A stretch of DNA of 64,000 bases from Devosia sp. Lineage in GTDB: Bacteria > Pseudomonadota > Alphaproteobacteria > Rhizobiales > Devosiaceae. Made by a program: the position numbers and the translations under genes. A model generated the notes under the pieces. The model was not told where the DNA came from, ran no database searches, and saw only the letters and a program-made list of their open reading frames with translations. This document shows positions 1 to 64,000 of the stretch, piece by piece (position 1 is the first letter of the stretch; every line of letters starts with the position of its first letter). Location: positions 62,001 through 126,000 of the forward strand of contig NZ_JAGIAW010000001.1 of NCBI RefSeq assembly GCF_017744655.1, written 5' to 3'.

Positions 1-1265
1 TCCGGCGCCTCGACCATTACATTCCCTTCGCCATGCATTTTTATGGGCTGATCTACGCCAAGCTCGCCAATGGGGACGAGAAGCGGGTGGCCGATTACAA
101 GGAGCGGGCACGGCTCTTCGCCGGGGATATTCAGCACTGGTTCGACGAGGATGGCGGTACGCTGGCCTTCGGGCGCAGCCTGACCTATCGCTTTGCCTGC
201 GCCGGGTTCTGGGGCGCGCTGGCCTTCGCCGATGTCGAGGCACTGCCCTGGGGCGTGGTCAAGGGGCACTTCCTGCGGCACTTGCGCTGGTGGAGCAAGT
301 TGCCGATTGCCGATCGCGATGGTGTGCTTTCCATCGGCTATGGCTATCCCAATCTCTTCATGTCGGAGAGCTACAACTCCGCCGGTTCGCCTTACTGGGC
401 GCTGAAAGCCTTCCTGCCGCTGGCCTTGCCGGCCGACCATCCCTTCTGGACGGCGGAAGAGGTCGAGGCCGATTTCCACGCCAAGCCTGTGCCGCTCAAA
501 CATCCGGGCATGGTGATGCAGCACACCAAGGGCAATGTGGTGGCTTTGTCGAGCGGGCAGCAGGTTCGGTTCGGCCGCAAGACCTGGCATATGCGCCAGG
601 GCGCCGAGAAATATAGCAAGTTCGTCTATTCCTCGCGCTATGGCTTCTCGGTGGAGGCGGATGACCGCGACTACGACAGCGGCGCGTTCGACGGCATGCT
701 GGCCTTTACCGATGACGGACTGCACTACCGCGTGCGCGAGGGCAACGAGGTCGCCCAGATCGCCGAGAATGTGCTCTTTGCGCGCTGGAAACCATGGGCC
801 GACGTTGATGTCGAGACCTGGCTCGTTCCGGCCCATCACTGGCATGTGCGCGTCCATCGCATCACGACGCCGCGCGCCCTGCACGCGACCGAGGGCGGCT
901 TTGCCATTGCGCGGGCCGATCTCAATGCCGATACCTATATCGACGAACCCGGACGCGGCGTGGCCAAGAGCACGACCGATGTCAGCGCTATTCTCGATCT
1001 CGGCGGCAAGCGGCAGGGTAGGGCATTCCGGGCACTGCCCAATACGAACCTGATCGCCTCGAAATCCATCGTGCCGCAATTACTCGGAGATATCCCCGCC
1101 GGGACCACGGTACTGGTGACGGCAGCCATGGCATTGCCGGCGGGCTCGGAGGCGGAGGCCGCGCTGGCGGCTCCCCCGCACGCGCCTGACCTTGCGGCGC
1201 TGGAAGCGCTCTTTGCCCGCGAAGGTGTCGATGTGTCAGCCATATTGGTGCCGGAGCGGAACTGA
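1..1265 (+). CDS. DUF2264 domain-containing protein (5' end cut by window)
   Basis: The frame is open from base 3, where it reads RRLDHYIPFAMHFYGLIYA, so the ATG at 33 is internal and the true start lies outside the window. About 420 residues remain, the C-terminal two thirds of a typical DUF2264 protein. Recognisable family segments include the HYIPFAMHFYG helix, FGRSLTYRFACAGFW and the SYNSAGSPYWALKAFLPLAL stretch. These proteins are predicted alpha/alpha-toroid folds related to polysaccharide-acting enzymes; the activity here is not known. The stop overlaps the start of the next gene by one base (TGATG at 1263-1267), so translation is probably coupled. The following dehydrogenase, acyltransferase and ThuA-like genes suggest a sugar-related pathway, which is inference. 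Confidence 0.85.
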   Translation, partial: RRLDHYIPFAMHFYGLIYAKLANGDEKRVADYKERARLFAGDIQHWFDEDGGTLAFGRSLTYRFACAGFWGALAFADVEALPWGVVKGHFLRHLRWWSKLPIADRDGVLSIGYGYPNLFMSESYNSAGSPYWALKAFLPLALPADHPFWTAEEVEADFHAKPVPLKHPGMVMQHTKGNVVALSSGQQVRFGRKTWHMRQGAEKYSKFVYSSRYGFSVEADDRDYDSGAFDGMLAFTDDGLHYRVREGNEVAQIAENVLFARWKPWADVDVETWLVPAHHWHVRVHRITTPRALHATEGGFAIARADLNADTYIDEPGRGVAKSTTDVSAILDLGGKRQGRAFRALPNTNLIASKSIVPQLLGDIPAGTTVLVTAAMALPAGSEAEAALAAPPHAPDLAALEALFAREGVDVSAILVPERN

Positions 1266-2272
1266 TGCGTCCCAAACTTCTCTTTGCCATGGCGGCGGAC
1301 AAGACGCGGCACGTCTTCGATACCGCAACAATCGACCGCCTCGAACAGAGCTGCGACCTCTTGCAGCGCGAGCCGGTCGAGAATTTTGACGATCCGGCAG
1401 CGCGGCGCCTGTTGGGCGATACCGAAATCCTCGTCACCGGCTGGGGCTGCCCGATGATCACGCCGGAAGTTTTGCGCGCTGCGCCGAACTTGAAGCTCAT
1501 CGCCCATGCGGCGGGCACGGTGAAATTCACTGTTGATCCGGCCGCCTATGTGGCCGGTATCCGTGTGACGCATTCGGCCGAGGCCAATGCCGTACCGGTG
1601 TCGGAATTCACGCTGGCTTCCATCCTCTTTTCGGCCAAGCACATCTTTACCCTGCGCGACCTTTATCGTGCCGATCCCAGCCGTCGTTCGAGCTATGCGC
1701 TGGGGGATAGCGAAATCGGCAACTTTCGGCGGACGGTTGGCATTGTCGGGGCTTCGCGCATCGGGCGGCGGGTGATCGAACTGCTGCGCAATTTCGATTT
1801 TTCCGTGCTGCTCTATGATCCCTTCGTGCAGCCGGGCGACCCGGACCTGGCCGGGGTTGAGCTGGTGGAGCTCGATGCGCTGATGGCGCGGTCGGACGTG
1901 GTTTCCATCCATGCGCCGTCCCTACCCTCGACACGGGGGATGATCGGGGCGCGGCAATTGAAGCTGATGAAGGATGGCGCGACCTTCATCAATACGGCGC
2001 GCGGGGCGCTGATCGACGAGGCGGCACTGGTTGCCGAATTGCAGACCGGGCGGATTTTTGGTGTCATTGACGTGACCGATCCGGAAATTCCGCCAGTGGA
2101 TTCGCCGCTCTTTACGTTGCCCAATGTGTTTCTGACGCCGCATGTGGCGGGCGCAATCGGCACCGAGCGGCTGCGGCTGGGGTTGATGGCGGCGGAGGAA
2201 ATCGAGCGCTTCATCGAGGGCAAGCCCATGCTCTATGAAGTGCAGCCGGAATTGTTGGAGAGGCTGGCGTGA
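1265..2272 (+). CDS. D-isomer-specific 2-hydroxyacid dehydrogenase family protein
   Basis: Predicted cytosolic NAD(P)-dependent oxidoreductase acting on a 2-hydroxy or 2-keto acid; substrate unknown. The 335 residues match the family length. The nucleotide-binding loop GIVGASRIG is at residues 159-167, and the catalytic trio is present: Arg246 in NTARGAL, Glu274 in DVTDPEIPP and His293 in TPHVAGAIG. The ATG shares one base with the upstream stop, and the stop shares one base with the next ATG (2270-2274), so it sits in a tightly coupled operon. The substrate may be a sugar acid, given the DUF2264 and ThuA-type neighbours; this is inferred from context only. Confidence 0.9.
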
Positions 2273-4014
2273 TGGACGAAAGCTCCCCCTCATCCGGCGC
2301 TGCGCACCACCTTCTCCCCGATGGGGAGAAGAATGAGCCGGCGACAGCCTCTATTCCTCTCCCCATCGGGGAGAGGGTGGATCGCCCGCAGGGCGAGACG
2401 GGTGAGGGGGCCTGGTGGAACGCCCGGCTGCAGTTCCTCACCTGGGATCGGAAGCCCGAAGATATCGACAGTTCCGAACACCGCGCGCGGCAGGCGGAGC
2501 TGGCGCTGCGGGCGGGGGCGAGCTTTGCACCAAGCGCCTATGTGGCGGCGGATGCGGCTATTTTTACGACGCATCTGGTTTTGGGCGAGCAGAGCTGGAT
2601 TGGTGGGCATGCGCTGGTGCGCGGCGATGTCGAATTCGGGGCACACTGCACAGTCAATCCCTATGCGATGATTTCGGGGAAAGTGCGTTGCGGAGACGGG
2701 GTACGGATTGCGAGCCATGCTTCGCTCGTCGGGTTCAATCACGGCTATGACGATCCCGATGTGCCGATTTATCTCCAGAAGCATGAGAGCCTGGGCATCA
2801 CCATAGAGGACGATGTGTGGATCGGGGCCAATGCGGTTATCGTCGATGGGGTCACGATTGGGCGCGGGGCGGTGATTGCCGCGGGGGCCGTGGTCAGCAA
2901 GGATGTGCCTGATATGGCTATTGTCGGCGGCGTGCCGGCAAAAGTGCTGCGTTTCCGTGGGCGGGGCCGCAAGGACGAGGCGCGAAAACAGCTTGAGGCG
3001 CTGGGGGATCGGGTCGCGAAACAATGGCGCGACGTGCTGGCCGAGAATTTTGACGGCGCGGACTATGTGTCGCGCGAGAACGATAATCAGGCGCGGAAAA
3101 GCAATCGGCATCTCTGCGACGCCATCGAGATTGCGACCTCGTTCGGCCAATTGCCGCCGGGGCTTGATGTGCCGGCGACGTTGGCGCGGTTGCAGGCGGT
3201 GCAGGATAGGGTAACCGGGTTGTTCCCCGATCCATTCCAACCACCCAAGCCGGGCACGGCCCAGCGCGATGATGGGCTGGCACTCTATAATGTGCTCTCC
3301 ACCGGTTACGCGATCGAGGTTTTGGGCGGGCAGCCGCTGCATCGGGTCGAGGCGGTGGAAATTCCGGCGACCGAATTGCGGCTCTGGCTCGAAAGCCTGC
3401 CCTGGCGCGAGCGGGCCTGGGGCGCGGGAGCGGCGGTGGATGCCATCGGCACGGCGCTCTATTTCAATGCGCGGTATTTTGCGACCGGCACGTCGCGCGA
3501 GACGCTGTTTGGCTGGCTGGCAATGAAGCAGGATCGCGGCACGGGGCTTTGGGGTTCGCAGACGGCGGCCGAAGGGCTGTTGCAGCCGGTCAATGGATTT
3601 TACCGGCTGACGCGCGGCACCTATGCCCAGTTCGGCATTGCCGTGCCGCAGCCTGAAGCGGCGATCGACTCCGTGCTGCTTAACTATCGCAACTATGGTG
3701 GGTTTTCGGAGCGGACTTATACGGCCTGTAACCTGCTCGACACCATTCATCCGCTGCTGCTGTGTCTGCAGCAGACAGATCATCGGCGGGCGGAGGCGGA
3801 ACAGATTGCCCGGGCGATTATCGCGCGGGCGGGGGAGCGCTGGATTGAGGGCAGGGGATTTGCCTTTGCCGATGGGCAGGTGCCGGGCTTGCAGGGCACG
3901 GAAATGTGGCTCTCGGTGGTGCATCTTTCGGCCAAGCTCCTTGGCATTGAAGATGCCTTTGGTTTTGTGCCCAAGGGTGTGCATCGCACAGAGGCGGTGG
4001 GGTTAGGATTATGA
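2272..4014 (+). CDS. Hexapeptide-repeat acyltransferase fused to a C-terminal helical domain, with a repeat-derived N-terminus
   Basis: The product has 580 residues if translation begins at the coupled ATG at 2272 (TGATG with the previous stop). Residues 5-46 are encoded by a dispersed palindromic repeat (2285-2410) and look like low-complexity filler. Residues about 85-230 form a left-handed beta-helix acetyltransferase domain of the LacA/Maa/VatD kind, with turns such as [20 protein letters not shown], the GFNHGYDDP segment carrying the likely catalytic His157, and the closing [13 protein letters not shown]. Residues about 240-580 form a long helical region with Trp-rich segments ([28 protein letters not shown]) that resembles an alpha/alpha-toroid; I do not recognise its family. 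No in-frame ATG or GTG lies directly after the repeat, so the repeat is probably translated. Confidence 0.8.
2285..2410. repeat. Palindromic repeat, family B, inside a coding frame
   Basis: This 126 bp element is bounded by inverted ends CCCCCTCA (2285) and TGAGGGGG (2403). It contains two internal hairpins, TTCTCCCC/GGGGAGAA and CTCTCCCC/GGGGAGAG. It lies a few codons after the acyltransferase start and is exactly 42 codons long, so the frame is kept. Similar elements occur at 4022, 16672 and 19779. Confidence 0.75.
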
Positions 4015-4021
4015 CTCTTAT

Positions 4022-4143
4022 TCTTCTCCCCATTGGGGAGAAGGTGGCGCGTAGCGCCGGATGAGGGGGCTTCAGTGTGAGCGGCGATATCCCCCTCACC
4101 GACTCGGCCTGCGGCCGAGCCACCTCTCCCCGAGGGGGCGAGG
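4022..4143. repeat. Palindromic repeat, family B
   Basis: Intergenic copy between the acyltransferase and the ThuA-like gene. It contains TTCTCCCCATTGGGGAGAAG followed by GGATGAGGGGGC, then a second arm with CCCCCTCACC, a GGCCTGCGGCC hairpin and CCTCTCCCCGAGGGGG. It shares the CTCCCC/GGGGAG hairpin and the ATGAGGGGG boundary with the copy at 2285. It could fold in the operon mRNA between the two genes. Confidence 0.7.
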
Positions 4144-4161
4144 AACAGAAGGGACCGAGAT

Positions 4162-4806
4162 ATGACTAAAAAAGCACTCGTCGTCTGGGGCGGCATGGAA
4201 TTGCATACGCCGGAGCGTGGCGCCAATGTCGTCCGGCAATTGCTCGAGGAAGAGGGCTTTGCCGTTACCGTGACGCCGGATTATGAGGCGCTCGGCGCGG
4301 AGGATGTCGGCAGCAATGACCTCGTCGTGCCGGTGATTACCGATGGCACGCTGGCGCCGGAGAAGATGAACAATCTCATCGCCGCCATTCGGTCGGGGAC
4401 GGGGTTGGCGGGCTATCACATGGGGCTGGCGACGACGTTCCGCGCCAGTGTGCCCTTCCGCTATGCCGCCAGCGTCTATTGGGTGCAGCATCCGGGCAAT
4501 ATCATCACCTACACGGTGGACGTGACGCGGTCGGATCATCCGATCATGGTGGGGATTGAGAGTTTTGAGCACACCTCGGAGCAGTATTATCTCAACTATG
4601 ATCCGGCGGTTGAGGTGTTGGCGACGACCGTGTTTTCGGGGGAGTTTCATCCCTGGCGCAAGGATGTGGTGATGCCGGTGGTGTTTACGACCATGCATGA
4701 CCAGGGGCGGGTGTTTTACTCCTCGCTCGGGCACACGGCGGACGAACTGGAAATTCCGCAGGTGCGGACGATTTTGAAGCGTGGGTTACTTTGGGCGGCG
4801 CGGTAG
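4162..4806 (+). CDS. ThuA-like domain-containing protein
   Basis: The 214-residue protein has the ThuA (trehalose utilisation) class I glutamine amidotransferase-like fold. It opens with KKALVVWGGMELHTPE, followed by a Rossmann-like core with GTGLAGYHMGLATTF, the VQHPG segment, the SDHPIM motif and the C-terminal VFYSSLGHTADEL. ThuA proteins occur in sugar catabolic operons and their exact reaction is poorly defined. An AGAAGGGACC purine-rich stretch precedes the ATG. A family B repeat separates it from the upstream gene, but the shared strand suggests it belongs to the same operon. Confidence 0.88.
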   Translation: MTKKALVVWGGMELHTPERGANVVRQLLEEEGFAVTVTPDYEALGAEDVGSNDLVVPVITDGTLAPEKMNNLIAAIRSGTGLAGYHMGLATTFRASVPFRYAASVYWVQHPGNIITYTVDVTRSDHPIMVGIESFEHTSEQYYLNYDPAVEVLATTVFSGEFHPWRKDVVMPVVFTTMHDQGRVFYSSLGHTADELEIPQVRTILKRGLLWAAR

Positions 4807-4836
4807 GAGCCGCTCCTTCCCGTACTCTGCCGTCCT

Positions 4837-4913
4837 TCGTCACCACCGGGCTTGTCCCGGTGGTCCATGCGGAGGCGAGATGGATTGCCGGGACAAGCCC
4901 GGCAATGACGAAG
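4837..4913. repeat. Palindromic repeat, family C
   Basis: This 77 bp element is framed by TTCGTCA and TGACGAA, with internal arms CCGGGCTTGTCCCGG and CCGGGACAAGCCCGG. It lies between the convergent ThuA-like and methyltransferase genes. A shorter relative (CACCACCGGG...CCCGGCAATGACGA) occurs near 42446-42480. Confidence 0.75.
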
Positions 4914-4929
4914 GTGGGAGAGGCCCTAG

Positions 4930-5637
4930 CTACTGCTGTTGCTGTGCTTGACGCCGCAGCACTTCGGACTCTGGCAGGGCATTCGCGTATTTGAGTTCGC
5001 GATTGGCCCGGGCCCAGAAGGCTGGGTGCACACGATCGAGCAGAGCCGGATCGCTAGGGCTTAATCCAAGCGAATCCGCCGTCGCGTCATCCAGGAACAA
5101 AATCGCGTTTTGGCGATACCAGGCGAGGACAGCTTCATCGGTCCAGATCTTGTCGCGCAGCACGTCATAGGGTTTTCGGCCATGGGCGGCGAAGTGCGCG
5201 GCCCAATAGCTTTGCCATTGCTCGTTGAGATGGCCGACGCCGCCCTGGCCGGGGATGGCGGCGGAGAAGAGCACTGCCGGGGCCATGCCCACGAGGTCGG
5301 CGACGAAACTTTCGGCACGCTCGGGGGTGAGGTGTTCGGCGACTTCGAGCGAGAGGACGAGGTCGACCTCAGGGCCGGCAAAACGCTGCTCGAGATCGCG
5401 GCTTTCGAAGACGATGTTGGGAGCATCGAGCATGTCGGGCTTTACCCAGTCGCCCTCGATGCCGAACTGATAGCTGGCGCCCGAGGCGACGAGAAAAGTG
5501 CCGGTGCCGCAGCCGATATCGGCGACGCGATTGCGCAGGAGCTTTTCGGGCAGGGCGGCAAAGATGCGGCTGGCGGCATGGGCGGTGTGGGCCCGGCGAT
5601 TGGCGTAGAAATCGGCCGGATAAAGCGAAGTCGGCAT
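4930..5637 (-). CDS. Class I SAM-dependent methyltransferase
   Basis: A 235-residue cytosolic protein with a canonical SAM-binding motif I, VADIGCGTGTFLVASG, near residues 38-53. An acidic loop (FGIEGDWVKPDML) follows, then DLVLSLEVAEHLTPE, the SLEVAEHL form typical of Methyltransf_11/23-type enzymes. The acceptor substrate cannot be inferred. The ATG at 5637 follows a GAGGAGA ribosome site on the minus strand. It is divergent from the ferritin-like gene at 5776, sharing about 140 bp of upstream DNA. The C-terminus ends in a run of glutamines. Confidence 0.88.
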   Translation of the reverse strand: MPTSLYPADFYANRRAHTAHAASRIFAALPEKLLRNRVADIGCGTGTFLVASGASYQFGIEGDWVKPDMLDAPNIVFESRDLEQRFAGPEVDLVLSLEVAEHLTPERAESFVADLVGMAPAVLFSAAIPGQGGVGHLNEQWQSYWAAHFAAHGRKPYDVLRDKIWTDEAVLAWYRQNAILFLDDATADSLGLSPSDPALLDRVHPAFWARANRELKYANALPESEVLRRQAQQQQ

Positions 5638-5775
5638 GGGGCGGATTCTCCTCGGCGCAAGTCTATGCGAGGCCGGCCCCGGGAGCCAGATCGTGATCGA
5701 TTGAAGCCGGAACTTTGGCGGGCAGGTGCCGTTGAAGGGGCAGCGTCACCCCAAGCGAAATTCTGGAGACGATAA

Positions 5776-6264
5776 ATGGCTGAAAAGCAACTTGATGATC
5801 TTTTCCTCGATACCCTCAAAGATATCTACTATGCCGAGCGCCAGATTTTGAAGGCGCTTCCCAAGATGGCCAAGGCTGCCACGTCGCCTGACCTGAAAGC
5901 CGGTTTCGAGCAGCACCATGCGGAAACCGAAGGCCACGTCGAACGGCTCGAACGCGTCTTCGAACTGATCGGCAAGACGCCGCGCGGCAAGACCTGTGAT
6001 GCCATCCTCGGCATTCTGGACGAGGGCAAGTCGATCATGGACGAGTTCAAGGGCAGCCAGGCGCTCGATGCCGGGCTCGCAGCGGCGGCGCAGGCGGTGG
6101 AGCACTATGAAATCGCCCGCTATGGCACCCTGCGCGCCTGGGCCAAGCAGCTTGGCCATACGGAAGCCGCCGATCTCTTCGGACAGACCCTGGCCGAAGA
6201 AGAAGCGACGGACAAGAAGCTGACGCAATTGGCGACGACCGTGGTGAACCAGAAGGCCGCTTGA
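5776..6264 (+). CDS. YciE/YciF-type ferritin-like protein (DUF892)
   Basis: The 162-residue, all-helical protein matches the YciF/YciE family: QLDDLFLDTLKDIYYAERQILKALPKMAKAA at the N-terminus, repeated Glu/His helices (QHHAETEGHVERLERVFE; AVEHYEIARYGTLRAWA) and a final EEEATDKKLTQLA helix. Such proteins are ferritin-like and are often induced by stress; their iron chemistry is unclear. The start has a GGAG site nine bases upstream. The DUF2934 gene follows on the same strand after 54 bp, a pairing that fits a stress-response locus (inference). Confidence 0.92.
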   Translation: MAEKQLDDLFLDTLKDIYYAERQILKALPKMAKAATSPDLKAGFEQHHAETEGHVERLERVFELIGKTPRGKTCDAILGILDEGKSIMDEFKGSQALDAGLAAAAQAVEHYEIARYGTLRAWAKQLGHTEAADLFGQTLAEEEATDKKLTQLATTVVNQKAA

Positions 6265-6318
6265 GGCCGATCGGGTGGACGGGCAAGCGTCCACCCATCT
6301 TCTTACTCCGGTACACTC

Positions 6319-6540
6319 ATGCACAAGAATTCGGCGCTGGCGGAGCGCGTGCGCGACACGGCCTATTTTCTCTGGGAACAGGATGGACGGCCCGAGGGCA
6401 GGGCGATGGAATATTGGCTGCGCGCCAAGCAGATGCACCAGCGCCAGCTCGCCTATGACCGCTGGCTGGCCGATGGCACGCCGCCCGATCGCTCGGAGCT
6501 TCATTGGTACGAGGCCGAGAGGGAGATTGAAGAGAAATGA
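6319..6540 (+). CDS. DUF2934 domain-containing small protein
   Basis: This 73-residue protein has the short DUF2934 motif near the N-terminus: RVRDTAYFLWEQDGRPEGRAMEYWLRA, which fits the family pattern of a helix with alternating aromatic residues, then GRP and a second W-containing helix. Function is unknown. DUF2934 genes are common in Rhizobiales, often beside stress genes. The gene is followed directly by a strong hairpin terminator at 6540, so it probably ends the YciE-type transcript. Confidence 0.85.
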   Translation: MHKNSALAERVRDTAYFLWEQDGRPEGRAMEYWLRAKQMHQRQLAYDRWLADGTPPDRSELHWYEAEREIEEK

Positions 6541-6567
6541 AAAACGGGGCCGGATGGGCCCGTTTTT
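6539..6567 (+). terminator. Rho-independent terminator after the DUF2934 gene
   Basis: AAAAACGGG pairs with CCCGTTTTT across a short GC-rich loop, and the T-run ends the structure. It begins at the stop codon of the DUF2934 gene. Confidence 0.8.
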
Positions 6568-6575
6568 CCATCCCC

Positions 6576-6645
6576 GGTGTCATTCCCGCGAAAGCGGGAA
6601 CCCCTGTTTTGAAACGGAGGTCCCCGCTTTCGCGGGGATGACACC
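6576..6645. repeat. Palindromic repeat, family A, copy 1
   Basis: The element runs from GGTGTCAT to ATGACACC and contains two hairpins, CCCGCGAAAGCGGG and CCCCGCTTTCGCGGGG, separated by a variable centre. It sits between the DUF2934 terminator and the efp stop codon. Six further copies lie in the window. Confidence 0.9.
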
Positions 6646-6663
6646 GTGAGTTGAACTGAATTC

Positions 6664-7233
6664 TCAGTCCTTCGCACGCTCAACGTAGGAATTGTCTTCC
6701 GTCAGGATGACGATACGGGTGCCGGCGTCGATGTGGGGGGGCACCATGACGCGGAGGCCATTGTTGAGGACTGCGGGCTTGTAAGAGGAAGAAGCCGTCT
6801 GGCCCTTCACGACCGGTTCGGTCTCGACGATTTCGAAGGTCATGCGCTGCGGCAGTTCCATCGAGAGGGCGATGCCTTCATGGGTCATCAGGTGAACCTT
6901 CATGCCGTCCGAGAGATAGGCCTTCTGGTCGCCGATGACGTCGTCGGAAACGACGAGCTGCTCGTAGGTTTCCGGCTCCATGAAGTGGTTACCTTCACCG
7001 TCCGAATAGAGATAGTCGTAGACGCGGTCATCGACGTCGGCCTTTTCGACCATTTCAACGGTGCGCCAGCGGCCGAGCACTTTTACGCCATCGGAAATGC
7101 GGCGCATGGTGACGTTCGTCACCGAGTTGCCCTTGCCGGGGTGGACGTTTTCAGCCGTGAGAACGACGTGCAGGTTGCCGTCCTGCTCGACCACATGGCC
7201 TTTGCGCAGGGACGAGGCGATGACCTTGACCAT
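6664..7233 (-). CDS. efp: Elongation factor P
   Basis: EF-P enters the ribosomal E site and rescues stalling at polyproline stretches. The 189 residues begin [20 protein letters not shown] and span the usual three OB/KOW-like domains. The tip loop reads [10 protein letters not shown], which places the modifiable lysine at exactly residue 34. The frame stays open well upstream, but the ATG at 7233 has a GGAAG site eight bases before it and matches the family start. The gene is divergent from epmA-epmB, which encode its beta-lysylation enzymes, so the modification system is local. Confidence 0.97.
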
Positions 7234-7359
7234 TTTTCTTCCTTGTTCGATCGTTTGGCGCGTAATAGAGGCAAGCCGTCTCAGCGCACGAAAGCTATTG
7301 TCGAGCGCCCGATACCCTATTCCGCGCCATTTCGCCAGTCCGCACGGCAAGAAACCCGC

Positions 7360-8418
7360 ATGACTTCGCTCAACCCCGCCGATCCCTCGCCCTGGTGGGC
7401 ACCCGAACGCCATGCCGACCGGCGGCCGATCCTGCTGGCGCGCAGCCGCTTCGATGCTGCAGTGCGCCTGTGGCTGGCGGAGCGCGATTTTCTGGTGGTC
7501 GATCCGCCGGGGCTGCAGCGCTCGCCGGGGAACGAGACGCATCTCCATGCCTTTGGCACCACGATGATCGGAAACGATGGGGAAGGGCAGGCGATGTATC
7601 TGCATACCTCGCCCGAATTCACCATGAAGAAGCTGCTTGCAGCGGGGGAAAAGCGGATCGCGAGTCTCCAGCATGTCTGGCGCAACCGCGAGCGTTCGGC
7701 ACTGCATCATCCGGAATTCACCATGCTCGAATGGTATCGGGTGGGCGAGGCTTATGATGCCATCATTGCCGATACGCTTGATATCATTGCGTTGGCCGCC
7801 GAGGTGACGAGGATTTCGCAGTTCGAGTTCCGCGGGCGGGTTTGCGATCCGCGCGTGGGGGCAGAGCGGGTGAGCGTTGCTGATGCGTTTCTTGCGCATG
7901 CAGGAATCGATCTGCTCGCGACCATGGACGAGGACGGCGTGCCTGACAGCGATGCACTAGCGGCGCAGATGCTGGCGGTAGGGCTCGAGGTGCCGGAGGA
8001 TCGGAGCTGGAGCTATCTTTTCAGCCGGATTCTGGTTGAGAAGGTCGAGCCGCAATTGGGCAATGGGCGGGTTACGGTTCTCGATCGCTATCCTGCGTGT
8101 GAGGCCGCCTTGGCGCGGCGGGTGCCGGGGGATCAGCGCGTGTCCGAGCGGTTCGAGGTTTATGCTTGCGGGGTCGAGCTTGCCAATGGCTTTGGCGAAT
8201 TGACCGATGCGGCGGAGCAGAGGGTGCGGTTCGAGGCCGAGATGGCGGAGAAGGCGCGCATTTATGGTGAGCGCTATCCAATCGACGAGGATTTTCTGAA
8301 GGCGCTGGAATTGATGCCGGAGGCGAGCGGGGTGGCGCTGGGGTTTGACCGGCTGCTTATGCTCGCGACGGGTGCGCCGCGGATCGAGGCGGTGCTTTGG
8401 GCGCCGGTGGCCGAATGA
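7360..8418 (+). CDS. epmA: EF-P lysine lysyltransferase EpmA (PoxA/GenX)
   Basis: EpmA is a class II lysyl-tRNA-synthetase paralogue without the anticodon domain; it attaches (R)-beta-lysine to Lys34 of EF-P. The 352 residues show the class II motifs: the ETHLHAFGT and [17 protein letters not shown] segments (motif 2 region with [23 protein letters not shown]) and the closing motif 3 [16 protein letters not shown] chose the ATG at 7360 because the protein then starts just before the conserved catalytic core. Its stop overlaps the epmB start by four bases. It is divergent from efp with about 126 bp between. Confidence 0.95.
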
Positions 8419-9482
8419 GCGCGATTGCCAAAATGCCGATGAAGGCGCGAGCGGCTTCGCTGAAGACCGTCGCCGATCTCGAAGTGGCAAGGCTGGTCCC
8501 AGACAATTCAGGGCTTGAGGCGGTGGCAGATAAGTATGCCATTGGCATTACGCCGGCTGTGCTGGAACTGATCGATCGCAATGATCCCGTCGATCCGATG
8601 GCGCTGCAGTTCGTGCCGTCTACGGAGGAGCTGCTGACGACGCCGGAGGAGCGCGAGGACCCGATCGGCGATCTCTCTCATTCCCCGGTGGAAGGGATCG
8701 TGCATCGCTATCCCGACCGTGTGCTCCTCAAGGCCGTGCATGTCTGTCCGGTCTATTGCCGCTTCTGTTTCCGCCGCGAAATGGTGGGGCCACAGGGGCT
8801 GGGGACGCTGACTTCGGCCGAGCTCGATGCGGCGATGGACTATATCGCCAGCCATAGGGAAATCTGGGAAGTGATCCTTACCGGCGGCGATCCGCTGGTG
8901 CTGTCGCCGCGGCGGCTGGCTGGGTTGATGGAGCGGCTGAGAGGGATCGAGCACGTCAAAATCGTGCGGTTTCATACGCGCGTGCCGGTGGTCGAGCCGG
9001 AGCGGATCGATGCGGAGATGGTTGCGGCGCTGACATCGAGCGGCAAGACGACTTATCTGGCGGTTCATGCCAATCATCCGCGCGAGTTTTCGCCTGCGGC
9101 CAAGGCGGCGTTCAAGACGCTGGTTGATGGCGGCGTGGTTCTCGTCAGCCAGTCCGTGCTGCTGCGCGGCGTCAATGACGATGTCGAGACATTGGCAGAG
9201 TTGATGCGTGGGTTCGTCGAGAACCGGATAAAGCCCTACTATCTGCACCATCCCGACCTGGCGCCGGGTACGAGCCATTTCCGCATGAGCATTGAAGAGG
9301 GCCAGAAGCTGGTCGCGGCGTTGCGCGGGAGGATTTCGGGGCTGTGTCAGCCGACTTATGTGCTCGATATTCCCGGCGGCTATGGCAAGGCCGATATCGG
9401 AGCGGCGACGGTGTCGGCCGGCGACGGTTGTTTCAAGGTGCGCGACTGGCAGGGCGAAGAGCACGCCTATCCGCCGGTCTGA
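8415..9482 (+). CDS. epmB: EF-P beta-lysylation protein EpmB (lysine 2,3-aminomutase family)
   Basis: This radical-SAM, PLP-dependent aminomutase converts lysine to (R)-beta-lysine, the substrate EpmA loads onto EF-P. The iron-sulfur motif is CPVYCRFC with cysteines at 111, 115 and 118. The likely PLP lysine is Lys325 in DIPGGYGKADIG. Length 355 residues, typical of EpmB and shorter than catabolic KamA enzymes. The ATG at 8415 overlaps the epmA stop (ATGA), so the two are translationally coupled. No EpmC hydroxylase is in the window. Confidence 0.95.
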   Translation: MSAIAKMPMKARAASLKTVADLEVARLVPDNSGLEAVADKYAIGITPAVLELIDRNDPVDPMALQFVPSTEELLTTPEEREDPIGDLSHSPVEGIVHRYPDRVLLKAVHVCPVYCRFCFRREMVGPQGLGTLTSAELDAAMDYIASHREIWEVILTGGDPLVLSPRRLAGLMERLRGIEHVKIVRFHTRVPVVEPERIDAEMVAALTSSGKTTYLAVHANHPREFSPAAKAAFKTLVDGGVVLVSQSVLLRGVNDDVETLAELMRGFVENRIKPYYLHHPDLAPGTSHFRMSIEEGQKLVAALRGRISGLCQPTYVLDIPGGYGKADIGAATVSAGDGCFKVRDWQGEEHAYPPV

Positions 9483-9510
9483 AAAGAAAAGGGGCGCCAG
9501 CGGCGCCCCC
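9482..9510 (-). terminator. Rho-independent terminator of fabV
   Basis: GGGGCGCC and GGCGCCCC form an eight-base stem with loop AGC. Read on the minus strand, the stem is followed by a T-rich tract (complement of AAAAGAAAA), which fits termination of fabV. It lies between convergent epmB and fabV and may also stop epmB less strongly. Confidence 0.8.
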
Positions 9511-9518
9511 TCAAATCC

Positions 9519-10688
9519 TTATTCGACCACGCGGGGATCGACGTCCTTGCTGTAGTCGACGCCGCCGACGGCGAAGCCGAAGAGGCGCATGAATTCTTCG
9601 CGGTACTTTGGCAGGTCGGCCAGCGCGGGTAGCGTCTCGGTGGTGAGATTGGCCCAGCGCTTTTCGAGTTCCTTCTGCATCGGGGCAGAGAGTTCCCAAT
9701 CGTCGACGCGGATGCGGCTCTCGTCGTCGAGGGCCACGTCGCCCTGCAGCTTTTCGCGGAAGAGGCGATCGATCTGGTGGATCGGGCCTTCGCCGAGGCC
9801 CATTTCGTCCTCGACCTTGATCAGCAGCGTGCCATAGAGCGGCACGACGGGGATGGCCGAGCTTGCCTGGGTGACGACGGCTTTCAATGCCACGACATTG
9901 GCGGATTTTTCGCCATGCGTTGCGCGGATCGCCTTCGCGGCGCGGTCGAGGTCGCCCTTGGCCTTGCCCAAAGTGCCCTTGTGGTAGATCGGCCAGGTCA
10001 GTTCGGAGCCGAGATAGGTGTAGTTGAGGCTGAGGAAGCCGTCAGCCAGAACGCCGGCATCGGACAGGGCCTTGATCCAGAGTTCCCAATCTTCGCCGCC
10101 CATGACCTTGATGGTCGCCTGGGCTTCTTCCTCGGTCGCCGGGTCGACGGTGATTTCGGAAACTTCGCCGGTGGCGGTGTTGAGCGTCTTGGAAGTCACC
10201 TGCTGGCCATAGGGTTTTATAGCCGAGCGATAGGTGACGCCGTCCTTGGGGTCGGTGCGGACCGGGGAGGCGAGGGAATAGACGATGAGATCGACCTGGC
10301 CGAGATTGGCCTTGATCGCCTCGATGGTCTCGGCCTTGATCGCGTCGGAGAAGGCGTCGCCTTCGATGGTGACGGCCTTGCGGCCGGCAGCGCGGGCGCG
10401 GTTTTCGAAGGCGCGGTTATTGTACCAGCCGGCGGAGGCGGGACGGTTCTCGGCCGGCTCGCGCTCGAAGGACACGCCGACAGTATCGGCATCGCTGCCG
10501 AAGGTGGTGACGATGCGCGAGGCGAGGCCATAGCCCGTCGAGCAGCCGAGCACGAGCACGCGCTTGCGATCCGAAGGAATGGCACCCTTGATGACGACGT
10601 GGTCGATCTGGTGCTGCACATTGGCGGCGCAGCCCGTGGGGTGGGCGGTGACGCAGATGAAGCCGCGGATTTTGGGCTCGATAATCAT
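9519..10688 (-). CDS. fabV: Enoyl-ACP/trans-2-enoyl-CoA reductase FabV
   Basis: FabV reduces enoyl-ACP with NADH in the last step of fatty acid elongation, and family members are usually triclosan-tolerant. The 389 residues begin with MIIEPKIRGFICVTAHPTGC. The cofactor loop LVLGCSTGYGLASRI is at 46-60. The catalytic Tyr-x8-Lys pair is Tyr235 and Lys244 in PIYHKGTLGKAK, the same positions as in characterised FabV enzymes. A GGAG site lies upstream of the ATG at 10688. It is a single gene with its own terminator. Whether a FabI also exists elsewhere cannot be told from here. Confidence 0.96.
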   Translation of the reverse strand: MIIEPKIRGFICVTAHPTGCAANVQHQIDHVVIKGAIPSDRKRVLVLGCSTGYGLASRIVTTFGSDADTVGVSFEREPAENRPASAGWYNNRAFENRARAAGRKAVTIEGDAFSDAIKAETIEAIKANLGQVDLIVYSLASPVRTDPKDGVTYRSAIKPYGQQVTSKTLNTATGEVSEITVDPATEEEAQATIKVMGGEDWELWIKALSDAGVLADGFLSLNYTYLGSELTWPIYHKGTLGKAKGDLDRAAKAIRATHGEKSANVVALKAVVTQASSAIPVVPLYGTLLIKVEDEMGLGEGPIHQIDRLFREKLQGDVALDDESRIRVDDWELSAPMQKELEKRWANLTTETLPALADLPKYREEFMRLFGFAVGGVDYSKDVDPRVVE

Positions 10689-10916
10689 GGGATTTTCTCC
10701 TCGATCTTAAGAAGCCAATAGCGGGATTGGCGGCCGAGTTCCAGTCAGTGCGTCAGGTTTTGCCCGTTCGACAGGGGGATACCTGAAACTGTGCTGGTGC
10801 TTGAGCAGCAAGCTTTTCCACAATTGCGGTGTGTTCAAGGCTGGTTCGTGACCGGGCTCTGCTGTCCTATTCGAGCCGAGTCGGGCCCCAAAGCTGACAA
10901 CTCGAAGAGGCAATTC

Positions 10917-12032
10917 ATGTCCCAGGTCACCCTTCCGCTGCCCAATCGCTCGCTTGCTATCGGCAAGCGGCCGTTTTCCATGCCGGCGGCGTTCCTCTTT
11001 ACGGTCGTCATGTTGACGGGTCTGGCGCTCGGCCTTGTCTGGTGGCAGGGGCCGGGCCTGTGGCGCGATTGGCAGATCAATCAGGACCCACGCACGGTGG
11101 AGGATTGGGATCTGCGCGACGGCGAATGCAGTTCGCGCCGCGGGCTCACCGATTGCGAGGCTGATATTACCTATCGCGTCGATGGGCAGAGTTTTGAGAA
11201 GCATATCTCGCTGGCCTTCCTCGATTTTTCGAGCGGCGACTACATGGTCGACGTGGTGATTTCGCGCGACGATCCGGAACTGGCGACGCTGAGCCTCGGG
11301 CTCGACATGCTGTGGAACCGACTGGCGGTTTTTGCTGTGTTCATGCTGCTCTTTGGCGGTGGTGCCATTGCGACCATCATTACGGCGCTGAAGGCAGCCG
11401 GTGCCAATCGTGCGGCGGCGACGCCGGGGCGGTTGACGGTTGTGCCGGTTGACGTGGTCGAGGTGAAGAATGGGGTGGTTTCCTATGTCGACCATCTCAA
11501 GGGGCGCTCGAAGCGTACGACGCGGACGCATTTCGCCAAGGGGCAGGAGCCGCTGATCGGGCTCGACGAGACGGGCAAGCCGGTTGGCGTGGCGGTCAAG
11601 CTTGAGCATGTGGCCATTCCGGTGCTGCTTGATCGCAATCTTGAGCGCGTGGAACTGACCGATATCGAACGTGAGCAGGCGCTGGCGGCCTTCCATGCCG
11701 AGCAGGAACAGCGTGGCGCTCGGCTGGCGGCCAACCCGCCGCCGAAGGCGAAGCGCGGGCCTAATATCGTGCGTGGACTGCTGGCGGGTGGCACCGTGCT
11801 GGTGCTGGCCGTCGTCGCCTTCTTCGGCTTCTGGCTTTACTATGTCACTGTGGCGCCGGACGCCTTTGATGCGGTTGGCATCGAGATCAATAATATCATG
11901 CCTGAGCCGCTCAATACCTGGGGCTGCGAGCAGCTTTATGCGCGGTTTGGCGACGGCAATGCGCCCTATGGCTGTACGGCCGATGACTATGTGAGCTGGA
12001 AGGTCGCCAAGACCGCGAGCAAGGTGAAATGA
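10917..12032 (+). CDS. Unknown three-helix membrane protein
   Basis: Family not recognised. From the ATG at 10917, preceded by AGAGG, the product has 371 residues. Likely membrane helices are at about 24-43 (AAFLFTVVMLTGLALGLVWW), 137-157 (RLAVFAVFMLLFGGGAIATII) and 280-302 (GLLAGGTVLVLAVVAFFGFW). The segment between helices 1 and 2 has a Cys pair (GECSSRRGLTDCEADITY) and the C-terminal tail another (WGCEQLYARFGDGNAPYGC), which suggests extracytoplasmic disulfides. The region between helices 2 and 3 is polar and probably cytoplasmic. It stands alone between fabV and a bidirectional terminator. Confidence 0.75.
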   Translation: MSQVTLPLPNRSLAIGKRPFSMPAAFLFTVVMLTGLALGLVWWQGPGLWRDWQINQDPRTVEDWDLRDGECSSRRGLTDCEADITYRVDGQSFEKHISLAFLDFSSGDYMVDVVISRDDPELATLSLGLDMLWNRLAVFAVFMLLFGGGAIATIITALKAAGANRAAATPGRLTVVPVDVVEVKNGVVSYVDHLKGRSKRTTRTHFAKGQEPLIGLDETGKPVGVAVKLEHVAIPVLLDRNLERVELTDIEREQALAAFHAEQEQRGARLAANPPPKAKRGPNIVRGLLAGGTVLVLAVVAFFGFWLYYVTVAPDAFDAVGIEINNIMPEPLNTWGCEQLYARFGDGNAPYGCTADDYVSWKVAKTASKVK

Positions 12033-12034
12033 CA

Positions 12035-12062
12035 AAGGGCGCCGCGAGGCGCCCTTCTTTTA
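12035..12062. terminator. Terminator between convergent genes
   Basis: AAGGGCGCC pairs with GGCGCCCTT around a GCGA loop, followed by CTTTTATT on the plus strand. It overlaps the stop codon of the GST-like gene on the other strand and could serve both genes. Confidence 0.8.
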
Positions 12063-12704
12063 TTCCTTGGCACGACCAGCCGGGAAAATGCCGGACATGA
12101 CCGTAAAACCTGGGACGCGGCGGACGCGGTCCGTCCAGCGGCGAAGGGCGGGATAATCCTGACGGGAAATGCCGCCTTCTTCGCTCAGCATCACATAGGG
12201 GAAGCAGGCGATGTCGGCGGTGGTCGGATGGCTCGGAGAGCAGAGCCAGTCGCGGCCAGATTTTTCGCCGAACCAGAGGTGCTCATCCATCAGGCGGAAA
12301 ATGCGATGGGCGCCCTTTTGGGATTTCTCGATGTCGAAATTGTAGCCATAGCCGAGCGCGAGACGGGCGGCAGATGAGGTCGAGGTGATGTCGTCGGCAA
12401 CCGAATGCCAGCGCAGCACTTCGGCAGTGACGGCTGGATCATCGGGGAACCATTTTCCGGACGTGTCGTACTTTTTCGCCAGATAGGCGAGGATGGCGCC
12501 GGAATCCGAGAGGGTGAGCTCATCGTCCTTGAGCACTGGCAACTGGCCGAAGGGGTTCATGCGCAGAAACCAGTCCGCCTTGTGCTGGCGGCCGGGGAAG
12601 AAGTCCACCGGCACGATCTCGAAGGGCAGGTTGAGGATATTCATGAGCAGCCGCAGCTTGTAGCAGTTGCCCGAGAGCTCGAAGTCGTAAAGCGTTATGG
12701 TCAT
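12060..12704 (-). CDS. Glutathione S-transferase-like protein (NdmE-type partner candidate)
   Basis: A 214-residue cytosolic protein with a GST thioredoxin-like N-domain (TITLYDFELSGNCYKLRLLMNIL; MNPFGQLPVLKDDELTLSDSGAILAYLAKKY) and an all-helical C-domain (HPTTADIACFPYVML; YPALRRWTDRVRRVPGF). The Ser11 region could be the glutathione-activating site. The gene starts two bases after the stop of the Rieske-reductase fusion, so they are co-translated. In the caffeine N-demethylase system of Pseudomonas putida, the GST homologue NdmE holds an oxygenase lacking its own Rieske domain (NdmC) and the Rieske-bearing reductase (NdmD) together. The same three gene types are adjacent here, so a structural rather than catalytic role is a reasonable inference. 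Confidence 0.85.
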   Translation of the reverse strand: MTITLYDFELSGNCYKLRLLMNILNLPFEIVPVDFFPGRQHKADWFLRMNPFGQLPVLKDDELTLSDSGAILAYLAKKYDTSGKWFPDDPAVTAEVLRWHSVADDITSTSSAARLALGYGYNFDIEKSQKGAHRIFRLMDEHLWFGEKSGRDWLCSPSHPTTADIACFPYVMLSEEGGISRQDYPALRRWTDRVRRVPGFTVMSGIFPAGRAKE

Positions 12705-12706
12705 TA

Positions 12707-14413
12707 TCAGATATCCAGCACGAGGCGGCCAGATTTGGCGCGGCTGACACAGGTCATCATGCAGGTGTTGGAGGCCTTCTCGGTCTTGTTGAGATAGACG
12801 TCCTGGTGGTCGACCTCGCCCTCCATGACCGTGGTGAGGCAGGTGCCGCAGGCGCCTTGCTCGCAGGAGGAGGGGACAGTCAGGCCGGCTTCGCGCATGG
12901 TTTCGATGATGGTCTTGCCGGCGGGGACGTGGAGAGTCATGGCCGAGCGAGCGAGTTCGACGTCGAAGGCCGACGAACTATCGATCACCTTGTCGTTCTG
13001 GAAATATTCGAAGTGGATCGCATCGTCGGGCCAGCCGAGCGAGGCCGCGGTTTCCTGCACCATTTCGAGCATGGCGCCGGGGCCGCAGATATAGACGTGA
13101 TTGGCGAATTGGTATTGGCCGAGCACTTCGGCGATCTTGGCCTTGATGGCGTCGCGGGCGAGGCCGATGTGGCGGTCGAGCTTGCCATGGAGCGCGGCGA
13201 GTTCGCTCTGGAAGGCAAGGCCGTCACCGGTGCGGGCAAAATAGTGCAGCTCGTAGTTGAGGCTCGACTTGTCGAGGAAGCGGGCCATAGACAGGAGCGG
13301 CGTGATGCCGATGCCGCCGGCGATGAGCACGGTGCGGGTGGCGTCGCGGCGCAGTGGGAAATTGTTGCGTGGCTCGGAAATGGCGAGGACGTCGCCCTCG
13401 CGGACGGTTTCGACGAGAACTTTTGAGCCACCTTTGCTGGCGCTCTCCTGTTTGACACCGATAACGTAGCTCGAGAGATCGCCGGGGCCGTTGGTGATCG
13501 AGTATTGTCTGATCAGGCCATTGGGAAGGTGCACGTCGATATGGGCGCCGGGCTGGAAGGTCGGCAGGTGTTTTCCGTCACGGTCGGCCAGCTCGAAGCC
13601 GATGACGCCATCGGCTGATTTCCACTTGCGCTTGACCACGACGGGCATTGTGTTGCCGCGCGGAATGGCGATGTCGGGCATGGAGGCGAGATCGGCCGAG
13701 ACCTTTTCGAAGACCGGCTGCAGTGGTTCGGGCGCCGGCTTTTTCGCTGCGGCGCGTTCGAGGCGGTCACGCAGCTTGGTCAGGGTTTCGTTGTAGTGGC
13801 GGAGGGTCGCCACTTCGTCGGCGGGCTTTTCGATCAGGCCACGGATGACGGCGCGGCCGGCATCGACGGGCTGGACGAAATAGATCGTTGTGCCAAGGCG
13901 CAGCGCCATGCCGGGGAGGAGGTCGGCCGGCTGGTCATCGGGGGCGAGGCCGGCAAGGCCGGCGAGTACGTCTTCGGGCGCGGCATTGACCGGCATGGGA
14001 CGCAGCGGGAACCAGTCGGAGTTTTCGGCGCCAGCGAAGGGCGCAAATTTCTGGTCGTCATTGGCGGCGGACCAGATAAGGCCGAAGGCCTCTTTGACCG
14101 GATATTTGCGGTTTTCGATGCGGCGAGCCGGGGCATCGGCGGGGTGGGCCGGGATATAGGTGCAGCCGGCCGATTGATTGGCATAGCGCCAGCCATGGTA
14201 CTGGCACTTTAGCTCCTGGCCTTCATTGATGCCGATGGAGAGGCGCACGCCGCGATGCAGGCACCGGTTTTCCCAGACGTTTACATTGCCATCATCGGCG
14301 CGCCAGACGGCGAGCTCACGGCCGAGCAACTGGCCCTGATAGACGTGGCGGAACGGCAGGTCCTCGCTCGAAGCGATGGGATACCAGGTGGGGTCTGAGA
14401 GGGACAGGGGCAT
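12707..14413 (-). CDS. Rieske-FNR-ferredoxin fusion reductase (NdmD-like)
   Basis: A 568-residue electron-transfer protein with three modules. An N-terminal Rieske [2Fe-2S] domain has Cys51-x-His53 and Cys70-x2-His73. After a linker (about 130-250) comes a flavin/NADH oxidoreductase domain with RQYS at 302-305, AGGIGITPL near 365-373 and CGPG at 443-446. The C-terminal plant-type [2Fe-2S] domain has Cys517, Cys522, Cys525 and Cys555. Ordinary Rieske-oxygenase reductases lack the N-terminal Rieske domain; NdmD of caffeine degraders has exactly this order. I start at the ATG at 14413, though a TTG at 14428 is also possible. The adjacent oxygenase gene lacks Rieske ligands, so this protein probably supplies the missing cluster. 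Confidence 0.9.
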   Translation of the reverse strand: MPLSLSDPTWYPIASSEDLPFRHVYQGQLLGRELAVWRADDGNVNVWENRCLHRGVRLSIGINEGQELKCQYHGWRYANQSAGCTYIPAHPADAPARRIENRKYPVKEAFGLIWSAANDDQKFAPFAGAENSDWFPLRPMPVNAAPEDVLAGLAGLAPDDQPADLLPGMALRLGTTIYFVQPVDAGRAVIRGLIEKPADEVATLRHYNETLTKLRDRLERAAAKKPAPEPLQPVFEKVSADLASMPDIAIPRGNTMPVVVKRKWKSADGVIGFELADRDGKHLPTFQPGAHIDVHLPNGLIRQYSITNGPGDLSSYVIGVKQESASKGGSKVLVETVREGDVLAISEPRNNFPLRRDATRTVLIAGGIGITPLLSMARFLDKSSLNYELHYFARTGDGLAFQSELAALHGKLDRHIGLARDAIKAKIAEVLGQYQFANHVYICGPGAMLEMVQETAASLGWPDDAIHFEYFQNDKVIDSSSAFDVELARSAMTLHVPAGKTIIETMREAGLTVPSSCEQGACGTCLTTVMEGEVDHQDVYLNKTEKASNTCMMTCVSRAKSGRLVLDI

Positions 14414-14504
14414 GTCGATCAGATCCAAAGTACAGGGATCGCGCCACGATCGAATATTTGGTCACAAACCGCCCTGGCGTACGGGGCGGGTTCGTTTTTG
14501 GGCC

Positions 14505-15401
14505 TTAGGAGGCCTGCGGGATCACGCCGTAGGTGATGCCCTTCTGGCTCAGCCAGCGGCGGTAGGCGATGGCCGACTTGTCGGCGCGGATCGGGGTTTC
14601 CGAGCGCGGGTCGAGCGGCAGTTTCTTGGGGTACTGGTTTTCGAGGATCGGCTTGTCCTGGCCGAAGATCGTCTGCTGGAAGCGGCGCAGGTCGGTCACG
14701 GTCGAATAGGAGTCGATCATCGACTGCAAGAGGTGCGCGCGGCAGGTTTCTTCGGTCATGGGCTGAAGGAAAATGCCGATGACGTCGCGGCGGTTTTCAT
14801 CCTCGGGGCACGACTTGTAGAGGACCGAGCAGAAAGGGTGCGGCACGCGGTAGACATATTCGACTTCCATCGCGCCCGTCGCCGACTTGGCGGCCATGGG
14901 CTGGATGAACTTGCACTTGGTGGCCAGGACTTCGTCGCGTTCTTCGGAAACCTCGACGTCGTATTCCTTGACCTCGGTATGCGGCTCGGAGCCCAGAATG
15001 TCGGTGTGGACATAGGGGAAGTGGCCCATGTCGAGGAAGTTTTCGACCGCGCGAGGGGCGGAGACGTGGATGCCGATGGAGCCGCAGCTCATATTGGTGC
15101 GGTCGGCCTCGGCATATTCCGGGATCGGAAAGAGTTCGGCGGACGGGGTGCCGAGACAGGTCCAGGTGTAGCCATAGGCGGTGCGGACGGGGAGGCGGTC
15201 GAGCACGGTTTCGGCGTCGATCTCGTCGCCGGTTTCCTCGTCGCTCGCGAGCCATACGACCGGCTCGCCATCGAGGCCGCGCGTCAGGGCGATGCGGCGG
15301 TCGAGCAGGAGCGTCGTTTCGACGAGGCCGATGGCGAGTTCATCGGTCGCGGCGACGACGTGCCAAAGGTCGTTGGTAATCTGATCGGGGGCTTTGGGCA
15401 T
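14505..15401 (-). CDS. Rieske-oxygenase alpha-subunit homologue without a Rieske cluster (NdmC-like)
   Basis: The 298 residues contain an intact mononuclear iron catalytic domain: ENFLDMGHFPYVHTD gives Asn121, Asp124, His127 and His132, and GQDKPILENQ gives the probable third ligand Asp249. The N-terminal part keeps the edge of a Rieske fold (DLWHVVAATDEL; LLLDRRIALTRGLDGEPVVWL; YGYTWTCLGTP), but the roughly 50 residues that should carry the CxH and CxxH ligands are replaced by about 20 acidic residues (SDEETGDEIDAETVLDR). It therefore needs electrons from an external Rieske centre, most likely the fusion reductase at 12707. The frame extends upstream into a family A repeat; the ATG at 15401 is the realistic start. 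Substrate unknown; an N- or O-demethylation is a guess from NdmC. Confidence 0.88.
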   Translation of the reverse strand: MPKAPDQITNDLWHVVAATDELAIGLVETTLLLDRRIALTRGLDGEPVVWLASDEETGDEIDAETVLDRLPVRTAYGYTWTCLGTPSAELFPIPEYAEADRTNMSCGSIGIHVSAPRAVENFLDMGHFPYVHTDILGSEPHTEVKEYDVEVSEERDEVLATKCKFIQPMAAKSATGAMEVEYVYRVPHPFCSVLYKSCPEDENRRDVIGIFLQPMTEETCRAHLLQSMIDSYSTVTDLRRFQQTIFGQDKPILENQYPKKLPLDPRSETPIRADKSAIAYRRWLSQKGITYGVIPQAS

Positions 15402-15521
15402 GGGGCTGGTCTCAACTTTGGGTCGAGAATAGCGACCCGGGATGCGAGTGCCAACAAAAAGTGCGCGTGGGTGCTGTGCGGTTAAAGCATGGGCACTTGT
15501 CCACATGCCTGTCCCTCCCAC

Positions 15522-15594
15522 GGTGTCATTCCCGCGAAAGCGGGAATCCCTGTTGAAAGGAAACGGAGGTTCCCGCTTTCGCGGGAATGACACC
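15522..15594. repeat. Palindromic repeat, family A, copy 2
   Basis: Runs from GGTGTCAT to ATGACACC with the CCCGCGAAAGCGGG and CCCGCTTTCGCGGG hairpins. It occupies the divergent promoter region between the NdmC-like gene and the Ldh-family gene. Confidence 0.9.
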
Positions 15595-15623
15595 GTGGCT
15601 AAAACGGGGTGAGGGAGAAACCA

Positions 15624-16658
15624 ATGACTGACGAACTATCGCCGCGCTTTGCCGAGGATCTGGTGCGGAGCCGCGTCGAGGCGCGATTGGCCGAGGCCGG
15701 CGCGAGCGAGGGTTCGCGGGCGGCGGCGATCAAGGCGATGATCCATGCGTCGCTGGTGGGTGTTGATAGCCACGGCGTGCGGTTGACTGGCCACTATTGC
15801 AAGATGCTGGGTGGCGGGCGGCTGAACAAGAACCCGCAGTTGAAGGTGGAAAGCCGCGGCGCGGGGAGCGCCATGGTTCATGGCGATGATGGGGTTGGGC
15901 ATTATGCGGCTTACAAAGCCGTCGAGGTCGGGATCGAGCTGGCGCGGCAGGCTGGTGTCGGCGCGGTGGGCATAAAGCATTCCTCGCATCTGGGTGCGGC
16001 AGGCGCTTATGCGCTGGCGGGGGCGGAGCAGGGTTTTGTCACCTTTGCGACCACCAATACCGACTCCATGGTGGCGCTCTATGATGGGGCGCAGAAGTTC
16101 CACGGCACCAATCCTCTGGCCTTTGCCGCGCCGGTGCCGAATGCGCGGCCGTGGTTGCTCGATATGGCGACCTCGTCCATTCCGCTCAACCGCGTGCTGC
16201 TGCATCGCTCGCTCGACAAGGTGCTTCCAGAGGGCGTTGCCGCGACGCCGGATGGCCAGCCGACGACCGATCCGCATGAAGCCGACATGCTGCTGCCGCT
16301 CGGCGGGGTGGACTATGGCTATAAGGGCGCGGCGCTGGCCGGGGTGGCTACGCTGTTCTCGGCGCTTCTTACAGGCACGACGCTCGATCCCGATTTCATC
16401 CCCATGTATGGCGGCGACGATATTTCTACGCCACGGAATATGGGGCATTTCGTACTGGTGATCGATCCCGACAAGTTTGCCGGGCGCGCAGTTTTTGCGG
16501 CGGCGATTGGGAGCTATCTCGAAAGTCTGCGGGGGTCGCGGGTGCGGACCGGCGGGCGCGTGATGGCGCCGGGGGATCGGGAATGGGAAGAGATGGATCG
16601 GCGGAAGGCTGAGGGGATTCCGGTTGATCCGGATACGGTGAGGTTTTTGGGGCTGTAG
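15624..16658 (+). CDS. Ldh/AllD-family NAD(P)-dependent oxidoreductase
   Basis: A 344-residue member of the malate/L-lactate/ureidoglycolate dehydrogenase family (YlbC, AllD, ComC, YiaK), which reduces 2-keto acids or oxidises 2-hydroxy acids and has a fold distinct from classical MDH. Visible family segments are SLVGVDSHGVRLTGHY with the catalytic-type Asp-Ser-His, GVGAVGIKHSSHLGAAGAYA, ATTNTDSMV, HGTNPLAFAAP and the MGHFVLVIDPDKF motif. The ATG at 15624 has GAGGGAG upstream; an in-frame GTG at 15609 is less likely. It is divergent from the NdmC-like gene. The actual substrate cannot be assigned. Confidence 0.9.
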   Translation: MTDELSPRFAEDLVRSRVEARLAEAGASEGSRAAAIKAMIHASLVGVDSHGVRLTGHYCKMLGGGRLNKNPQLKVESRGAGSAMVHGDDGVGHYAAYKAVEVGIELARQAGVGAVGIKHSSHLGAAGAYALAGAEQGFVTFATTNTDSMVALYDGAQKFHGTNPLAFAAPVPNARPWLLDMATSSIPLNRVLLHRSLDKVLPEGVAATPDGQPTTDPHEADMLLPLGGVDYGYKGAALAGVATLFSALLTGTTLDPDFIPMYGGDDISTPRNMGHFVLVIDPDKFAGRAVFAAAIGSYLESLRGSRVRTGGRVMAPGDREWEEMDRRKAEGIPVDPDTVRFLGL

Positions 16659-16671
16659 AGCTGAACTCGGA

Positions 16672-16856
16672 GCCCACCCTCGCCCCTTGCGGGAGAGGGA
16701 CAGGATTTTTGCGTTCAGCAAAAATCCAGGGTGAGGGGTTTCTCTCCTCTGCAGAGGAGCAAGTTGTGAAATCGCATACCCCTCATCCCAACCGAAATTC
16801 GCATACGCGAATTCGGTGACCCTTCGGGCACCTTCTCCCGCAAGGGGAGAAGGGAG
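16672..16856. repeat. Composite palindromic repeat, family B
   Basis: This 185 bp region between convergent genes carries several hairpins: CTCGCCCCTTGCGGGAGAGG, GGATTTTTGC/GCAAAAATCC, CTCCTCTGCAGAGGAG, GAATTCGCATACGCGAATTC-like arms and CTTCTCCCGCAAGGGGAGAAG. The GGGTGAGGGG and CCCCTCATCCC boundaries match family B elements elsewhere. No gene is visible in it. Confidence 0.65.
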
Positions 16857-16873
16857 GCCGGTGATTGTGACGG

Positions 16874-17536
16874 CTACTCAGGCTTCGGCTCCTCATAGTC
16901 CACGTCCCCAGCCTTCAGCGCCCCATCCTCCACCGTGAAGTGGATCACCGCCGAGCCACCGGTCGGGCAGCAATTGGCGTCGGTTTCCTGCCACAGACTG
17001 GTGCGGGCGACGTATTCGCCCCAATAGTCCTCGCCGAAATCGTAGGTGACGCCCTTCCAGATTTCGAGGCCCTTGGGCAGCTTTGCTTCGACGCCTTCCC
17101 ACCAGCTGTCCATGTCCACCCGCCGCCATTCCTTGTCGTTGGCCGAGAATTCGAACAGCACGTCGGCATTGAACGAGCCAGTGCCTGCCGTCACGCCGGG
17201 CAGGTGGAAGAGGATCGGCTCCGCTTCGGAGAGGCGCGGCAGTTGATACCAGACGCCGTTGAAATCGCTGGCGAGCAGTTCCCAGGCGCCGTCGGTTTCG
17301 GCAAAAACCACCACGCCGCCAGCCATGCCTTCATATTCGTCGACGCCGGACTGGATCTGATAGGCGAGGCGGCTCGTGTCGCGCGGGGCGACATAGCCGG
17401 CGGCAGCCACGGTGCAGTTCTTGAGGGTGGTTTCGAGGCAGGTATCGCCGAGCGATTTTAGCGACACGGGCGCGGCGAGGGCGGCGCCGGGCAGGAGAGC
17501 GGCTACGAGGGCTGGAACAAGCAGACGGGGCAGCAT
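16874..17536 (-). CDS. Secreted protein of unknown function
   Basis: Family not recognised. The 220-residue product begins with a Sec signal peptide, MLPRLLVPALVAALLPGAALAAPVS, probably cut after ALA near residue 22. The mature part has scattered cysteines (DTCLETTLKNCTVAA; DANCCPTGGSA) and beta-strand-like segments such as GGVVVFAETDGAWELL and SAVIHFTVEDGALKAGDVDY. It would be periplasmic. The ATG at 17536 follows a GGAGG site five bases upstream, which settles the start; the frame continues upstream only as antisense of the SDR gene. It could be co-transcribed with that gene, 47 bp upstream. Confidence 0.8.
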   Translation of the reverse strand: MLPRLLVPALVAALLPGAALAAPVSLKSLGDTCLETTLKNCTVAAAGYVAPRDTSRLAYQIQSGVDEYEGMAGGVVVFAETDGAWELLASDFNGVWYQLPRLSEAEPILFHLPGVTAGTGSFNADVLFEFSANDKEWRRVDMDSWWEGVEAKLPKGLEIWKGVTYDFGEDYWGEYVARTSLWQETDANCCPTGGSAVIHFTVEDGALKAGDVDYEEPKPE

Positions 17537-17583
17537 GGGGTCCTCCACAACTGGCCCCATACTGCCCATTTCAAAAGAGGCTG

Positions 17584-18360
17584 TCAGCCCTCGCGAAAAA
17601 TGTCGAAGGGACCAATGGCCTGGGTGGTCGCCATCAGTTCGATCTTGTTGATGTTGACGTGGGCCGGCAGCGTCGTGGACCAGAAAATGCTCTCGGCGAT
17701 GTCTTCGGCATTCATGGCCTTGGTCCGGGAATAGGGCGCTGATGCCTTGCCTTCGTCGCCCTTGAAACGGACGAGCGAGAATTCGGTTTCGGTCAGGCCG
17801 GGCTCGATATTGGTGACGCGGACATTCTTGCCCTGCAGGTCCGAGCGCAGGTTGAGCGCGAACTGCTTTACGAAAGCCTTGGTCGCGCCATAGACCGAGC
17901 CACCGGGATAGGCATATTCGCCGGCCACCGAGCCGAGGGTGACCACATGGCCGCCGCCGCGGGCGATGAGGCCGGGCAGCAGCAGGCGCACGGTGTAGAC
18001 CAGACCCGAAATATTGGTTGAGATCATTGTCTCCCAATCATCGAGCACGGCTTCGGCGGCCGGCTGCAGGCCGAGCGCGAGACCGGCATTGGCGAGGACG
18101 ATGTTGATCGCGTCGAAGGGTGCGGGGATTTCGGCAATGGCCTTTTCCATCGCGGCGCGGTCCTGCACGTCGAGCTCGATGATGTAGCAATTGTCGGCGC
18201 CAAGTTCGGCTTGCAGCTTTTCCAAACGGTCCTTGCGGCGGCCCGTCGCGATCACCTTGCCACCGGCGGCGACATAGCGGCGGGCTGCCGCTTCGCCAAA
18301 GCCCGAGGTGGCGCCGGTGATGAAGACGACAAAGCGGCTGGGGTCGAGCAGCTGGTACAT
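17584..18360 (-). CDS. SDR-family oxidoreductase (YdfG-like)
   Basis: A 258-residue classical short-chain dehydrogenase. The cofactor motif TGATSGFG follows the first strand, with an Arg-rich TGRRKDRL loop after strand 2 that favours NADPH. NAG is present in VLANAGLAL, and the active site has Ser in TLGSVAGEYAYPGG and the YGATK motif. The sequence resembles YdfG-type 3-hydroxy acid dehydrogenases. The ATG at 18360 is preceded by AGGA. Physiological substrate not assignable from context. Confidence 0.88.
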   Translation of the reverse strand: MYQLLDPSRFVVFITGATSGFGEAAARRYVAAGGKVIATGRRKDRLEKLQAELGADNCYIIELDVQDRAAMEKAIAEIPAPFDAINIVLANAGLALGLQPAAEAVLDDWETMISTNISGLVYTVRLLLPGLIARGGGHVVTLGSVAGEYAYPGGSVYGATKAFVKQFALNLRSDLQGKNVRVTNIEPGLTETEFSLVRFKGDEGKASAPYSRTKAMNAEDIAESIFWSTTLPAHVNINKIELMATTQAIGPFDIFREG

Positions 18361-18526
18361 TTCAGGTCCTGAAGGAAGGTCAGATAGGGAGGCCGGCAAG
18401 GTGGACCGGCAGGCCAGCGGCGTCAACCTTTCCAAAGTTTAAGGCTGCATTGCCAAGAGCTAACGTGAAGTCTACTGCCAGAGTCTATATTTCTAAGAAG
18501 TAGAATCCTGACCGAGGTGTAAGTCG

Positions 18527-19741
18527 TTGAAGCGCGTGGCCAAAACAATTGCGGTATTGCTGGTGCTTGCTGCCGGTGGTGGTGTGGCCTGGTGGTACTT
18601 CATGGGCCAGCCGGAAGCGAAGACCGTCCCGGAAACGACCGCCGTCACCAGGACCGATATCGAGACATCGGTGCTGGCGACGGGCGTGCTGCAGGCGAGT
18701 TCGCTGGTCAGCGTCGGCGCGGAAGTGTCCGGCCGTATCGAGGCCATTCATGTCAAGCTCGGGCAGGATGTGAAGAGGGGCGACCTCATCGCCGAGATCG
18801 ATAGTCTCGATCAGGAAAACGCGGTGAAGTCGGCTCAGGCGGCGCTGGCCGGCATTGAGGCGCAGAAGCGCAACCAGGAAGCGGTGTTGGTCAAGGCCGA
18901 GGCGTCTCTGGCGCGTAGCACCCAGTTGAGCGCCGGGAGCCTGGTGTCGCAGACCGATCTCGAGACGGCGCAGGCGGCGGTGGAGCAGTCCAAGGCGCAG
19001 ATCGACCAGCTCAGCGCGCAGATCGATCAGGCCAATCTCACGGTGGATTCGGCCAAGCTGAACCTTGCCCGCACCAAGATCGTCGCGCCGAGCGATGGCA
19101 CTGTGGTGGCGCTGGTGGTCGAGGAAGGACAGACGCTCAATGCCAATTCTTCGACGCCGACGATCGCCAAGATCGCCAATCTCGACACCATGGTGATCAA
19201 GGCGGAGATTTCCGAGGCTGACGTGGTCAAGGTCGTGCCGGGGCAAAGGGTCTATTTCACTATTCTCGGCGAACCCGACAATCGCATCGAGGCGACGCTG
19301 CGCGAGGTGGAGCCGGCGCCGACATCGATCAGCAGCGACACGACATCGGACAGTTCGAGCAGCGCCATCTATTACAATGGCCTTTTCGACGTGCCCAATG
19401 CGGACCACCGTCTGCGCATTTCGATGACGGCCGAGGTGACCATCGTGCTCGATGAGGCCAAGGGCGCGCTGACGCTGCCGTCGAGCCTGGTCACCCGCAA
19501 GGGACCGGACGGGGCTGTCATGGTCATGGTCTATGATCCCAAGACCGAGGAAACGCGCCCGCAACGCATCGAGGTTGGGCTTAACAACAATATCACGGCG
19601 CAGGTGGTTTCGGGTCTCGAAGAGGGCGAGCAGGTCGTCAGCGGCGGTCTGGTTACCGTGTCCCGGCCGGCGAGCGGGCAGGGCGCGGGCCGCATGGGTG
19701 GTCCTGGCGGTGCCGGTGGTCCCATGATCATGATGCGGTGA
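18527..19741 (+). CDS. macA: MacA-type periplasmic adaptor of a tripartite ABC efflux pump
   Basis: The 404-residue membrane-fusion protein links an inner-membrane MacB-type ABC transporter to an outer-membrane channel. It has an N-terminal membrane anchor (VAKTIAVLLVLAAGGGVAWWYF), a split lipoyl/barrel-sandwich domain (VGAEVSGRIEAIHVKLGQDVKRGDLIAEID ... IVAPSDGTVVALVVEEGQTLNA), a coiled-coil hairpin between them and a beta-barrel domain. The C-terminus is rich in Gly and Met (GGPGGAGGPMIMMR). The start is a TTG at 18527 with GAGGTG seven bases before; the next ATG would remove the anchor. The stop overlaps the macB region. Confidence 0.92.
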   Translation: MKRVAKTIAVLLVLAAGGGVAWWYFMGQPEAKTVPETTAVTRTDIETSVLATGVLQASSLVSVGAEVSGRIEAIHVKLGQDVKRGDLIAEIDSLDQENAVKSAQAALAGIEAQKRNQEAVLVKAEASLARSTQLSAGSLVSQTDLETAQAAVEQSKAQIDQLSAQIDQANLTVDSAKLNLARTKIVAPSDGTVVALVVEEGQTLNANSSTPTIAKIANLDTMVIKAEISEADVVKVVPGQRVYFTILGEPDNRIEATLREVEPAPTSISSDTTSDSSSSAIYYNGLFDVPNADHRLRISMTAEVTIVLDEAKGALTLPSSLVTRKGPDGAVMVMVYDPKTEETRPQRIEVGLNNNITAQVVSGLEEGEQVVSGGLVTVSRPASGQGAGRMGGPGGAGGPMIMMR

Positions 19742-19746
19742 GTGGC

Positions 19747-21852
19747 ATGATCTCCACATCGAAGGTTCGTGCTGACCGCACCCCCCTCCCATCCTCCCCC
19801 ACAAGGGGGGAGGTGCCGCATCCAGTGGGTGGCACCATCCAGTCAAAATCGCCGTCCCTTCACCTCCCCCTAGATGGGGGAGGCCGGGAGGGGGTGTCGG
19901 CAAGCTCAAAACCCATCATCTCCATCCGCAACCTCGTCCGGCGCTTCGCAGCGGGCGGCGAGAGTGTGGCGGTATTGAAGGGTGTCGATCTCGATATCCA
20001 TCGCGGCGAGATGGTGGCCATTATCGGTCAGTCCGGCTCGGGCAAGTCGACGCTGATGAATATTTTGGGCTGTCTCGATCGGGCCAGCGAAGGGACCTAC
20101 CTTTTCGATGGTCGCGACGTCAGCAAGTTCGACGCAGACGAACTGGCTGCGCTCAGGCGCGAGCATTTTGGTTTCATCTTCCAGCGCTATCAGCTGCTGC
20201 CCGATCTCAATGCCGTCGAGAATGTGGAAGTGCCGGCGGTTTATGCTGGCGCCGATGCGACGGCGCGGCGCAAGCGGTCGACGGAGCTGCTGACGCGGCT
20301 TGGTCTCGGCGAGCGGCTGCATCATCGGCCCAATGCGCTGTCGGGCGGGCAGCAGCAGCGCGTCAGCGTGGCGCGGGCGTTGATGAATGGTGGCGAGGTG
20401 ATCCTCGCCGACGAGCCAACCGGCGCGCTCGACTCGCATTCGGGCAAGGAATTGATGGCTCTCCTCAAGGAGCTGCATGCCGATGGGCACACGATCATCA
20501 TCGTCACCCATGATGCCAAGATCGCAGAGCAGTGCCAGCGGGTGATCGAGATCGCCGATGGCAACATCATCGATGATCGTTATATCGGCGAGCGCGACAC
20601 GGCGGCCAATCGCGTTGAAAAAGTGCTGCGCAAGCCGGGCTGGCGCATGGGGATCGACAGCATGGGTGAGGCGCTCGTCATGGCGCTGCGGGCCATGGGG
20701 GCACACAAGCTGCGCACCTTCCTCACCATGCTCGGCATCATTATCGGCATTGCCTCGGTGGTGGCCGTGGTGGCGCTGGGGCAGGGTAGCCAACAGAGCG
20801 TGCTCGAGAACATTTCGTCCATCGGCACCAATACGATCAACGTCTATCCCGGCTCGGGTTTTGGCGACATGCGTTCGGGCAGGGTGCGGACGCTCAAACC
20901 CACGGATGCCGATGCGCTGGCGGGCCAGCCCTATGCCGACAGCGTTTCGCCGCAGGTGTCGAGCCAGGCGACGGTGCGCTATCGCAATACGGCGTCGAGC
21001 GCCTCCATCACTGGCGTGGGCGAGGACTATTTCCAGGTCAATGGCCGCAGTTTTTCGTCGGGCTCGGGCTTTACCGAAACCAGCGTCGCGACGCGGGCGC
21101 AGGAAGCGGTGCTCGACCAGAATGCGGTCACGGCCATTTTTACCAATGGCGAAAATCCGATCGGGCAGGTGATCATGCTGGGCAAGGTGCCGGTGCGGGT
21201 GATCGGGGTCGTTGCCAACCAGTCCGGTTTCGGGCCGGGCGGCAATTCGGCCAATGTCTACATGCCCTATACGGCGGTGATGGACCGTATTCTCGGGCAG
21301 TCCTACCTGAGTTCGGTCGCGGTGCGCATTTCCGACGACTACGATATGGCTACGGCCGAGGCCGAGATTACCGAACTCTTGACGCGGCTCCATGGCGGGA
21401 CGCAGGACTTTTTCCTCCAAAATACCGATACGATCCGCACGACCATCCAGTCCACCTCCCAGACCATGACGCTTCTTATCTCTACCATTGCGGTGATCTC
21501 GCTGGTGGTGGGCGGCATTGGGGTGATGAACATCATGCTGGTTTCGGTCAGCGAGCGGACCAAGGAGATCGGCATCCGCATGGCGGTCGGCGCGCGGCGG
21601 GGCGATATCTTGCGGCAGTTTCTTATCGAGGCGGTGCTGGTCTGCTTTGTCGGCGGCGCGGCCGGTGTGGGCCTGAGCTTCGCGCTGGGACAGGGGTTGA
21701 CCGTGCTCGTCTCGGGGGCACGGCTGGTCTATTCGCCGGAATCGATCGTGCTGGCGATTGTCTCGGCGAGTCTGATCGGGATTGTGTTTGGGTTCATGCC
21801 GGCGCGGTCGGCTTCAAGGCTTGATCCGGTAGAGGCGCTGGCGCGGGAGTAG
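19747..21852 (+). CDS. macB: MacB-type ABC transporter, ATPase fused to FtsX-like permease
   Basis: The 701-residue protein pairs with the MacA adaptor. Residues about 57-290 are the ATPase domain, with Walker A GQSGSGKST, signature LSGGQQQR and Walker B VILADEPTGALD. A transmembrane helix (TFLTMLGIIIGIASVVAVVAL), a large periplasmic core and three C-terminal FtsX helices follow, ending PARSASRLDPVEALARE. Residues about 11-50 are encoded by a family B repeat. Starts to consider are the ATG at 19747 and a GTG at 19894 formed by the repeat's right end with GGGAGGGG before it. The latter would give MSASSKPIISIRNL, a normal MacB N-terminus. Confidence 0.92.
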   Translation: MISTSKVRADRTPLPSSPTRGEVPHPVGGTIQSKSPSLHLPLDGGGREGVSASSKPIISIRNLVRRFAAGGESVAVLKGVDLDIHRGEMVAIIGQSGSGKSTLMNILGCLDRASEGTYLFDGRDVSKFDADELAALRREHFGFIFQRYQLLPDLNAVENVEVPAVYAGADATARRKRSTELLTRLGLGERLHHRPNALSGGQQQRVSVARALMNGGEVILADEPTGALDSHSGKELMALLKELHADGHTIIIVTHDAKIAEQCQRVIEIADGNIIDDRYIGERDTAANRVEKVLRKPGWRMGIDSMGEALVMALRAMGAHKLRTFLTMLGIIIGIASVVAVVALGQGSQQSVLENISSIGTNTINVYPGSGFGDMRSGRVRTLKPTDADALAGQPYADSVSPQVSSQATVRYRNTASSASITGVGEDYFQVNGRSFSSGSGFTETSVATRAQEAVLDQNAVTAIFTNGENPIGQVIMLGKVPVRVIGVVANQSGFGPGGNSANVYMPYTAVMDRILGQSYLSSVAVRISDDYDMATAEAEITELLTRLHGGTQDFFLQNTDTIRTTIQSTSQTMTLLISTIAVISLVVGGIGVMNIMLVSVSERTKEIGIRMAVGARRGDILRQFLIEAVLVCFVGGAAGVGLSFALGQGLTVLVSGARLVYSPESIVLAIVSASLIGIVFGFMPARSASRLDPVEALARE
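19779..19896. repeat. Palindromic repeat, family B, overlapping the macB start
   Basis: A 118 bp element with outer arms CACCCCCCTCCC and GGGAGGGGGTG and internal arms CCTCCCCC/GGGGGGAGG and CCTCCCCCTAGATGGGGGAGG. It lies in the open frame at the start of macB, and its last three bases form a possible GTG initiator. Its length is not a multiple of three, yet no stop codon arises in the macB frame. Confidence 0.75.
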
Positions 21853-21872
21853 GTGCCGCCCTTCTCCACGGC

Positions 21873-21944
21873 GTCATTCCCGCGAAAGCGGGAATCCCTG
21901 TTTGTGTGCGAAACAAAGATCCCCGCTTTCGCGGGGATGACACC
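21873..21944. repeat. Palindromic repeat, family A, copy 3
   Basis: GTCATTCCCGCGAAAGCGGG to CCCCGCTTTCGCGGGG and ATGACACC. It lies 20 bp after macB and may act as its 3' mRNA structure. The following 270 bp up to tamA contain no other gene I can support. Confidence 0.9.
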
Positions 21945-22215
21945 GAGTTTGTGGTGGGACGCGGGCATCCAAAAACCGTTGCCTATCGGCCACGGATTCT
22001 TTTTCAAAACCATCACGTTCCGGCCCAAAGCTTGCCCTTTGCGGCAGGGTCGCCCTAAACTCGCCATGAAGAGGACGCCCTTTGGGCAGGCGGGGGAGGG
22101 TTAACCCAATCTTTCCGAGCGCCAAGCTATTCTCAGCTTTGATCTATTGGTTGAAGCGTAACGGTCGGGAACTGGTTCACTGCAAAGCGCGCGTTGGGTA
22201 TCGAGTATTGGCGCC

Positions 22216-24084
22216 TTGTGCATCGCCGCGGCCTCCTTGGCTGTGGCGGCTCCTGCGCATGGTTTTGAGCTGTTCGGCTTCAAGTTTTTCGAGGACGAGA
22301 CTCAGGATGCGGTGATCATTGATCCGCAGAACTATGTCGTCACGTTCTCTTCGACGCAGACTGGCGCCGTCGAAAATGCGGCGCGCAATGCTTCCTCGCT
22401 CGTGGCCGATCAGGGTGAGCCGGCTTCCGGCGTTGCAGGGCTTCTGGCCAAGGCGCGCGGCGACTACAGGCGCATCATCGCGGCTCTCTACAATGAGGGC
22501 CATTACGGCGCCGCCATCAGCATCCTCATCGGTGGCGTCGAAGCTTCCAAGCTGGCGCCCGATGCGCGGCTGCCCAATCCGGTCGATGTGAGTGTTTCGG
22601 TCGATCCCGGCCCGCTCTTTACCTTCAATAGCGTCAACATCGCCAACCAGGCGCCCGCGACCAGCGATCCCGATGACCAGGTCGATCTGCCGGTGCTGCG
22701 CGGTTTTGGTGCCGGGCAGGTGGCGCGCTCTTCGGTGATCCTTGCGGCCGAGCAGCTTGCGGTTCAGGCCTGGCAGCAGCAGGGCTATGCCAAGGCCGAG
22801 ATCACTGGCCGCGATGTCGTCGCCAACCATGCGAACAACACCGTAGATGTGACCATCAACGTCAATCCGGGGCGCCTCGCGGCGTTTGGCGATATCACGG
22901 TGACCGGCACCCAAAACATGAACCCGGAATTCGTGCGCCAGCAGACCGGGCTTGCCGTGGGTCAGGAATATGATCCCGACGACCTGACGCGTGCACAAAA
23001 ACGTCTCGACCGTCTCGAAGTGTTCCGGGCGGCGCGTTTCCAGGCGGCGCAGGATATTTCGCCCGATGGCCTGCTGCCCTATGAGCTGCTGGTCGAGGAA
23101 TTGCCCGGCCGCCGCTTTGGTGCGGGCGCTACATATTCCACCATTGACGGTCTCGGCGTCGAAGGTTTCCATCTCTGGCGCAATCTCTTCGGGCAGGCCG
23201 AACGGCTGCGGCTCGATGCGCGCGTCGCCAGCATTGCCTGGCCCATCGATACCGCCCAGTTCGACTATATGTTCGGCGGCACCTTCACCAAGCCAGGCTT
23301 TCTTACTCCCGATACCGATCTCGTCGCCGCCATCGCAGCCGAGCGCACGATCTATCCGACCTATACGGAAACATCGGCACAGGCGCGTCTGGGTCTCACG
23401 CACTATTTCTCGGATGAACTGACGGCCGAGGGCGGCGTGGTTTATGAGCGCGCACGCTTCGACGACGTCTTCGGTACCCGCGATTTCTCGACCCTCGGCA
23501 TCTATGCCGGCGCGACCTTTGACGGACGCGACAGCACGGTCGATCCGACCGAGGGTTGGTATCTCGCGGGCAATGCGGAGCCCTACTACGACTTTTCCTT
23601 CGAAAAGATGGGGCTGCGGCTCACCGCTGAAGCCCGCACCTATTTTGGCTTCTCCGAGGACGACCAGTTCGTGCTGGCCGGCCGCGTTAAGGCCGGTGCA
23701 CTGCTCGGCCCAGCACTCAATGAAATCGCGCCGGACAAGCTGTTCTTTGCCGGTGGCGGCGGCTCGGTGCGCGGCTATGCGGTCAAGTCCATCGGCGTCG
23801 ACGATGGCAAGGGCGGCGTGACCGGCGGACGTTATCTGCTCGAAGCCTCGCTTGAAGCGCGGGCCAAGGTGACCGAAAGCATTGGCGTCGTCGGCTTTGT
23901 CGATGGTGGCTATGTCGCGGCGGATACCTTCCCGAGCCTTGATGAACTCCGCCTCGGCGTTGGCGCCGGCGTGCGCTACTATACCGGGCTCGGCCCGCTG
24001 CGCCTCGACGTAGCCATTCCGCTCAACAAGCGGGCGGGCGATCCGGACTATGCTATCTATGTCGGCATCGGGCAGGCTTTCTGA
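22216..24084 (+). CDS. tamA: TamA-type BamA-family outer-membrane protein
   Basis: TamA is a 16-stranded outer-membrane barrel with periplasmic POTRA domains, working with TamB in moving proteins or lipids to the outer membrane. The 622 residues include POTRA-like segments (VDVSVSVDPGPLFTFNSVNI; AAFGDITVTGTQNMNPEFVRQQTGL) and a barrel with the conserved GGGGSVRGYAVKSIG loop (VRGY motif), ending in GIGQAF with a terminal Phe. The start is problematic: no ATG or GTG is in frame after the stop at 22159. A TTG at 22216 gives a signal peptide without a basic n-region, while CTG at 22180 would give LQSARWVSSIGALCIAAASL. Its stop overlaps tamB by one base. Confidence 0.9.
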   Translation: MCIAAASLAVAAPAHGFELFGFKFFEDETQDAVIIDPQNYVVTFSSTQTGAVENAARNASSLVADQGEPASGVAGLLAKARGDYRRIIAALYNEGHYGAAISILIGGVEASKLAPDARLPNPVDVSVSVDPGPLFTFNSVNIANQAPATSDPDDQVDLPVLRGFGAGQVARSSVILAAEQLAVQAWQQQGYAKAEITGRDVVANHANNTVDVTINVNPGRLAAFGDITVTGTQNMNPEFVRQQTGLAVGQEYDPDDLTRAQKRLDRLEVFRAARFQAAQDISPDGLLPYELLVEELPGRRFGAGATYSTIDGLGVEGFHLWRNLFGQAERLRLDARVASIAWPIDTAQFDYMFGGTFTKPGFLTPDTDLVAAIAAERTIYPTYTETSAQARLGLTHYFSDELTAEGGVVYERARFDDVFGTRDFSTLGIYAGATFDGRDSTVDPTEGWYLAGNAEPYYDFSFEKMGLRLTAEARTYFGFSEDDQFVLAGRVKAGALLGPALNEIAPDKLFFAGGGGSVRGYAVKSIGVDDGKGGVTGGRYLLEASLEARAKVTESIGVVGFVDGGYVAADTFPSLDELRLGVGAGVRYYTGLGPLRLDVAIPLNKRAGDPDYAIYVGIGQAF

Positions 24085-27000
24085 TGATGCCGCTTGTGAA
24101 GAAAAAATACCGCCGCGTTGCCCTGGCTTCGCTCGTTCTCGTGCCGCTGATCGGGGTGCCCGTGGCGCTCGTCGCGCAGGACAATTCCGATGACGCGCAG
24201 AAGGACTGGCTGACCGGTTTCGTCGAAGGCCAGCTTTCGACGCCCGAGCGGCAGATTCGCCTGTCTAATATCGATGGCGCGCTCGGCTCGGATGTGTCGA
24301 TCCGCGAGATCACCATTGCCGACCAAGAGGGAGTGTGGCTGCGGGTCAATAATGCGAGCCTCAACTGGAGCCAGGCCGCGCTCTTTACCGGCCGGTTGCA
24401 GGTCAATTCGCTCAAGGCCGAGTCGATCGACTATATCCGCAATGCCGTTCCGGCCGAGGGCGTCGATCTGCCGCCGCCGGAAGCAGGCAGTTTTTCGGTG
24501 CCGGAATTTCCGGTGGCCATCAATATCGGCGAACTCTCGGTGCCCCGCGTCACCTTCGGAGACGGCGTCTTTGGCCTCGGTTCGGAGATTTCGCTCGCCG
24601 GCAATCTGGCGCTTGAAGGCGGCAATCTGAACACCGCGCTCGATATCGCGCGCCTCGACGGGCCCGGCGGTACGCTCAATCTCGACGTGTCCTATGTGCG
24701 CGAAACCAATGAGATCGACCTGAAATTCGATCTCAACGAGCCGGAAAACGGCGTACTCGCCAATCTCCTCAATATCGAGGGGCGCCCGGCCATGCAGCTC
24801 ACCCTTGCGGGGCAGGGGCCGGTGGCGGATCTGCGCGCCGACCTGAGCCTGCTCGCCAATGGCCAGACCGCGCTTGCCGGCGTTTCGACCATCAATCAGA
24901 CGGCGGAAGGCTTTGCCGTGGACGCCGATCTCGGTGGTCCGCTTTCCATGCTCATGGCCGAACAATATCGGCCCTTCTTCGGCAACGATACGCGGCTGTC
25001 GCTCAATGCCCTGGTGCGCAGCGCCGGTGGCATCGAACTCAACGATCTGTCGCTGACCGGCGGGCAACTGGCGCTGCAGGCCAATGCCAGCACGACGGCC
25101 GACAATTTCCTCTCGCGCCTCGACCTCAAGGCTTCCATTGCCGACCCGGCTGGCGGCCTCGTCCTCTTGCCCGCTTCCGGGGCGCCGCAGGTGCAGGCTG
25201 CGCAACTCACGGTCGATTTCGGCCGCGACGGTTCGGAGGACTGGAGCGCCGATCTGGGCATCGACAAGCTGATCACCGGCGATTTCTCGGCCGAGCGCGT
25301 CGGCCTTGCCATCAATGGGGTTGCGAGCAATCTCTCCGATCCCCTGACGCGCATGATCACCTTCAATGGCGACGGTACGCTTTCCGGCATTGCCGGCGAG
25401 GAAGCGGTGGAAGCCGCGCTTGGCGACAGTGTCGGCCTCGGTATTGCCGGGCTCTGGAATGCCGGCCAGCCGATTGAACTGGCACAGTTGCGCATTGTGG
25501 GCGAAGCGCTGACGGCGGGGCTTTCGGGTGTCATCGATGGCGGCGCTTTCCGCGGCCGCATCGGTGTCGAGACCGGCAGCATCGCTCCCTTTTCCGGCCT
25601 TGCGGAGCGCGAACTGACCGGCGGCCTCTCGCTCGACGCCGAAGGCTCCGTTGCCTTTGTCGGCGGCGCGTTTGACCTGACCTTTGCAGGCTCGGGCCGC
25701 AATCTCACCATCGGCGATGAAACCGCCGACAAGCTGCTGGCCGGCGATGTGGCACTGTCCGGGCGCCTTGCCCGCACCGAAGCCGGCATCGTCGCGGACG
25801 ATTTTTCTCTTACCAATCCGCAGGTGCAGTTCACCGCCGACGGTGTCTATGGCACCAGTCAAGCCGATTTCGCCATCGGGCTCGATCTCTCCGATCTCGG
25901 CCTCCTCACCGATCAGGCCTCCGGCGCGCTCGTCGTGCGCGGCACGGCGAAATCGGCATCGGCCGATGCGCCGGTCGCTCTCGTGCTCGATGCGACGGTC
26001 GCCAATGGCAATCTCGTCGGCCGTAACCTCCGCGATGCGCAGGTCGGCCTCGATCTCTCGCTGCTGCAGGGGAACCTGACCGGCCGCATCAGCGGCGAAG
26101 CCATGCTCGATGGCCACCGGGCGACGCTCACCTCGCAGGTCGTCTCCGACACGGCGCAGCAGGCACTCAACAATCTCGATTTCGAAATTGCCGGCACACG
26201 TGTCTTTGGCTCAGTCAGCCGCGCGGTCGATACGCAATTGCTGAATGGCCGACTTGATGTCACCGCGTCCGACATATCGCTTGCGGCCGCACTGCTGCTC
26301 ACCGAAGCCTCGGGCAGCATCAATGCGGCGCTGGCCCTGTCGCCGGTCGATGGCGTACAGCAGGCTGGGCTGACCGCGAACGCGACCAATTTGAAAGTCA
26401 ACGACATTGCCGTTGGCCGCGCCGAGATCAGCGCTACGGCGGTCGATCTCTTCGGCGTTCCCGCGCTCAATGGCACGGTCACGGCCGGTAGTGTCGTTGC
26501 CGCCGGCACCACGGTCAACACGCTCAATGCGCGCGCCAGCCAGAGCGGGGATACGACGAGCTTTGAGGCTCGGGCGGCCCTCGCGACCGGCACCAGCGTC
26601 GATATCTCCGGGGGCCTTGCCCCGGTCGAGGGTGGCTATCGCCTGGCGCTCGATCGTGCCGATCTCACCCAGGGCAGCATTGCCGCGCGTCTTGCCAATC
26701 CCACCACCTTGCTGGTGCAGGGCAATAGCGTCGCTCTTGATGCGCTGCGCTTCGATGTGGGCTCGGGCAGCCTCACCGCTTCGGGCACGGCGGGCGAAAC
26801 GCTGGCGCTCAATGTCAGCATTGCCTCCCTGCCACTCTCCATCGCCAATACCGTGGTGCCTAGCCTCGGTCTTGCCGGTACGCTCGATGGCACGGCGGTC
26901 GTCTCGGGTTCGGCCTCCAATCCGCAGGTGCGGTTCGATGCGCGCGGCAGCGGCATCGATGCCGCCGCCATCCGGTCCTTCGGCATTGCTCCCATTGGCC

Positions 27001-28415
27001 TCACTGTCGCCGGTTCCTATGCCGGCAATAGCGTCGCCATAGAGCGGCTTTCGGCCAATGGCGCGGCTGGCCTCAATGTCACAGGTTCGGGCCGTGTGCC
27101 GCTGTCGGGCGGCGGGCTTGCCGTGACGCTCACGGGCTCGGCGCCGCTGGCGCTCGCCAATCGCTTCCTCGTCGATCGCGGCGGCCAGTTTTCGGGCATG
27201 GCCAATTTCAACGCCGATGTGTCGGGCAGCATCGCCGCCCCGCAATTCGGTGGCTCCGTGTCGATCAATGGCGCAGGCTATGTCGATCCCGAACTCAATC
27301 TGCGCCTCACCGACATTACCGGCCGCGCCACGCTTGCCGGCACCTCGGCGCGCATCGAAAGCCTCACGGCCAATCTGGCGACCGGCGGCAATGTCTCGGC
27401 CTCGGGCACGGTCGGGCTTTCCGGCCAATTCCCGGCGGACCTCCGCGTCTCGCTCAATTCGGCCCGCTATTCGGATGGCGAAATCTTCCTCGCCACGGTT
27501 TCTGGCGGCCTGACGTTGACCGGCAATCTCGCGGTTACACCCCTGCTGGCCGGTACGCTCAATATCGAGAATGCCAATATCACCGTGCCGGAAGGCTTTG
27601 GTGGCGGTACGCCGCTGATCGATGTCACCCATGTGGCGACACCTCCCGCGGTGAAGCAGACCCTGCAGCGTGCCCGCATCGATGCGGCCGGTGCGCCGGT
27701 ACCGCAGACCCGCTCGTCCGGCCTCCTGCTCGATGTGACCGTCAACGCGCCCAACCAGATCTTCATTCGCGGCCGTGGGCTCGATGCCGAAGTCGGCGGT
27801 TCGGTGCGCCTTGCCGGGCCTCTCAGCAATATCCAGCCGGTCGGCGCCTTCTCGCTCAATCGCGGCCGCCTCTCCGTCCTCGGCCAGCGTCTCGATTTCG
27901 AAACGGGCACCGTGACCATGCTGGGCGATCTCGACCCCCAGCTCTATTTCGTGGCGCGGACCGAGGGCGATGGCATCACGGTGTTCGTCACCATTGCAGG
28001 CCGTGCCTCGGCACCGGAAGTAACATTCACCTCCAATCCGAGCCTGCCGCAGGACGAAGTGCTGAGCCGCCTGATTTTCAAGCGCTCCATGGGCGAATTG
28101 ACGCCGTTGCAATTGGCGCAGCTTGCCGGCGCAGCCGCCGAACTCGTTGGCGGCGGTGGCGGCGGTCTCGTCGACGGGCTGCGTGGCGCGGCCGGTCTTG
28201 CCGACCTCGATGTCGTCACCGACGCGCAGGGCAATGTGGGCGTGCAGGCCGGCACTTACCTGCAAGACAATATCTATCTTGGGGTCACCGCCGGAGCGAA
28301 TGGCCAGTCCAAGGTGACGATCAACCTCGACGTCACCAATGACCTTGTGGTGCGCGGCACGGCCGGTCAGAATGGTGACTCAAGCGTGGGTGTGTTCTAC
28401 GAACAGGACTATTGA
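24084..28415 (+). CDS. tamB: Translocation and assembly module subunit TamB
   Basis: TamB is a long inner-membrane-anchored periplasmic protein, AsmA-like, whose hydrophobic-groove beta structure spans to TamA. Of 1443 residues, 10-32 (RRVALASLVLVPLIGVPVALVAQ) form the membrane anchor. The body is repetitive beta sequence rich in Gly, Ala, Leu and Asp. The C-terminal DUF490/TamB domain is clear: GRLSVLGQRLDFETGTVTMLG, SNPSLPQDEVLSRLIFKRSMGELTPLQLAQLA and the final SSVGVFYEQDY. Start and stop both overlap neighbouring genes by one base (24084; 28415), so tamA, tamB and the methyltransferase are coupled. Confidence 0.95.
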   Translation: MMPLVKKKYRRVALASLVLVPLIGVPVALVAQDNSDDAQKDWLTGFVEGQLSTPERQIRLSNIDGALGSDVSIREITIADQEGVWLRVNNASLNWSQAALFTGRLQVNSLKAESIDYIRNAVPAEGVDLPPPEAGSFSVPEFPVAINIGELSVPRVTFGDGVFGLGSEISLAGNLALEGGNLNTALDIARLDGPGGTLNLDVSYVRETNEIDLKFDLNEPENGVLANLLNIEGRPAMQLTLAGQGPVADLRADLSLLANGQTALAGVSTINQTAEGFAVDADLGGPLSMLMAEQYRPFFGNDTRLSLNALVRSAGGIELNDLSLTGGQLALQANASTTADNFLSRLDLKASIADPAGGLVLLPASGAPQVQAAQLTVDFGRDGSEDWSADLGIDKLITGDFSAERVGLAINGVASNLSDPLTRMITFNGDGTLSGIAGEEAVEAALGDSVGLGIAGLWNAGQPIELAQLRIVGEALTAGLSGVIDGGAFRGRIGVETGSIAPFSGLAERELTGGLSLDAEGSVAFVGGAFDLTFAGSGRNLTIGDETADKLLAGDVALSGRLARTEAGIVADDFSLTNPQVQFTADGVYGTSQADFAIGLDLSDLGLLTDQASGALVVRGTAKSASADAPVALVLDATVANGNLVGRNLRDAQVGLDLSLLQGNLTGRISGEAMLDGHRATLTSQVVSDTAQQALNNLDFEIAGTRVFGSVSRAVDTQLLNGRLDVTASDISLAAALLLTEASGSINAALALSPVDGVQQAGLTANATNLKVNDIAVGRAEISATAVDLFGVPALNGTVTAGSVVAAGTTVNTLNARASQSGDTTSFEARAALATGTSVDISGGLAPVEGGYRLALDRADLTQGSIAARLANPTTLLVQGNSVALDALRFDVGSGSLTASGTAGETLALNVSIASLPLSIANTVVPSLGLAGTLDGTAVVSGSASNPQVRFDARGSGIDAAAIRSFGIAPIGLTVAGSYAGNSVAIERLSANGAAGLNVTGSGRVPLSGGGLAVTLTGSAPLALANRFLVDRGGQFSGMANFNADVSGSIAAPQFGGSVSINGAGYVDPELNLRLTDITGRATLAGTSARIESLTANLATGGNVSASGTVGLSGQFPADLRVSLNSARYSDGEIFLATVSGGLTLTGNLAVTPLLAGTLNIENANITVPEGFGGGTPLIDVTHVATPPAVKQTLQRARIDAAGAPVPQTRSSGLLLDVTVNAPNQIFIRGRGLDAEVGGSVRLAGPLSNIQPVGAFSLNRGRLSVLGQRLDFETGTVTMLGDLDPQLYFVARTEGDGITVFVTIAGRASAPEVTFTSNPSLPQDEVLSRLIFKRSMGELTPLQLAQLAGAAAELVGGGGGGLVDGLRGAAGLADLDVVTDAQGNVGVQAGTYLQDNIYLGVTAGANGQSKVTINLDVTNDLVVRGTAGQNGDSSVGVFYEQDY

Positions 28416-29017
28416 TGAGCTTCTGGGACGATCGCTATAGCCGTGACGAGTATGTTTTCGGCGAGGCGCCCAATGCTTTTCTCGCCGCGCAAGGCCATCT
28501 GCTGCCGAAGTCGGGCAAGGCCCTCGCAATTGCCGATGGCGAGGGCCGTAATGGCGTCTGGCTCGCGGAGCAGGGCCTCGATGTCGTCTCGATAGACGCT
28601 TCACCGGTCGGCCTCGACAAAGCGAAGAAGTTGGCAGCCAAGCGCCGCGTGCCGCTCCAGACGCACTTGCTCGATATTGCCGATTATGATTGGCCGAAGG
28701 ACCGCTTCGATGTGGTGGCGGGGATTTTCTTCCAGTTCGCTGGGCCCGAACTGCGCGACGAAATCTTTGCCGGCATGATCGAAACGCTTAAGCCCGGTGG
28801 GCTGCTGATCCTGCAGGGATACGGACCACGGCAGCTTGAGTACAAAACCGGCGGGCCGGGGATTTTGGAAAACCTCTACACCGAGGCGCTGCTGGCCGAG
28901 AAGTTTGCGGCGCTAGAGATTTTGCATCTCAGCGACGAGGACAGGGAGTTGGCCGAGGGGCTGACGCATGTCGGCAGGTCACATGTGGTGGATCTGGTGG
29001 GGCGGAAGGCGGGGTAA
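28415..29017 (+). CDS. TehB-like class I SAM-dependent methyltransferase
   Basis: A 200-residue methyltransferase that begins SFWDDRYSRDEYVFGEAPNAFL, the typical opening of TehB/UbiE-like proteins annotated as tellurite-resistance or thiopurine-type methyltransferases. The SAM motif is variant: ALAIADGEGRNGVWLAEQG in place of DxGxGxG, as is usual for this subfamily, then VVSIDASPVGLDKAKKLA. GGLLILQGYGPRQLEY follows strand 5. The ATG at 28415 overlaps the tamB stop; a TTG one codon earlier is less likely. Its link to TamAB is only positional. Confidence 0.88.
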   Translation: MSFWDDRYSRDEYVFGEAPNAFLAAQGHLLPKSGKALAIADGEGRNGVWLAEQGLDVVSIDASPVGLDKAKKLAAKRRVPLQTHLLDIADYDWPKDRFDVVAGIFFQFAGPELRDEIFAGMIETLKPGGLLILQGYGPRQLEYKTGGPGILENLYTEALLAEKFAALEILHLSDEDRELAEGLTHVGRSHVVDLVGRKAG

Positions 29018-29151
29018 GCTCGGCCGGGTTGAGCGAGCGGCCCTGCTGGCGTTTCCGGCTTATCGCTTTTGCATCAAATTTGATACAATCCCGCTATTGT
29101 TAAGTAGCGCACCGGGCGCAGGCTACTCCTCGCAAATAAAGGGGTGCCCAA

Positions 29152-29319
29152 ATGAGTGAAGATTGCAGCCACGGCCACAATAGTGCTTCCGAAGAATCCT
29201 ACTTCTACAAAGAAACGCTGCGCCTGATCGAGAATTTGCGTGTGCGTCTCGCATCGCCGATTTTTCCGATCAGCGATCAGCAGCGTGCCGCACCAAGAAT
29301 TCCGCCAATCGCCGCTTGA
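29152..29319 (+). CDS. Small hypothetical protein (55 residues)
   Basis: A short frame beginning MSEDCSHGHNSASEESYFYK with AAAGGGG nine bases upstream of the ATG. The sequence is His/Ser/Glu-rich at the N-terminus, then a helix-like TLRLIENLRVRL and a Pro-rich end. A good hairpin terminator (29363) follows 44 bp after the stop, which supports a real short transcript. I do not recognise the family. The 400 bp between the methyltransferase and the metallophosphoesterase hold only this frame and that terminator. Confidence 0.5.
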   Translation: MSEDCSHGHNSASEESYFYKETLRLIENLRVRLASPIFPISDQQRAAPRIPPIAA

Positions 29320-29362
29320 GCGAACGCAAGGTTTTTCAGTGACTTCATCGCAGCCATTCTAG

Positions 29363-29393
29363 CACCCCGGGTCCAAAGCCCGGGGTGTTTCTC
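29363..29393 (+). terminator. Rho-independent terminator
   Basis: CACCCCGGG pairs with CCCGGGGTG over the loop TCCAAAG, followed by TTTCTC. It follows the 55-residue frame and lies before the convergent metallophosphoesterase gene. Confidence 0.75.
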
Positions 29394-29425
29394 ATGATAT
29401 CGGCGAGAATAGCGTCGACAGAAGT

Positions 29426-30784
29426 CTACTTCAGCGCCGCAACAACCAGCGCCTTCAAGCCCACGTCCGGACCGGGCGTGAACACCAGATCTTCCCGCCC
29501 AAAGTACGACTTCTGGTTGGTCGCCGACCAGTCATTGGTCACGAGACGATAGGCGTCCTTTGTCGGCAGGCCCGTCGGGGCAGCGTAGAGGAAGTCGCCG
29601 GTGCGCTGTTCGAGCGTCTGGGCTTCGTTCTGATTCACCACGGCGAGGATTTCGGCGAGCGTCTTGGCATCGACATCGGCGACCATCAGCTTGCCATCGA
29701 AGCGCACGACGGAGTCGAAAGCATACTTGCTGATATCGCCCTGCGGCAGACCGTTGCCGAGCGTCGTGTGGCCGATAAAGCCGATATCGCCTTCGCCCGC
29801 TGCAGCCATGCTTTCGGCAACGAAGCGGCCGGTCTGGGCCAGCGTCATTGCAGCAGGGCTGGCGCCGATGGCAGCCAGTTCTTCGGCGGTGAGGTGCTCG
29901 GCGAGAGTTTCGCTGATCAGCGCAGCAAGGGCTTCGTTCGCGGCAACATCGTCGTGGACGCGAGACTGCTCGACGGACAGGGACTTGTCGGCGGCGACTG
30001 ACACCACCGTATAGGTGCTGCTCCACGAGGCGGTATGGACGTAGCGCGTCTTGCCTTCGTCATGGGTAAAGGTCAGGTGATCGTGGCCGCCGACGATCAG
30101 CGTGCCATCGGTCAGCAGCGGCAGGATGGCGCGATCGGCGACGACACCGGCATGGCTGAGGACGATGGGCAGGACATCGCCATCGAGCAGGCCAGCAAGG
30201 TTCTCCGTGGCCCAGGCGGCGGGCTCGGGAATGGTCAGGGCCTCGCGGCTATCCTTGGGATAGGTATTGAGCTTGTCGGTGGCGATGCCGACGACGCGGA
30301 CGGGAAGAACGCCCAGCGTCAGGTCGGTGCTGGTGCTGGCATAGAGTTCGCCCGTGCGCGTGTCGGTGATGTTGCTGACGACGGTGATGCCGATTTCCTC
30401 TGCCTGCGCGATGACATTGGCAAGGTCGGTATCAAGGTCGGGCTCGTGATTGCCGATATTGAGGACGGTCGGGGCGAGGGCAGCGACGGCTTCGAGGAAA
30501 GCCCAGTCGATGATGCCGGCCGAACGCACGGCAACGACATTGCCGAGTTCAAAGACGTCGCCATTGATTAGGATGATGTGGGGGACCGGGTTGCTGGCGA
30601 CTTCGCTTTCGAGCGTTGCCAACAATTCCGCGGTGCGCTCATAGGCCGAGTGCAGGTCGGACAGGACGATGATGCGGCCAGCGGCCTCCCGCGCCACGGC
30701 CGGAATGGCCGTGGCGATGAAGGGCAGGGCTGCGGCGGAGCCGAGGAGTTGCAAAGCCAAGCGGCGGGTGATGGTGTTCGTCAT
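29426..30784 (-). CDS. Exported metallophosphoesterase, 5'-nucleotidase-like
   Basis: A 452-residue periplasmic hydrolase related to UshA/5'-nucleotidases. The N-terminus TNTITRRLALQLLGSAAALPF has a twin Arg before a hydrophobic stretch, so Tat export is plausible; cleavage is likely near AVA-REAAG. Metal-binding motifs are VLSDLHSAY (Asp, His), INGDVFE, GNHEPDLD, VLSHAG and VGGHDHLTF. The C-terminal half (from about 260) matches a 5'-nucleotidase C domain with FIGHTTLGNGLPQGDISKYAF. Start chosen at the ATG at 30784 because the twin-Arg sequence begins there. It lies between the small ORF and yejA and could be a separate unit. Confidence 0.88.
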   Translation of the reverse strand: MTNTITRRLALQLLGSAAALPFIATAIPAVAREAAGRIIVLSDLHSAYERTAELLATLESEVASNPVPHIILINGDVFELGNVVAVRSAGIIDWAFLEAVAALAPTVLNIGNHEPDLDTDLANVIAQAEEIGITVVSNITDTRTGELYASTSTDLTLGVLPVRVVGIATDKLNTYPKDSREALTIPEPAAWATENLAGLLDGDVLPIVLSHAGVVADRAILPLLTDGTLIVGGHDHLTFTHDEGKTRYVHTASWSSTYTVVSVAADKSLSVEQSRVHDDVAANEALAALISETLAEHLTAEELAAIGASPAAMTLAQTGRFVAESMAAAGEGDIGFIGHTTLGNGLPQGDISKYAFDSVVRFDGKLMVADVDAKTLAEILAVVNQNEAQTLEQRTGDFLYAAPTGLPTKDAYRLVTNDWSATNQKSYFGREDLVFTPGPDVGLKALVVAALK

Positions 30785-30862
30785 GCCCAAAGTCCTTGTA
30801 GAAATATCGCCCATACGGCGGGCGGATCACTGCACAGGCGCGACGACACTGTCGTGACAGGA

Positions 30863-32716
30863 TTACTGGCCCGTGCCTCCAGTCTTTGCCGCCTTTTCTG
30901 CGTCCCACCACCAGATGGTCGGGAAGCCATTGGAGAATTCGGGCAGCGTTTCCGGGCGGCTGAAGCGGTCCCAGCGGGCGGTGCGCGAATAGCGCAGCGA
31001 ATAGCCCGGCACGACGAAATCGTGGGCCAGCAGCACGCGGTCGAGCGCTTCGGTGACGGCCAGCTGCGTTTCGCGATCCTGCGTCGCAACGAGCTGGTCG
31101 ATCAACGCATCGATACCGGGATCGGCAATGCCGGCATAGTTGCGCGAGCCCTCTTCATTGGCGCTGGACGAACCAAAGAAATAGCGCTGCTCATTGCCCG
31201 GCGAATAGGACTGGGCCCAGCTTGCATAGATCATGTCATAATCGAAGCTGCGCAACCGGTTGATATATTGCGGTGTGTCGACCATGCGGACATTCACCGC
31301 GATGCCGATCTGCCCGAGATTGCGCTGCAAATTGGCGGCGATGGCCTCCAGCGTCGGCTGGTGCATCAGGATTTCGAAGGAAAGCTGCTGGCCATTGGCA
31401 TCGACGAGCTGCGTGCCGTTGAGCGTATAGCCGGCCTCGGTGAGCAGGCCGAGCGCCTTGCGCAGGTTTTCGCGCAGCTTGGTCGGATCGCCATTGACCG
31501 GGTTGACGTATTCCTCGGTGAAGACCGTCGCGGGCACCTGGTCTTTGATGCCTTCGAGAATTTCCAGCACCTTCCCCTGCGGCAGGCCCTTGGCGGCGAA
31601 GGGCAGGCCGAAGAAGTAGGAGTTCACCCGGGCATACTGGTTGTAGAAGATGGTATTGTTCAGCTCTTCGAAATCGAAGGCATAGTTCAGCGCCTCGCGT
31701 ACCCGCTGGTCCTGAAATTTCTCGCGGCGCAGATTGGGGATGAAACCCACCATTTCGCCGCGGCCATTATAGTCCTGCGGGAATTCCTCCTTGATCACGC
31801 GCCCATCGGCGACGGCGGGGAAGTCAAAGCCCGTGGCCCAGCGGCGGGCGGTGTATTCGCTCCAGAAATCGAACTGGTCGCCCTTGAAGGCTTCGAACCA
31901 GACGGATTCATCGAGGAAATATTCGTAGCGGATCTCGTCGAAATTGTTCGAGCCGATCTCGGTCGGGTGGTCCTTGGCCCAGTAGTCGTCGACACGCTCA
32001 TACGTCACTGAGCGGCCGGCTTCGAAGCTTGCGAGCTTGTATGGGCCCGAGCCCAGCGGCGGCTCCAGCGTCGACTCGCCGAGATTGCGCGGCTTGCCAT
32101 TGGCGCCCGTGCCTTCCCACCAGTGCTGCGGCATGACCATGAGCTGGCCGAGGATATGGGGCAGCTCGCGGTTGCCGGTCATGTCGAAGGAGAAAGTCAC
32201 TTCGCCCGGCGCCGTCACTTCGGCCGTGGTGATATTGGCATAGTACTGGGCGTAGACCGGGCTCAGTTCCTTTGATTTCTCGAAGGACCAGACAACGTCC
32301 TCGGCGGTCACCGGCTCGCCATCGTGCCAGCGCGCCTTGGGATCCATGCGGAACGTCACCGAGCCATAGTCGTCAGCCACCTTCATGGCCTCGGCCAGCA
32401 AGCCGTAGGAGGTGTTCACCTCATCGAGTGACGCGGTGAGGAGTGTTTCGTAGATCAGCCCGATACCGCTCGCGACTTCGCCCTTGGGCAGGATCGGATT
32501 AAACGTATCGAACCCGCCACGTGAGCCCAGCCGCACCGTGCCCCCCTTGGGCGCGTCGGGATTGACGTAGTCGAAATGAGTGAAGCCCTCGGGGTATTTC
32601 GGCGCCTCGGTGAGACTATCGGCATGCACCCAGACGCCGGTCGGGGTCTGGGCGACCGTTGGCGCAGCAAGGCCGAGCGCGAGAAGGCCGGAGGCGAGGA
32701 GGGTCGAGAGCTTCAT
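30863..32716 (-). CDS. yejA: YejA-type periplasmic peptide-binding protein
   Basis: The 617-residue solute-binding protein (SBP family 5) delivers oligopeptides to the YejBEF importer, which takes up microcin C-like peptides in enterobacteria. The signal peptide is MKLSTLLASGLLALGLAAPTVAQ. Family segments are PKYPEGFTHFDYVNPDAPKGG, characteristic of YejA, then GFDTFNPILPKG, RMDPKARWHDGEPVTAEDVVWSFE and VKEEFPQDYNGRGEMVGF-like regions. It is the last gene of a yejB-yejE-yejF-yejA operon, 31 bp after yejF, whereas the enterobacterial order places yejA first. Confidence 0.92.
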   Translation of the reverse strand: MKLSTLLASGLLALGLAAPTVAQTPTGVWVHADSLTEAPKYPEGFTHFDYVNPDAPKGGTVRLGSRGGFDTFNPILPKGEVASGIGLIYETLLTASLDEVNTSYGLLAEAMKVADDYGSVTFRMDPKARWHDGEPVTAEDVVWSFEKSKELSPVYAQYYANITTAEVTAPGEVTFSFDMTGNRELPHILGQLMVMPQHWWEGTGANGKPRNLGESTLEPPLGSGPYKLASFEAGRSVTYERVDDYWAKDHPTEIGSNNFDEIRYEYFLDESVWFEAFKGDQFDFWSEYTARRWATGFDFPAVADGRVIKEEFPQDYNGRGEMVGFIPNLRREKFQDQRVREALNYAFDFEELNNTIFYNQYARVNSYFFGLPFAAKGLPQGKVLEILEGIKDQVPATVFTEEYVNPVNGDPTKLRENLRKALGLLTEAGYTLNGTQLVDANGQQLSFEILMHQPTLEAIAANLQRNLGQIGIAVNVRMVDTPQYINRLRSFDYDMIYASWAQSYSPGNEQRYFFGSSSANEEGSRNYAGIADPGIDALIDQLVATQDRETQLAVTEALDRVLLAHDFVVPGYSLRYSRTARWDRFSRPETLPEFSNGFPTIWWWDAEKAAKTGGTGQ

Positions 32717-32747
32717 AGTCTGGCTCCGCTTTTGTCTAGCGCTGAAG

Positions 32748-34370
32748 TTAGTCGGTTTCTTCCGCCGGGAACAACCCGTCGGTTGTGGTTTCGATATCGA
32801 AGGCTGCGGCCATCAGCTGGCGCGTATAGGGATCGCGGGGGCGAGCGAAAATGCCAGCGGCCGGGCCGGATTCGACCACCTTGCCATTGCGCATGACGAC
32901 GACCGAATGGGCCAGCGCTTTTACGACACGTAGGTCGTGGCTGATGAAAAGGTAAGTCAGGTGGCGGCGGCGCTGTACATCGCGCAGGAGATCGATGACC
33001 TGGGCCTGGATGGAAATATCGAGCGCCGAGGTTGGCTCGTCCAACACGAGGAAATCGGGCTCCAGCACAAGGGCGCGGGCAATGGCGATGCGCTGGCGTT
33101 GGCCACCGGAGAATTCATGCGGATAGCGATTGGCTGATTTGGGGTCGAGCCCGACTTCTCCGAGCACGGCGACGACACGGGCCTCGCGCTCGGCCACGGT
33201 CAGGCGCGGCATGTGAACCTTCAAACCCTCTTCGACGATCTCGCCCACCGACATGCGCGGGCTGAGCGATCCGAAGGGGTCCTGGAAGACGATCTGCATA
33301 TGCTTTCGCATCGGCCGCAGGGCGCGGCCCGAGCGCCCAGCGATATCCTGGCCCAGAACGACAATCTTGCCGTCCGACGGAATGAGGCGGAGGAGGGCAT
33401 AGCCAAGCGAGGATTTTCCCGAGCCGCTCTCGCCGACAACGCCCAGCGTCTCGCCCTTGTGGATGGCGATGTCGATGCCGTCGACGGCGCGGATATGTCC
33501 GACCGTCCGGCGCAACAGGCCGCGCTTGATCGGGAACCAGACCTTTAGGTCCTTGGTCTCGACCAGAATGGGTGAGGCGGATTTGGGCAGCACCGGCGCG
33601 CCGCGCGGGGCGGCCGCCAACAATTTCTTGGTGTAGGCGTGCTTTGGCGCGGCGAAGATCTCTGCTGTCGGCCCACTCTCGACGATCTCGCCCTGGGTCA
33701 TGACACATACCCGATCCGCGATCTTGCGCACGATGGTCAGGTCATGGGTGATGAACAGCATGGCCATGCCGTGCTGGCGCTGCAGCTTTTTCAGCAAAGC
33801 CAGGATTTGCGCCTGCACGGTCACGTCGAGCGCCGTGGTCGGTTCGTCGGCTATAAGAAGCTTTGGATTGTTCGCCAGCGCCATGGCGATCATGACGCGC
33901 TGGCGCTGGCCGCCCGAAAGCTGGTGCGGATAGTCGTCGATGCGGCTCCCTGGATCAGGAATGCCGACTTCGGCAAGCAGCTCCAGCGTGCGCTTGCGCG
34001 CTGCCGTCTGGCGCAGGCCCTGATGCGTCGCGAGGATTTCACCGATCTGTTTGCCCACGGTATGCACTGGGTTCAGCGAACTCATCGGCTCCTGAAAGAT
34101 CATGCCGACATCGTTGCCGCGCACTGCGCGCAATTCATTGGCTGAGGCAGCAACGAGGTTTTGGCCGCTCAGCGAGACCGTCCCTTCGAGCGAGGCCGAG
34201 GGCGGTAGTAGTTTCAGGATCGACAGCGCCGTCACCGACTTGCCCGAACCACTTTCGCCCACCAGCGCCAGTGTCTCGCCGGGCGCGATGTCGAAGCTAA
34301 CCTTCTTCGCCGCCTCGAAGGCGCCGAACCTTATCGTCAGGTCGCGGACGGAAAGAAGGGGACCGGTCAT
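32748..34370 (-). CDS. yejF: YejF-type dual ATPase of peptide ABC importer
   Basis: A 540-residue cytosolic ATPase with two complete nucleotide-binding domains in tandem, as in YejF. Domain 1 has [27 protein letters not shown] and [13 protein letters not shown]; domain 2 has [29 protein letters not shown] and [13 protein letters not shown]. Each is followed by an oligopeptide-transporter C-terminal extension ([11 protein letters not shown]). Its ATG overlaps the yejE stop by four bases. It powers the YejBE permease. Confidence 0.95.
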
Positions 34371-35461
34371 TTGAACGTCTTCCGCGGATCGAAGGCGTCG
34401 CGGACGGCTTCGCCGATGAAAACCAGCAGGGTCATCATGATGGCTATAGTGAAAAAGCCGGTGAGGCCCAACCAGGGGGCCTGCAGGTTGCGCTTGCCTT
34501 GTGCCAGCAGTTCACCCAGCGAGGGCGAACCCAGCGGCAGACCGAAGCCGAGGAAGTCGAGCGAGGTCAGCGTCGTCACTGAGCCCGATAGGATGAAGGG
34601 CATGAAGGTCAGCGTCGCCACCATGGCATTGGGCAGCAGGTGCCGCCACATGATCACGCCATTGGAAACGCCGAGCGCGCGGGCCGCGTTGACGTATTCA
34701 AAATTGCGGGCGCGCAGGAATTCGGCGCGGACGATGCCGACGAGCGAAACCCAGGAGAACAGCAGCAATATTCCGAGCAGCACCCAGAAACTTGGCGCAA
34801 TGACGCTCGAAATGATCAGCAGCAGATAGAGCGCCGGCACAGAGGTCCAGATTTCAATGAGGCGCTGGGCGATGAGGTCGATCCAGCCGCCAAAATAGCC
34901 CTGAACGGCACCAGCGAAGACGCCGATGATCGACGAAACGACGGTCAGGATCAGGCCGAAGAGGATGGAGATACGGAAGCCGTAGATGAGGCGGGCCAGC
35001 ACGTCGCGGCCCCGGTCGTCGGTGCCGAGCCAGTGGTAATTGCCGAGATTGCAATTGGGATCGGCCACCCCCAGCGGATAGCGCGAGCAGAACTGGTCCC
35101 AGCTCTGCATCCAGCTTGGCGGATTGGTGCCGGAGGAGGGGAGGTAGCCATCCACCGTGTCGTGACTGAAGCGCACGGGTGGCCAGATGGCCCAGCCATT
35201 GGCGGCGATTTCCTCGGCGATGAAAGGCTGGCGATAGTCGGTGGTGGCGAGGAAACCGCCGAATTTGGCCTCGGGATAGGTGACCACGGCCGGCACCAGC
35301 AGTTCGCCCTTATAGGACACTAGGATGGGCCGGTCATTGGTGACGAGTTCGGCACCCAGCGTCACCACGAAGAGCACGAGGAAAATCCAGAGCGACCACC
35401 AGCCCCGCTTGTTGGCGCGGAAATTGGCCCAGCGGCGCTGGTTGAGCGGCGACATGCTCAT
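34367..35461 (-). CDS. yejE: YejE-type ABC permease
   Basis: A 364-residue inner-membrane permease of the Dpp/Opp C class. The first helix is WWSLWIFLVLFVVTLGAELV, followed by a large periplasmic loop with the typical YejE sequence NDRPILVSYKGELLVPAV and the GTDDRGRDVLARLIYGFRIS motif. About five further helices follow. The permease EAA loop is EYVNAARALGVSNGVIMWRHLLPNA. Start at 35461 overlaps yejB by four bases and the stop overlaps yejF by four bases, so the three are translationally coupled. Confidence 0.94.
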   Translation of the reverse strand: MSMSPLNQRRWANFRANKRGWWSLWIFLVLFVVTLGAELVTNDRPILVSYKGELLVPAVVTYPEAKFGGFLATTDYRQPFIAEEIAANGWAIWPPVRFSHDTVDGYLPSSGTNPPSWMQSWDQFCSRYPLGVADPNCNLGNYHWLGTDDRGRDVLARLIYGFRISILFGLILTVVSSIIGVFAGAVQGYFGGWIDLIAQRLIEIWTSVPALYLLLIISSVIAPSFWVLLGILLLFSWVSLVGIVRAEFLRARNFEYVNAARALGVSNGVIMWRHLLPNAMVATLTFMPFILSGSVTTLTSLDFLGFGLPLGSPSLGELLAQGKRNLQAPWLGLTGFFTIAIMMTLLVFIGEAVRDAFDPRKTFK

Positions 35462-36558
35462 GTGTCGCGGCTTTCGAAATCGAGCCGCGGATCGACCCAC
35501 ATATAGGCGAGGTCGGAAATAAGCCCGATGACGAGGCCGAGCAGCGAGAAAATGTAGAGCGTCGCAAAGACCACCGGATAGTCGCGGGTGGAAATGGCTT
35601 CAAAACCGAGGAGGCCGAGGCCGTCGAGCGAGAAAATGGTCTCGATCAGCAGCGAGCCGCCGAAGAAGGCGCCGATGAACGCGCCGGGAAAGCTCGCAAT
35701 GATCAGCATCATGGCATTGCGGAAGACGTGGCCATAGAGCACGCGGTTTTCCGTCAGGCCTTTTGCGCGCGCCGTCACCACATATTGCTTGGAGATTTCA
35801 TCGAGGAAGGAATTCTTGGTCAGCAGCGTAGCAGTGGCAAAGGCCCCAAGCCCCATGGCGGTGATGGGCAGGACCAGGTGCCAGAAATAGTCGAGCACCT
35901 GCCGCCAGAGCGGGAAACTGGCAAAGCCGGGCGAGGTAAGGCCGCGTAGCGGAAAGACTGACCAGAAACTGCCGCCGGCAAAGAGCACGACCAGCGCAAT
36001 GGCGACGAGAAAGCCGGGGACGGCATAGCCGATGATGACGACGGTGGAGGTCCAGACGTCAAAGCGCGAGCCATCGCGGCGGGCCTTGGCTATCCCCAGG
36101 GGTATCGAGACGCCATAGGCGATCAGCGTCATCCAAAGCCCAAGCGAGATCGAGACCGGCATTTTCTCCTTCACCAGGTCGATCACCGAAATGTCGCGAT
36201 AATAACTCTCGCCGAAATCGAAGCGCAGATAGTTCCAGAGCATATTGCCGAAGCGTTCGAGCGGCGGCTTGTCGAAGCCGAACTGTTTTTCGATGCGCGC
36301 GACGAGTTCGGGCGGCAGGCCTTGGCGGCCGCGATATTCGCCGCCCTTCTGGCCGGCGCCCTGCGGCGGCTGAGACAGTGTTTCGTCGCCCCCACCGGTG
36401 ACGCGTTCGCTGAGGTCGACATTCTGGCCTGACATATTGGCCAGTGCCTGCTCGACGGGGCCGCCTGGGGCGAACTGGGTTATGAGAAAGGAAACGGCCA
36501 TGATGCCGAAGATCGTCGGAATCATCAGCAGTAGACGGCGGATGATATAGGCGCCCAT
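35458..36558 (-). CDS. yejB: YejB-type ABC permease
   Basis: A 366-residue inner-membrane permease of the Dpp/Opp B class and the first gene of the operon. It begins AYIIRRLLLMIPTIFGIMAVSFLITQFAPGGPVEQ, the standard N-terminus of this class, and carries a polar Gly/Gln-rich insert near residues 45-75 as in YejB. The EAA loop is QYVVTARAKGLTENRVLYGHVFRNA. The upstream 190 bp to the divergent gene at 36749 must contain its promoter. Confidence 0.94.
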   Translation of the reverse strand: MGAYIIRRLLLMIPTIFGIMAVSFLITQFAPGGPVEQALANMSGQNVDLSERVTGGGDETLSQPPQGAGQKGGEYRGRQGLPPELVARIEKQFGFDKPPLERFGNMLWNYLRFDFGESYYRDISVIDLVKEKMPVSISLGLWMTLIAYGVSIPLGIAKARRDGSRFDVWTSTVVIIGYAVPGFLVAIALVVLFAGGSFWSVFPLRGLTSPGFASFPLWRQVLDYFWHLVLPITAMGLGAFATATLLTKNSFLDEISKQYVVTARAKGLTENRVLYGHVFRNAMMLIIASFPGAFIGAFFGGSLLIETIFSLDGLGLLGFEAISTRDYPVVFATLYIFSLLGLVIGLISDLAYMWVDPRLDFESRDT

Positions 36559-36748
36559 CTCGTTCCCTGTTCGGGCCCTCTCTGGTCGCGAGGCAAATCA
36601 CCTTGCGCCTGCGGGGCTTTAACCGCAATGCATCATTTGCGCGCCGCTTTGGCAATGTCCCAAGCGCGCTGAGTCGTTCGATTGAGCATGGATTGGCATT
36701 GCCGCCGAGCGGTCAGCCGGTCACAATTGAGCGAGAAGAGGAGCGGAT

Positions 36749-36982
36749 ATGGATTTTGTCACCATTGGCCAGGTGCGCGACGAAGGCGTGGCGCGGATCA
36801 TTCTCGTGGCCCTGCGCGCGCATGGCTTTCATCCGCTGGAGCCGCGCGATGGCGGCCTGCCGGGCGTGCCAAACCTCTTTGGCCGCGAGGGTGTGGGCAT
36901 CGATGTGCCGGAAGATGAAGCCACCGATGCAACGCTTCTGTTCCAAGAGTTGTTGAAAGACATGACTGGGCCCAACACCTAA
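36749..36982 (+). CDS. Small DUF2007-like protein
   Basis: A 77-residue cytosolic protein resembling the DUF2007 (putative signal-transducing protein) group: VTIGQVRDEGVARIILVALRAHGFHPLEPRDGGLPGVPNLFG, then VGIDVPEDEATDATLLFQELLKD. The pattern of a short beta-alpha unit with a moved-in-helix selecting between subunits is typical, but the match is weak. An AAGAGGAG ribosome site lies eight bases before the ATG. Likely monocistronic, divergent from yejB. Confidence 0.7.
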   Translation: MDFVTIGQVRDEGVARIILVALRAHGFHPLEPRDGGLPGVPNLFGREGVGIDVPEDEATDATLLFQELLKDMTGPNT

Positions 36983-37102
36983 AACTGCCATAAAGGAATG
37001 CAAGATTTTCTGTGCGGGTCGGGCGTTGAACCCTGAGGCAGCTTCGGTTAATAAGCCGCCTAATGAGTTAATTTCCTTTAAGCCTTCGGGCAGGAGTGAC
37101 CA

Positions 37103-37705
37103 ATGAAGGTTTGGATGCGCGGAGCCGGCTCCGTGATTGGATTGGGCCTCGTCGCGCTGGCGCTGGCCGGTTGTTCGTCGACCGCTCGGTCCAACACGGC
37201 CGATCTCAACGTCGTGCGCGCACCGCAGCAATTGCAGCCGGTGCAGTCGTCCTCAGTGCAACAGGGCACGCTGCCCGCAATCGGTGCAACCGGTACGCCG
37301 GCCCCGGGTCTCTCGGGCACGCCGGTTCTCGGCGGCGCTCCGGCCATGACCACGGCCACGGCGACCACCCCCGGCCAGCTCGGCACCAATAGCTCGATCG
37401 TCAATGTCGGCGCTCCGGCGACCGGTTTCTCGACGGGTCCGGAAGGCGTGTGGACGGTCTCGGCCGGCACGGGCACCTGCCAGCTCAACCTGCCGATGAC
37501 CGCAAAGACCGGCACGAACTACTACCGTGCCTCGTCCCCGGGTTGCGCAGTGCCGCAGATCGCTTCGGTCACCGGTTGGCAGCAAGTCGGCAGCCAGCTG
37601 CAGCTCTATGATGATAACGGCAACATCGCTGCCTTCCTCGCTCCCTCGGGCGGCCGCTATATCGGCACCGTGAGCGGTGGCCAGGCGATCTCGATGTCGC
37701 GTTGA
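37103..37705 (+). CDS. Omp19-like outer-membrane lipoprotein with protease-inhibitor Inh domain
   Basis: A 200-residue lipoprotein. The signal sequence ends in the lipobox LALAGC, with Cys24 as the lipidation site. A long Thr/Ala/Gly/Pro-rich linker follows (about 25-110), then a C-terminal beta-barrel Inh-type domain with the disulfide-prone cysteines of GTCQLNLPM and SPGCAVP and the WQQVGSQLQLYDDNGNIAAFLAP segment. In Brucella, Omp19 is a surface lipoprotein that inhibits proteases; the role here is inferred. A CAGGAGTG site precedes the ATG, and a terminator follows nine bases after the stop. Confidence 0.88.
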   Translation: MKVWMRGAGSVIGLGLVALALAGCSSTARSNTADLNVVRAPQQLQPVQSSSVQQGTLPAIGATGTPAPGLSGTPVLGGAPAMTTATATTPGQLGTNSSIVNVGAPATGFSTGPEGVWTVSAGTGTCQLNLPMTAKTGTNYYRASSPGCAVPQIASVTGWQQVGSQLQLYDDNGNIAAFLAPSGGRYIGTVSGGQAISMSR

Positions 37706-37713
37706 TTTTTTTG

Positions 37714-37742
37714 GGCCGGTCCTTAGCGACCGGCCTTTTCTT
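37714..37742 (+). terminator. Rho-independent terminator of the Omp19-like gene
   Basis: GGCCGGTC pairs with GACCGGCC over the loop CTTAGC, followed by TTTTCTT. Confidence 0.88.
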
Positions 37743-37769
37743 GACCTCCTGAGGTCCAGCCTCCCCACC

Positions 37770-37837
37770 ATGTCACCCCCGCGAAAGCGGGGGCCTCTGT
37801 TTCAAACGGAGGTTCCCGCTTTCGCGGGAATGACACC
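37770..37837. repeat. Palindromic repeat, family A, copy 4
   Basis: Begins ATGTCACCCCCGCGAAAGCG and ends GCTTTCGCGGGAATGACACC. It is a variant with an extra C in the left hairpin, lying between the Omp19-like terminator and zapE. Confidence 0.9.
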
Positions 37838-37866
37838 GTGATTGTCTTGGTACCGGAACTCTGTCC

Positions 37867-38997
37867 ATGACCTCTTCCCTCCAGGGTCCCGTCCACAAAG
37901 CCTATCTCGATCTTGTCGCGCGTGGTGCGCTGACGAGCGATCCGGCGCAGCTCGATGCTACGGCGCATTTCGATCGCGTCCTTCATGACGTCATGGCCGC
38001 CAAGTCCAAAAGCTTTTTGGGTCTGCGCACCAAGCCCAAAGCGGTGCGCGGGCTCTATCTCGTGGGCGAAGTCGGCCGTGGCAAGACCATGCTCATGGAC
38101 CTGTTCTTCGCCGCCCTGCCGACGCGCCACAAGCGCCGCGTGCATTTCCACGAATTCATGGACGAAGTGCATGCCGGCATTTCGGCCTTCCGCAAGGCGG
38201 CCCGGGGCAAGAACGAGGATGCCGACCCGGTCGAGGCGGTCACCAAGCCGATCCTGAAGTCCGGCCTGCGCGTCCTTTGTCTGGATGAGTTTCACGTCCA
38301 CGACATTACCAATGCCATGCTGCTCGATCGGCTGTTCGAAAAGCTCTTTGCCGGCGGCGTCACACTAATCGCTACCTCCAATGTGGTGCCGGACCAACTC
38401 TACAAGGATGGCCTCAACCGTCAGCTTTTCCTGCCGTTTATCGCGCGGCTCAAGGAAGAGACTGAGGTCGTCGAACTGCTTTCCGAGCAGGATTATCGCC
38501 GCCTGAAATTTGCTGGCCAGCAGGTCTATGCCTTCGGCAGCGACACGCGCGCCACCATGGACAAGCTCTGGCTCCGCATCACCGGCGGCGAGCCCGGCCG
38601 TCCGGGCGTCGTGGAAAGCATCGGCCGACAGATTCCGGTGCCGCTGCAATCCATGGGCGCGGCCCGCTTCAACTTTTCCGATCTCTGCGAAAAGCCGCTC
38701 GGCACGCGCGACTTCGTCCGCATCGCCCACCACTTCGATTCGCTTGTTATCGACGGCATCCCGCAGATGGACCGCACTAGGTCCGACGCTGCCAAACGCT
38801 TCATCCTCCTGATCGATAGCCTCTACGACCGGGGCGTAAAACTCGCTGCCAGTTTCGAAGTGCCGCTCGAACAACTTGGCCGCGACGACAAGACGGCCTT
38901 CGAATTCCAGCGCACCATTTCGCGCCTCAATGAGATGCAGTCCGAAGAGTACCTGGCAAAGGGCCTCCGCGATGCCGCGCCGGCGGAGGGGGTCTGA
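37867..38997 (+). CDS. zapE: Cell division protein ZapE (AFG1-family ATPase)
   Basis: ZapE is a P-loop ATPase of the AFG1/LACE1 family that acts on the Z ring in E. coli. The 376-residue protein has Walker A GEVGRGKTMLMDLFF near residues 67-81, the HFHEFMDEVHAG segment, and Walker B VLCLDEFHVHDITNAMLLDRLFE, followed by TLIATSNVVPDQLYKDGLNR, a family signature. It sits directly upstream of mdh, a neighbourhood common in Rhizobiales. Confidence 0.93.
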   Translation: MTSSLQGPVHKAYLDLVARGALTSDPAQLDATAHFDRVLHDVMAAKSKSFLGLRTKPKAVRGLYLVGEVGRGKTMLMDLFFAALPTRHKRRVHFHEFMDEVHAGISAFRKAARGKNEDADPVEAVTKPILKSGLRVLCLDEFHVHDITNAMLLDRLFEKLFAGGVTLIATSNVVPDQLYKDGLNRQLFLPFIARLKEETEVVELLSEQDYRRLKFAGQQVYAFGSDTRATMDKLWLRITGGEPGRPGVVESIGRQIPVPLQSMGAARFNFSDLCEKPLGTRDFVRIAHHFDSLVIDGIPQMDRTRSDAAKRFILLIDSLYDRGVKLAASFEVPLEQLGRDDKTAFEFQRTISRLNEMQSEEYLAKGLRDAAPAEGV

Positions 38998-39131
38998 AGC
39001 TCCACATGCCCATTTGGCATACCCCCATCGCCCATCGGCAAGGCGATTTGCGCCTTTACGACGAAGGGTTCACTTGCCCCTCCTGCCCGGTAGGGTTAAG
39101 ACGTGCGCCAAATCAACGCAGTCCGGGATGA

Positions 39132-40100
<969 letters not shown>

Positions 40101-40107
40101 GAATAAG

Positions 40108-40140
40108 AAAAGCCGCTGGTAGCCCCAGCGGCTTCTCCCT
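40108..40140 (+). terminator. Terminator-like hairpin after mdh
   Basis: AAGCCGCTGG pairs with CCAGCGGCTT over a five-base loop, followed by CTCCCTTT. The T-tract is weak, so it may attenuate rather than end transcription into sucC. Confidence 0.65.
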
Positions 40141-40192
40141 TTCCGGTCTCCAGAATCGGCCGGATCATCTCTGCCCACCCAAGGGGAATTCA

Positions 40193-41392
40193 ATGAACAT
40201 CCATGAACATCAGGCCAAGGCGCTGCTGAAGGAATATGGCGCGCCCGTTGCTGCCGGCGTCGCCATTTTCTCGGCTGACGAGGCTGAAGCTGCAGCCAAG
40301 TCGCTGCCCGGCCCGCTCTATGTGGTCAAGAGCCAGATCCATGCCGGCGGTCGCGGCAAGGGCAAGTTCAAGGACCTTGGTCCCGATGCCAAAGGCGGCG
40401 TGCGTCTCGCCAAGTCCGTCGAGGACGTGGTCAAGAACGCCAGGGAAATGCTGGGCAACACGCTCGTGACCAAGCAGACCGGCGACGCCGGCAAGCAGGT
40501 CAATCGCCTCTATATCGAAGACGGCGCCGATATCGCCCGCGAACTCTACTGCTCGCTGCTGGTCGATCGCGCGACGTCCAAGGTGTCCTTCGTCGTTTCG
40601 ACCGAAGGCGGCATGGACATCGAAGCCGTTGCTCACGACACGCCTGAAAAGATCATCACCGTCGGTATCGATCCGGTCGCTGGCGTCACCGCTGCCGATA
40701 TCGCCAAGATCAACTCGGCGCTGAAGCTCGACGGCACGGCCGCCGTGGATGGCGAACACCTGTTCCCGATCCTCTACAAGGCCTTCACCGAGAAGGACAT
40801 GAGCCTCCTCGAAGTGAATCCGCTGATCGTCATGGAAAACGGTCGCCTGCGCGTTCTCGACGCCAAAGTCTCGTTCGACAACAACGCCTCCTTCCGTCAC
40901 GAAGAGCTCAAGCCCCTTCGCGATCTCTCGGAAGAAGATGCCAAGGAAATCGAAGCCAGTAAGTATGACCTCGCCTACGTTGCCCTCGACGGCAATATCG
41001 GCTGCATGGTCAACGGCGCAGGCCTTGCCATGTCCACCATGGACATCATCAAGCTCTATGGCGCCGAGCCGGCCAACTTCCTCGACGTTGGCGGTGGCGC
41101 GAGCAAGGAGAAGGTGACCGCGGCCTTTAAGATCATCACTGCCGATCCGGCCGTGAAGGGCATCCTGGTCAACATCTTTGGCGGCATCATGCGCTGCGAT
41201 GTCATCGCCGAAGGCGTGATCGCTGCAGTCAAGGAAGTCGGTTTGAAGGTTCCGCTGGTGGTTCGCCTCGAAGGCACCAACGTCAAGGAAGGCAAGGCCA
41301 TCCTCGACAATTCGGGCCTCGACGTGATTTCCGCCGATGACCTCGACGACGCCGCCCAGAAGATCGTCGCCGCTGTCGGCAAAGCCGCCTAA
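40193..41392 (+). CDS. sucC: Succinate-CoA ligase, beta subunit
   Basis: Subunit of the ADP/GDP-forming succinyl-CoA synthetase of the TCA cycle. The 399 residues begin with [19 protein letters not shown] and have the ATP-grasp segment [16 protein letters not shown], the metal/nucleotide region LLEVNPLIV and the CoA-ligase C-domain with [13 protein letters not shown] and [23 protein letters not shown] precedes the ATG. SucD follows after 24 bp, so the pair is co-transcribed. Confidence 0.97.
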
Positions 41393-41416
41393 GCGCACTG
41401 CAGAAGAGAAAAACCA

Positions 41417-42325
41417 ATGTCTATTCTCGTCAACAAAGACACCAAGGTTCTCGTGCAGGGCCTCACCGGCAAGACCGGTACCTTCCACACCGAACAGGCT
41501 CTGGCTTACTACGGCACCAAGATGGTTGGTGGCGTGAACCCCAAGAAGGCCGGTGAAACCTGGACTTCCGGTCTCGACGGCTCGGCCTCGCTGCCGGTGT
41601 TCGCTTCGGTTGCCGAAGGCCGCGAAAAGACCGGCGCCAATGCCTCGGTCATCTATGTTCCGCCTCCGGGCGCCGCTGCCGCCATCGAAGAAGCAATCGA
41701 CGCTGAGATTCCACTCATCGTCTGCATCACCGAAGGCGTGCCGGTCATGGACATGGTTCGCGTCAAGGCAAAGCTCGAAAAGAGCAAGTCGCGCCTCATC
41801 GGGCCGAACTGCCCCGGCGTCCTGACCCCGGAAGAATGCAAGATCGGCATCATGCCGGGCTCGATCTTCTCCAAGGGCTCGGTGGGTATTGTTTCGCGCT
41901 CGGGCACGCTTACCTATGAAGCAGTGTTCCAGACCACCAATGAAGGCCTCGGCCAGACCACGGCTGTCGGCATCGGCGGCGACCCGGTCAAGGGCACCGA
42001 ATTCATTGATATGCTCGAAATGTTCCTCGCTGACGAAGCCACCAAGTCGATCATCATGATCGGCGAAATCGGCGGCTCGGCTGAAGAAGAAGCAGCGCAG
42101 TTCCTGATCGACGAAGCCAAGCGCGGCCGCAAGAAGCCGATGGCTGGTTTTATCGCCGGCCGTACTGCTCCCGCCGGCCGCACCATGGGCCATGCTGGCG
42201 CCGTAATTTCGGGCGGTAAGGGTGGCGCTGAAGAAAAGATCGCGGCCATGGAAGCTGCCGGCATCAAGGTGTCGAGCTCCCCGGCCCGTATCGGCAAGAC
42301 GCTGGCTGAAGTCCTGCGCGGCTAA
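41417..42325 (+). CDS. sucD: Succinate-CoA ligase, alpha subunit
   Basis: The 302-residue subunit carries the CoA-binding Rossmann domain ([17 protein letters not shown]) and the phosphorylated active-site histidine, His259, in [16 protein letters not shown]. Other family segments are [20 protein letters not shown] and [11 protein letters not shown]. It pairs with SucC and ends 16 bases before a family A repeat. Confidence 0.97.
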
Positions 42326-42337
42326 GGCCACAACCGC

Positions 42338-42408
42338 GGTGTCATTCCCGCGAAAGCGGGAACCCCTATTTGGTAACGGAGGTCCCCGCTTTCGCGGGGA
42401 TGACACGG
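42338..42408. repeat. Palindromic repeat, family A, copy 5
   Basis: GGTGTCATTCCCGCGAAAGC to CCCCGCTTTCGCGGGG and ATGACACGG. It begins 13 bp after sucD and is likely part of the 3' structure of the sucCD message. Confidence 0.9.
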
Positions 42409-42730
42409 TGGGTTGGTTAGGGCTTGGCGCTATGTTGTTTATGTCGTCACCACCGGGCGGGCCCGGCAATGACGACGAGAATAATATGCTGCGGTCGCTT
42501 CATTCGACCAATGTCGGTCGCGCTTCAGTCACGGTTCGGTGTTAAGCCTGCCGGTAGACGAGAAAAATTGTAGTGTGAGCCGCGGCGCCTCCCACGGGCG
42601 CCGCAAGTCTTAACAAGATACAAAGGAAAAGCGGTCAATATTCCCCCACTTTGGGCGGCCGCATTTAGAGCCGGCTCTCCGCCGGTTTGTTGAGAAGGAT
42701 GGCAGGACGCAAGGTCCTGCACAAAAAGCG
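42409..42730. other. sucD-sucA intergenic region with partial family C repeat and leader hairpin
   Basis: This 320 bp stretch has no gene I can support. Near 42446-42480 there is a shortened family C repeat (CACCACCGGG...CCCGGCAATGACGA). At 42582-42604, GCGGCGCC and GGCGCCGC form a perfect eight-base stem with loop TCCCACG and no T-tract, so it is a leader structure rather than a terminator. The sucA promoter must lie here, but I cannot place its hexamers with confidence. Confidence 0.5.
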
Positions 42731-45700
42731 ATGACACGACAGGAAAAGAACGACACGTTCTTGCTGACCTCGTTCCTCTATGGGGGGAACGCCGACTACA
42801 TCGAACAACTCTATTCCCGTTACAAGACGGACCCCAACAGCGTCGATTCGACGTGGTCCAGCTTCTTCTCCCGGCTTGATGACAGCGATGGCATCGCCGA
42901 GAAGAACGCTGCTGGCCCAAGCTGGGGCCGCAAGGACTGGCCACAGTCCGCGAGCGGCGATCTCGTTTCCGCGCTAGACGGAAACTGGGGCGAGGTAGCG
43001 ATCAAGGCGGAAAAGGCTACGACCAAGAAGGCCGCTGCCGAAGGCAAGCCCGCGCCGACCGCCAGCGATGTGCTGCAGGCAACGCGCGACTCGATCCGTG
43101 CCATCATGATGATCCGTGCCTATCGCATGCGCGGGCATCTCCATGCCGATCTCGACCCGCTGAAGATGAAGGCCGAAGAGCCGGCGCCGGAACTCGATCC
43201 GCGCAGCTACGGTTTCACCGACGCCGATTTCAGCCGCAAGATCTTCATCGACAACTATCTCGGGCTCGAATACGCCACGATCCCGGAAATGCTGGCGATC
43301 CTTGAGCGCACCTATTGCGGTACGGTCGGCATCGAGTTCATGCACATCTCCGATCCTGAAGCCAAGCAGTGGATTCAGGAACGCATCGAAGGTCCGGACA
43401 AGGAAATCACCTTCACTGCCGAAGGCAAGAAGGCGATCCTCAACAAGCTGGTCGAGGCCGAAGGTTTCGAAAAGTTCCTGGACGTCAAGTACACCGGCAC
43501 CAAGCGCTTCGGCCTCGATGGCAGTGAAGCCGCAATTCCCGCGCTCGAACAGATCATCAAGCGCGGCGGCGCCCTCGGCATCAAGGACGTCGTGCTCGGC
43601 ATGGCCCACCGCGGCCGCCTAAACGTTCTGACCCAGGTGCTGCAGAAGCCGCACCGCGCGCTGTTCCACGAATTCAAGGGCGGCGCCTTCTACCCCGACG
43701 ACGTCGAGGGTTCGGGCGACGTGAAGTACCACCTCGGTGCCTCTTCCGACCGCGAATTCGACGGCAACAAGGTCCACCTGTCGCTGACCGCCAACCCCAG
43801 CCACCTCGAGATCGTCGATCCCGTCGTGCTCGGCAAGTCGCGCGCCAAGCAGGACCAGCACATCTCTCCCGATGGCAAGCTCGTCAACATCGCCACCGAC
43901 GGCAAGCCGGATCGCTCCATGGTTCTGCCGCTGCTGATCCATGGCGATGCGGCCTTCGCCGGCCAGGGCGTCATTGCGGAGTGTCTCGGTCTCTCGGGCC
44001 TCAAGGGCCATCGCACCGGCGGTTCGATCCATCTGGTCATCAACAACCAGATCGGCTTCACCACCTCGCCGATGTATTCGCGCTCTTCGCCCTATCCGAC
44101 CGACGTCGCCAAGATGATCGAGGCCCCGGTTCTGCACGTCAACGGTGACGATCCGGAAGCCGTGGTCTTTGCGGCCAAGGTCGCGGTCGAATACCGCCAG
44201 AAGTTTGCCAAGCCTGTCGTCATCGACATGTTCTGCTACCGCCGCTTCGGCCACAACGAAGGCGACGAACCGAGCTTCACCCAGCCGCTCATGTACTCCA
44301 AGATCCGGAGCCACAAGACCACGCTGGAGCTCTATTCGGAAAAGCTCGTCAGCGAAGGCGTGCTCTCCGCCGATGACGTCGAACAGCTCAAGGCCGCCTG
44401 GCGCGCCAAGCTCGAGACCGAATTCGAAGCCGGCCAGGATTACCGTCCGAACAAGGCCGACTGGCTCGATGGCGCCTGGAAGAATTTCAAGCCCGCCCAC
44501 GACGATGGCGCTCGCCGCGGTGAAACCGGCGTTGCCCTCGACAAGCTGATCCAGATCGGCACCAAGCTGACGCAGGTTCCGGCCGACCTCAACGTGCACC
44601 GCACGGTCAAACGCTTCCTCGACAATCGCCTCGGCGCAATTGAATCGGGCGAGGGCATCGACTGGGCAACCGCCGAAGCGCTCGCGTTTGGTACGCTCGT
44701 CACCGAAGGCCATCCGGTGCGTCTCTCGGGGCAAGATTGCGAACGCGGCACCTTCAGCCAGCGTCACTCGGTGCTGAACGACCAGCAGGTCGAGAACAAG
44801 AGCTATACCCCGCTCAACAATCTCGATCCGGAAAACCAGGCTCGCTACGAAGTCATCAACTCGATGCTTTCGGAAGAAGCGGTGCTCGGCTTCGAATATG
44901 GCTACTCGCTGTCCGAGCCGCGCGCTCTGACCCTCTGGGAAGCCCAGTTCGGCGACTTCGTGAACGGTGCGCAGGTCGTCATCGACCAGTTCATCTCCTC
45001 GGGTGAGCGCAAGTGGTTCCGCATGTCGGGCCTCGTGATGCTTCTGCCGCATGGCTATGAAGGGCAGGGCCCGGAGCACTCCTCCGCGCGTCCCGAACGC
45101 TTCCTGCAGCTTTGCGCCGAAGACAACATGCAGGTCGCCAACTGCACGACCCCGGCCAACTACTTCCACATCCTGCGTCGCCAGCTCAAGCGTGACTTCC
45201 GCAAGCCGCTGATCCTGATGACCCCCAAGAGCCTGCTGCGCCACAAGCGTGCCGTCTCGGGTCTCGTGGAACTTGGTCCGGACAGCGTCTTCCACCGTCT
45301 CCTTTGGGACGATGCCGAGGCACCGGGCCTGCCCAAGACCACGATCAAGCTCGCTTCGGACGATAAGATCCGTCGCGTCGTGCTCTGCACCGGCAAGGTC
45401 TATTACGATCTGCTCGAAGACCGCGAGAAGAAGGGCGTCGACGACGTCTATCTGCTGCGTGTCGAACAGCTCTATCCGTTCCCGGCCAAGGCGCTTCTCG
45501 ACGAACTCAGCCGCTTCCCAAATGCGGAAGTGGTCTGGTGCCAGGAAGAGCCGAAGAACATGGGTGCATGGGCCTTCATCCAGCCCTATGTTGAATGGGT
45601 TTTTGACCAGATGGGCCGCGAATATCAGCGCGTCCGTTATGTCGGCCGTCCGGCCGCTGCCTCGCCGGCGACTGGCCTGATGCGTACGCATCTGGCTCAG

Positions 45701-45736
45701 CTCCAGGCATTCCTCGATGAAGCCTTCGCCAAGTAA
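42731..45736 (+). CDS. sucA: 2-oxoglutarate dehydrogenase E1 component
   Basis: This thiamine-diphosphate enzyme decarboxylates 2-oxoglutarate in the OGDH complex. The 1001 residues begin with the E2-interacting N-terminus TSFLYGGNADYIEQLYSRYK. ThDP and catalytic regions are visible: VVLGMAHRGRLNVL, YHLGASSDREF, LTANPSHLEIVDPVVLGKSRA, VINNQIGFTTSP, VVIDMFCYRRFGHNEGDEP and RLSGQDCERGTFSQRH, with a C-terminal WCQEEPKNMGAW. The E2 gene follows after 24 bp, consistent with one complex operon. Confidence 0.98.
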   Translation: MTRQEKNDTFLLTSFLYGGNADYIEQLYSRYKTDPNSVDSTWSSFFSRLDDSDGIAEKNAAGPSWGRKDWPQSASGDLVSALDGNWGEVAIKAEKATTKKAAAEGKPAPTASDVLQATRDSIRAIMMIRAYRMRGHLHADLDPLKMKAEEPAPELDPRSYGFTDADFSRKIFIDNYLGLEYATIPEMLAILERTYCGTVGIEFMHISDPEAKQWIQERIEGPDKEITFTAEGKKAILNKLVEAEGFEKFLDVKYTGTKRFGLDGSEAAIPALEQIIKRGGALGIKDVVLGMAHRGRLNVLTQVLQKPHRALFHEFKGGAFYPDDVEGSGDVKYHLGASSDREFDGNKVHLSLTANPSHLEIVDPVVLGKSRAKQDQHISPDGKLVNIATDGKPDRSMVLPLLIHGDAAFAGQGVIAECLGLSGLKGHRTGGSIHLVINNQIGFTTSPMYSRSSPYPTDVAKMIEAPVLHVNGDDPEAVVFAAKVAVEYRQKFAKPVVIDMFCYRRFGHNEGDEPSFTQPLMYSKIRSHKTTLELYSEKLVSEGVLSADDVEQLKAAWRAKLETEFEAGQDYRPNKADWLDGAWKNFKPAHDDGARRGETGVALDKLIQIGTKLTQVPADLNVHRTVKRFLDNRLGAIESGEGIDWATAEALAFGTLVTEGHPVRLSGQDCERGTFSQRHSVLNDQQVENKSYTPLNNLDPENQARYEVINSMLSEEAVLGFEYGYSLSEPRALTLWEAQFGDFVNGAQVVIDQFISSGERKWFRMSGLVMLLPHGYEGQGPEHSSARPERFLQLCAEDNMQVANCTTPANYFHILRRQLKRDFRKPLILMTPKSLLRHKRAVSGLVELGPDSVFHRLLWDDAEAPGLPKTTIKLASDDKIRRVVLCTGKVYYDLLEDREKKGVDDVYLLRVEQLYPFPAKALLDELSRFPNAEVVWCQEEPKNMGAWAFIQPYVEWVFDQMGREYQRVRYVGRPAAASPATGLMRTHLAQLQAFLDEAFAK

Positions 45737-45760
45737 GCGCCAAGATAAAAGGATCAAACA

Positions 45761-47035
45761 ATGTCGACAGAAATCCGTGTGCCGACGCTGGGCGAAAGCG
45801 TTACCGAAGCAACCATCGGCCAGTGGTTCAAGAAGGTTGGCGACACCGTCAACGCCGATGAGCCCCTGGTTGAGCTTGAAACCGACAAGGTGACTATCGA
45901 GGTTCCGGCCCCCGCCGCAGGCGTCCTTGAAGCCATTGCTGCCAATCCCGGTGACACCGTTGATGTGAACGCGCTGCTCGGCGTCATCGCTGCCGGCGCT
46001 GGCGCCGCTGCCTCGGCTCCTGCTGCGGCCCCCGCCGCAGCGCCGACCCCGGCCAAGGCTGAAGTGCCTGCCGCCAACGCTGCCGGTCCCGAGCCGATCC
46101 AGGCCACCGACCGCGCTCCGGCTCCCTCGGCCCAGAAGCTGATTTCCGAGAACGGTCTTGAAGCCGGCAATATCGCCGGTTCGGGCAAGTCCGGTCAGGT
46201 TCTCAAGGAAGACGTGCTCTCGGCTCTGGCTCGTCCGGCCGCTCCGGCTCCCACCGCTGCTCCGGCTCCGGCCGCAGCGCCCGCTCCTGCTGCGAAGCCT
46301 GCCGCTCCGCGTGCCCCGACCGCTGCAGGCGATGCCGAGCGCGAAGAACGCGTCAAGATGACCCGTCTGCGCCAGACCATCGCTCGTCGCCTCAAGGACG
46401 CGCAGAACACCGCTGCCATGCTCACCACTTTCAACGAAGTGGACATGAAGCCGGTCATGGACCTGCGCAATTCCTACAAGGAACTGTTCGAGAAGAAGCA
46501 TGGCGTGAAGCTGGGCTTCATGGGCTTCTTTGCCAAGGCCGTCGTCCACGCCCTCAAGGAAATTCCGGCCGTCAACGCCGAGATCGATGGCGATGACCTG
46601 ATCTACAAGCAGTATGCCCACCTTGGCGTCGCCGTTGGTACAGACAAGGGCCTCGTCGTCCCGGTCGTGCGCAATGCCGACCAGATGAGCATTGCCGAGA
46701 TCGAAAAGGAAATCGGCAACCTCGGCAAGAAGGCTCGCGACGGTCAGCTGTCGATGGCCGACATGCAGGGCGGCACCTTCACCATCTCCAACGGTGGTGT
46801 CTATGGTTCGCTGATGTCGACCCCGATCCTCAACGCACCGCAGTCGGGTATCCTCGGCATGCACAAGATCCAGGAACGCCCGGTCGTCGTCGGCGGCCAG
46901 ATCGTCATCCGCCCGATGATGTATCTCGCGCTCTCCTACGATCACCGCATCGTCGATGGTAAGGAAGCGGTCACCTTCCTCGTCCGCGTCAAGGAAAGCC
47001 TTGAGGCTCCCGAGCGGCTGGTCCTCGACCTGTAA
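45761..47035 (+). CDS. sucB: Dihydrolipoyllysine succinyltransferase (OGDH E2)
   Basis: Core of the 2-oxoglutarate dehydrogenase complex. Of 424 residues, 1-78 form the lipoyl domain, with the lipoylated Lys43 in [11 protein letters not shown]. An Ala/Pro-rich linker and a peripheral-subunit-binding domain follow ([20 protein letters not shown]), then a second Ala/Pro linker. The acyltransferase domain has the catalytic [13 protein letters not shown] motif and ends LVLDL. A strong terminator follows, so E3 (lpdA) 2.3 kb downstream is probably transcribed from another promoter. Confidence 0.97.
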
Positions 47036-47060
47036 GACGTCTCCCTTCACGAATTTCATG

Positions 47061-47087
47061 AAAAGGCCCGCTTCGGCGGGCCTTTTT
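47061..47087 (+). terminator. Rho-independent terminator of sucB
   Basis: AAAAGGCCCGC and GCGGGCCTTTT form a long stem closed by a TTCG tetraloop, ending in a T-run. Confidence 0.92.
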
Positions 47088-47203
47088 ACGTGAGCTAACC
47101 AAAGCGTGTTGTGGGTGGTGCTCGACGTTAGCAGTCTGTTAGCGCATACACCCCTTAAGCATAGAGCTGTCGTATCATTGTCATATCCACCGGAGATGTG
47201 GTT

Positions 47204-47656
47204 TTGCGTTCCTGTCTGGCCCTGGTCGTTTCCCTGCTGAGCCTGGTTGTCCCCGCTCATGCCCAGGAAAATTCCGCCGCCAATAGCCAGCTCATCGGCG
47301 AGCTCATGGCCTTTCACGGCTCGCAGGCCATCGTGCAGGTGATGACCACGCATTGCTACGAAACCACCGGCCTAGACGGTGCCTACAAAACCGCCGCAGA
47401 CAATTGGTATCTCAGGAATATCGGCTTTCTCGATCTCGCCGATCGCGTCATCGTCAGCCTTGGCGGCGCAGCCGAAGGCCAGCAGCGGGCGGCCGAAACC
47501 TATGGCGGTTCGCAGATCATGAGCGCCTACAATCAGGCTGCTGACAAGAACAGCTTCTGCCGGGCTTTCCTCGAACAGGTCGACTCCGGCGCGCTCGATA
47601 TCAACAATCAGCTCCCCGCGCCGCTGAAGCGCGCCCAGGAAATCGCTTCCTCCTGA
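47204..47656 (+). CDS. Small secreted protein of unknown function
   Basis: Family not recognised. A TTG at 47204 with GGAG eight bases upstream gives 150 residues starting MRSCLALVVSLLSLVVPAHAQEN, a textbook Sec signal peptide cut after AHA. A GTG two codons earlier is possible but too close to the ribosome site. The mature part is helical, with two cysteines (TTHCYETTGLDGA; KNSFCRAFLEQV) that may form a disulfide. It is the first of four small genes between sucB and lpdA. Confidence 0.72.
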   Translation: MRSCLALVVSLLSLVVPAHAQENSAANSQLIGELMAFHGSQAIVQVMTTHCYETTGLDGAYKTAADNWYLRNIGFLDLADRVIVSLGGAAEGQQRAAETYGGSQIMSAYNQAADKNSFCRAFLEQVDSGALDINNQLPAPLKRAQEIASS

Positions 47657-47710
47657 TCTTGCCTTGGCCAATGGCTCGCCTAAACTCCTCTGAGGGCAGG
47701 GGGATTGGGC

Positions 47711-48199
47711 ATGCGCTGGCTTGCGGTATTCGTCACTTTATTGGGTTCTACGTCGGCCATGGCGGCGCCAGATTGCACGTTTGAGCAAGCGATCTACACG
47801 CAGCCTGACGGACGGCAGTTGCAGTTCCAGCCGGTTCCGCGCGACGCGCCCGCGAACCAGACCGCGTCCTTCATTCTCACCCTCAGGGCCGGCCAGGAGC
47901 TGACTGGCGCGATCATGTGGCCCAACGGCTATTCCACGCCACTCTGGAGCGCCGAGGGGCCATGTGCCCCGGACGACAAGGAAATTTGTCAGTTCGGCCA
48001 AGAGGAAAACAACACGACCTATGTTCTTGGCGACGCTGGTATCGAGCGCTTGCCGCAGGAGATGGGCGGAACGCCGGCTCGACAGGTGCTGCTTCCCCGG
48101 TTGAGTTCAAGTCTCTGGTATTCCTTTTATCGCGACTCCGAATTCGACCTCGACGAGGATTCTGGCGACGTCTTCACCTTTTCGGGCTGCGCAAACTGA
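47711..48199 (+). CDS. Small secreted protein of unknown function
   Basis: Family not recognised. The 162-residue product starts at the ATG at 47711 with AGGGGGA upstream. The signal peptide MRWLAVFVTLLGSTSAMAAP is cut near AMA. The mature part contains four cysteines (PDCTFEQ; EGPCAPDDKEICQFG; FSGCAN at the end), suggesting two disulfides in the periplasm, and beta-rich sequence such as QTASFILTLRAGQELTGAIMW. It is separated by 54 bp from the previous secreted protein and may share its transcript. Confidence 0.72.
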   Translation: MRWLAVFVTLLGSTSAMAAPDCTFEQAIYTQPDGRQLQFQPVPRDAPANQTASFILTLRAGQELTGAIMWPNGYSTPLWSAEGPCAPDDKEICQFGQEENNTTYVLGDAGIERLPQEMGGTPARQVLLPRLSSSLWYSFYRDSEFDLDEDSGDVFTFSGCAN

Positions 48200-48250
48200 T
48201 CTGACCGCCCCGGCGTTTCGTTTTCAGAACTGTCTATCGAGGATTTGCAC

Positions 48251-48640
48251 ATGAGCACCGAACTGACGCTTCTGATCTGGAGCGCCGTGCTGGCGCTGGG
48301 ATATGTCGTTGTGCAATCAACGGCTTACCGGCTCGACTACGGTATCGTCTTTGCCGGCACGCAGCGCGACAACGAGCGCCCGCCCAACAAATGGGCTGCC
48401 CGGGGCAACAAGGCGCTGCGCAATTTTCTTGAGACCTATGCCATTTTCATTGCACTCGCGGTCGCGACAGAAATTGCCGGTCGATCTGATGGCCTGACCC
48501 AGTGGGGTGCGCAGATCTGGTTCTGGGCCCGCTGGGCATACCTCCCCGCCTATTTCATCGACATCCCGTTCCTCCGCTCCGGCATCTGGACCGTCTCGAT
48601 GATCGGTCTCGTCATGCTTTTCGTCGGCGTCGCCTTTTAG
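48251..48640 (+). CDS. MAPEG family membrane protein
   Basis: A 129-residue integral membrane protein with four predicted helices, matching the MAPEG (eicosanoid/glutathione metabolism-like) family: ELTLLIWSAVLALGYVVVQS, the conserved Arg/Asn loop RDNERPPNKWAARGNKALRNFLETYAIF, and two C-terminal helices. Bacterial members have no assigned substrate. The ATG at 48251 has AGGA upstream; the in-frame TTG two codons before is less likely. Confidence 0.85.
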   Translation: MSTELTLLIWSAVLALGYVVVQSTAYRLDYGIVFAGTQRDNERPPNKWAARGNKALRNFLETYAIFIALAVATEIAGRSDGLTQWGAQIWFWARWAYLPAYFIDIPFLRSGIWTVSMIGLVMLFVGVAF

Positions 48641-48723
48641 GATAGGGGGCCTTGCCGGGCGCCGCATTGCCGCCCGGCAGCCAGTGGTGTAACGCTTGCC
48701 GCGCTTAACCTTGCGGTGCAATC

Positions 48724-49356
48724 ATGGATTTTCCCTGGCTCGAATTTGCAGGCCTCATGCTGGCCTTCGGCATCAATGCGGTCATTCCCGGCGCCGATTT
48801 CGCCATGGTGCTGCGACAGTCGGTGGTGCACAACCGCCGCGCCGCGCTCTTCACCTCTGCAGGCATAGCGACATCGATCCTCGTTCACGGCACCTATACG
48901 CTGCTTGGCGTCGGTGTGATCGTCGGGCAGTCACTGCTTTTGTTCAACATCTTGAAGTGGTTGGGCGCGGCCTATCTGGTCTGGCTGGCCATCGCTGCGC
49001 TCCGCAGCCCGCCGCCGCAGCCGCCGACCGAGATGGACGCTGCCGGTGCGCGTCGCGGCGATATGGCCGCGTTTGCGCTGGGGTTCCTGACCAATCTGCT
49101 CAATCCAAAAGCGGTGCTCTTCTTCCTCGCGCTCTTTACGTCGCTGGTCTCCATTCACACGCCGGGCGAAATAAAAGTTATCTACGTGGGCAGCATGAGC
49201 CTTATGCTTTTTACCTGGTTCGCATTGGTGTCGGTTTTCTTTACGACCCCTTCGGTGCGACAGGGCTTTTTCCGAGTCGGCCGGTGGTTTAATCGGGTGA
49301 CCGGCATTACATTCCTGGCGTTGGCCGTTCGCGTCGCGCTGGCACAGCAGCGCTAA
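48724..49356 (+). CDS. LysE-family exporter
   Basis: A 210-residue six-helix inner-membrane protein of the LysE/RhtB superfamily, which exports amino acids or related metabolites. Typical features are the N-terminal AFGINAVIPGADFAMVLRQSVVHNRRAALFTSAGIATSILVHG segment (PGPD-like motif here PGAD) and GFLTNLLNPKAVLFFLALF after helix 3. Substrate not predictable. It ends 22 bp before lpdA and may be co-transcribed with it. Confidence 0.9.
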   Translation: MDFPWLEFAGLMLAFGINAVIPGADFAMVLRQSVVHNRRAALFTSAGIATSILVHGTYTLLGVGVIVGQSLLLFNILKWLGAAYLVWLAIAALRSPPPQPPTEMDAAGARRGDMAAFALGFLTNLLNPKAVLFFLALFTSLVSIHTPGEIKVIYVGSMSLMLFTWFALVSVFFTTPSVRQGFFRVGRWFNRVTGITFLALAVRVALAQQR

Positions 49357-49378
49357 ACTTTTCTGAGGCTTTGAAATC

Positions 49379-50788
49379 ATGGCAGACCAATTCGACCTAG
49401 TAGTTATCGGCTCCGGCCCCGGCGGCTATGTGGGCGCCATTCGCGCCGCGCAGCTCGGGCTCAAGGTTGCCGTGGTCGAGAAGTGGCCGACGCTGGGCGG
49501 CACCTGCCTCAATATCGGCTGCATTCCCTCCAAGGCGCTGCTGCACGCGTCCGAGCTGTTCGAAGAAGCCGGCCACAGCTTTAAGACGCTCGGCATCGAC
49601 ATCTCGACGCCGGTTCTGAACCTGCCGCAGATGATGAACCACAAGGCTGACGTGGTCGCTTCTAACGTGGGTGGTGTCGACTACCTGTTCAAGAAGAACA
49701 AGATCACCGTTTTCCGCGGCATCGGTTCCATCCCGGCTGCCGGCAAGGTGCTGGTGACGCCGCAGTCTGGTCCGCAGACCGAAGTTCTGACCAAGAACAT
49801 CGTCATCGCGACCGGTTCGGTTTCGACCAACCTGCCGGGCATCGAGATCGACGAAAAGACCGTTGTCACCTCGACGGGCGCACTGACGCTCGACAAGGTG
49901 CCGGCGCGTCTCCTCGTCATCGGTGCTGGCGTGATCGGGCTCGAGTTGGGTTCGGTCTGGGCTCGCCTTGGCTCGCAAGTCACCGTCGTCGAATATCTCG
50001 ACCGTATCCTGCCCGGCATGGACAGCGAAGTTGCCCGCCAGTTCCAGCGCATGCTGCAGAAGCAGGGCATGGAATTCAAGCTGTCGAGCAAGGTGGCTGG
50101 CGTCGACAAGCAGGAAGACGGCTCCCTCAAGGTGCGCGTCGAGCCTGCCAAGGGCGGCGAAGTCGAACTGATCGACGCCGACGTGGCGCTGGTCGCCATC
50201 GGCCGTAAGCCGTTTACCGAGGGCCTTGGTCTGGAAATCGCCGGTGTCGCTCTCGACGAGCGCGGTCGCGTGAGCGTCGATGGCCACTACAAGACCTCGG
50301 TCGACGGCATTTACGCCATCGGCGACGTGATTGCCGGTCCGATGCTGGCGCACAAGGCCGAAGACGAAGGCATTGCCGTTGCCGAAATCCTGGCTGGTCA
50401 AGCCGGCCATGTGAACTACGCCGCTATCCCGTCGGTCGTTTACACCAATCCGGAAGTCGCTTCGGTCGGCAAGACCGAGGACGAACTGAAGGCTGCTGGC
50501 GTGAACTACAAGATCGGCAAGTTCCCCTTTACCGCCAATGGCCGTGCCAAGGCGATGCTGGCGACGCAGGGCTTTGTGAAGATCCTCGCGGATGTCGAAA
50601 CCGACCGCGTGCTCGGCGCGCATATCGTTGGCAAGAATGCCGGCGAGATGATCCACGAGCTGGTGACGCTGATGGAATTCTCCGGCGCTGCCGAAGATCT
50701 TGCACGCACTACGCATGCTCACCCGACCCTGTCGGAAGCCGTGCGCGAAGCCGCACTCGCGCTGGGCGATGGGGCGATCCACATCTAA
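49379..50788 (+). CDS. lpdA: Dihydrolipoyl dehydrogenase (E3)
   Basis: FAD-dependent disulfide oxidoreductase that reoxidises the lipoyl groups of the 2-oxoglutarate (and possibly pyruvate) dehydrogenase complex. The 469 residues have the FAD motif [13 protein letters not shown] at 8-20, the redox-active disulfide Cys43/Cys48 in [13 protein letters not shown], the NAD motif [15 protein letters not shown], and the C-terminal His-Glu pair in [13 protein letters not shown]. It lies near sucAB but is separated by four unrelated small genes. Confidence 0.97.
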
Positions 50789-50808
50789 GGTCGAGGCCTC
50801 ACCTCCGG

Positions 50809-50872
50809 GTCATTCCCGCGAAAGCGGGAATCCTTGGCAGGTGAGGGAGATCCCCGCTTTCGCGGGAATGAC
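50809..50872. repeat. Palindromic repeat, family A, copy 6
   Basis: GTCATTCCCGCGAAAGCGGG to CCCGCTTTCGCGGGAATGAC, with a divergent centre. It starts 20 bp after lpdA. Confidence 0.9.
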
Positions 50873-50893
50873 GCTGCGACAGTTGAACTTAAT

Positions 50894-50924
50894 AAGGCGC
50901 CGCCAATCGCGGCGCCTTCTTCGT
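50894..50924 (+). terminator. Rho-independent terminator of lpdA
   Basis: AAGGCGCCG and CGGCGCCTT pair over the loop CCAATCG, followed by CTTCGTCTCT. Confidence 0.78.
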
Positions 50925-50938
50925 CTCTCAAAAGTCAT

Positions 50939-50992
50939 CATACAACATACGGAGAATTGTATGTTGACTTGTCATTTGTACTTCCATACCAG
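50939..50992 (+). promoter_or_regulatory. Candidate promoter with overlapping operator dyads for the TRAP-kdu operon
   Basis: Two interlocking inverted repeats are present: CATACAA (50939-50945) with TTGTATG (50957-50963), and CAACATAC (50943-50950) with GTATGTTG (50959-50966). The right arm runs into TTGACT (50964-50969), a good -35 hexamer, with a weak TACCAG 17 bases downstream as a possible -10. A repressor bound to the dyad would cover the -35 box. The GntR/FCD regulator encoded in the operon (53962) is the obvious candidate ligand; this is inference. Confidence 0.55.
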
Positions 50993-51105
50993 TTCTAACC
51001 GTGGCGCTGGCTCATGCAAGAGGTGGCGTCGAGGGGCCGGCTTGATCGGCCAGGCATGCGCGGTTCGTGGAGGAGCCGCTCGTGTTGGATCTTGGGAGGA
51101 CACCA

Positions 51106-52086
51106 ATGTTTCATCTGCCAAAGATGGCGGCTCTGGCCGTCGTCGCGACTTCGCTTATGGTTTCGGCCGCCAGCGCCCAGACGGTGCTGCGCTCTTCCGA
51201 TACGCACCCCGATGGCTATCCGACCGTTGAAGCGGTCAAGAAGTTTGGCGAACTGTTAAGCGCCAAGACCGATGGCCGCTATTCGGTTGAGGTTTTCCAC
51301 TCGGCCCAGCTCGGCCAGGAAGCCGACACGATCGAACAGACCCAGTTCGGCGTGATCGACATGAACCGCATCTCGATCGGCGCCTTCGGTACGCAGGTGC
51401 CGGAAGCCACCGTAACCCAGCTGCCCTATATTTTCCGGTCTGCCGACCACTTCCACAATGTGCTCGATGGCCCGATCGGTGAGGAAATCCTCAAGGCTTT
51501 CGACGCCGTCGATGTCGTGGCTCTCGCCTTCTACGATGGCGGCGCTCGTTCGTTCTACAATAGCGAAAAGCCGATCACTTCGCCCGAGGACATGGCAGGG
51601 CTGAAGTTCCGCGTCATGCAGTCGGACATTTTCGTCGACATGGTTGGTGCCCTTGGCGCCAACGCGACGCCGATGCCTTATGGCGAAGTCTACTCGGCCA
51701 TTCAGACCGGTGTCATCGAAGGCGCTGAGAACAACTATCCGAGCTATGACACAGCCGGCCATGCCGAAGTCGCCAAGTACTACTCGCTCGACGAGCACCT
51801 GATGGTGCCGGAAGTTCTGGTGATCTCCAAGGTCGTCTGGGACGGTCTGACGCCTGAAGATCAGGCGCTGTTCCGCGAGGCTGCCAAGGAATCCGTTGCT
51901 GCGCAGCGCGAATTCTGGGCTGCCAAGGAAGTCGAATCCAAGGCTGCCGTGGAAGCTCTCGGCGCCACGATCAACGAAGTCGACAAGGCGCCGTTCATCG
52001 AAGCGATGAAGCCCGTCTACGAAAAGTATGTCACCGATCCCAAGCTGCAGGATCTCGTGGCCCGCATCCAGGCCACTGAAGGCTGA
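51106..52086 (+). CDS. TRAP transporter substrate-binding protein, DctP family
   Basis: A 326-residue periplasmic binding protein, first gene of the uronate operon. The signal peptide runs from [17 protein letters not shown] to ASAQ. The mature protein shows DctP features: [24 protein letters not shown], the [19 protein letters not shown] segment, [13 protein letters not shown] with the substrate-binding Arg, and [21 protein letters not shown]. The co-encoded kduI, kduD and kdgF-like genes suggest an unsaturated uronate or a related keto-uronate as ligand. The ATG at 51106 follows GGGAGGA at ideal spacing; the frame continues upstream without a better start. Confidence 0.93.
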
Positions 52087-52094
52087 CTTGAGCC

Positions 52095-52116
52095 GGGCCG
52101 GTCTTCGGACCGGCCC
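52095..52116 (+). promoter_or_regulatory. Intra-operon mRNA hairpin between dctP and dctQ genes
   Basis: GGGCCGGTC and GACCGGCCC form a perfect nine-base stem closed by a TTCG tetraloop, nine bases after the binding-protein stop. No T-tract follows, so it is not a normal terminator. Such stems often protect the 3' end of the binding-protein message, giving more binding protein than permease. Confidence 0.7.
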
Positions 52117-52133
52117 GCGCCGCTTGGGAGTTC

Positions 52134-52667
52134 ATGCTCATGAGAGATCGGCTGTTAAAGGTCAGCAGCGCCTTGCGGATGCTATCCGATGCCTCGCTCT
52201 GGATCGCCGGCATTGGTCTTGTCGCCATGACGGCGATCGTCGCCTACCAAGTCTATATGCGTTTTGTCGTCAACGCCTCGCCGCCCTGGACCGAGTCCGG
52301 CTCGATCATGATCATGAGCTGGTTCATTTTCCTCGGCGCCGCCGTTGGCGTGCGGGAAAATTTCCATATGGGCTTTGACGTCCTGCTCTACTTCTTGCCG
52401 CCTGCCGGCAAACCCTGGCTGCGTGCCGTCAGCGATTTGGCCATTCTCGCTTTTGCCGCTGGCATGGTGTTATACGGCGGCGAACTGGCCCTGCGCGGCT
52501 GGAGCGTGCGCATACCGGTTCTCGGCCTGCCGCAGACCTTTACCTATCTTCCCATCGTGATTTCGGGCGTCCTGATGTGCCTGTTTTCGCTCGAGCGCAT
52601 CCTGTTGCGTGCCGCTGGCGAGAATGTGGACGAGGTCGAAGCCGATGCCACGATGACGGCGGACTGA
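52134..52667 (+). CDS. TRAP transporter small permease subunit (DctQ-type)
   Basis: A 177-residue membrane protein with four helices: LWIAGIGLVAMTAIVAYQVY, SIMIMSWFIFLGAAVGVRENF with the family Arg-Glu-Asn, LAILAFAAGMVLYGGEL, and LPIVISGVLMCLFSLERIL. It joins the large permease to form the Na+-driven importer. Two starts are possible, ATG 52134 and ATG 52140; GGGAG at 52126 is better spaced for the second. Stop and next start are eight bases apart. Confidence 0.92.
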   Translation: MLMRDRLLKVSSALRMLSDASLWIAGIGLVAMTAIVAYQVYMRFVVNASPPWTESGSIMIMSWFIFLGAAVGVRENFHMGFDVLLYFLPPAGKPWLRAVSDLAILAFAAGMVLYGGELALRGWSVRIPVLGLPQTFTYLPIVISGVLMCLFSLERILLRAAGENVDEVEADATMTAD

Positions 52668-52674
52668 GGACATC

Positions 52675-53955
52675 ATGGAATACTGGATTCTTTTCGGCGT
52701 TTTCACGCTGCTCATGCTGGTCGGCACGCCCATCGCCTTTTGCCTCGGCATCGCCAGCTTTGCCACGGTTCTCTATATCGGCCGCCCGGCCATCGTGGTG
52801 TTCCAGCAGCTTAATTCAGGCGTTTCGGCATTTACGTTGATGGCCATTCCCTTCTTCATCTTTGCCGGGGACCTGATGATGCGCGGGGGCATCGCCGCCC
52901 GCATCATCCAGTTCGCCGGTTCGCTCATTGGCCATGTGCGCGGCGGGTTGGGCCAGGTCAATGTGGCCGCCTCGACCCTTTTTGGCGGTATCTCCGGCTC
53001 GGCCGTGGCAGAGGCTGCGGCGGTTGGCGGGATCATGATCCCGCAGATGAAAGCGCGCGGATATGGCGCCGACTATGCAGTCAACGTCACCTCCATGGCG
53101 GCGCTGATCGCGCTGCTGCTGCCACCCAGCCACAATATGATCATTTATTCGCTCTCGGGCGGCGGGCGCATCTCGATTGCCGACCTTTTTACGGCGGGCA
53201 TCATTCCGGGCCTGCTGCTGGCGGCAGCGCTGATGATCACAGCCTATTTCGTCGCCGTGAAACGCGGCTATCCCACCGAGCCGTTTCCTGGTTTCGGCAA
53301 GGCGTTTCAGTACTTCCTGATCTCCATACCCGGCCTCATGCTGATCGGCATCATTTTCGGCGGCGTGCGGTCCGGTATTTTCACGGCGACTGAAAGCTCA
53401 TGCATCGCGGTGCTTTATGCCTTCCTCGTGACGCTTGTCGTCTACCGTTCGATGGGTTGGTGCGAGTTCGTGCATTGTGTGACGGGGGCGGTTCGAACCA
53501 CTTCGATGGTGCTGTTCATCATCGGTGCCGCTGCGTCCTTCGGATGGCTGATGGCCTATCTCAAGGTGGCGCCGATCCTGACGGAGGCGATCTCGCAGTT
53601 GACCACCGACCCATTGATGGTCTTGCTGCTGATCAATGTCATGCTGCTGCTCTTGGGCACATTCATGGATATGGGGCCGCTGATCGTCATTACCACGCCG
53701 ATCTTCCTGCCCATGGTTTCGGCCTTTGGCGTCGATCCCGTGCATTTTGGCGTGATCATGATCCTCAACCTCGGTATCGGCCTCAATACGCCGCCGCTGG
53801 GTCCGGTGCAGTTCGTTGCGGCGGCGGTGGCCAAGATATCGGTCTGGGACGCCATGAAGAGTGTGTGGCCGTTCTACGGGGCCGGTCTCGTCGTACTAGG
53901 GCTCGTCACCTATATTCCCGCGCTCTCACTCTGGCTGCCGAGCCTCTTCCGGTAA
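52675..53955 (+). CDS. TRAP transporter large permease subunit (DctM-type)
   Basis: A 426-residue, twelve-helix inner-membrane transporter of the DctM group. Characteristic sequences include MAIPFFIFAGDLMMRGGIAARIIQFAGSLIGHVRGGLGQVNVAASTLFGGISGSAVAEAAAVGG, LLPPSHNMIIYSL, and the second-half repeat TFMDMGPLIVITTPIFLPMV. It forms the translocation unit with the small subunit and the binding protein. The regulator gene begins six bases after its stop. Confidence 0.95.
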   Translation: MEYWILFGVFTLLMLVGTPIAFCLGIASFATVLYIGRPAIVVFQQLNSGVSAFTLMAIPFFIFAGDLMMRGGIAARIIQFAGSLIGHVRGGLGQVNVAASTLFGGISGSAVAEAAAVGGIMIPQMKARGYGADYAVNVTSMAALIALLLPPSHNMIIYSLSGGGRISIADLFTAGIIPGLLLAAALMITAYFVAVKRGYPTEPFPGFGKAFQYFLISIPGLMLIGIIFGGVRSGIFTATESSCIAVLYAFLVTLVVYRSMGWCEFVHCVTGAVRTTSMVLFIIGAAASFGWLMAYLKVAPILTEAISQLTTDPLMVLLLINVMLLLLGTFMDMGPLIVITTPIFLPMVSAFGVDPVHFGVIMILNLGIGLNTPPLGPVQFVAAAVAKISVWDAMKSVWPFYGAGLVVLGLVTYIPALSLWLPSLFR

Positions 53956-53961
53956 CGCATC

Positions 53962-54702
53962 ATGTCACTCGTCGATATCCCCATCCCGGCCCGGAAACCG
54001 AAACTCGCTGAAATGGTTGTCGATGCGCTGCGCAAGCGCATCGGGGCTGGCGAGTTCGGGCCGGGCGAAAAACTCCCCACGGAAAGCCAGCTTACCGTGC
54101 ATTTCGGAGTGAGCCGGACCGTTGTGCGCGAGGCCATTGCGGCCCTGGCCGCCGATGGCACGGTGCAGCCGCGGCAGGGGGCGGGGGTGTTCGTGATGGC
54201 GAATGCCGCCAGCGCTTTCACCGCGATCGGCGGGGAGACTTCCAACAAGATTTCGGTGGCGCTCAACGTGCTCGAAGTGCGCATGGGCATCGAGATCGAA
54301 TCCGCTGGTTTGGCGGCGATGCGGCGCAGCACCAGTCAGGATGCGGCCATCCATGAGGCCTGGAACGAATTTGGGCGCTTGCTGAAGCAGGGCAATCCGA
54401 CGGGCAAGACGGACTTTGCCTTCCACCGGGCGGTCGCCGCGGCAACCAACAATCCCTTCTATATCGAAGTGCTGGATGCGCTGGGGAGCCGGACCATTCC
54501 CTGCGATGTCGCTTCGCCCTGGGGCACGGAGAGCGTGCTGACCTATGACTATCAGGCAGGCCTCCACGAAGAGCACAAGCGTATCATGCTGGCCATCTCT
54601 AGCCAGAATGCCGATGGCGCGCGGGAGGCGATGCGCGAGCATCTCTCGCGTAGCCAGGATCGATACCGCGCCCGTCTCGCCGAGCAGAGCGGCGAACACT
54701 GA
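53962..54702 (+). CDS. GntR-family regulator with FCD domain
   Basis: A 246-residue DNA-binding regulator of the FadR/UxuR type. The winged helix-turn-helix occupies about 10-78 (MVVDALRKRIGAGEFGPGEKLPTESQLTVHFGVSRTVVREAIAALAADGTVQPRQGAGVFV). The helical FCD ligand domain follows from about 100, with metal-binding-type histidines in DFAFHRAVAAATNNP and EEHKRIMLAI. Being inside the uronate operon, it most likely senses a pathway intermediate such as KDG or a uronate, and controls the dyad at 50939. That assignment is inference. Confidence 0.9.
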   Translation: MSLVDIPIPARKPKLAEMVVDALRKRIGAGEFGPGEKLPTESQLTVHFGVSRTVVREAIAALAADGTVQPRQGAGVFVMANAASAFTAIGGETSNKISVALNVLEVRMGIEIESAGLAAMRRSTSQDAAIHEAWNEFGRLLKQGNPTGKTDFAFHRAVAAATNNPFYIEVLDALGSRTIPCDVASPWGTESVLTYDYQAGLHEEHKRIMLAISSQNADGAREAMREHLSRSQDRYRARLAEQSGEH

Positions 54703-54735
54703 ATTGCCAACTCCAATATATTTGCCGGAGAAACC

Positions 54736-55560
54736 ATGAGCACCGAATTCGATATCCGTTTTGCCATCGATCCCGCCGGGGCTGCCGGCATGGGCACGGC
54801 GGAGCTGCGCGAGAATTTTCTGATCGATGATCTCTTTGCCGATGGCGCGGTGCGCTGGACCTATACGCATTATGACCGGATGGCGGTTGGCGGCGCGGTG
54901 CCGGGCGGTGGTGAACTGGTGCTCGAGGCGATCAAGCCGACGGGCACGGCTAATTTTCTTGATCGTCGCGAACTGATTGCCGTCAATATCGGTGAGGCCG
55001 GCACGATTTCGGTTGATGGGACCCCGCATGCTGTCGGGCCGCGCGACATGCTCTATGTTGGGATGGGGTCAAAGGACGTGCGGTTTTCGGGCGCTGGCGC
55101 GAAATTCTATCTGCTGAGCGCTCCGGCCCATGCATCGCATCCGACGACGCTGCTGCAGCAATCGGGCGCGAAGCGGCTCGATATGGGCAGCGCCGAAACG
55201 GCAAACGAACGGTCGATCTTCCAGTACACGAACAGCCTCAAGAGCTGTCAGCTTGTGGTCGGCCTGACCCAGTTCGCTCCCGGTTCCGTGTGGAACACGA
55301 TGCCGGCGCACGTGCATGACCGGCGCATGGAGGCCTATCTCTATTTCGACCTCAAGCCCGACGCGTTCGTCGTGCACCTTATGGGCGAGCCGGATGAGAC
55401 GAGGCATATGATCGTCCGCAACGAGCAGGCCATTCTGTCGCCGCCGTGGTCGATCCACGCGGGCGCTGGTACGGGGTCATATACATTCATCTGGGCGATG
55501 GCCGGGGACAATATCGACTATACGGACGCCGAGAAGGTGGCGATGGAGGATCTGCGCTGA
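54736..55560 (+). CDS. kduI: 5-dehydro-4-deoxy-D-glucuronate isomerase
   Basis: KduI isomerises 5-keto-4-deoxyuronate (DKI) to 2,5-diketo-3-deoxygluconate (DKII) in pectin and glycosaminoglycan breakdown. The 274-residue cupin-like protein carries the zinc ligands His192, His194 and Glu199 in PAHVHDRRMEAYLYF and His241 in WSIHAGAGT, in the same spacing as E. coli KduI. It ends GDNIDYTDAEKVAMEDLR. CCGGAG precedes the ATG. The kduD start overlaps its stop by one base. Confidence 0.96.
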   Translation: MSTEFDIRFAIDPAGAAGMGTAELRENFLIDDLFADGAVRWTYTHYDRMAVGGAVPGGGELVLEAIKPTGTANFLDRRELIAVNIGEAGTISVDGTPHAVGPRDMLYVGMGSKDVRFSGAGAKFYLLSAPAHASHPTTLLQQSGAKRLDMGSAETANERSIFQYTNSLKSCQLVVGLTQFAPGSVWNTMPAHVHDRRMEAYLYFDLKPDAFVVHLMGEPDETRHMIVRNEQAILSPPWSIHAGAGTGSYTFIWAMAGDNIDYTDAEKVAMEDLR

Positions 55561-56321
55561 TGGATCTCGGCGCATTCAGTCTTTCGGGCAAGACCGTGAT
55601 GGTCACCGGCGCCAATACGGGCATCGGGCAGGGCATTGCTCTGTCCATTGGCCGGGCCGGTGGGCGGGTGATTGGGGTTGGTCGCTCGTCGATGGAAGAA
55701 ACCGCTTCGCTGATGGCGGGGCAGGGTGCCGACTTTGCCGAGGTGCGGGCCGATCTTGGCTCGACCAAGGAGGCTCAGGCCATGTTCGACGCTGCATGGC
55801 AGCAGCATGGTCCTATAGATGGCCTCGTCAACAATGCCGGGATCATCAAGCGCGTCGATGCGGTGGATTTCACCGAGGCCGATTGGGATCAGGTGATGGA
55901 CATCAATCTCAAGACGATGTTCTTCCTGGCGCAATCGCTGGGCCGCAAGGCCATTGCAGCCAACCGGCCGGCGCGGATCGTCAACATCGCTTCGATGCTG
56001 AGCTTTCAGGGCGGCATTCGCGTCGCAAGCTACACGGCGTCGAAGAGCGGCGTGCTCGGTATCACGCGGCTCCTCGCCAATGAGTGGGCGGCCAAGGGTA
56101 TCAATGTGAACGTCATTGCGCCCGGGTACATCGAAACCAACAATACCGAGGCGCTGCGCAACGATCCTGATCGATCGGCGTCCATTCTCGGGCGCATTCC
56201 GGCAGGGCGCTGGGGCGTGCCGTCCGACATTGGCGATGCGGCTGTGTTTCTGCTCGCTCCCGCATCCAACTACATGCATGGCGCCGTCATCCCCGTTGAT
56301 GGCGGCTGGCTCGCAAGGTGA
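55560..56321 (+). CDS. kduD: 2-dehydro-3-deoxy-D-gluconate 5-dehydrogenase
   Basis: This NAD-dependent short-chain dehydrogenase reduces 2,5-diketo-3-deoxygluconate to KDG. The 253 residues contain TGANTGIGQG for the cofactor, NNAGIIKR, the catalytic Ser in NIASMLSFQGG and the YTASK motif, ending VIPVDGGWLAR. FSLSGKTVMVTGANTGIG and LSFQGGIRVASYTASK are characteristic of KduD. It is translationally coupled to kduI. Confidence 0.95.
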   Translation: MDLGAFSLSGKTVMVTGANTGIGQGIALSIGRAGGRVIGVGRSSMEETASLMAGQGADFAEVRADLGSTKEAQAMFDAAWQQHGPIDGLVNNAGIIKRVDAVDFTEADWDQVMDINLKTMFFLAQSLGRKAIAANRPARIVNIASMLSFQGGIRVASYTASKSGVLGITRLLANEWAAKGINVNVIAPGYIETNNTEALRNDPDRSASILGRIPAGRWGVPSDIGDAAVFLLAPASNYMHGAVIPVDGGWLAR

Positions 56322-56325
56322 TTTC

Positions 56326-56661
56326 ATGACTGAACAGAAGTTTTTCGCTCAAGCCGACGAAACCGAATGGACCGAACTGGCACCGGGCAATACGCGCCGC
56401 GTGCTGATCTACACCCCGGAGGTGATGCAGGTCGAATTCGGTTTCGAGAAGGGTGCCGTCGGTGCGCTCCATAGCCATCCGCATATCCAGGTGAGCTATG
56501 TCGCCGAGGGCAGCTTTGAGGTGACAATCGACGGCAAGACGCAGGTCGTGGGGCAGGGCGGCAGCTTTATCGTGCCGTCGGGTCTGGTCCACGGCGTCGT
56601 GGCGTTGGAAAAGGGCCGGTTGGTCGACGTGTTCACGCCGCACCGGGCGGATTTTTTGTAA
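56326..56661 (+). CDS. kdgF: KdgF-like cupin (unsaturated uronate linearisation)
   Basis: A 111-residue single-domain cupin, five bases after kduD. The metal-binding set is His49, His51, Gln55 and His89 (GALHSHPHIQVSYV; PSGLVHGVVAL). KdgF proteins convert 4,5-unsaturated monouronates, the products of lyases, to linear 5-keto-4-deoxyuronate, the substrate of KduI. The residue pattern, size and location fit that role, though other small cupins share the fold. It ends the operon, 16 bases before a family A repeat. Confidence 0.85.
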   Translation: MTEQKFFAQADETEWTELAPGNTRRVLIYTPEVMQVEFGFEKGAVGALHSHPHIQVSYVAEGSFEVTIDGKTQVVGQGGSFIVPSGLVHGVVALEKGRLVDVFTPHRADFL

Positions 56662-56677
56662 GGGCTGTCCTTTCCTC

Positions 56678-56748
56678 GGTGTCATCTCCGCGAAAGCGGG
56701 GATCTTCGTTTTGAAACGGGGATTCCCGCTTTCGCGGGAATGACACGG
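56678..56748. repeat. Palindromic repeat, family A, copy 7
   Basis: GGTGTCATCTCCGCGAAAGC to CCCGCTTTCGCGGGAATGACAC. It separates the uronate operon from the convergent gene at 56760. Confidence 0.9.
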
Positions 56749-56759
56749 TGGCTGGGGGT

Positions 56760-57380
56760 TCAGCTCAACTCCCGTAGCATCGCCTCGTAGGCCTCATCGT
56801 GCCGGCCGGCCCAATTGGGTTTGCCTGGCTCGGTGAGGCGACCGCGGCGGGGAGGTATAAAACTGTAGATGCCGCGCTCCGGCTCTTCCCGCCATTGCAG
56901 GTTGAAGGCGGCATACTTGGGGAAGAATTCCATATCGGAATAGGGCAGGTGATCGTGTACCCACCAGGCCATGGCTTCCCAGTCGCCGGTTCGCTCATAG
57001 TAGGGGATGAAGCGATTGACGATCACGCAGGCGGTAGCGCCCATGCGGCCCTTGGCATCGCGGCGATCCCAGATGTGGCCGGCAAAATTGCTGTCATTGC
57101 TGCCGCAATTGAGCTTGTTGATATTGCCGAAGTGATTGACCTCGGGCGAGCGGTAGGACGAGCGGACCGAGAGGCGGCCGAACTTTTCCTGCAGCGGTTC
57201 GAGCAGCTCTTCGCAGAGGCGTTTCCCCGCCGCTATTGCGAGATCGGGATCTTCGGGAATGTTCTGAAAACCGTTGATGACGGCGATCTCGGAATACAAA
57301 AAGTCGCGCATGAAGAAATTTTCGGAAAGGCGGACGCGGCCGAAGGTTTCGAGGGCACGGACGGTTTTCGGCTGGCGCAT
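56760..57380 (-). CDS. Conserved hypothetical, possibly peptidase M15-like
   Basis: A 206-residue protein with no signal peptide. KFGRLSVRSSYRSPEVNHFGN resembles the start of M15/D-Ala-D-Ala carboxypeptidase domains, and GHIWDRRDAKGRMGA could carry the His/Asp metal pair, with WWVHDHLPYSDMEFF as a possible third site. However, the order is not a clean M15 motif, so the assignment is weak. The ATG at 57380 is the likely start; the frame extends upstream without conservation. It is divergent from the TRIC-type gene at 57472. Confidence 0.6.
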   Translation of the reverse strand: MRQPKTVRALETFGRVRLSENFFMRDFLYSEIAVINGFQNIPEDPDLAIAAGKRLCEELLEPLQEKFGRLSVRSSYRSPEVNHFGNINKLNCGSNDSNFAGHIWDRRDAKGRMGATACVIVNRFIPYYERTGDWEAMAWWVHDHLPYSDMEFFPKYAAFNLQWREEPERGIYSFIPPRRGRLTEPGKPNWAGRHDEAYEAMLRELS

Positions 57381-57471
57381 GGGACAAATCCTTCTCGGGT
57401 CTGGACGGCCAGTGGTGCTTCTGTAACGTGGCGACGACAACCCGGTTTCGACCTGCCGCCAGGATTCTTGC

Positions 57472-58089
57472 ATGCTCACCATGATGTTTTACGTCGCGAT
57501 CACAGCCGACGCGATGTCGGCGGCCCTCGCAGCCGGGCGACGCAACATGGACTGGTTCGGCGTCTGCCTCATCGCCTGCATCACGGCATTGGGTGGGGGC
57601 ACGGCGCGCGATGTGTTTCTCGACCACTATCCGCTTTATTGGGTGCACAACCCCTATATTCTGGTGCTCTGCTGCTGCGCGGCGCTGCTCACCATAGCCA
57701 CGGCGCGGGTGGTCCATCGGCTGCGCTGGCCATTCCTGCTGCTCGATGCGCTGGGCCTCGTGGTCTTCACGATCATCGGCTGCAATATTGCCATGGAAAC
57801 GATGGAGCACCCGATCATCGTCATCGTGGCGGGCATGGTGACAGGGATCGTCGGCGGCATCATGCGCGACGTCTTGTGCCAGGACGTGCCGCTCGTCTTT
57901 CATGGCGAGCTCTATGCGACCGTCTCGATCGTGACAGGCATTGTGTATTTTCTCGGCAATAAGGCCGGCCTGCCTTCAGACTTGGTGGTGCTGATGGCCT
58001 TGGGTGTCGGCCTGCCGCTGCGCGTGCTGTCCATCATGTTCAAGTGGGAAATGCCGAAATTCGTCTTCGACCGGGAGATGCGGAAATGA
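57472..58089 (+). CDS. TRIC-type cation channel family protein (UPF0126)
   Basis: A 205-residue inner-membrane protein with seven predicted helices and the duplicated TRIC motif: ACITALGGGTARDVFLDHYPLYW in the first half and VTGIVGGIMRDVLCQDVPLVF in the second. Prokaryotic TRIC proteins form trimeric K+-permeable channels. An AGGA site lies upstream of the ATG. The next gene overlaps its stop by four bases. Confidence 0.92.
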   Translation: MLTMMFYVAITADAMSAALAAGRRNMDWFGVCLIACITALGGGTARDVFLDHYPLYWVHNPYILVLCCCAALLTIATARVVHRLRWPFLLLDALGLVVFTIIGCNIAMETMEHPIIVIVAGMVTGIVGGIMRDVLCQDVPLVFHGELYATVSIVTGIVYFLGNKAGLPSDLVVLMALGVGLPLRVLSIMFKWEMPKFVFDREMRK

Positions 58090-58433
58090 GGCCGGTTCGG
58101 ATCGTTCTGTCGCGGCGGGCGGGTTTCGATCTGCAAGCCATTTCCAAGGCAATCAATGGGCTGCCCGCCCACTCGGTGGCGCGGCCGGGACCTTGGGGAA
58201 ATCCCTTCACCATCGATGCCGTGGCGGAAGAAACCGGCCTCGATCGGGCGGCGGCGCAAGTCGAGGCGGTAGCGCGGCATGGCCGGTGGATGCGGGGCGA
58301 GATCGAGGCGGATCGGCCGCGGCCATCGCGCGAAAAGATCCGTGCTGAACTTGCGGGCAAGAACCTTGCCTGCTGGTGCCGCGAGGGGACGCCTTGCCAT
58401 GTGGAAACCCTCATAAAGCTGGCAAACGACTAG
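58086..58433 (+). CDS. DUF4326 domain-containing protein
   Basis: A 115-residue protein with the DUF4326 signature: RPVRIVLSRRAGFDL, the SVARPGPWGNPFTI segment (KV-RPS-WGNPF-like) and a closing CWCREGTPCHVETLIKLAND with conserved Cys and His. Function unknown. Its ATG overlaps the TRIC gene stop (ATGA), so translation is coupled. Confidence 0.85.
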   Translation: MRPVRIVLSRRAGFDLQAISKAINGLPAHSVARPGPWGNPFTIDAVAEETGLDRAAAQVEAVARHGRWMRGEIEADRPRPSREKIRAELAGKNLACWCREGTPCHVETLIKLAND

Positions 58434-58469
58434 GGTTTTGGTGCGCGAAATGTGCTAGTGCTGATCTAC

Positions 58470-58476
58470 CATACAA
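58470..58476 (+). promoter_or_regulatory. CATACAA element upstream of uxuA
   Basis: CATACAA lies 15 bases before the uxuA start and repeats the half-site found in the dyad at 50939-50963. It has no clear inverted partner here. As a single seven-base match it is suggestive only. Confidence 0.35.
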
Positions 58477-58491
58477 GAATGGAGTTTAGAC

Positions 58492-59703
58492 TTGCGACAG
58501 ACCTGGCGGTGGTTCGGCCCCAAGGACCTTTGCAGCATTGATGACATTACGCAGGTCGGTGCCGCCGGCGTCGTGAGTGCACTGCATCATGTGCCCAACG
58601 GCGTTGTCTGGACGCCGGAGGAGATCGCCAAGCGCTACAAAGAAATCGCCACGCGCAAGGACGGCACGCCGTCGGGTCTCACCTGGGACGTGGTGGAAAG
58701 CCTGCCGGTGAGCGAGGACATCAAGAAGCAGAAGGGCAATTGGCGCGAGCACATTGCCAATTACAAGATTTCCATGCGCAACCTCGCCGATAGCGGCATG
58801 GAAGTGATCTGCTACAATTTCATGCCGGTGCTCGATTGGACGCGCACCGATCTGCGCTGGACCGTGCCAAATGGCGGTTCGTGCATGCGCTTCGATATCA
58901 ATGATTTCGCGGCTTTTGACATCTACATCCTGAAGCGCCCTGGCGCGGCGGCGGACTATACCAATGCCATTGCCGACGAGGCCGGGCGGCGGGTTGCGGC
59001 GATGAGCGAGGACGAGAAGAAGACGCTCGGCCGCAATGTGACGATGGGTCTGCCGGGCTCGACGGAATCCATGTCGCTCGAGGACGTGCAGGCGCATCTC
59101 GACGAATATGGCGCTATCAGCCGCGACCAGTTGCGGAAGCACTTTGTGCACTTCCTCGAAGAGGTGGTGCCGGAGGCAGAGAAGCTGGGCCTGCGGCTCT
59201 GCTGCCACCCCGATGATCCGCCGTTTGCACTGCTCGGGCTGCCGCGCATCATGTCGACGGAAGAGGACTACAAGTACATTCTCGATGCCGTCGAGAGCCC
59301 CAGCAATGGCATGACGCTCTGCTCGGGTTCGCTCGGCGCGCGGCCGGACAATGACCTGCCGGGGATGATGGAGCGCTTCGGGCCCAAGGTGCATTTCCTG
59401 CACCTGCGCAATGTGAAGCGCGACAATGACGATATCGTCGGCTCGTTCTTCGAGGCGGAGCATCTGGGTGGGGATACCGACATGGTGGCCCTGATTGCGG
59501 CGATCGTTCGCGAGGAGCGCCGGCGCAAGGCCGAGGGTCGCAAGGACGCAATCATCCCGATGCGTCCTGACCATGGGCAGGACATTCTCGACGATCTCGG
59601 GCGCCGGGCGCAGCCGGGCTATCCCACGATCGGCCGGATGAAGGGTCTTGCCGAATTGCGGGGGGTAATGACCGCTCTCGAGCATGGATCGGTTGGATTG
59701 TAG
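58492..59703 (+). CDS. uxuA: Mannonate dehydratase
   Basis: UxuA dehydrates D-mannonate to KDG in glucuronate catabolism, the same end product as the kdu pathway. The 403 residues begin RQTWRWFGPKDLCSIDDITQVGAAGVVSALHHVPNG and contain NWREHIANYKISMRNLADSG, ICYNFMPVLDWTRTDL, RLCCHPDDPPFALLGLPRIM with metal ligands, LCSGSLGARPDNDL and MRPDHGQDILDD. The start is a TTG at 58492 with GGAG seven bases upstream. No uxuB is in the window. Confidence 0.96.
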   Translation: MRQTWRWFGPKDLCSIDDITQVGAAGVVSALHHVPNGVVWTPEEIAKRYKEIATRKDGTPSGLTWDVVESLPVSEDIKKQKGNWREHIANYKISMRNLADSGMEVICYNFMPVLDWTRTDLRWTVPNGGSCMRFDINDFAAFDIYILKRPGAAADYTNAIADEAGRRVAAMSEDEKKTLGRNVTMGLPGSTESMSLEDVQAHLDEYGAISRDQLRKHFVHFLEEVVPEAEKLGLRLCCHPDDPPFALLGLPRIMSTEEDYKYILDAVESPSNGMTLCSGSLGARPDNDLPGMMERFGPKVHFLHLRNVKRDNDDIVGSFFEAEHLGGDTDMVALIAAIVREERRRKAEGRKDAIIPMRPDHGQDILDDLGRRAQPGYPTIGRMKGLAELRGVMTALEHGSVGL

Positions 59704-59772
59704 CAATCGGGTTCACGGCTCGTGAACGGGCCTCCGCCCACACTCGCCCGACGATTCGAGAAGGTGTGTGGG

Positions 59773-60231
59773 ATGGGTGTTCGAGCAGCGATGCAGCGGG
59801 CGGTGACGTCGTTGCGGTCCGACCGGACCGGCAAGAGCTTGCCGACCGAAGCAAGCGATCCCATGCGTATTCTGGTCGTCAATGACGACCAGAACGTCCT
59901 TGATGTGGCTGAAAGGCTGCTGATCGGGGATGGCCATGTGCCTATCCTGACCGGCGCGCCGCAGGCTGCGCTGCAAATTGCGCGGTCCATGCGGCCGGGC
60001 GCGATTTTTCTCGACGTCCTGATGCCGGGTTTTGACGGCTGGGATCTGCTGGCAGCGCTCAAGGCGGACCCGGAGACCAGCGACATTCCGGTGCTGATGA
60101 TCTGCATGCTGGGCGAGCGCCGCAAGGCGCTCGTGGCCGGAGCGGCAGGCGTTATTGCCAAGCCGCTCGATGCCGCAGGGGTGCGGGCCGCGATGGCCCG
60201 CCTTGCTGCCCGTCAGTCTTCGAGCAGGTAG
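59773..60231 (+). CDS. Stand-alone response regulator receiver protein
   Basis: A single REC domain without an output domain. From the ATG at 59773 it has 152 residues; the receiver begins at MRILVVNDDQNV, with the acidic pair DD, the phosphorylation site Asp in IFLDVLMPGFDGW, a Thr/Ser-position residue near VLMICML and the conserved Lys in VIAKPLD. The N-terminal 30 residues are not conserved, so the true start may be the ATG at 59863. No histidine kinase is adjacent. The 3' end overlaps the convergent M14-type gene by 19 bases. Confidence 0.85.
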   Translation: MGVRAAMQRAVTSLRSDRTGKSLPTEASDPMRILVVNDDQNVLDVAERLLIGDGHVPILTGAPQAALQIARSMRPGAIFLDVLMPGFDGWDLLAALKADPETSDIPVLMICMLGERRKALVAGAAGVIAKPLDAAGVRAAMARLAARQSSSR

Positions 60232-61355
60232 CCCCCGGCGCGGCTGGGCAGAATGTCCTTGCCCACGATCTTGACGACGGCGGAACCGGCGACAGCGAAC
60301 TTTGCCGAGGCGCGGGAGAGGATGAAGCCGCTGGTGCCGGCGTGGATTGGCGTGCGGGCGACAAAGGCTTCGGGACCATCCATGGCGATGAGGTCGGCGA
60401 CGACGTCGCCGGCTTTCACTTCCTGACCCAGCTCGACGCGATAGGCGAGAAGGCCGGGTTTTGAGGTGCGCAGCACTTCGGTTGCTTCGAACGGTGTCGG
60501 ACCAGGGGCCGACGTGACGGGCGCGGAAGGCGGCAGGTTGATCAGTCCGCGGCCGGCAAAGAAGTCGAAAAGACCCTGCGCGTCGAGCTTGCCCAGCGCA
60601 TCGTGGGTGTCGGCCTGGCCACGATATTCGAGCGTGGCGGCTTCGCAGGCCATGGGAATGGCGGCGCCGGGATTGGCGCGCTGGGCCTTGCGGAAGAGAT
60701 TGGGTAGGACCTCATCGAAAGAGCCGCCGCCGCTGTCTTCGGCGGTGAGGGTGGCGGCGACGCCCATGCGGTCGGCAAGGTCCTGCAGGCCCGGCATCAG
60801 GTCGGGTGAGGTGAAGATGTGCATGAGGCTTTCGTCGTCGCAATGGAGGTCGAGGACGATGTCGGCATCATGCGCGGATTTGAGGATGTGCAAGCGCAGC
60901 TTCTGTCCGGCGGTGACCGGGCTTTGGGCGTCGATCCAAGCGCCGACGGCGGCACGGATGGTTGCGACATTGGCCTTGGCGTCGGCACCGAGCTTGCCTT
61001 TTACGCTTTCGGCGATGGCCGGGTAGAGGTCGGGCCAGCGGCGGTTGAAATTGACGCCGGTTTCGAGGTCGTAGCGACCGATATGGCGGCGCAGCACGCG
61101 GGTGGCGAGACCCAGCGGATTGACCGAGGGGAAGAGCACGAAGCGGGCGCGCAGTTTTCCGGCGGCATCGGCGTCGCGCAGCGTGGGCAGGAGGTGGTGG
61201 ATGGCCATGGTGCCGGGCTGTTCGTCGGCATGGAGAGCGGCCTGCAGGTGGACCTTGGTTTCCGCAGTATCTGGACCGATGGTGTACCAATAGAGCCGCG
61301 TGGTCTGGCCGGGGGCGTCGCCGGGAAGGTCGAGGTGGTGCTGGGCAAAGGTCAT
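60213..61355 (-). CDS. Succinylglutamate desuccinylase/aspartoacylase family protein
   Basis: A 380-residue zinc-dependent M14-type hydrolase. Zinc ligands are His42 and Glu45 in ALHADEQPG and His171 in DIVLDLHCDDES. The substrate-binding NFNRRW stretch is near 102-107 and the catalytic Glu243 in CEAATLEYRG. A lipoyl-like C-terminal domain (LAYRVELGQEVKAGDVVADLI) is common in this branch. Family members remove acyl groups from acylated amino acids; the adjacent amino acid ABC importer fits that. The exact substrate is not known. Confidence 0.9.
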   Translation of the reverse strand: MTFAQHHLDLPGDAPGQTTRLYWYTIGPDTAETKVHLQAALHADEQPGTMAIHHLLPTLRDADAAGKLRARFVLFPSVNPLGLATRVLRRHIGRYDLETGVNFNRRWPDLYPAIAESVKGKLGADAKANVATIRAAVGAWIDAQSPVTAGQKLRLHILKSAHDADIVLDLHCDDESLMHIFTSPDLMPGLQDLADRMGVAATLTAEDSGGGSFDEVLPNLFRKAQRANPGAAIPMACEAATLEYRGQADTHDALGKLDAQGLFDFFAGRGLINLPPSAPVTSAPGPTPFEATEVLRTSKPGLLAYRVELGQEVKAGDVVADLIAMDGPEAFVARTPIHAGTSGFILSRASAKFAVAGSAVVKIVGKDILPSRAGGYLLED

Positions 61356-61366
61356 ATGCGGATAAC

Positions 61367-61654
61367 TCAGGCGAGACGGGCGAGCTTGTCGGCCATGGTC
61401 TGCGGTTTGTCGGTACGGGTCGAGAAATGCATAGTGCAGAAAATGCGCTCAACGCCAAGTTCGTGGAGGCGCTGGCAGCAGGCTTCGACTGCAGCGCTGA
61501 CCTCGCTCATTTCGCCTTCGATATTGGTACCATTAGCGTGCATTTCATGGGTGAGGCCGGTGCCCGCCAGAATGTCGCGGACTTCCCTGATATAGGCGGA
61601 GACCGATGGCCCCATGCCCATGGGGACGATGCAGAGGTCGGCAATGATCTTCAT
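61367..61654 (-). CDS. MTH1187-family thiamine-binding protein
   Basis: A 95-residue ferredoxin-like protein of the MTH1187/YkoF type: IADLCIVPMGMGPSVSAYIREVRDILAGTG, then HEMHANGTNIEGEMSEVSAAVEACCQRLHELGVERI. Such proteins bind thiamine or a related pyrimidine. AGGAGC lies upstream of the ATG. It is 11 bases before the M14-type gene and 12 after the permease, so all are probably co-transcribed. Confidence 0.85.
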   Translation of the reverse strand: MKIIADLCIVPMGMGPSVSAYIREVRDILAGTGLTHEMHANGTNIEGEMSEVSAAVEACCQRLHELGVERIFCTMHFSTRTDKPQTMADKLARLA

Positions 61655-61666
61655 GATCGCTCCTTG

Positions 61667-62401
61667 TCAGCGCATCCATTTGGGCCGGAAGCGCATGCGC
61701 GGTGGCGCCGGCATGTGGCGCATCAGGCGCTGATAGACGAGGCCGAAGAGGAAGAAAACCACCAGCGACACGGCGAGGAAATAGAGCGCTGCCACAGAGA
61801 AGTGCAGGAAGGCGTTGTAGTCGCGTTCGAACAGGGTTTTTGCCGTGATCATCAGGTCGGCCTGGGCTCCGACGACGGGCAGGGCGAAATAGACGATGGC
61901 CGTTGCGTGGAAGAGGAAGACCACTTCATTGGTATAGGCGGGCCAGGCGAGGCGGATGAGATTGGGCCAGACCACGCGGCGGAACTGCTGGCTGCGGGAC
62001 ATGCCATAAGCGCGGGCGGCTTCGACCTCGCCACGCGGCACGGCGCGCAGGGCGCCGTAGAAGATTTCGCCGGTATAGGCGGCAGTGTTCAGAACCAGCA
62101 CCAGCGGCCCCATGAAGAGCGGGTGGAGCACGAAGCCGGAAATCCCGAGTGGCTTCCACACCGCGATATTGAGCGACAGCGCCAGGGAATAGAACATGAA
62201 GAACTGGATGAAGAGCGGCGAGCCGCGGAAGGCGTAGATGTATCCGCGGGTGAGGCGGTTGATGATCGGGTTGGGCGAGGCCTTGCCGAGGGCGAGGAAG
62301 ACGGCCAGCACGAAGCCGATGGGGATCGAGGCCGCGGCAAAGTAGATGTTGAAGAGGACCGCCTGGGACATCAGGGCGAGATCGTTGAGGAAGGCCTGCA
62401 T
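61667..62401 (-). CDS. Polar amino acid ABC transporter permease (ArtM/HisM-like)
   Basis: A 244-residue inner-membrane permease with about five helices. The amino-acid class signature is GYIYAFRGSPLFIQFFMFY, and the EAA loop is GEVEAARAYGMSRSQQFRRVVWPNLIRLAWP. The ATG at 62401 shares its first base with the preceding permease stop (TGATG), so the two are coupled and probably form a heterodimer. The frame extends upstream but only as a shadow of that gene. Confidence 0.93.
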   Translation of the reverse strand: MQAFLNDLALMSQAVLFNIYFAAASIPIGFVLAVFLALGKASPNPIINRLTRGYIYAFRGSPLFIQFFMFYSLALSLNIAVWKPLGISGFVLHPLFMGPLVLVLNTAAYTGEIFYGALRAVPRGEVEAARAYGMSRSQQFRRVVWPNLIRLAWPAYTNEVVFLFHATAIVYFALPVVGAQADLMITAKTLFERDYNAFLHFSVAALYFLAVSLVVFFLFGLVYQRLMRHMPAPPRMRFRPKWMR

Positions 62402-63213
62402 CAGACGCGCGCCTCGCTCAGAATGCCCTTGCCGGCCCGGCGCATGATTGCCTCGAAGGCGCGCTCGGAGAGCCAGGTGACGAGGATGTAGAAGACGAAG
62501 AGCACAAGGTAGTAGCGCCAGCGCCAATCCTCATGGACGAGGCCGACAGCGGGCAGGAAGTTGGGAGCGCCGAGGCGGTCGGCCCAGAGGACGATATCGG
62601 CGATCTGCAGCAGCGAGAGCAGGGAGGTTGCCTTGACGATCAGCATCCAGACATTGGAGAGGCCGGGCAGGGCATAGACCCACATCTGGCGGATCTGGAT
62701 GCGCCAGAGCACCTGGCCGGGCGACATGCCGAAGGCGCGCGCGGCTTCAAGCTGACCATTGGGCACGGAGCGCAGGGCGCCGTGAATGACATTGGTGGCG
62801 AAGGCGCCATAGACGAGGCCGAGCGAAACGCTGGCAAGGATCAGATATTCGGTGGTGCCGAGGAACCAGTTGGCTTCCTTGCAGGGGGGCCAGGCTGCCG
62901 TCTGGGCAGCGATGGCTTCCGGCGAGCAAATCTGGCTGGCGACCAGCCACTCGACGCCCTGCTCGAAGGCGAGCGGAAAGAAGAGGAAGAAAAGCACGTC
63001 GGGCACGCCGCGGACGATGGACGAATAGAACGTGCCGATGAGGCGCAGCGGGAGAAAACGCGAATTCTTGAGGGTCGCGCCGAGGAGGCCGAAGACGACG
63101 GCCAGCGCACCGCCCATCAGGGCGGCGAAAATGGTGAACTGGAAGCTGGCATACCAGGTCAGATGCTTGCCGTTGGTCAGATAGCTGAACCAATAGGCGA
63201 TGTCGTCGGTCAT
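62401..63213 (-). CDS. Polar amino acid ABC transporter permease (ArtQ/HisQ-like)
   Basis: A 270-residue permease. YSSIVRGVPDVLFFLFFPLAFEQ is the amino-acid permease signature, with an unusual periplasmic insert of about 35 residues (WLVASQICSPEAIAAQTAAWPPCKEANWFLG) containing two cysteines. The EAA loop is GQLEAARAFGMSPGQVLWRIQIRQMWVYALPG. It lies 60 bp after the binding-protein gene and pairs with the next permease. The cognate ATPase is not in the window. Confidence 0.93.
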   Translation of the reverse strand: MTDDIAYWFSYLTNGKHLTWYASFQFTIFAALMGGALAVVFGLLGATLKNSRFLPLRLIGTFYSSIVRGVPDVLFFLFFPLAFEQGVEWLVASQICSPEAIAAQTAAWPPCKEANWFLGTTEYLILASVSLGLVYGAFATNVIHGALRSVPNGQLEAARAFGMSPGQVLWRIQIRQMWVYALPGLSNVWMLIVKATSLLSLLQIADIVLWADRLGAPNFLPAVGLVHEDWRWRYYLVLFVFYILVTWLSERAFEAIMRRAGKGILSEARV

Positions 63214-63273
63214 GTGGCTTGCACCAGTTCGGGAGGCGGGCGAGGGGCAGTTGGCTCCTCGCCCGGAAAAGCC

Positions 63274-64000
63274 TTATTCGGCGAAGTAGGGGCCGCGGCC
63301 TTCGAACCACTTGGCGATCAGCTCGTCGACGGTGCCGTCTGCCTTGAGGGCGGTCAGGGTTTCGTCGAGCTTGGCCTTGAGTTCGGTATCTTCCTTGCGC
63401 AGACCACCGCCGACGCCGTTGCCGATCAGGATGTCTTCGCCGACGAAGGCGATGGTGCCACCGGAGGCGGCAACGACGGGTTCGAGATAGGCGCCGTCAG
63501 CGAGGATGGTGTCGAGATTGCCGGCGGCGAGGTCAGCCATGGCCTGGTCGGCGGTGGCGAAGGTCACGACGGTATTGCCCGAAGCGTAGTTCTCTTCGGC
63601 ATAGGCAGCCTGGATGGTGCCGCCCTGGACGCCAACGCGCTTGCCGGAGAGAGCGGCAAAGTCGATCTCGGTGCCGGCCATGGCAACGAACTTGGAGGGA
63701 TCGGGCGGAAAATAGTTCTGGGTGAAGTCGATGGTTTCGAGGCGTTCGTCGGTGATCGACATGCCGGCCATGATCAGGTCGTAGTTGCCGGCGAGCAGGT
63801 TCGGGATGATGGAATCCCAATCGTTGATCAGCCATTCGCAGGTGAGGCCGGCCTTTTCGCAGATGGCATTGCCGAGGTCGATTTCGAAGCCGGCAGGCTT
63901 GCCGCTGTCATCGAGGAAGTTCCACGGCGCATAGGCGCCTTCGGTAGCGATGCGGATGGATTCCTGTGCCATGGCCGAACCGCCGAGGGCGAGTGCGGCG
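63274..64000 (-). CDS. Amino acid ABC transporter substrate-binding protein (N-terminus cut by window)
   Basis: A periplasmic binding protein of SBP family 3. The visible part has about 242 residues; the frame runs off the window end within the signal peptide (AALALGGSAMAQ), so the ATG at 63972 is not the start. The mature protein begins near QESIRIATEGAYAPWNF, with GFEIDLGNAICEKAGLTCEW, DLIMAGMSITDERLETIDFT and KRVGVQGGTIQ, all typical of Lys/Arg/His/ornithine-type binders. It supplies the two permeases downstream. Confidence 0.93.
   Translation of the reverse strand, partial: AALALGGSAMAQESIRIATEGAYAPWNFLDDSGKPAGFEIDLGNAICEKAGLTCEWLINDWDSIIPNLLAGNYDLIMAGMSITDERLETIDFTQNYFPPDPSKFVAMAGTEIDFAALSGKRVGVQGGTIQAAYAEENYASGNTVVTFATADQAMADLAAGNLDTILADGAYLEPVVAASGGTIAFVGEDILIGNGVGGGLRKEDTELKAKLDETLTALKADGTVDELIAKWFEGRGPYFAE

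What the first reader, a model, noticed from the sequence alone, without database searches (positions are those of the whole stretch)
12060..15401. NdmCDE-like three-protein oxygenase system outside its known setting
Three adjacent minus-strand genes encode an oxygenase with only the mononuclear iron site, a Rieske-FNR-ferredoxin fusion reductase and a GST homologue. This is the set known as NdmC, NdmD and NdmE in caffeine-degrading Pseudomonas putida, where the complex N7-demethylates 7-methylxanthine. Here there is no ndmA or ndmB and no xanthine gene nearby, so the substrate may differ. Seen: domain motifs and gene order. Known: the role of NdmCDE. Inferred: that these proteins form a complex and demethylate something.
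Basis: partly seen in the sequence, partly recalled or inferred. Interest (0 to 1): 0.85.

Follow-up and report, generated by a model that had tools for sequence, protein, structure and literature searches.

The report
Split Rieske demethylase, probably purine-directed
Three neighbouring genes in a Devosia soil bacterium encode a relative of the caffeine-degrading NdmCDE enzyme complex; such gene sets were already known from rhizobia, and their neighbours elsewhere suggest that they strip methyl groups from methylated purines rather than serving caffeine alone.

Summary
Three co-directional genes encode an oxygenase with only the mononuclear iron site (NdmC-like, 298 aa), a Rieske-FNR-ferredoxin reductase (NdmD-like, 568 aa) and a GST homologue (NdmE-like, 214 aa). 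They are 42, 35 and 56% identical to C, D and E of a Pseudomonas putida caffeine cluster.

The setting is not new: a 2015 review citing Summers 2013 already reports ndmCDE clusters of unknown function in Sinorhizobium and Mesorhizobium.

What I add: C is in 59 of 75 genomes of the genus. Of 47 related loci outside the Devosia core group, 36 have a BMP-family transporter gene best matching the one this genome keeps with xanthine dehydrogenase-type, urate oxidase and guanine deaminase genes; 4 more have another BMP type; 20 have glutathione-dependent formaldehyde genes, 19 right after the GST gene. A sister form has a stand-alone Rieske protein. NdmC keeps an eroded Rieske domain, NdmD a short stretch resembling an eroded catalytic domain.

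Best reading: an NdmCDE-type oxidative N-demethylase of methylated purines. Substrate unproven; 0 of 33 Devosia core-group loci have such a marker beside the cassette.

The parts
14505..15401 (-). NdmC-like oxygenase: mononuclear iron site only
   Evidence: VanA_C hit, no Rieske hit; predicted fold like full Rieske oxygenases, SxtT 7szh Z 27.4, rmsd 2.6, 274 aligned
15126..15401 (-). Eroded Rieske domain of NdmC (residues 1-92), with the cluster-binding loops missing
   Evidence: profile match to the Rieske domain of D, probability 97, E 1e-10, with a 37-column gap over the CxH...CxxH part
15006..15041 (-). Segment N121-H132 with D124, H127, H132 (bridging Asp and two iron ligands)
   Evidence: invariant in 49 sequences, positions checked; roles recalled
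14655..14657 (-). D249, third iron ligand
   Evidence: invariant in 49 sequences; role recalled
12707..14413 (-). NdmD-like fusion reductase
   Evidence: Pfam Rieske, NAD-binding and Fer2; 35% to the caffeine-cluster D over 595 columns
14060..14389 (-). Intact Rieske domain of NdmD (CLH...CQYH)
   Evidence: Pfam Rieske 67.4 bits; ligands invariant in 36 rows
13745..13924 (-). Candidate remnant of an oxygenase catalytic domain in NdmD (last strands and helix, residues 164-223)
   Evidence: profile score 36.6 against the NdmC catalytic part vs at most 22.0 in 200 column shuffles, 19 aligned columns; strand-strand-helix in the model
12710..13660 (-). Phthalate dioxygenase reductase-like FNR + [2Fe-2S] ferredoxin
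   Evidence: 2pia Z 33.5, rmsd 3.9, 310 aligned, 40% id
12060..12704 (-). NdmE-like GST homologue
   Evidence: GST_N and GST_C; 56% to the caffeine-cluster E; G205 kept in 101 of 101 aligned E proteins
15525..15591 (.). Inverted pair of a short palindromic repeat just upstream of ndmC (not part of the enzyme)
   Evidence: 138 copies of the 20-base core in the genome, 0 in the reversed control

Best explanation
The three genes encode an NdmCDE-type split Rieske monooxygenase. NADH reduces the flavin and plant-type ferredoxin of NdmD; the electrons pass to the Rieske cluster of NdmD, which docks where NdmC has lost its own Rieske loops and hands them to the mononuclear iron of NdmC. The iron activates O2 and hydroxylates an N-methyl group, which leaves as formaldehyde. 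The GST homologue holds the two halves together. The most likely substrate class is a methylated purine (a methylxanthine or methylguanine), whose demethylated product enters the guanine/xanthine/urate pathway that this genome has. Shown here: the domains, the conserved ligand residues, the gene order, and the purine-type and formaldehyde neighbours in relatives. Inferred: complex formation, electron path, and the substrate class in Devosia. Taken from print for P. putida: the NdmCDE complex and N7-demethylation of 7-methylxanthine.
For: Architecture and ligands. Fold. Relation to a caffeine cluster. Context in relatives: of the 47 loci outside the Devosia core group, 36 have a BMP binding-protein gene whose best match among three BMP proteins of this genome is the one beside xanthine dehydrogenase-type, urate oxidase and guaD genes; 4 more have another BMP type (one of these also an xdhA-like match); 20 have a formaldehyde gene, all 20 among those 40. 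The match to S-(hydroxymethyl)glutathione dehydrogenase begins 52-128 bp after the GST match in 19 of 47. One representative each passes the curated cut-offs TIGR02818, TIGR02821, TIGR02820. The closest non-Devosia cassettes (L030, L031; 78% C) lie beside a transporter whose components are 72-79% identical to that of this genome's purine cluster, and their C falls inside the Devosia clade. A guanine deaminase form beside C in L058, L064, L088 is 54-61% identical to a second guaD of this genome but only 30-32% to its canonical guaD. Across 347 genomes of the order, C (55, E up to 1e-50) and that guaD form (31, E up to 1e-100) occur together in 21, Fisher p 5e-12; without the genus 16 of 335 have both, p 7e-10. 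The own genome has guaD, urate oxidase, FrmA and FghA above cut-off.
Against: None of the 33 Devosia core-group loci has a purine or formaldehyde marker beside the cassette, nor has the window. Of the 47 others, 7 have no purine-type neighbour either (L039, L047, L053, L057, L061, L070, L072), and in 4 the BMP gene is of another type. Within the genus, C and the guaD form are not significantly associated (23 both, 36 C only, 3 guaD only, 13 neither; p 0.15), and urate oxidase is in 73 of 75 genomes, so it does not discriminate. The purine assignment of the transporter rests on its neighbours in one genome, not on binding data; the only NCBIfam hit for three such binding proteins scanned is a putative B6 transporter model far below cut-off (48-58 of 400 bits). 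The order-level test counts genomes, which share ancestry. The tree does not place the window C with the proven N7 enzyme (nor is that rejected, p-AU 0.13).
Confidence: 0.6

Rival explanations
1. It is an N7-demethylase of 7-methylxanthine, the same reaction as in P. putida, taking up methylxanthines from plant matter. (A special case of the best explanation, so the odds overlap.)
For: 42/35/56% identity to the caffeine-cluster C/D/E; methylxanthines are the only substrates named in the passages I read.
Against: No NdmA or NdmB relative in the window apart from C and D themselves, and C as query found only itself in the own genome (NdmA and NdmB were not used as queries there). The caffeine NdmC groups, weakly, with other clades than the window's (support 78 with the upstream paralogue).
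Confidence: 0.3
2. It hydroxylates a purine ring instead of removing a methyl group, like the Rieske xanthine hydroxylase HpxDE.
For: Purine-type neighbours in relatives; proteins annotated HpxD are distant relatives of C (25-27%).
Against: Formaldehyde genes follow the GST gene directly in 19 of 47 loci outside the Devosia core group; this genome has molybdenum xanthine dehydrogenase-type genes, so a second xanthine hydroxylase would be redundant.
Confidence: 0.08
3. In Devosia the cassette has been recruited to an unrelated N- or O-methyl substrate, since it stands outside the purine context.
For: 0 of 33 Devosia core-group loci have purine markers beside the cassette; the neighbours there are an SDR and often a malate/lactate dehydrogenase family gene.
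Against: The nearest non-Devosia copies (L030, L031), nested in the Devosia clade, sit beside the purine-type transporter.
Confidence: 0.22
4. The GST homologue is a working glutathione enzyme, for example one that traps the released formaldehyde, rather than a scaffold.
For: S11 of the E proteins is kept in 97 of 100 aligned; glutathione-dependent formaldehyde genes are neighbours in relatives.
Against: The (D/E)S motif of glutathione binding (role recalled) is kept in only 5 of the 11 E sequences printed; a structural role is proposed in print.
Confidence: 0.1

Closest known systems
NdmCDE of Pseudomonas putida CBB5 (7-methylxanthine N7-demethylase)
   Same: Same three proteins, domain architecture and gene order; E is a GST homologue; iron ligand residues and cluster cysteines and histidines shared with the caffeine-cluster set L085.
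   Different: Only 42, 35 and 56% identical to C, D and E of L085, a cluster with close relatives of the solved CBB5 NdmA and NdmB; no ndmA, ndmB, nucleobase symporter or formaldehyde genes in the window; activity untested.
ndmCDE homologues of Sinorhizobium and Mesorhizobium (function unknown, noted in PMC4408171)
   Same: C-D-E order; C about 60-65% identical.
   Different: Four annotated Sinorhizobium stretches have a divergent GntR regulator and BMP transporter; 34 of the 47 loci outside the Devosia core group have a second NdmC-like gene just upstream and 20 of 47 formaldehyde genes. The window cassette has none of these beside it.
NdmA / NdmB (N1- and N3-demethylases) and SxtT/GxtA
   Same: Catalytic fold; C aligns from the Rieske region to the C-terminus (Z 22-27).
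   Different: They carry their own Rieske cluster; C does not.
Phthalate dioxygenase reductase (2pia)
   Same: FNR and ferredoxin part of NdmD (Z 33.5, rmsd 3.9, 310 aligned, 40% id).
   Different: The matched chain has no Rieske domain or catalytic-domain remnant in front.
Stand-alone Rieske + NdmC-like + GST clusters (L088-L090, L112-L119, L126, L127)
   Same: NdmC-like oxygenase without Rieske, and a GST; BMP transporter in 12 of 13.
   Different: The Rieske protein is not fused to a reductase; 12 of 13 lie beside a guanine deaminase or related deaminase, 8 of them chosen for that. None of the listings and passages that I saw describes this form (only one search was aimed at it; one library).

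Membership tests
NdmCDE-type split Rieske oxygenase | Oxygenase subunit without Rieske cluster but with the mononuclear iron site | tested here: met
   by sequence and predicted fold
NdmCDE-type split Rieske oxygenase | Reductase with an extra N-terminal Rieske domain | tested here: met
NdmCDE-type split Rieske oxygenase | GST homologue encoded with them | tested here: met
NdmCDE-type split Rieske oxygenase | The three proteins form one complex | not testable with these tools
   only single chains can be predicted
7-methylxanthine N7-demethylase (NdmCDE of CBB5) | Converts 7-methylxanthine to xanthine | not testable with these tools
   needs an enzyme assay
7-methylxanthine N7-demethylase (NdmCDE of CBB5) | C groups with the caffeine-cluster NdmC | tested here: inconclusive
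   separate clade in the tree, but grouping not rejected (p-AU 0.13)
Caffeine N-demethylation cluster | ndmA and ndmB beside ndmCDE | tested here: not met
   NdmA and NdmB of L085 match only C and the Rieske part of D in the whole window
Purine catabolic cluster | Purine uptake or catabolic genes adjacent | tested here: not met
   no marker in the window or beside 33 Devosia core-group cassettes; purine-type neighbour in 40 of the 47 other loci

The most novel reading that the evidence does not exclude
NdmCDE-like systems are a widespread bacterial route for salvaging or burning methylated nucleobases from RNA and DNA turnover, such as 7-methylguanine: taken up by the BMP transporter, deaminated by the second guanine deaminase form, demethylated by the split Rieske enzyme with release of formaldehyde, and fed into xanthine and urate breakdown. 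The caffeine enzyme would then be a specialised offshoot. The system arose by complementary erosion of two Rieske oxygenases, one keeping the iron site (NdmC), the other the Rieske cluster (stand-alone Rieske protein, elsewhere fused to a reductase as NdmD).
Probability: 0.25. Interest if true: 0.75.

Novelty: new member of a known kind. Interest (0 to 1): 0.48.

Why it matters
The ndmCDE homologues outside caffeine degraders have had no assigned role in the passages I could read. Their neighbourhoods give a concrete, testable substrate class and a natural reason for such a demethylase to be common in soil and root bacteria that may rarely meet caffeine. The stand-alone Rieske form and the complementary remnants would offer a view of how an enzyme can divide its electron-transfer and catalytic domains between proteins.

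Tried and rejected
Novelty by location: rejected, since PMC4408171 (passages) already reports homologous clusters in Sinorhizobium and Mesorhizobium. Adjacent Ldh_2 gene (15609-16658) as an allantoin-pathway ureidoglycolate dehydrogenase: 203 bits against a cut-off of 356, not assigned. The ORFs at 10707-12035 (-) and 10791-12032 (+): no Pfam hit, left out. FabV (9519-10688) is a fatty-acid gene and not always next to the cassette in Devosia. Pfam and NCBIfam scans of the window covered chosen ORFs between 33 and 34370 only; for the whole window I used the marker proteins.

Within-genus association of C with the guaD form: not significant. Tree test of the caffeine NdmC with the window clade: not rejected; so I claim neither N7 orthology nor its absence. 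The fold search with NdmD was filled by reductases and said nothing about its middle part; the remnant there rests on a 19-column profile match with a shuffle control, a weaker first match (probability 52) and secondary structure. The Rieske part of the NdmD model is of low confidence (residues 51-99). Promoter scan: 1 found, 0.6 expected; terminators 7 found, 3.1 expected; not used. ABC-transporter ATPase hits in 19 of 33 Devosia core-group loci are all the MacB neighbour and were not counted as purine markers. No paper on 7-methylguanine breakdown by a Rieske enzyme appeared (listings only; one library). Counts of neighbours are lower bounds, as many loci end at contig ends. In one search two rows with long branches (L123, L124) have an unsure place; they were left out.
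Full report
OBSERVATION. The three genes are present as described: NdmC-like 14505-15401, NdmD-like 12707-14413, NdmE-like 12060-12704, all on the minus strand, with 91 bp between C and D and 2 bp between D and E. Pfam gives C a VanA_C domain and no Rieske domain; D a Rieske, an oxidoreductase NAD-binding and a Fer2 domain; E GST domains. Residues that I read as iron and cluster ligands (roles recalled) are invariant: D124, H127, H132, D249 in 49 C sequences; C51, H53, C70, H73 and C517, C522, C525, C555 in 36 D sequences (positions checked).

HOST AND SPREAD. The window belongs to a 4.4-Mb Devosia-like genome (nearest C in Devosia riboflavina, 99%). C was found in 59 of 75 genomes of its genus (56 of 68 of good quality) and in 55 of 347 sampled genomes of its order at E up to 1e-50. 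The genome has one copy of C and one full-length NdmD; a second D match is a weak one of 76 residues. A scan of named genomes confirmed 255 relatives and kept the best 80. In 77 of these 80, C, D and E lie in this order on one strand; in the other three the held contig ends too early.

RELATION TO THE CAFFEINE ENZYME. A P. putida plasmid (L085) carries close relatives of the solved NdmA and NdmB (764.6 and 785 bits) and an ndmCDE set. The window proteins are 42% (C), 35% (D) and 56% (E) identical to that set. So this is the NdmCDE kind. It is not new in alphaproteobacteria: PMC4408171 (passages read) reports 18 further organisms with homologous ndmCDE clusters, predominantly Sinorhizobium and Mesorhizobium, of unknown function. 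PMC13237722 (first of two parts read) and PMC8055839 (passages) call the role of NdmE structural; [quoted passage not shown]

HOW THE SPLIT WORKS. The N-terminal part of C is a worn Rieske domain: its profile matches the Rieske domain of D (probability 97, E 1e-10), with a 37-column gap that removes the cluster-binding loops. The predicted C structure (mean pLDDT 83.5, pTM 0.85) aligns with whole Rieske oxygenases from the Rieske region to the C-terminus (SxtT Z 27.4, rmsd 2.6, 274 aligned; NdmA 6icn Z 23.3, rmsd 3.2, 266 aligned). Its low-confidence parts include the iron site region (129-139, 258-272). D, in turn, has between its Rieske and reductase parts a stretch resembling the last strands and helix of the catalytic domain: profile score 36.6 against at most 22.0 in 200 column shuffles, over 19 columns, with matching strand-strand-helix in the model. 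I read this as complementary erosion of two oxygenases, one keeping the iron, the other the Rieske cluster. The second half of this claim is the weaker one.

CONTEXT OUTSIDE THE DEVOSIA CORE GROUP. I split the 80 loci into the Devosia core group (33: L002-L029, L032-L036) and the other 47, which still include three loci titled Devosia with a different neighbourhood and one MAG locus nearly identical to one of them (L039, L061, L070, L072). Of the 47, 36 have a BMP binding-protein gene whose best match among three of this genome is the one of the purine cluster described below; 4 have another BMP type only (L067, L069, L071, L079; L071 also has an xdhA-like match); 7 have no such neighbour. Formaldehyde genes are found in 20 of 47: the match to S-(hydroxymethyl)glutathione dehydrogenase begins 52-128 bp after the GST match in 19, S-formylglutathione hydrolase occurs in 7 and S-(hydroxymethyl)glutathione synthase in 2. 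One representative of each passes the curated cut-off. 34 of 47 have a second NdmC-like gene just upstream of the main one.

LINK TO PURINES. The window's own genome has, about 112 kb from the cassette, xanthine dehydrogenase-type genes (by Pfam), a BMP transporter, urate oxidase and canonical guanine deaminase in one cluster (L108). The two closest non-Devosia cassettes (L030, L031; 78%) sit beside a transporter whose components are 72-79% identical to that one, and their C falls within the Devosia clade. The transporter components of three other cassettes compared (L058, L064, L083) are 39-52% identical to it and match it best among the systems fetched; those of L088 and L089 are mostly nearest to it but at 33-50%, the ATPase of L088 being nearer to another system; L067 is mostly nearest to others or only weakly alike. 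A guanine deaminase beside C in L058, L064 and L088 resembles a second guaD of this genome (54-61%), which lies in a cluster with a nucleoside hydrolase and another BMP transporter (L106), and not the canonical one (30-32%). In 347 genomes of the order, C (55) and this guaD form (31) occur together in 21 (p 5e-12), and in 16 of 335 after removing the genus (p 7e-10); genomes are not independent. Within the genus there is no significant association (p 0.15).

A SPLIT FORM. In L088-L090, L112-L119, L126 and L127 (13 stretches) the Rieske protein is separate (216-271 aa, starts uncertain) and no NdmD-type reductase was found in the stretch, while C and a GST remain; L124 and L125 have a separate Rieske protein and a separate reductase. 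Eight of the 13 stretches were chosen because guaD lay near, so they are not an unbiased sample. The 14 split-form C sequences used (L125 left out as too short) are one side of a branch in the tree (support 84).

AGAINST. None of the 33 Devosia core-group loci has a purine or formaldehyde marker beside the cassette, nor does the window hold one. The tree does not settle whether the window C is nearest to the proven N7 enzyme (p-AU 0.13). No substrate has been tested. The transporter's purine role is inferred from its neighbours.

VERDICT. A real, conserved NdmCDE-type split Rieske oxygenase; known in kind, new as a core trait of this genus as far as I saw. Most likely it demethylates a methylated purine. 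The bold reading, a general route for methylated nucleobases such as 7-methylguanine, is open and testable.

Noticed in passing
window 6579-6598, 15525-15591, 21873-21892, 37815-37834, 42341-42360, 50809-50872, 56725-56744: A short palindromic repeat (core GTCATTCCCGCG-AAGCGGG), often in inverted pairs about 45 bp apart, with 138 copies in the genome and none in the reversed control. One pair lies just upstream of ndmC.
   Followed up: partly
L106/L107 (G000:C1:105000-130958): A second purine-type cluster in the window's genome: nucleoside hydrolase, BMP transporter, adenine deaminase-like protein, a non-canonical guanine deaminase and further deaminase-family genes.
   Followed up: partly
L083, L079 and others: 34 of 47 loci outside the Devosia core group: A further NdmC-like gene lies just upstream of the main ndmC, in L067, L069, L071 and L079 yet another farther upstream: perhaps enzymes for other methyl positions or partners in a mixed complex, as NdmA/NdmB are listed to form.
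   Followed up: no
L012:9078-10783: NdmD of Devosia aurantiaca matches in two overlapping pieces, a possible frameshift or sequencing error.
   Followed up: no
window 12035-12056 and 14469-14489: Terminator-like hairpins on the + strand beside E and between C and D; the C-D gap is longer in most Devosia core-group loci than in most others.
   Followed up: no
window 22216-28415: Omp85-family (22216-24084) and TamB-like (24084-28415, 1443 aa) genes side by side.
   Followed up: no
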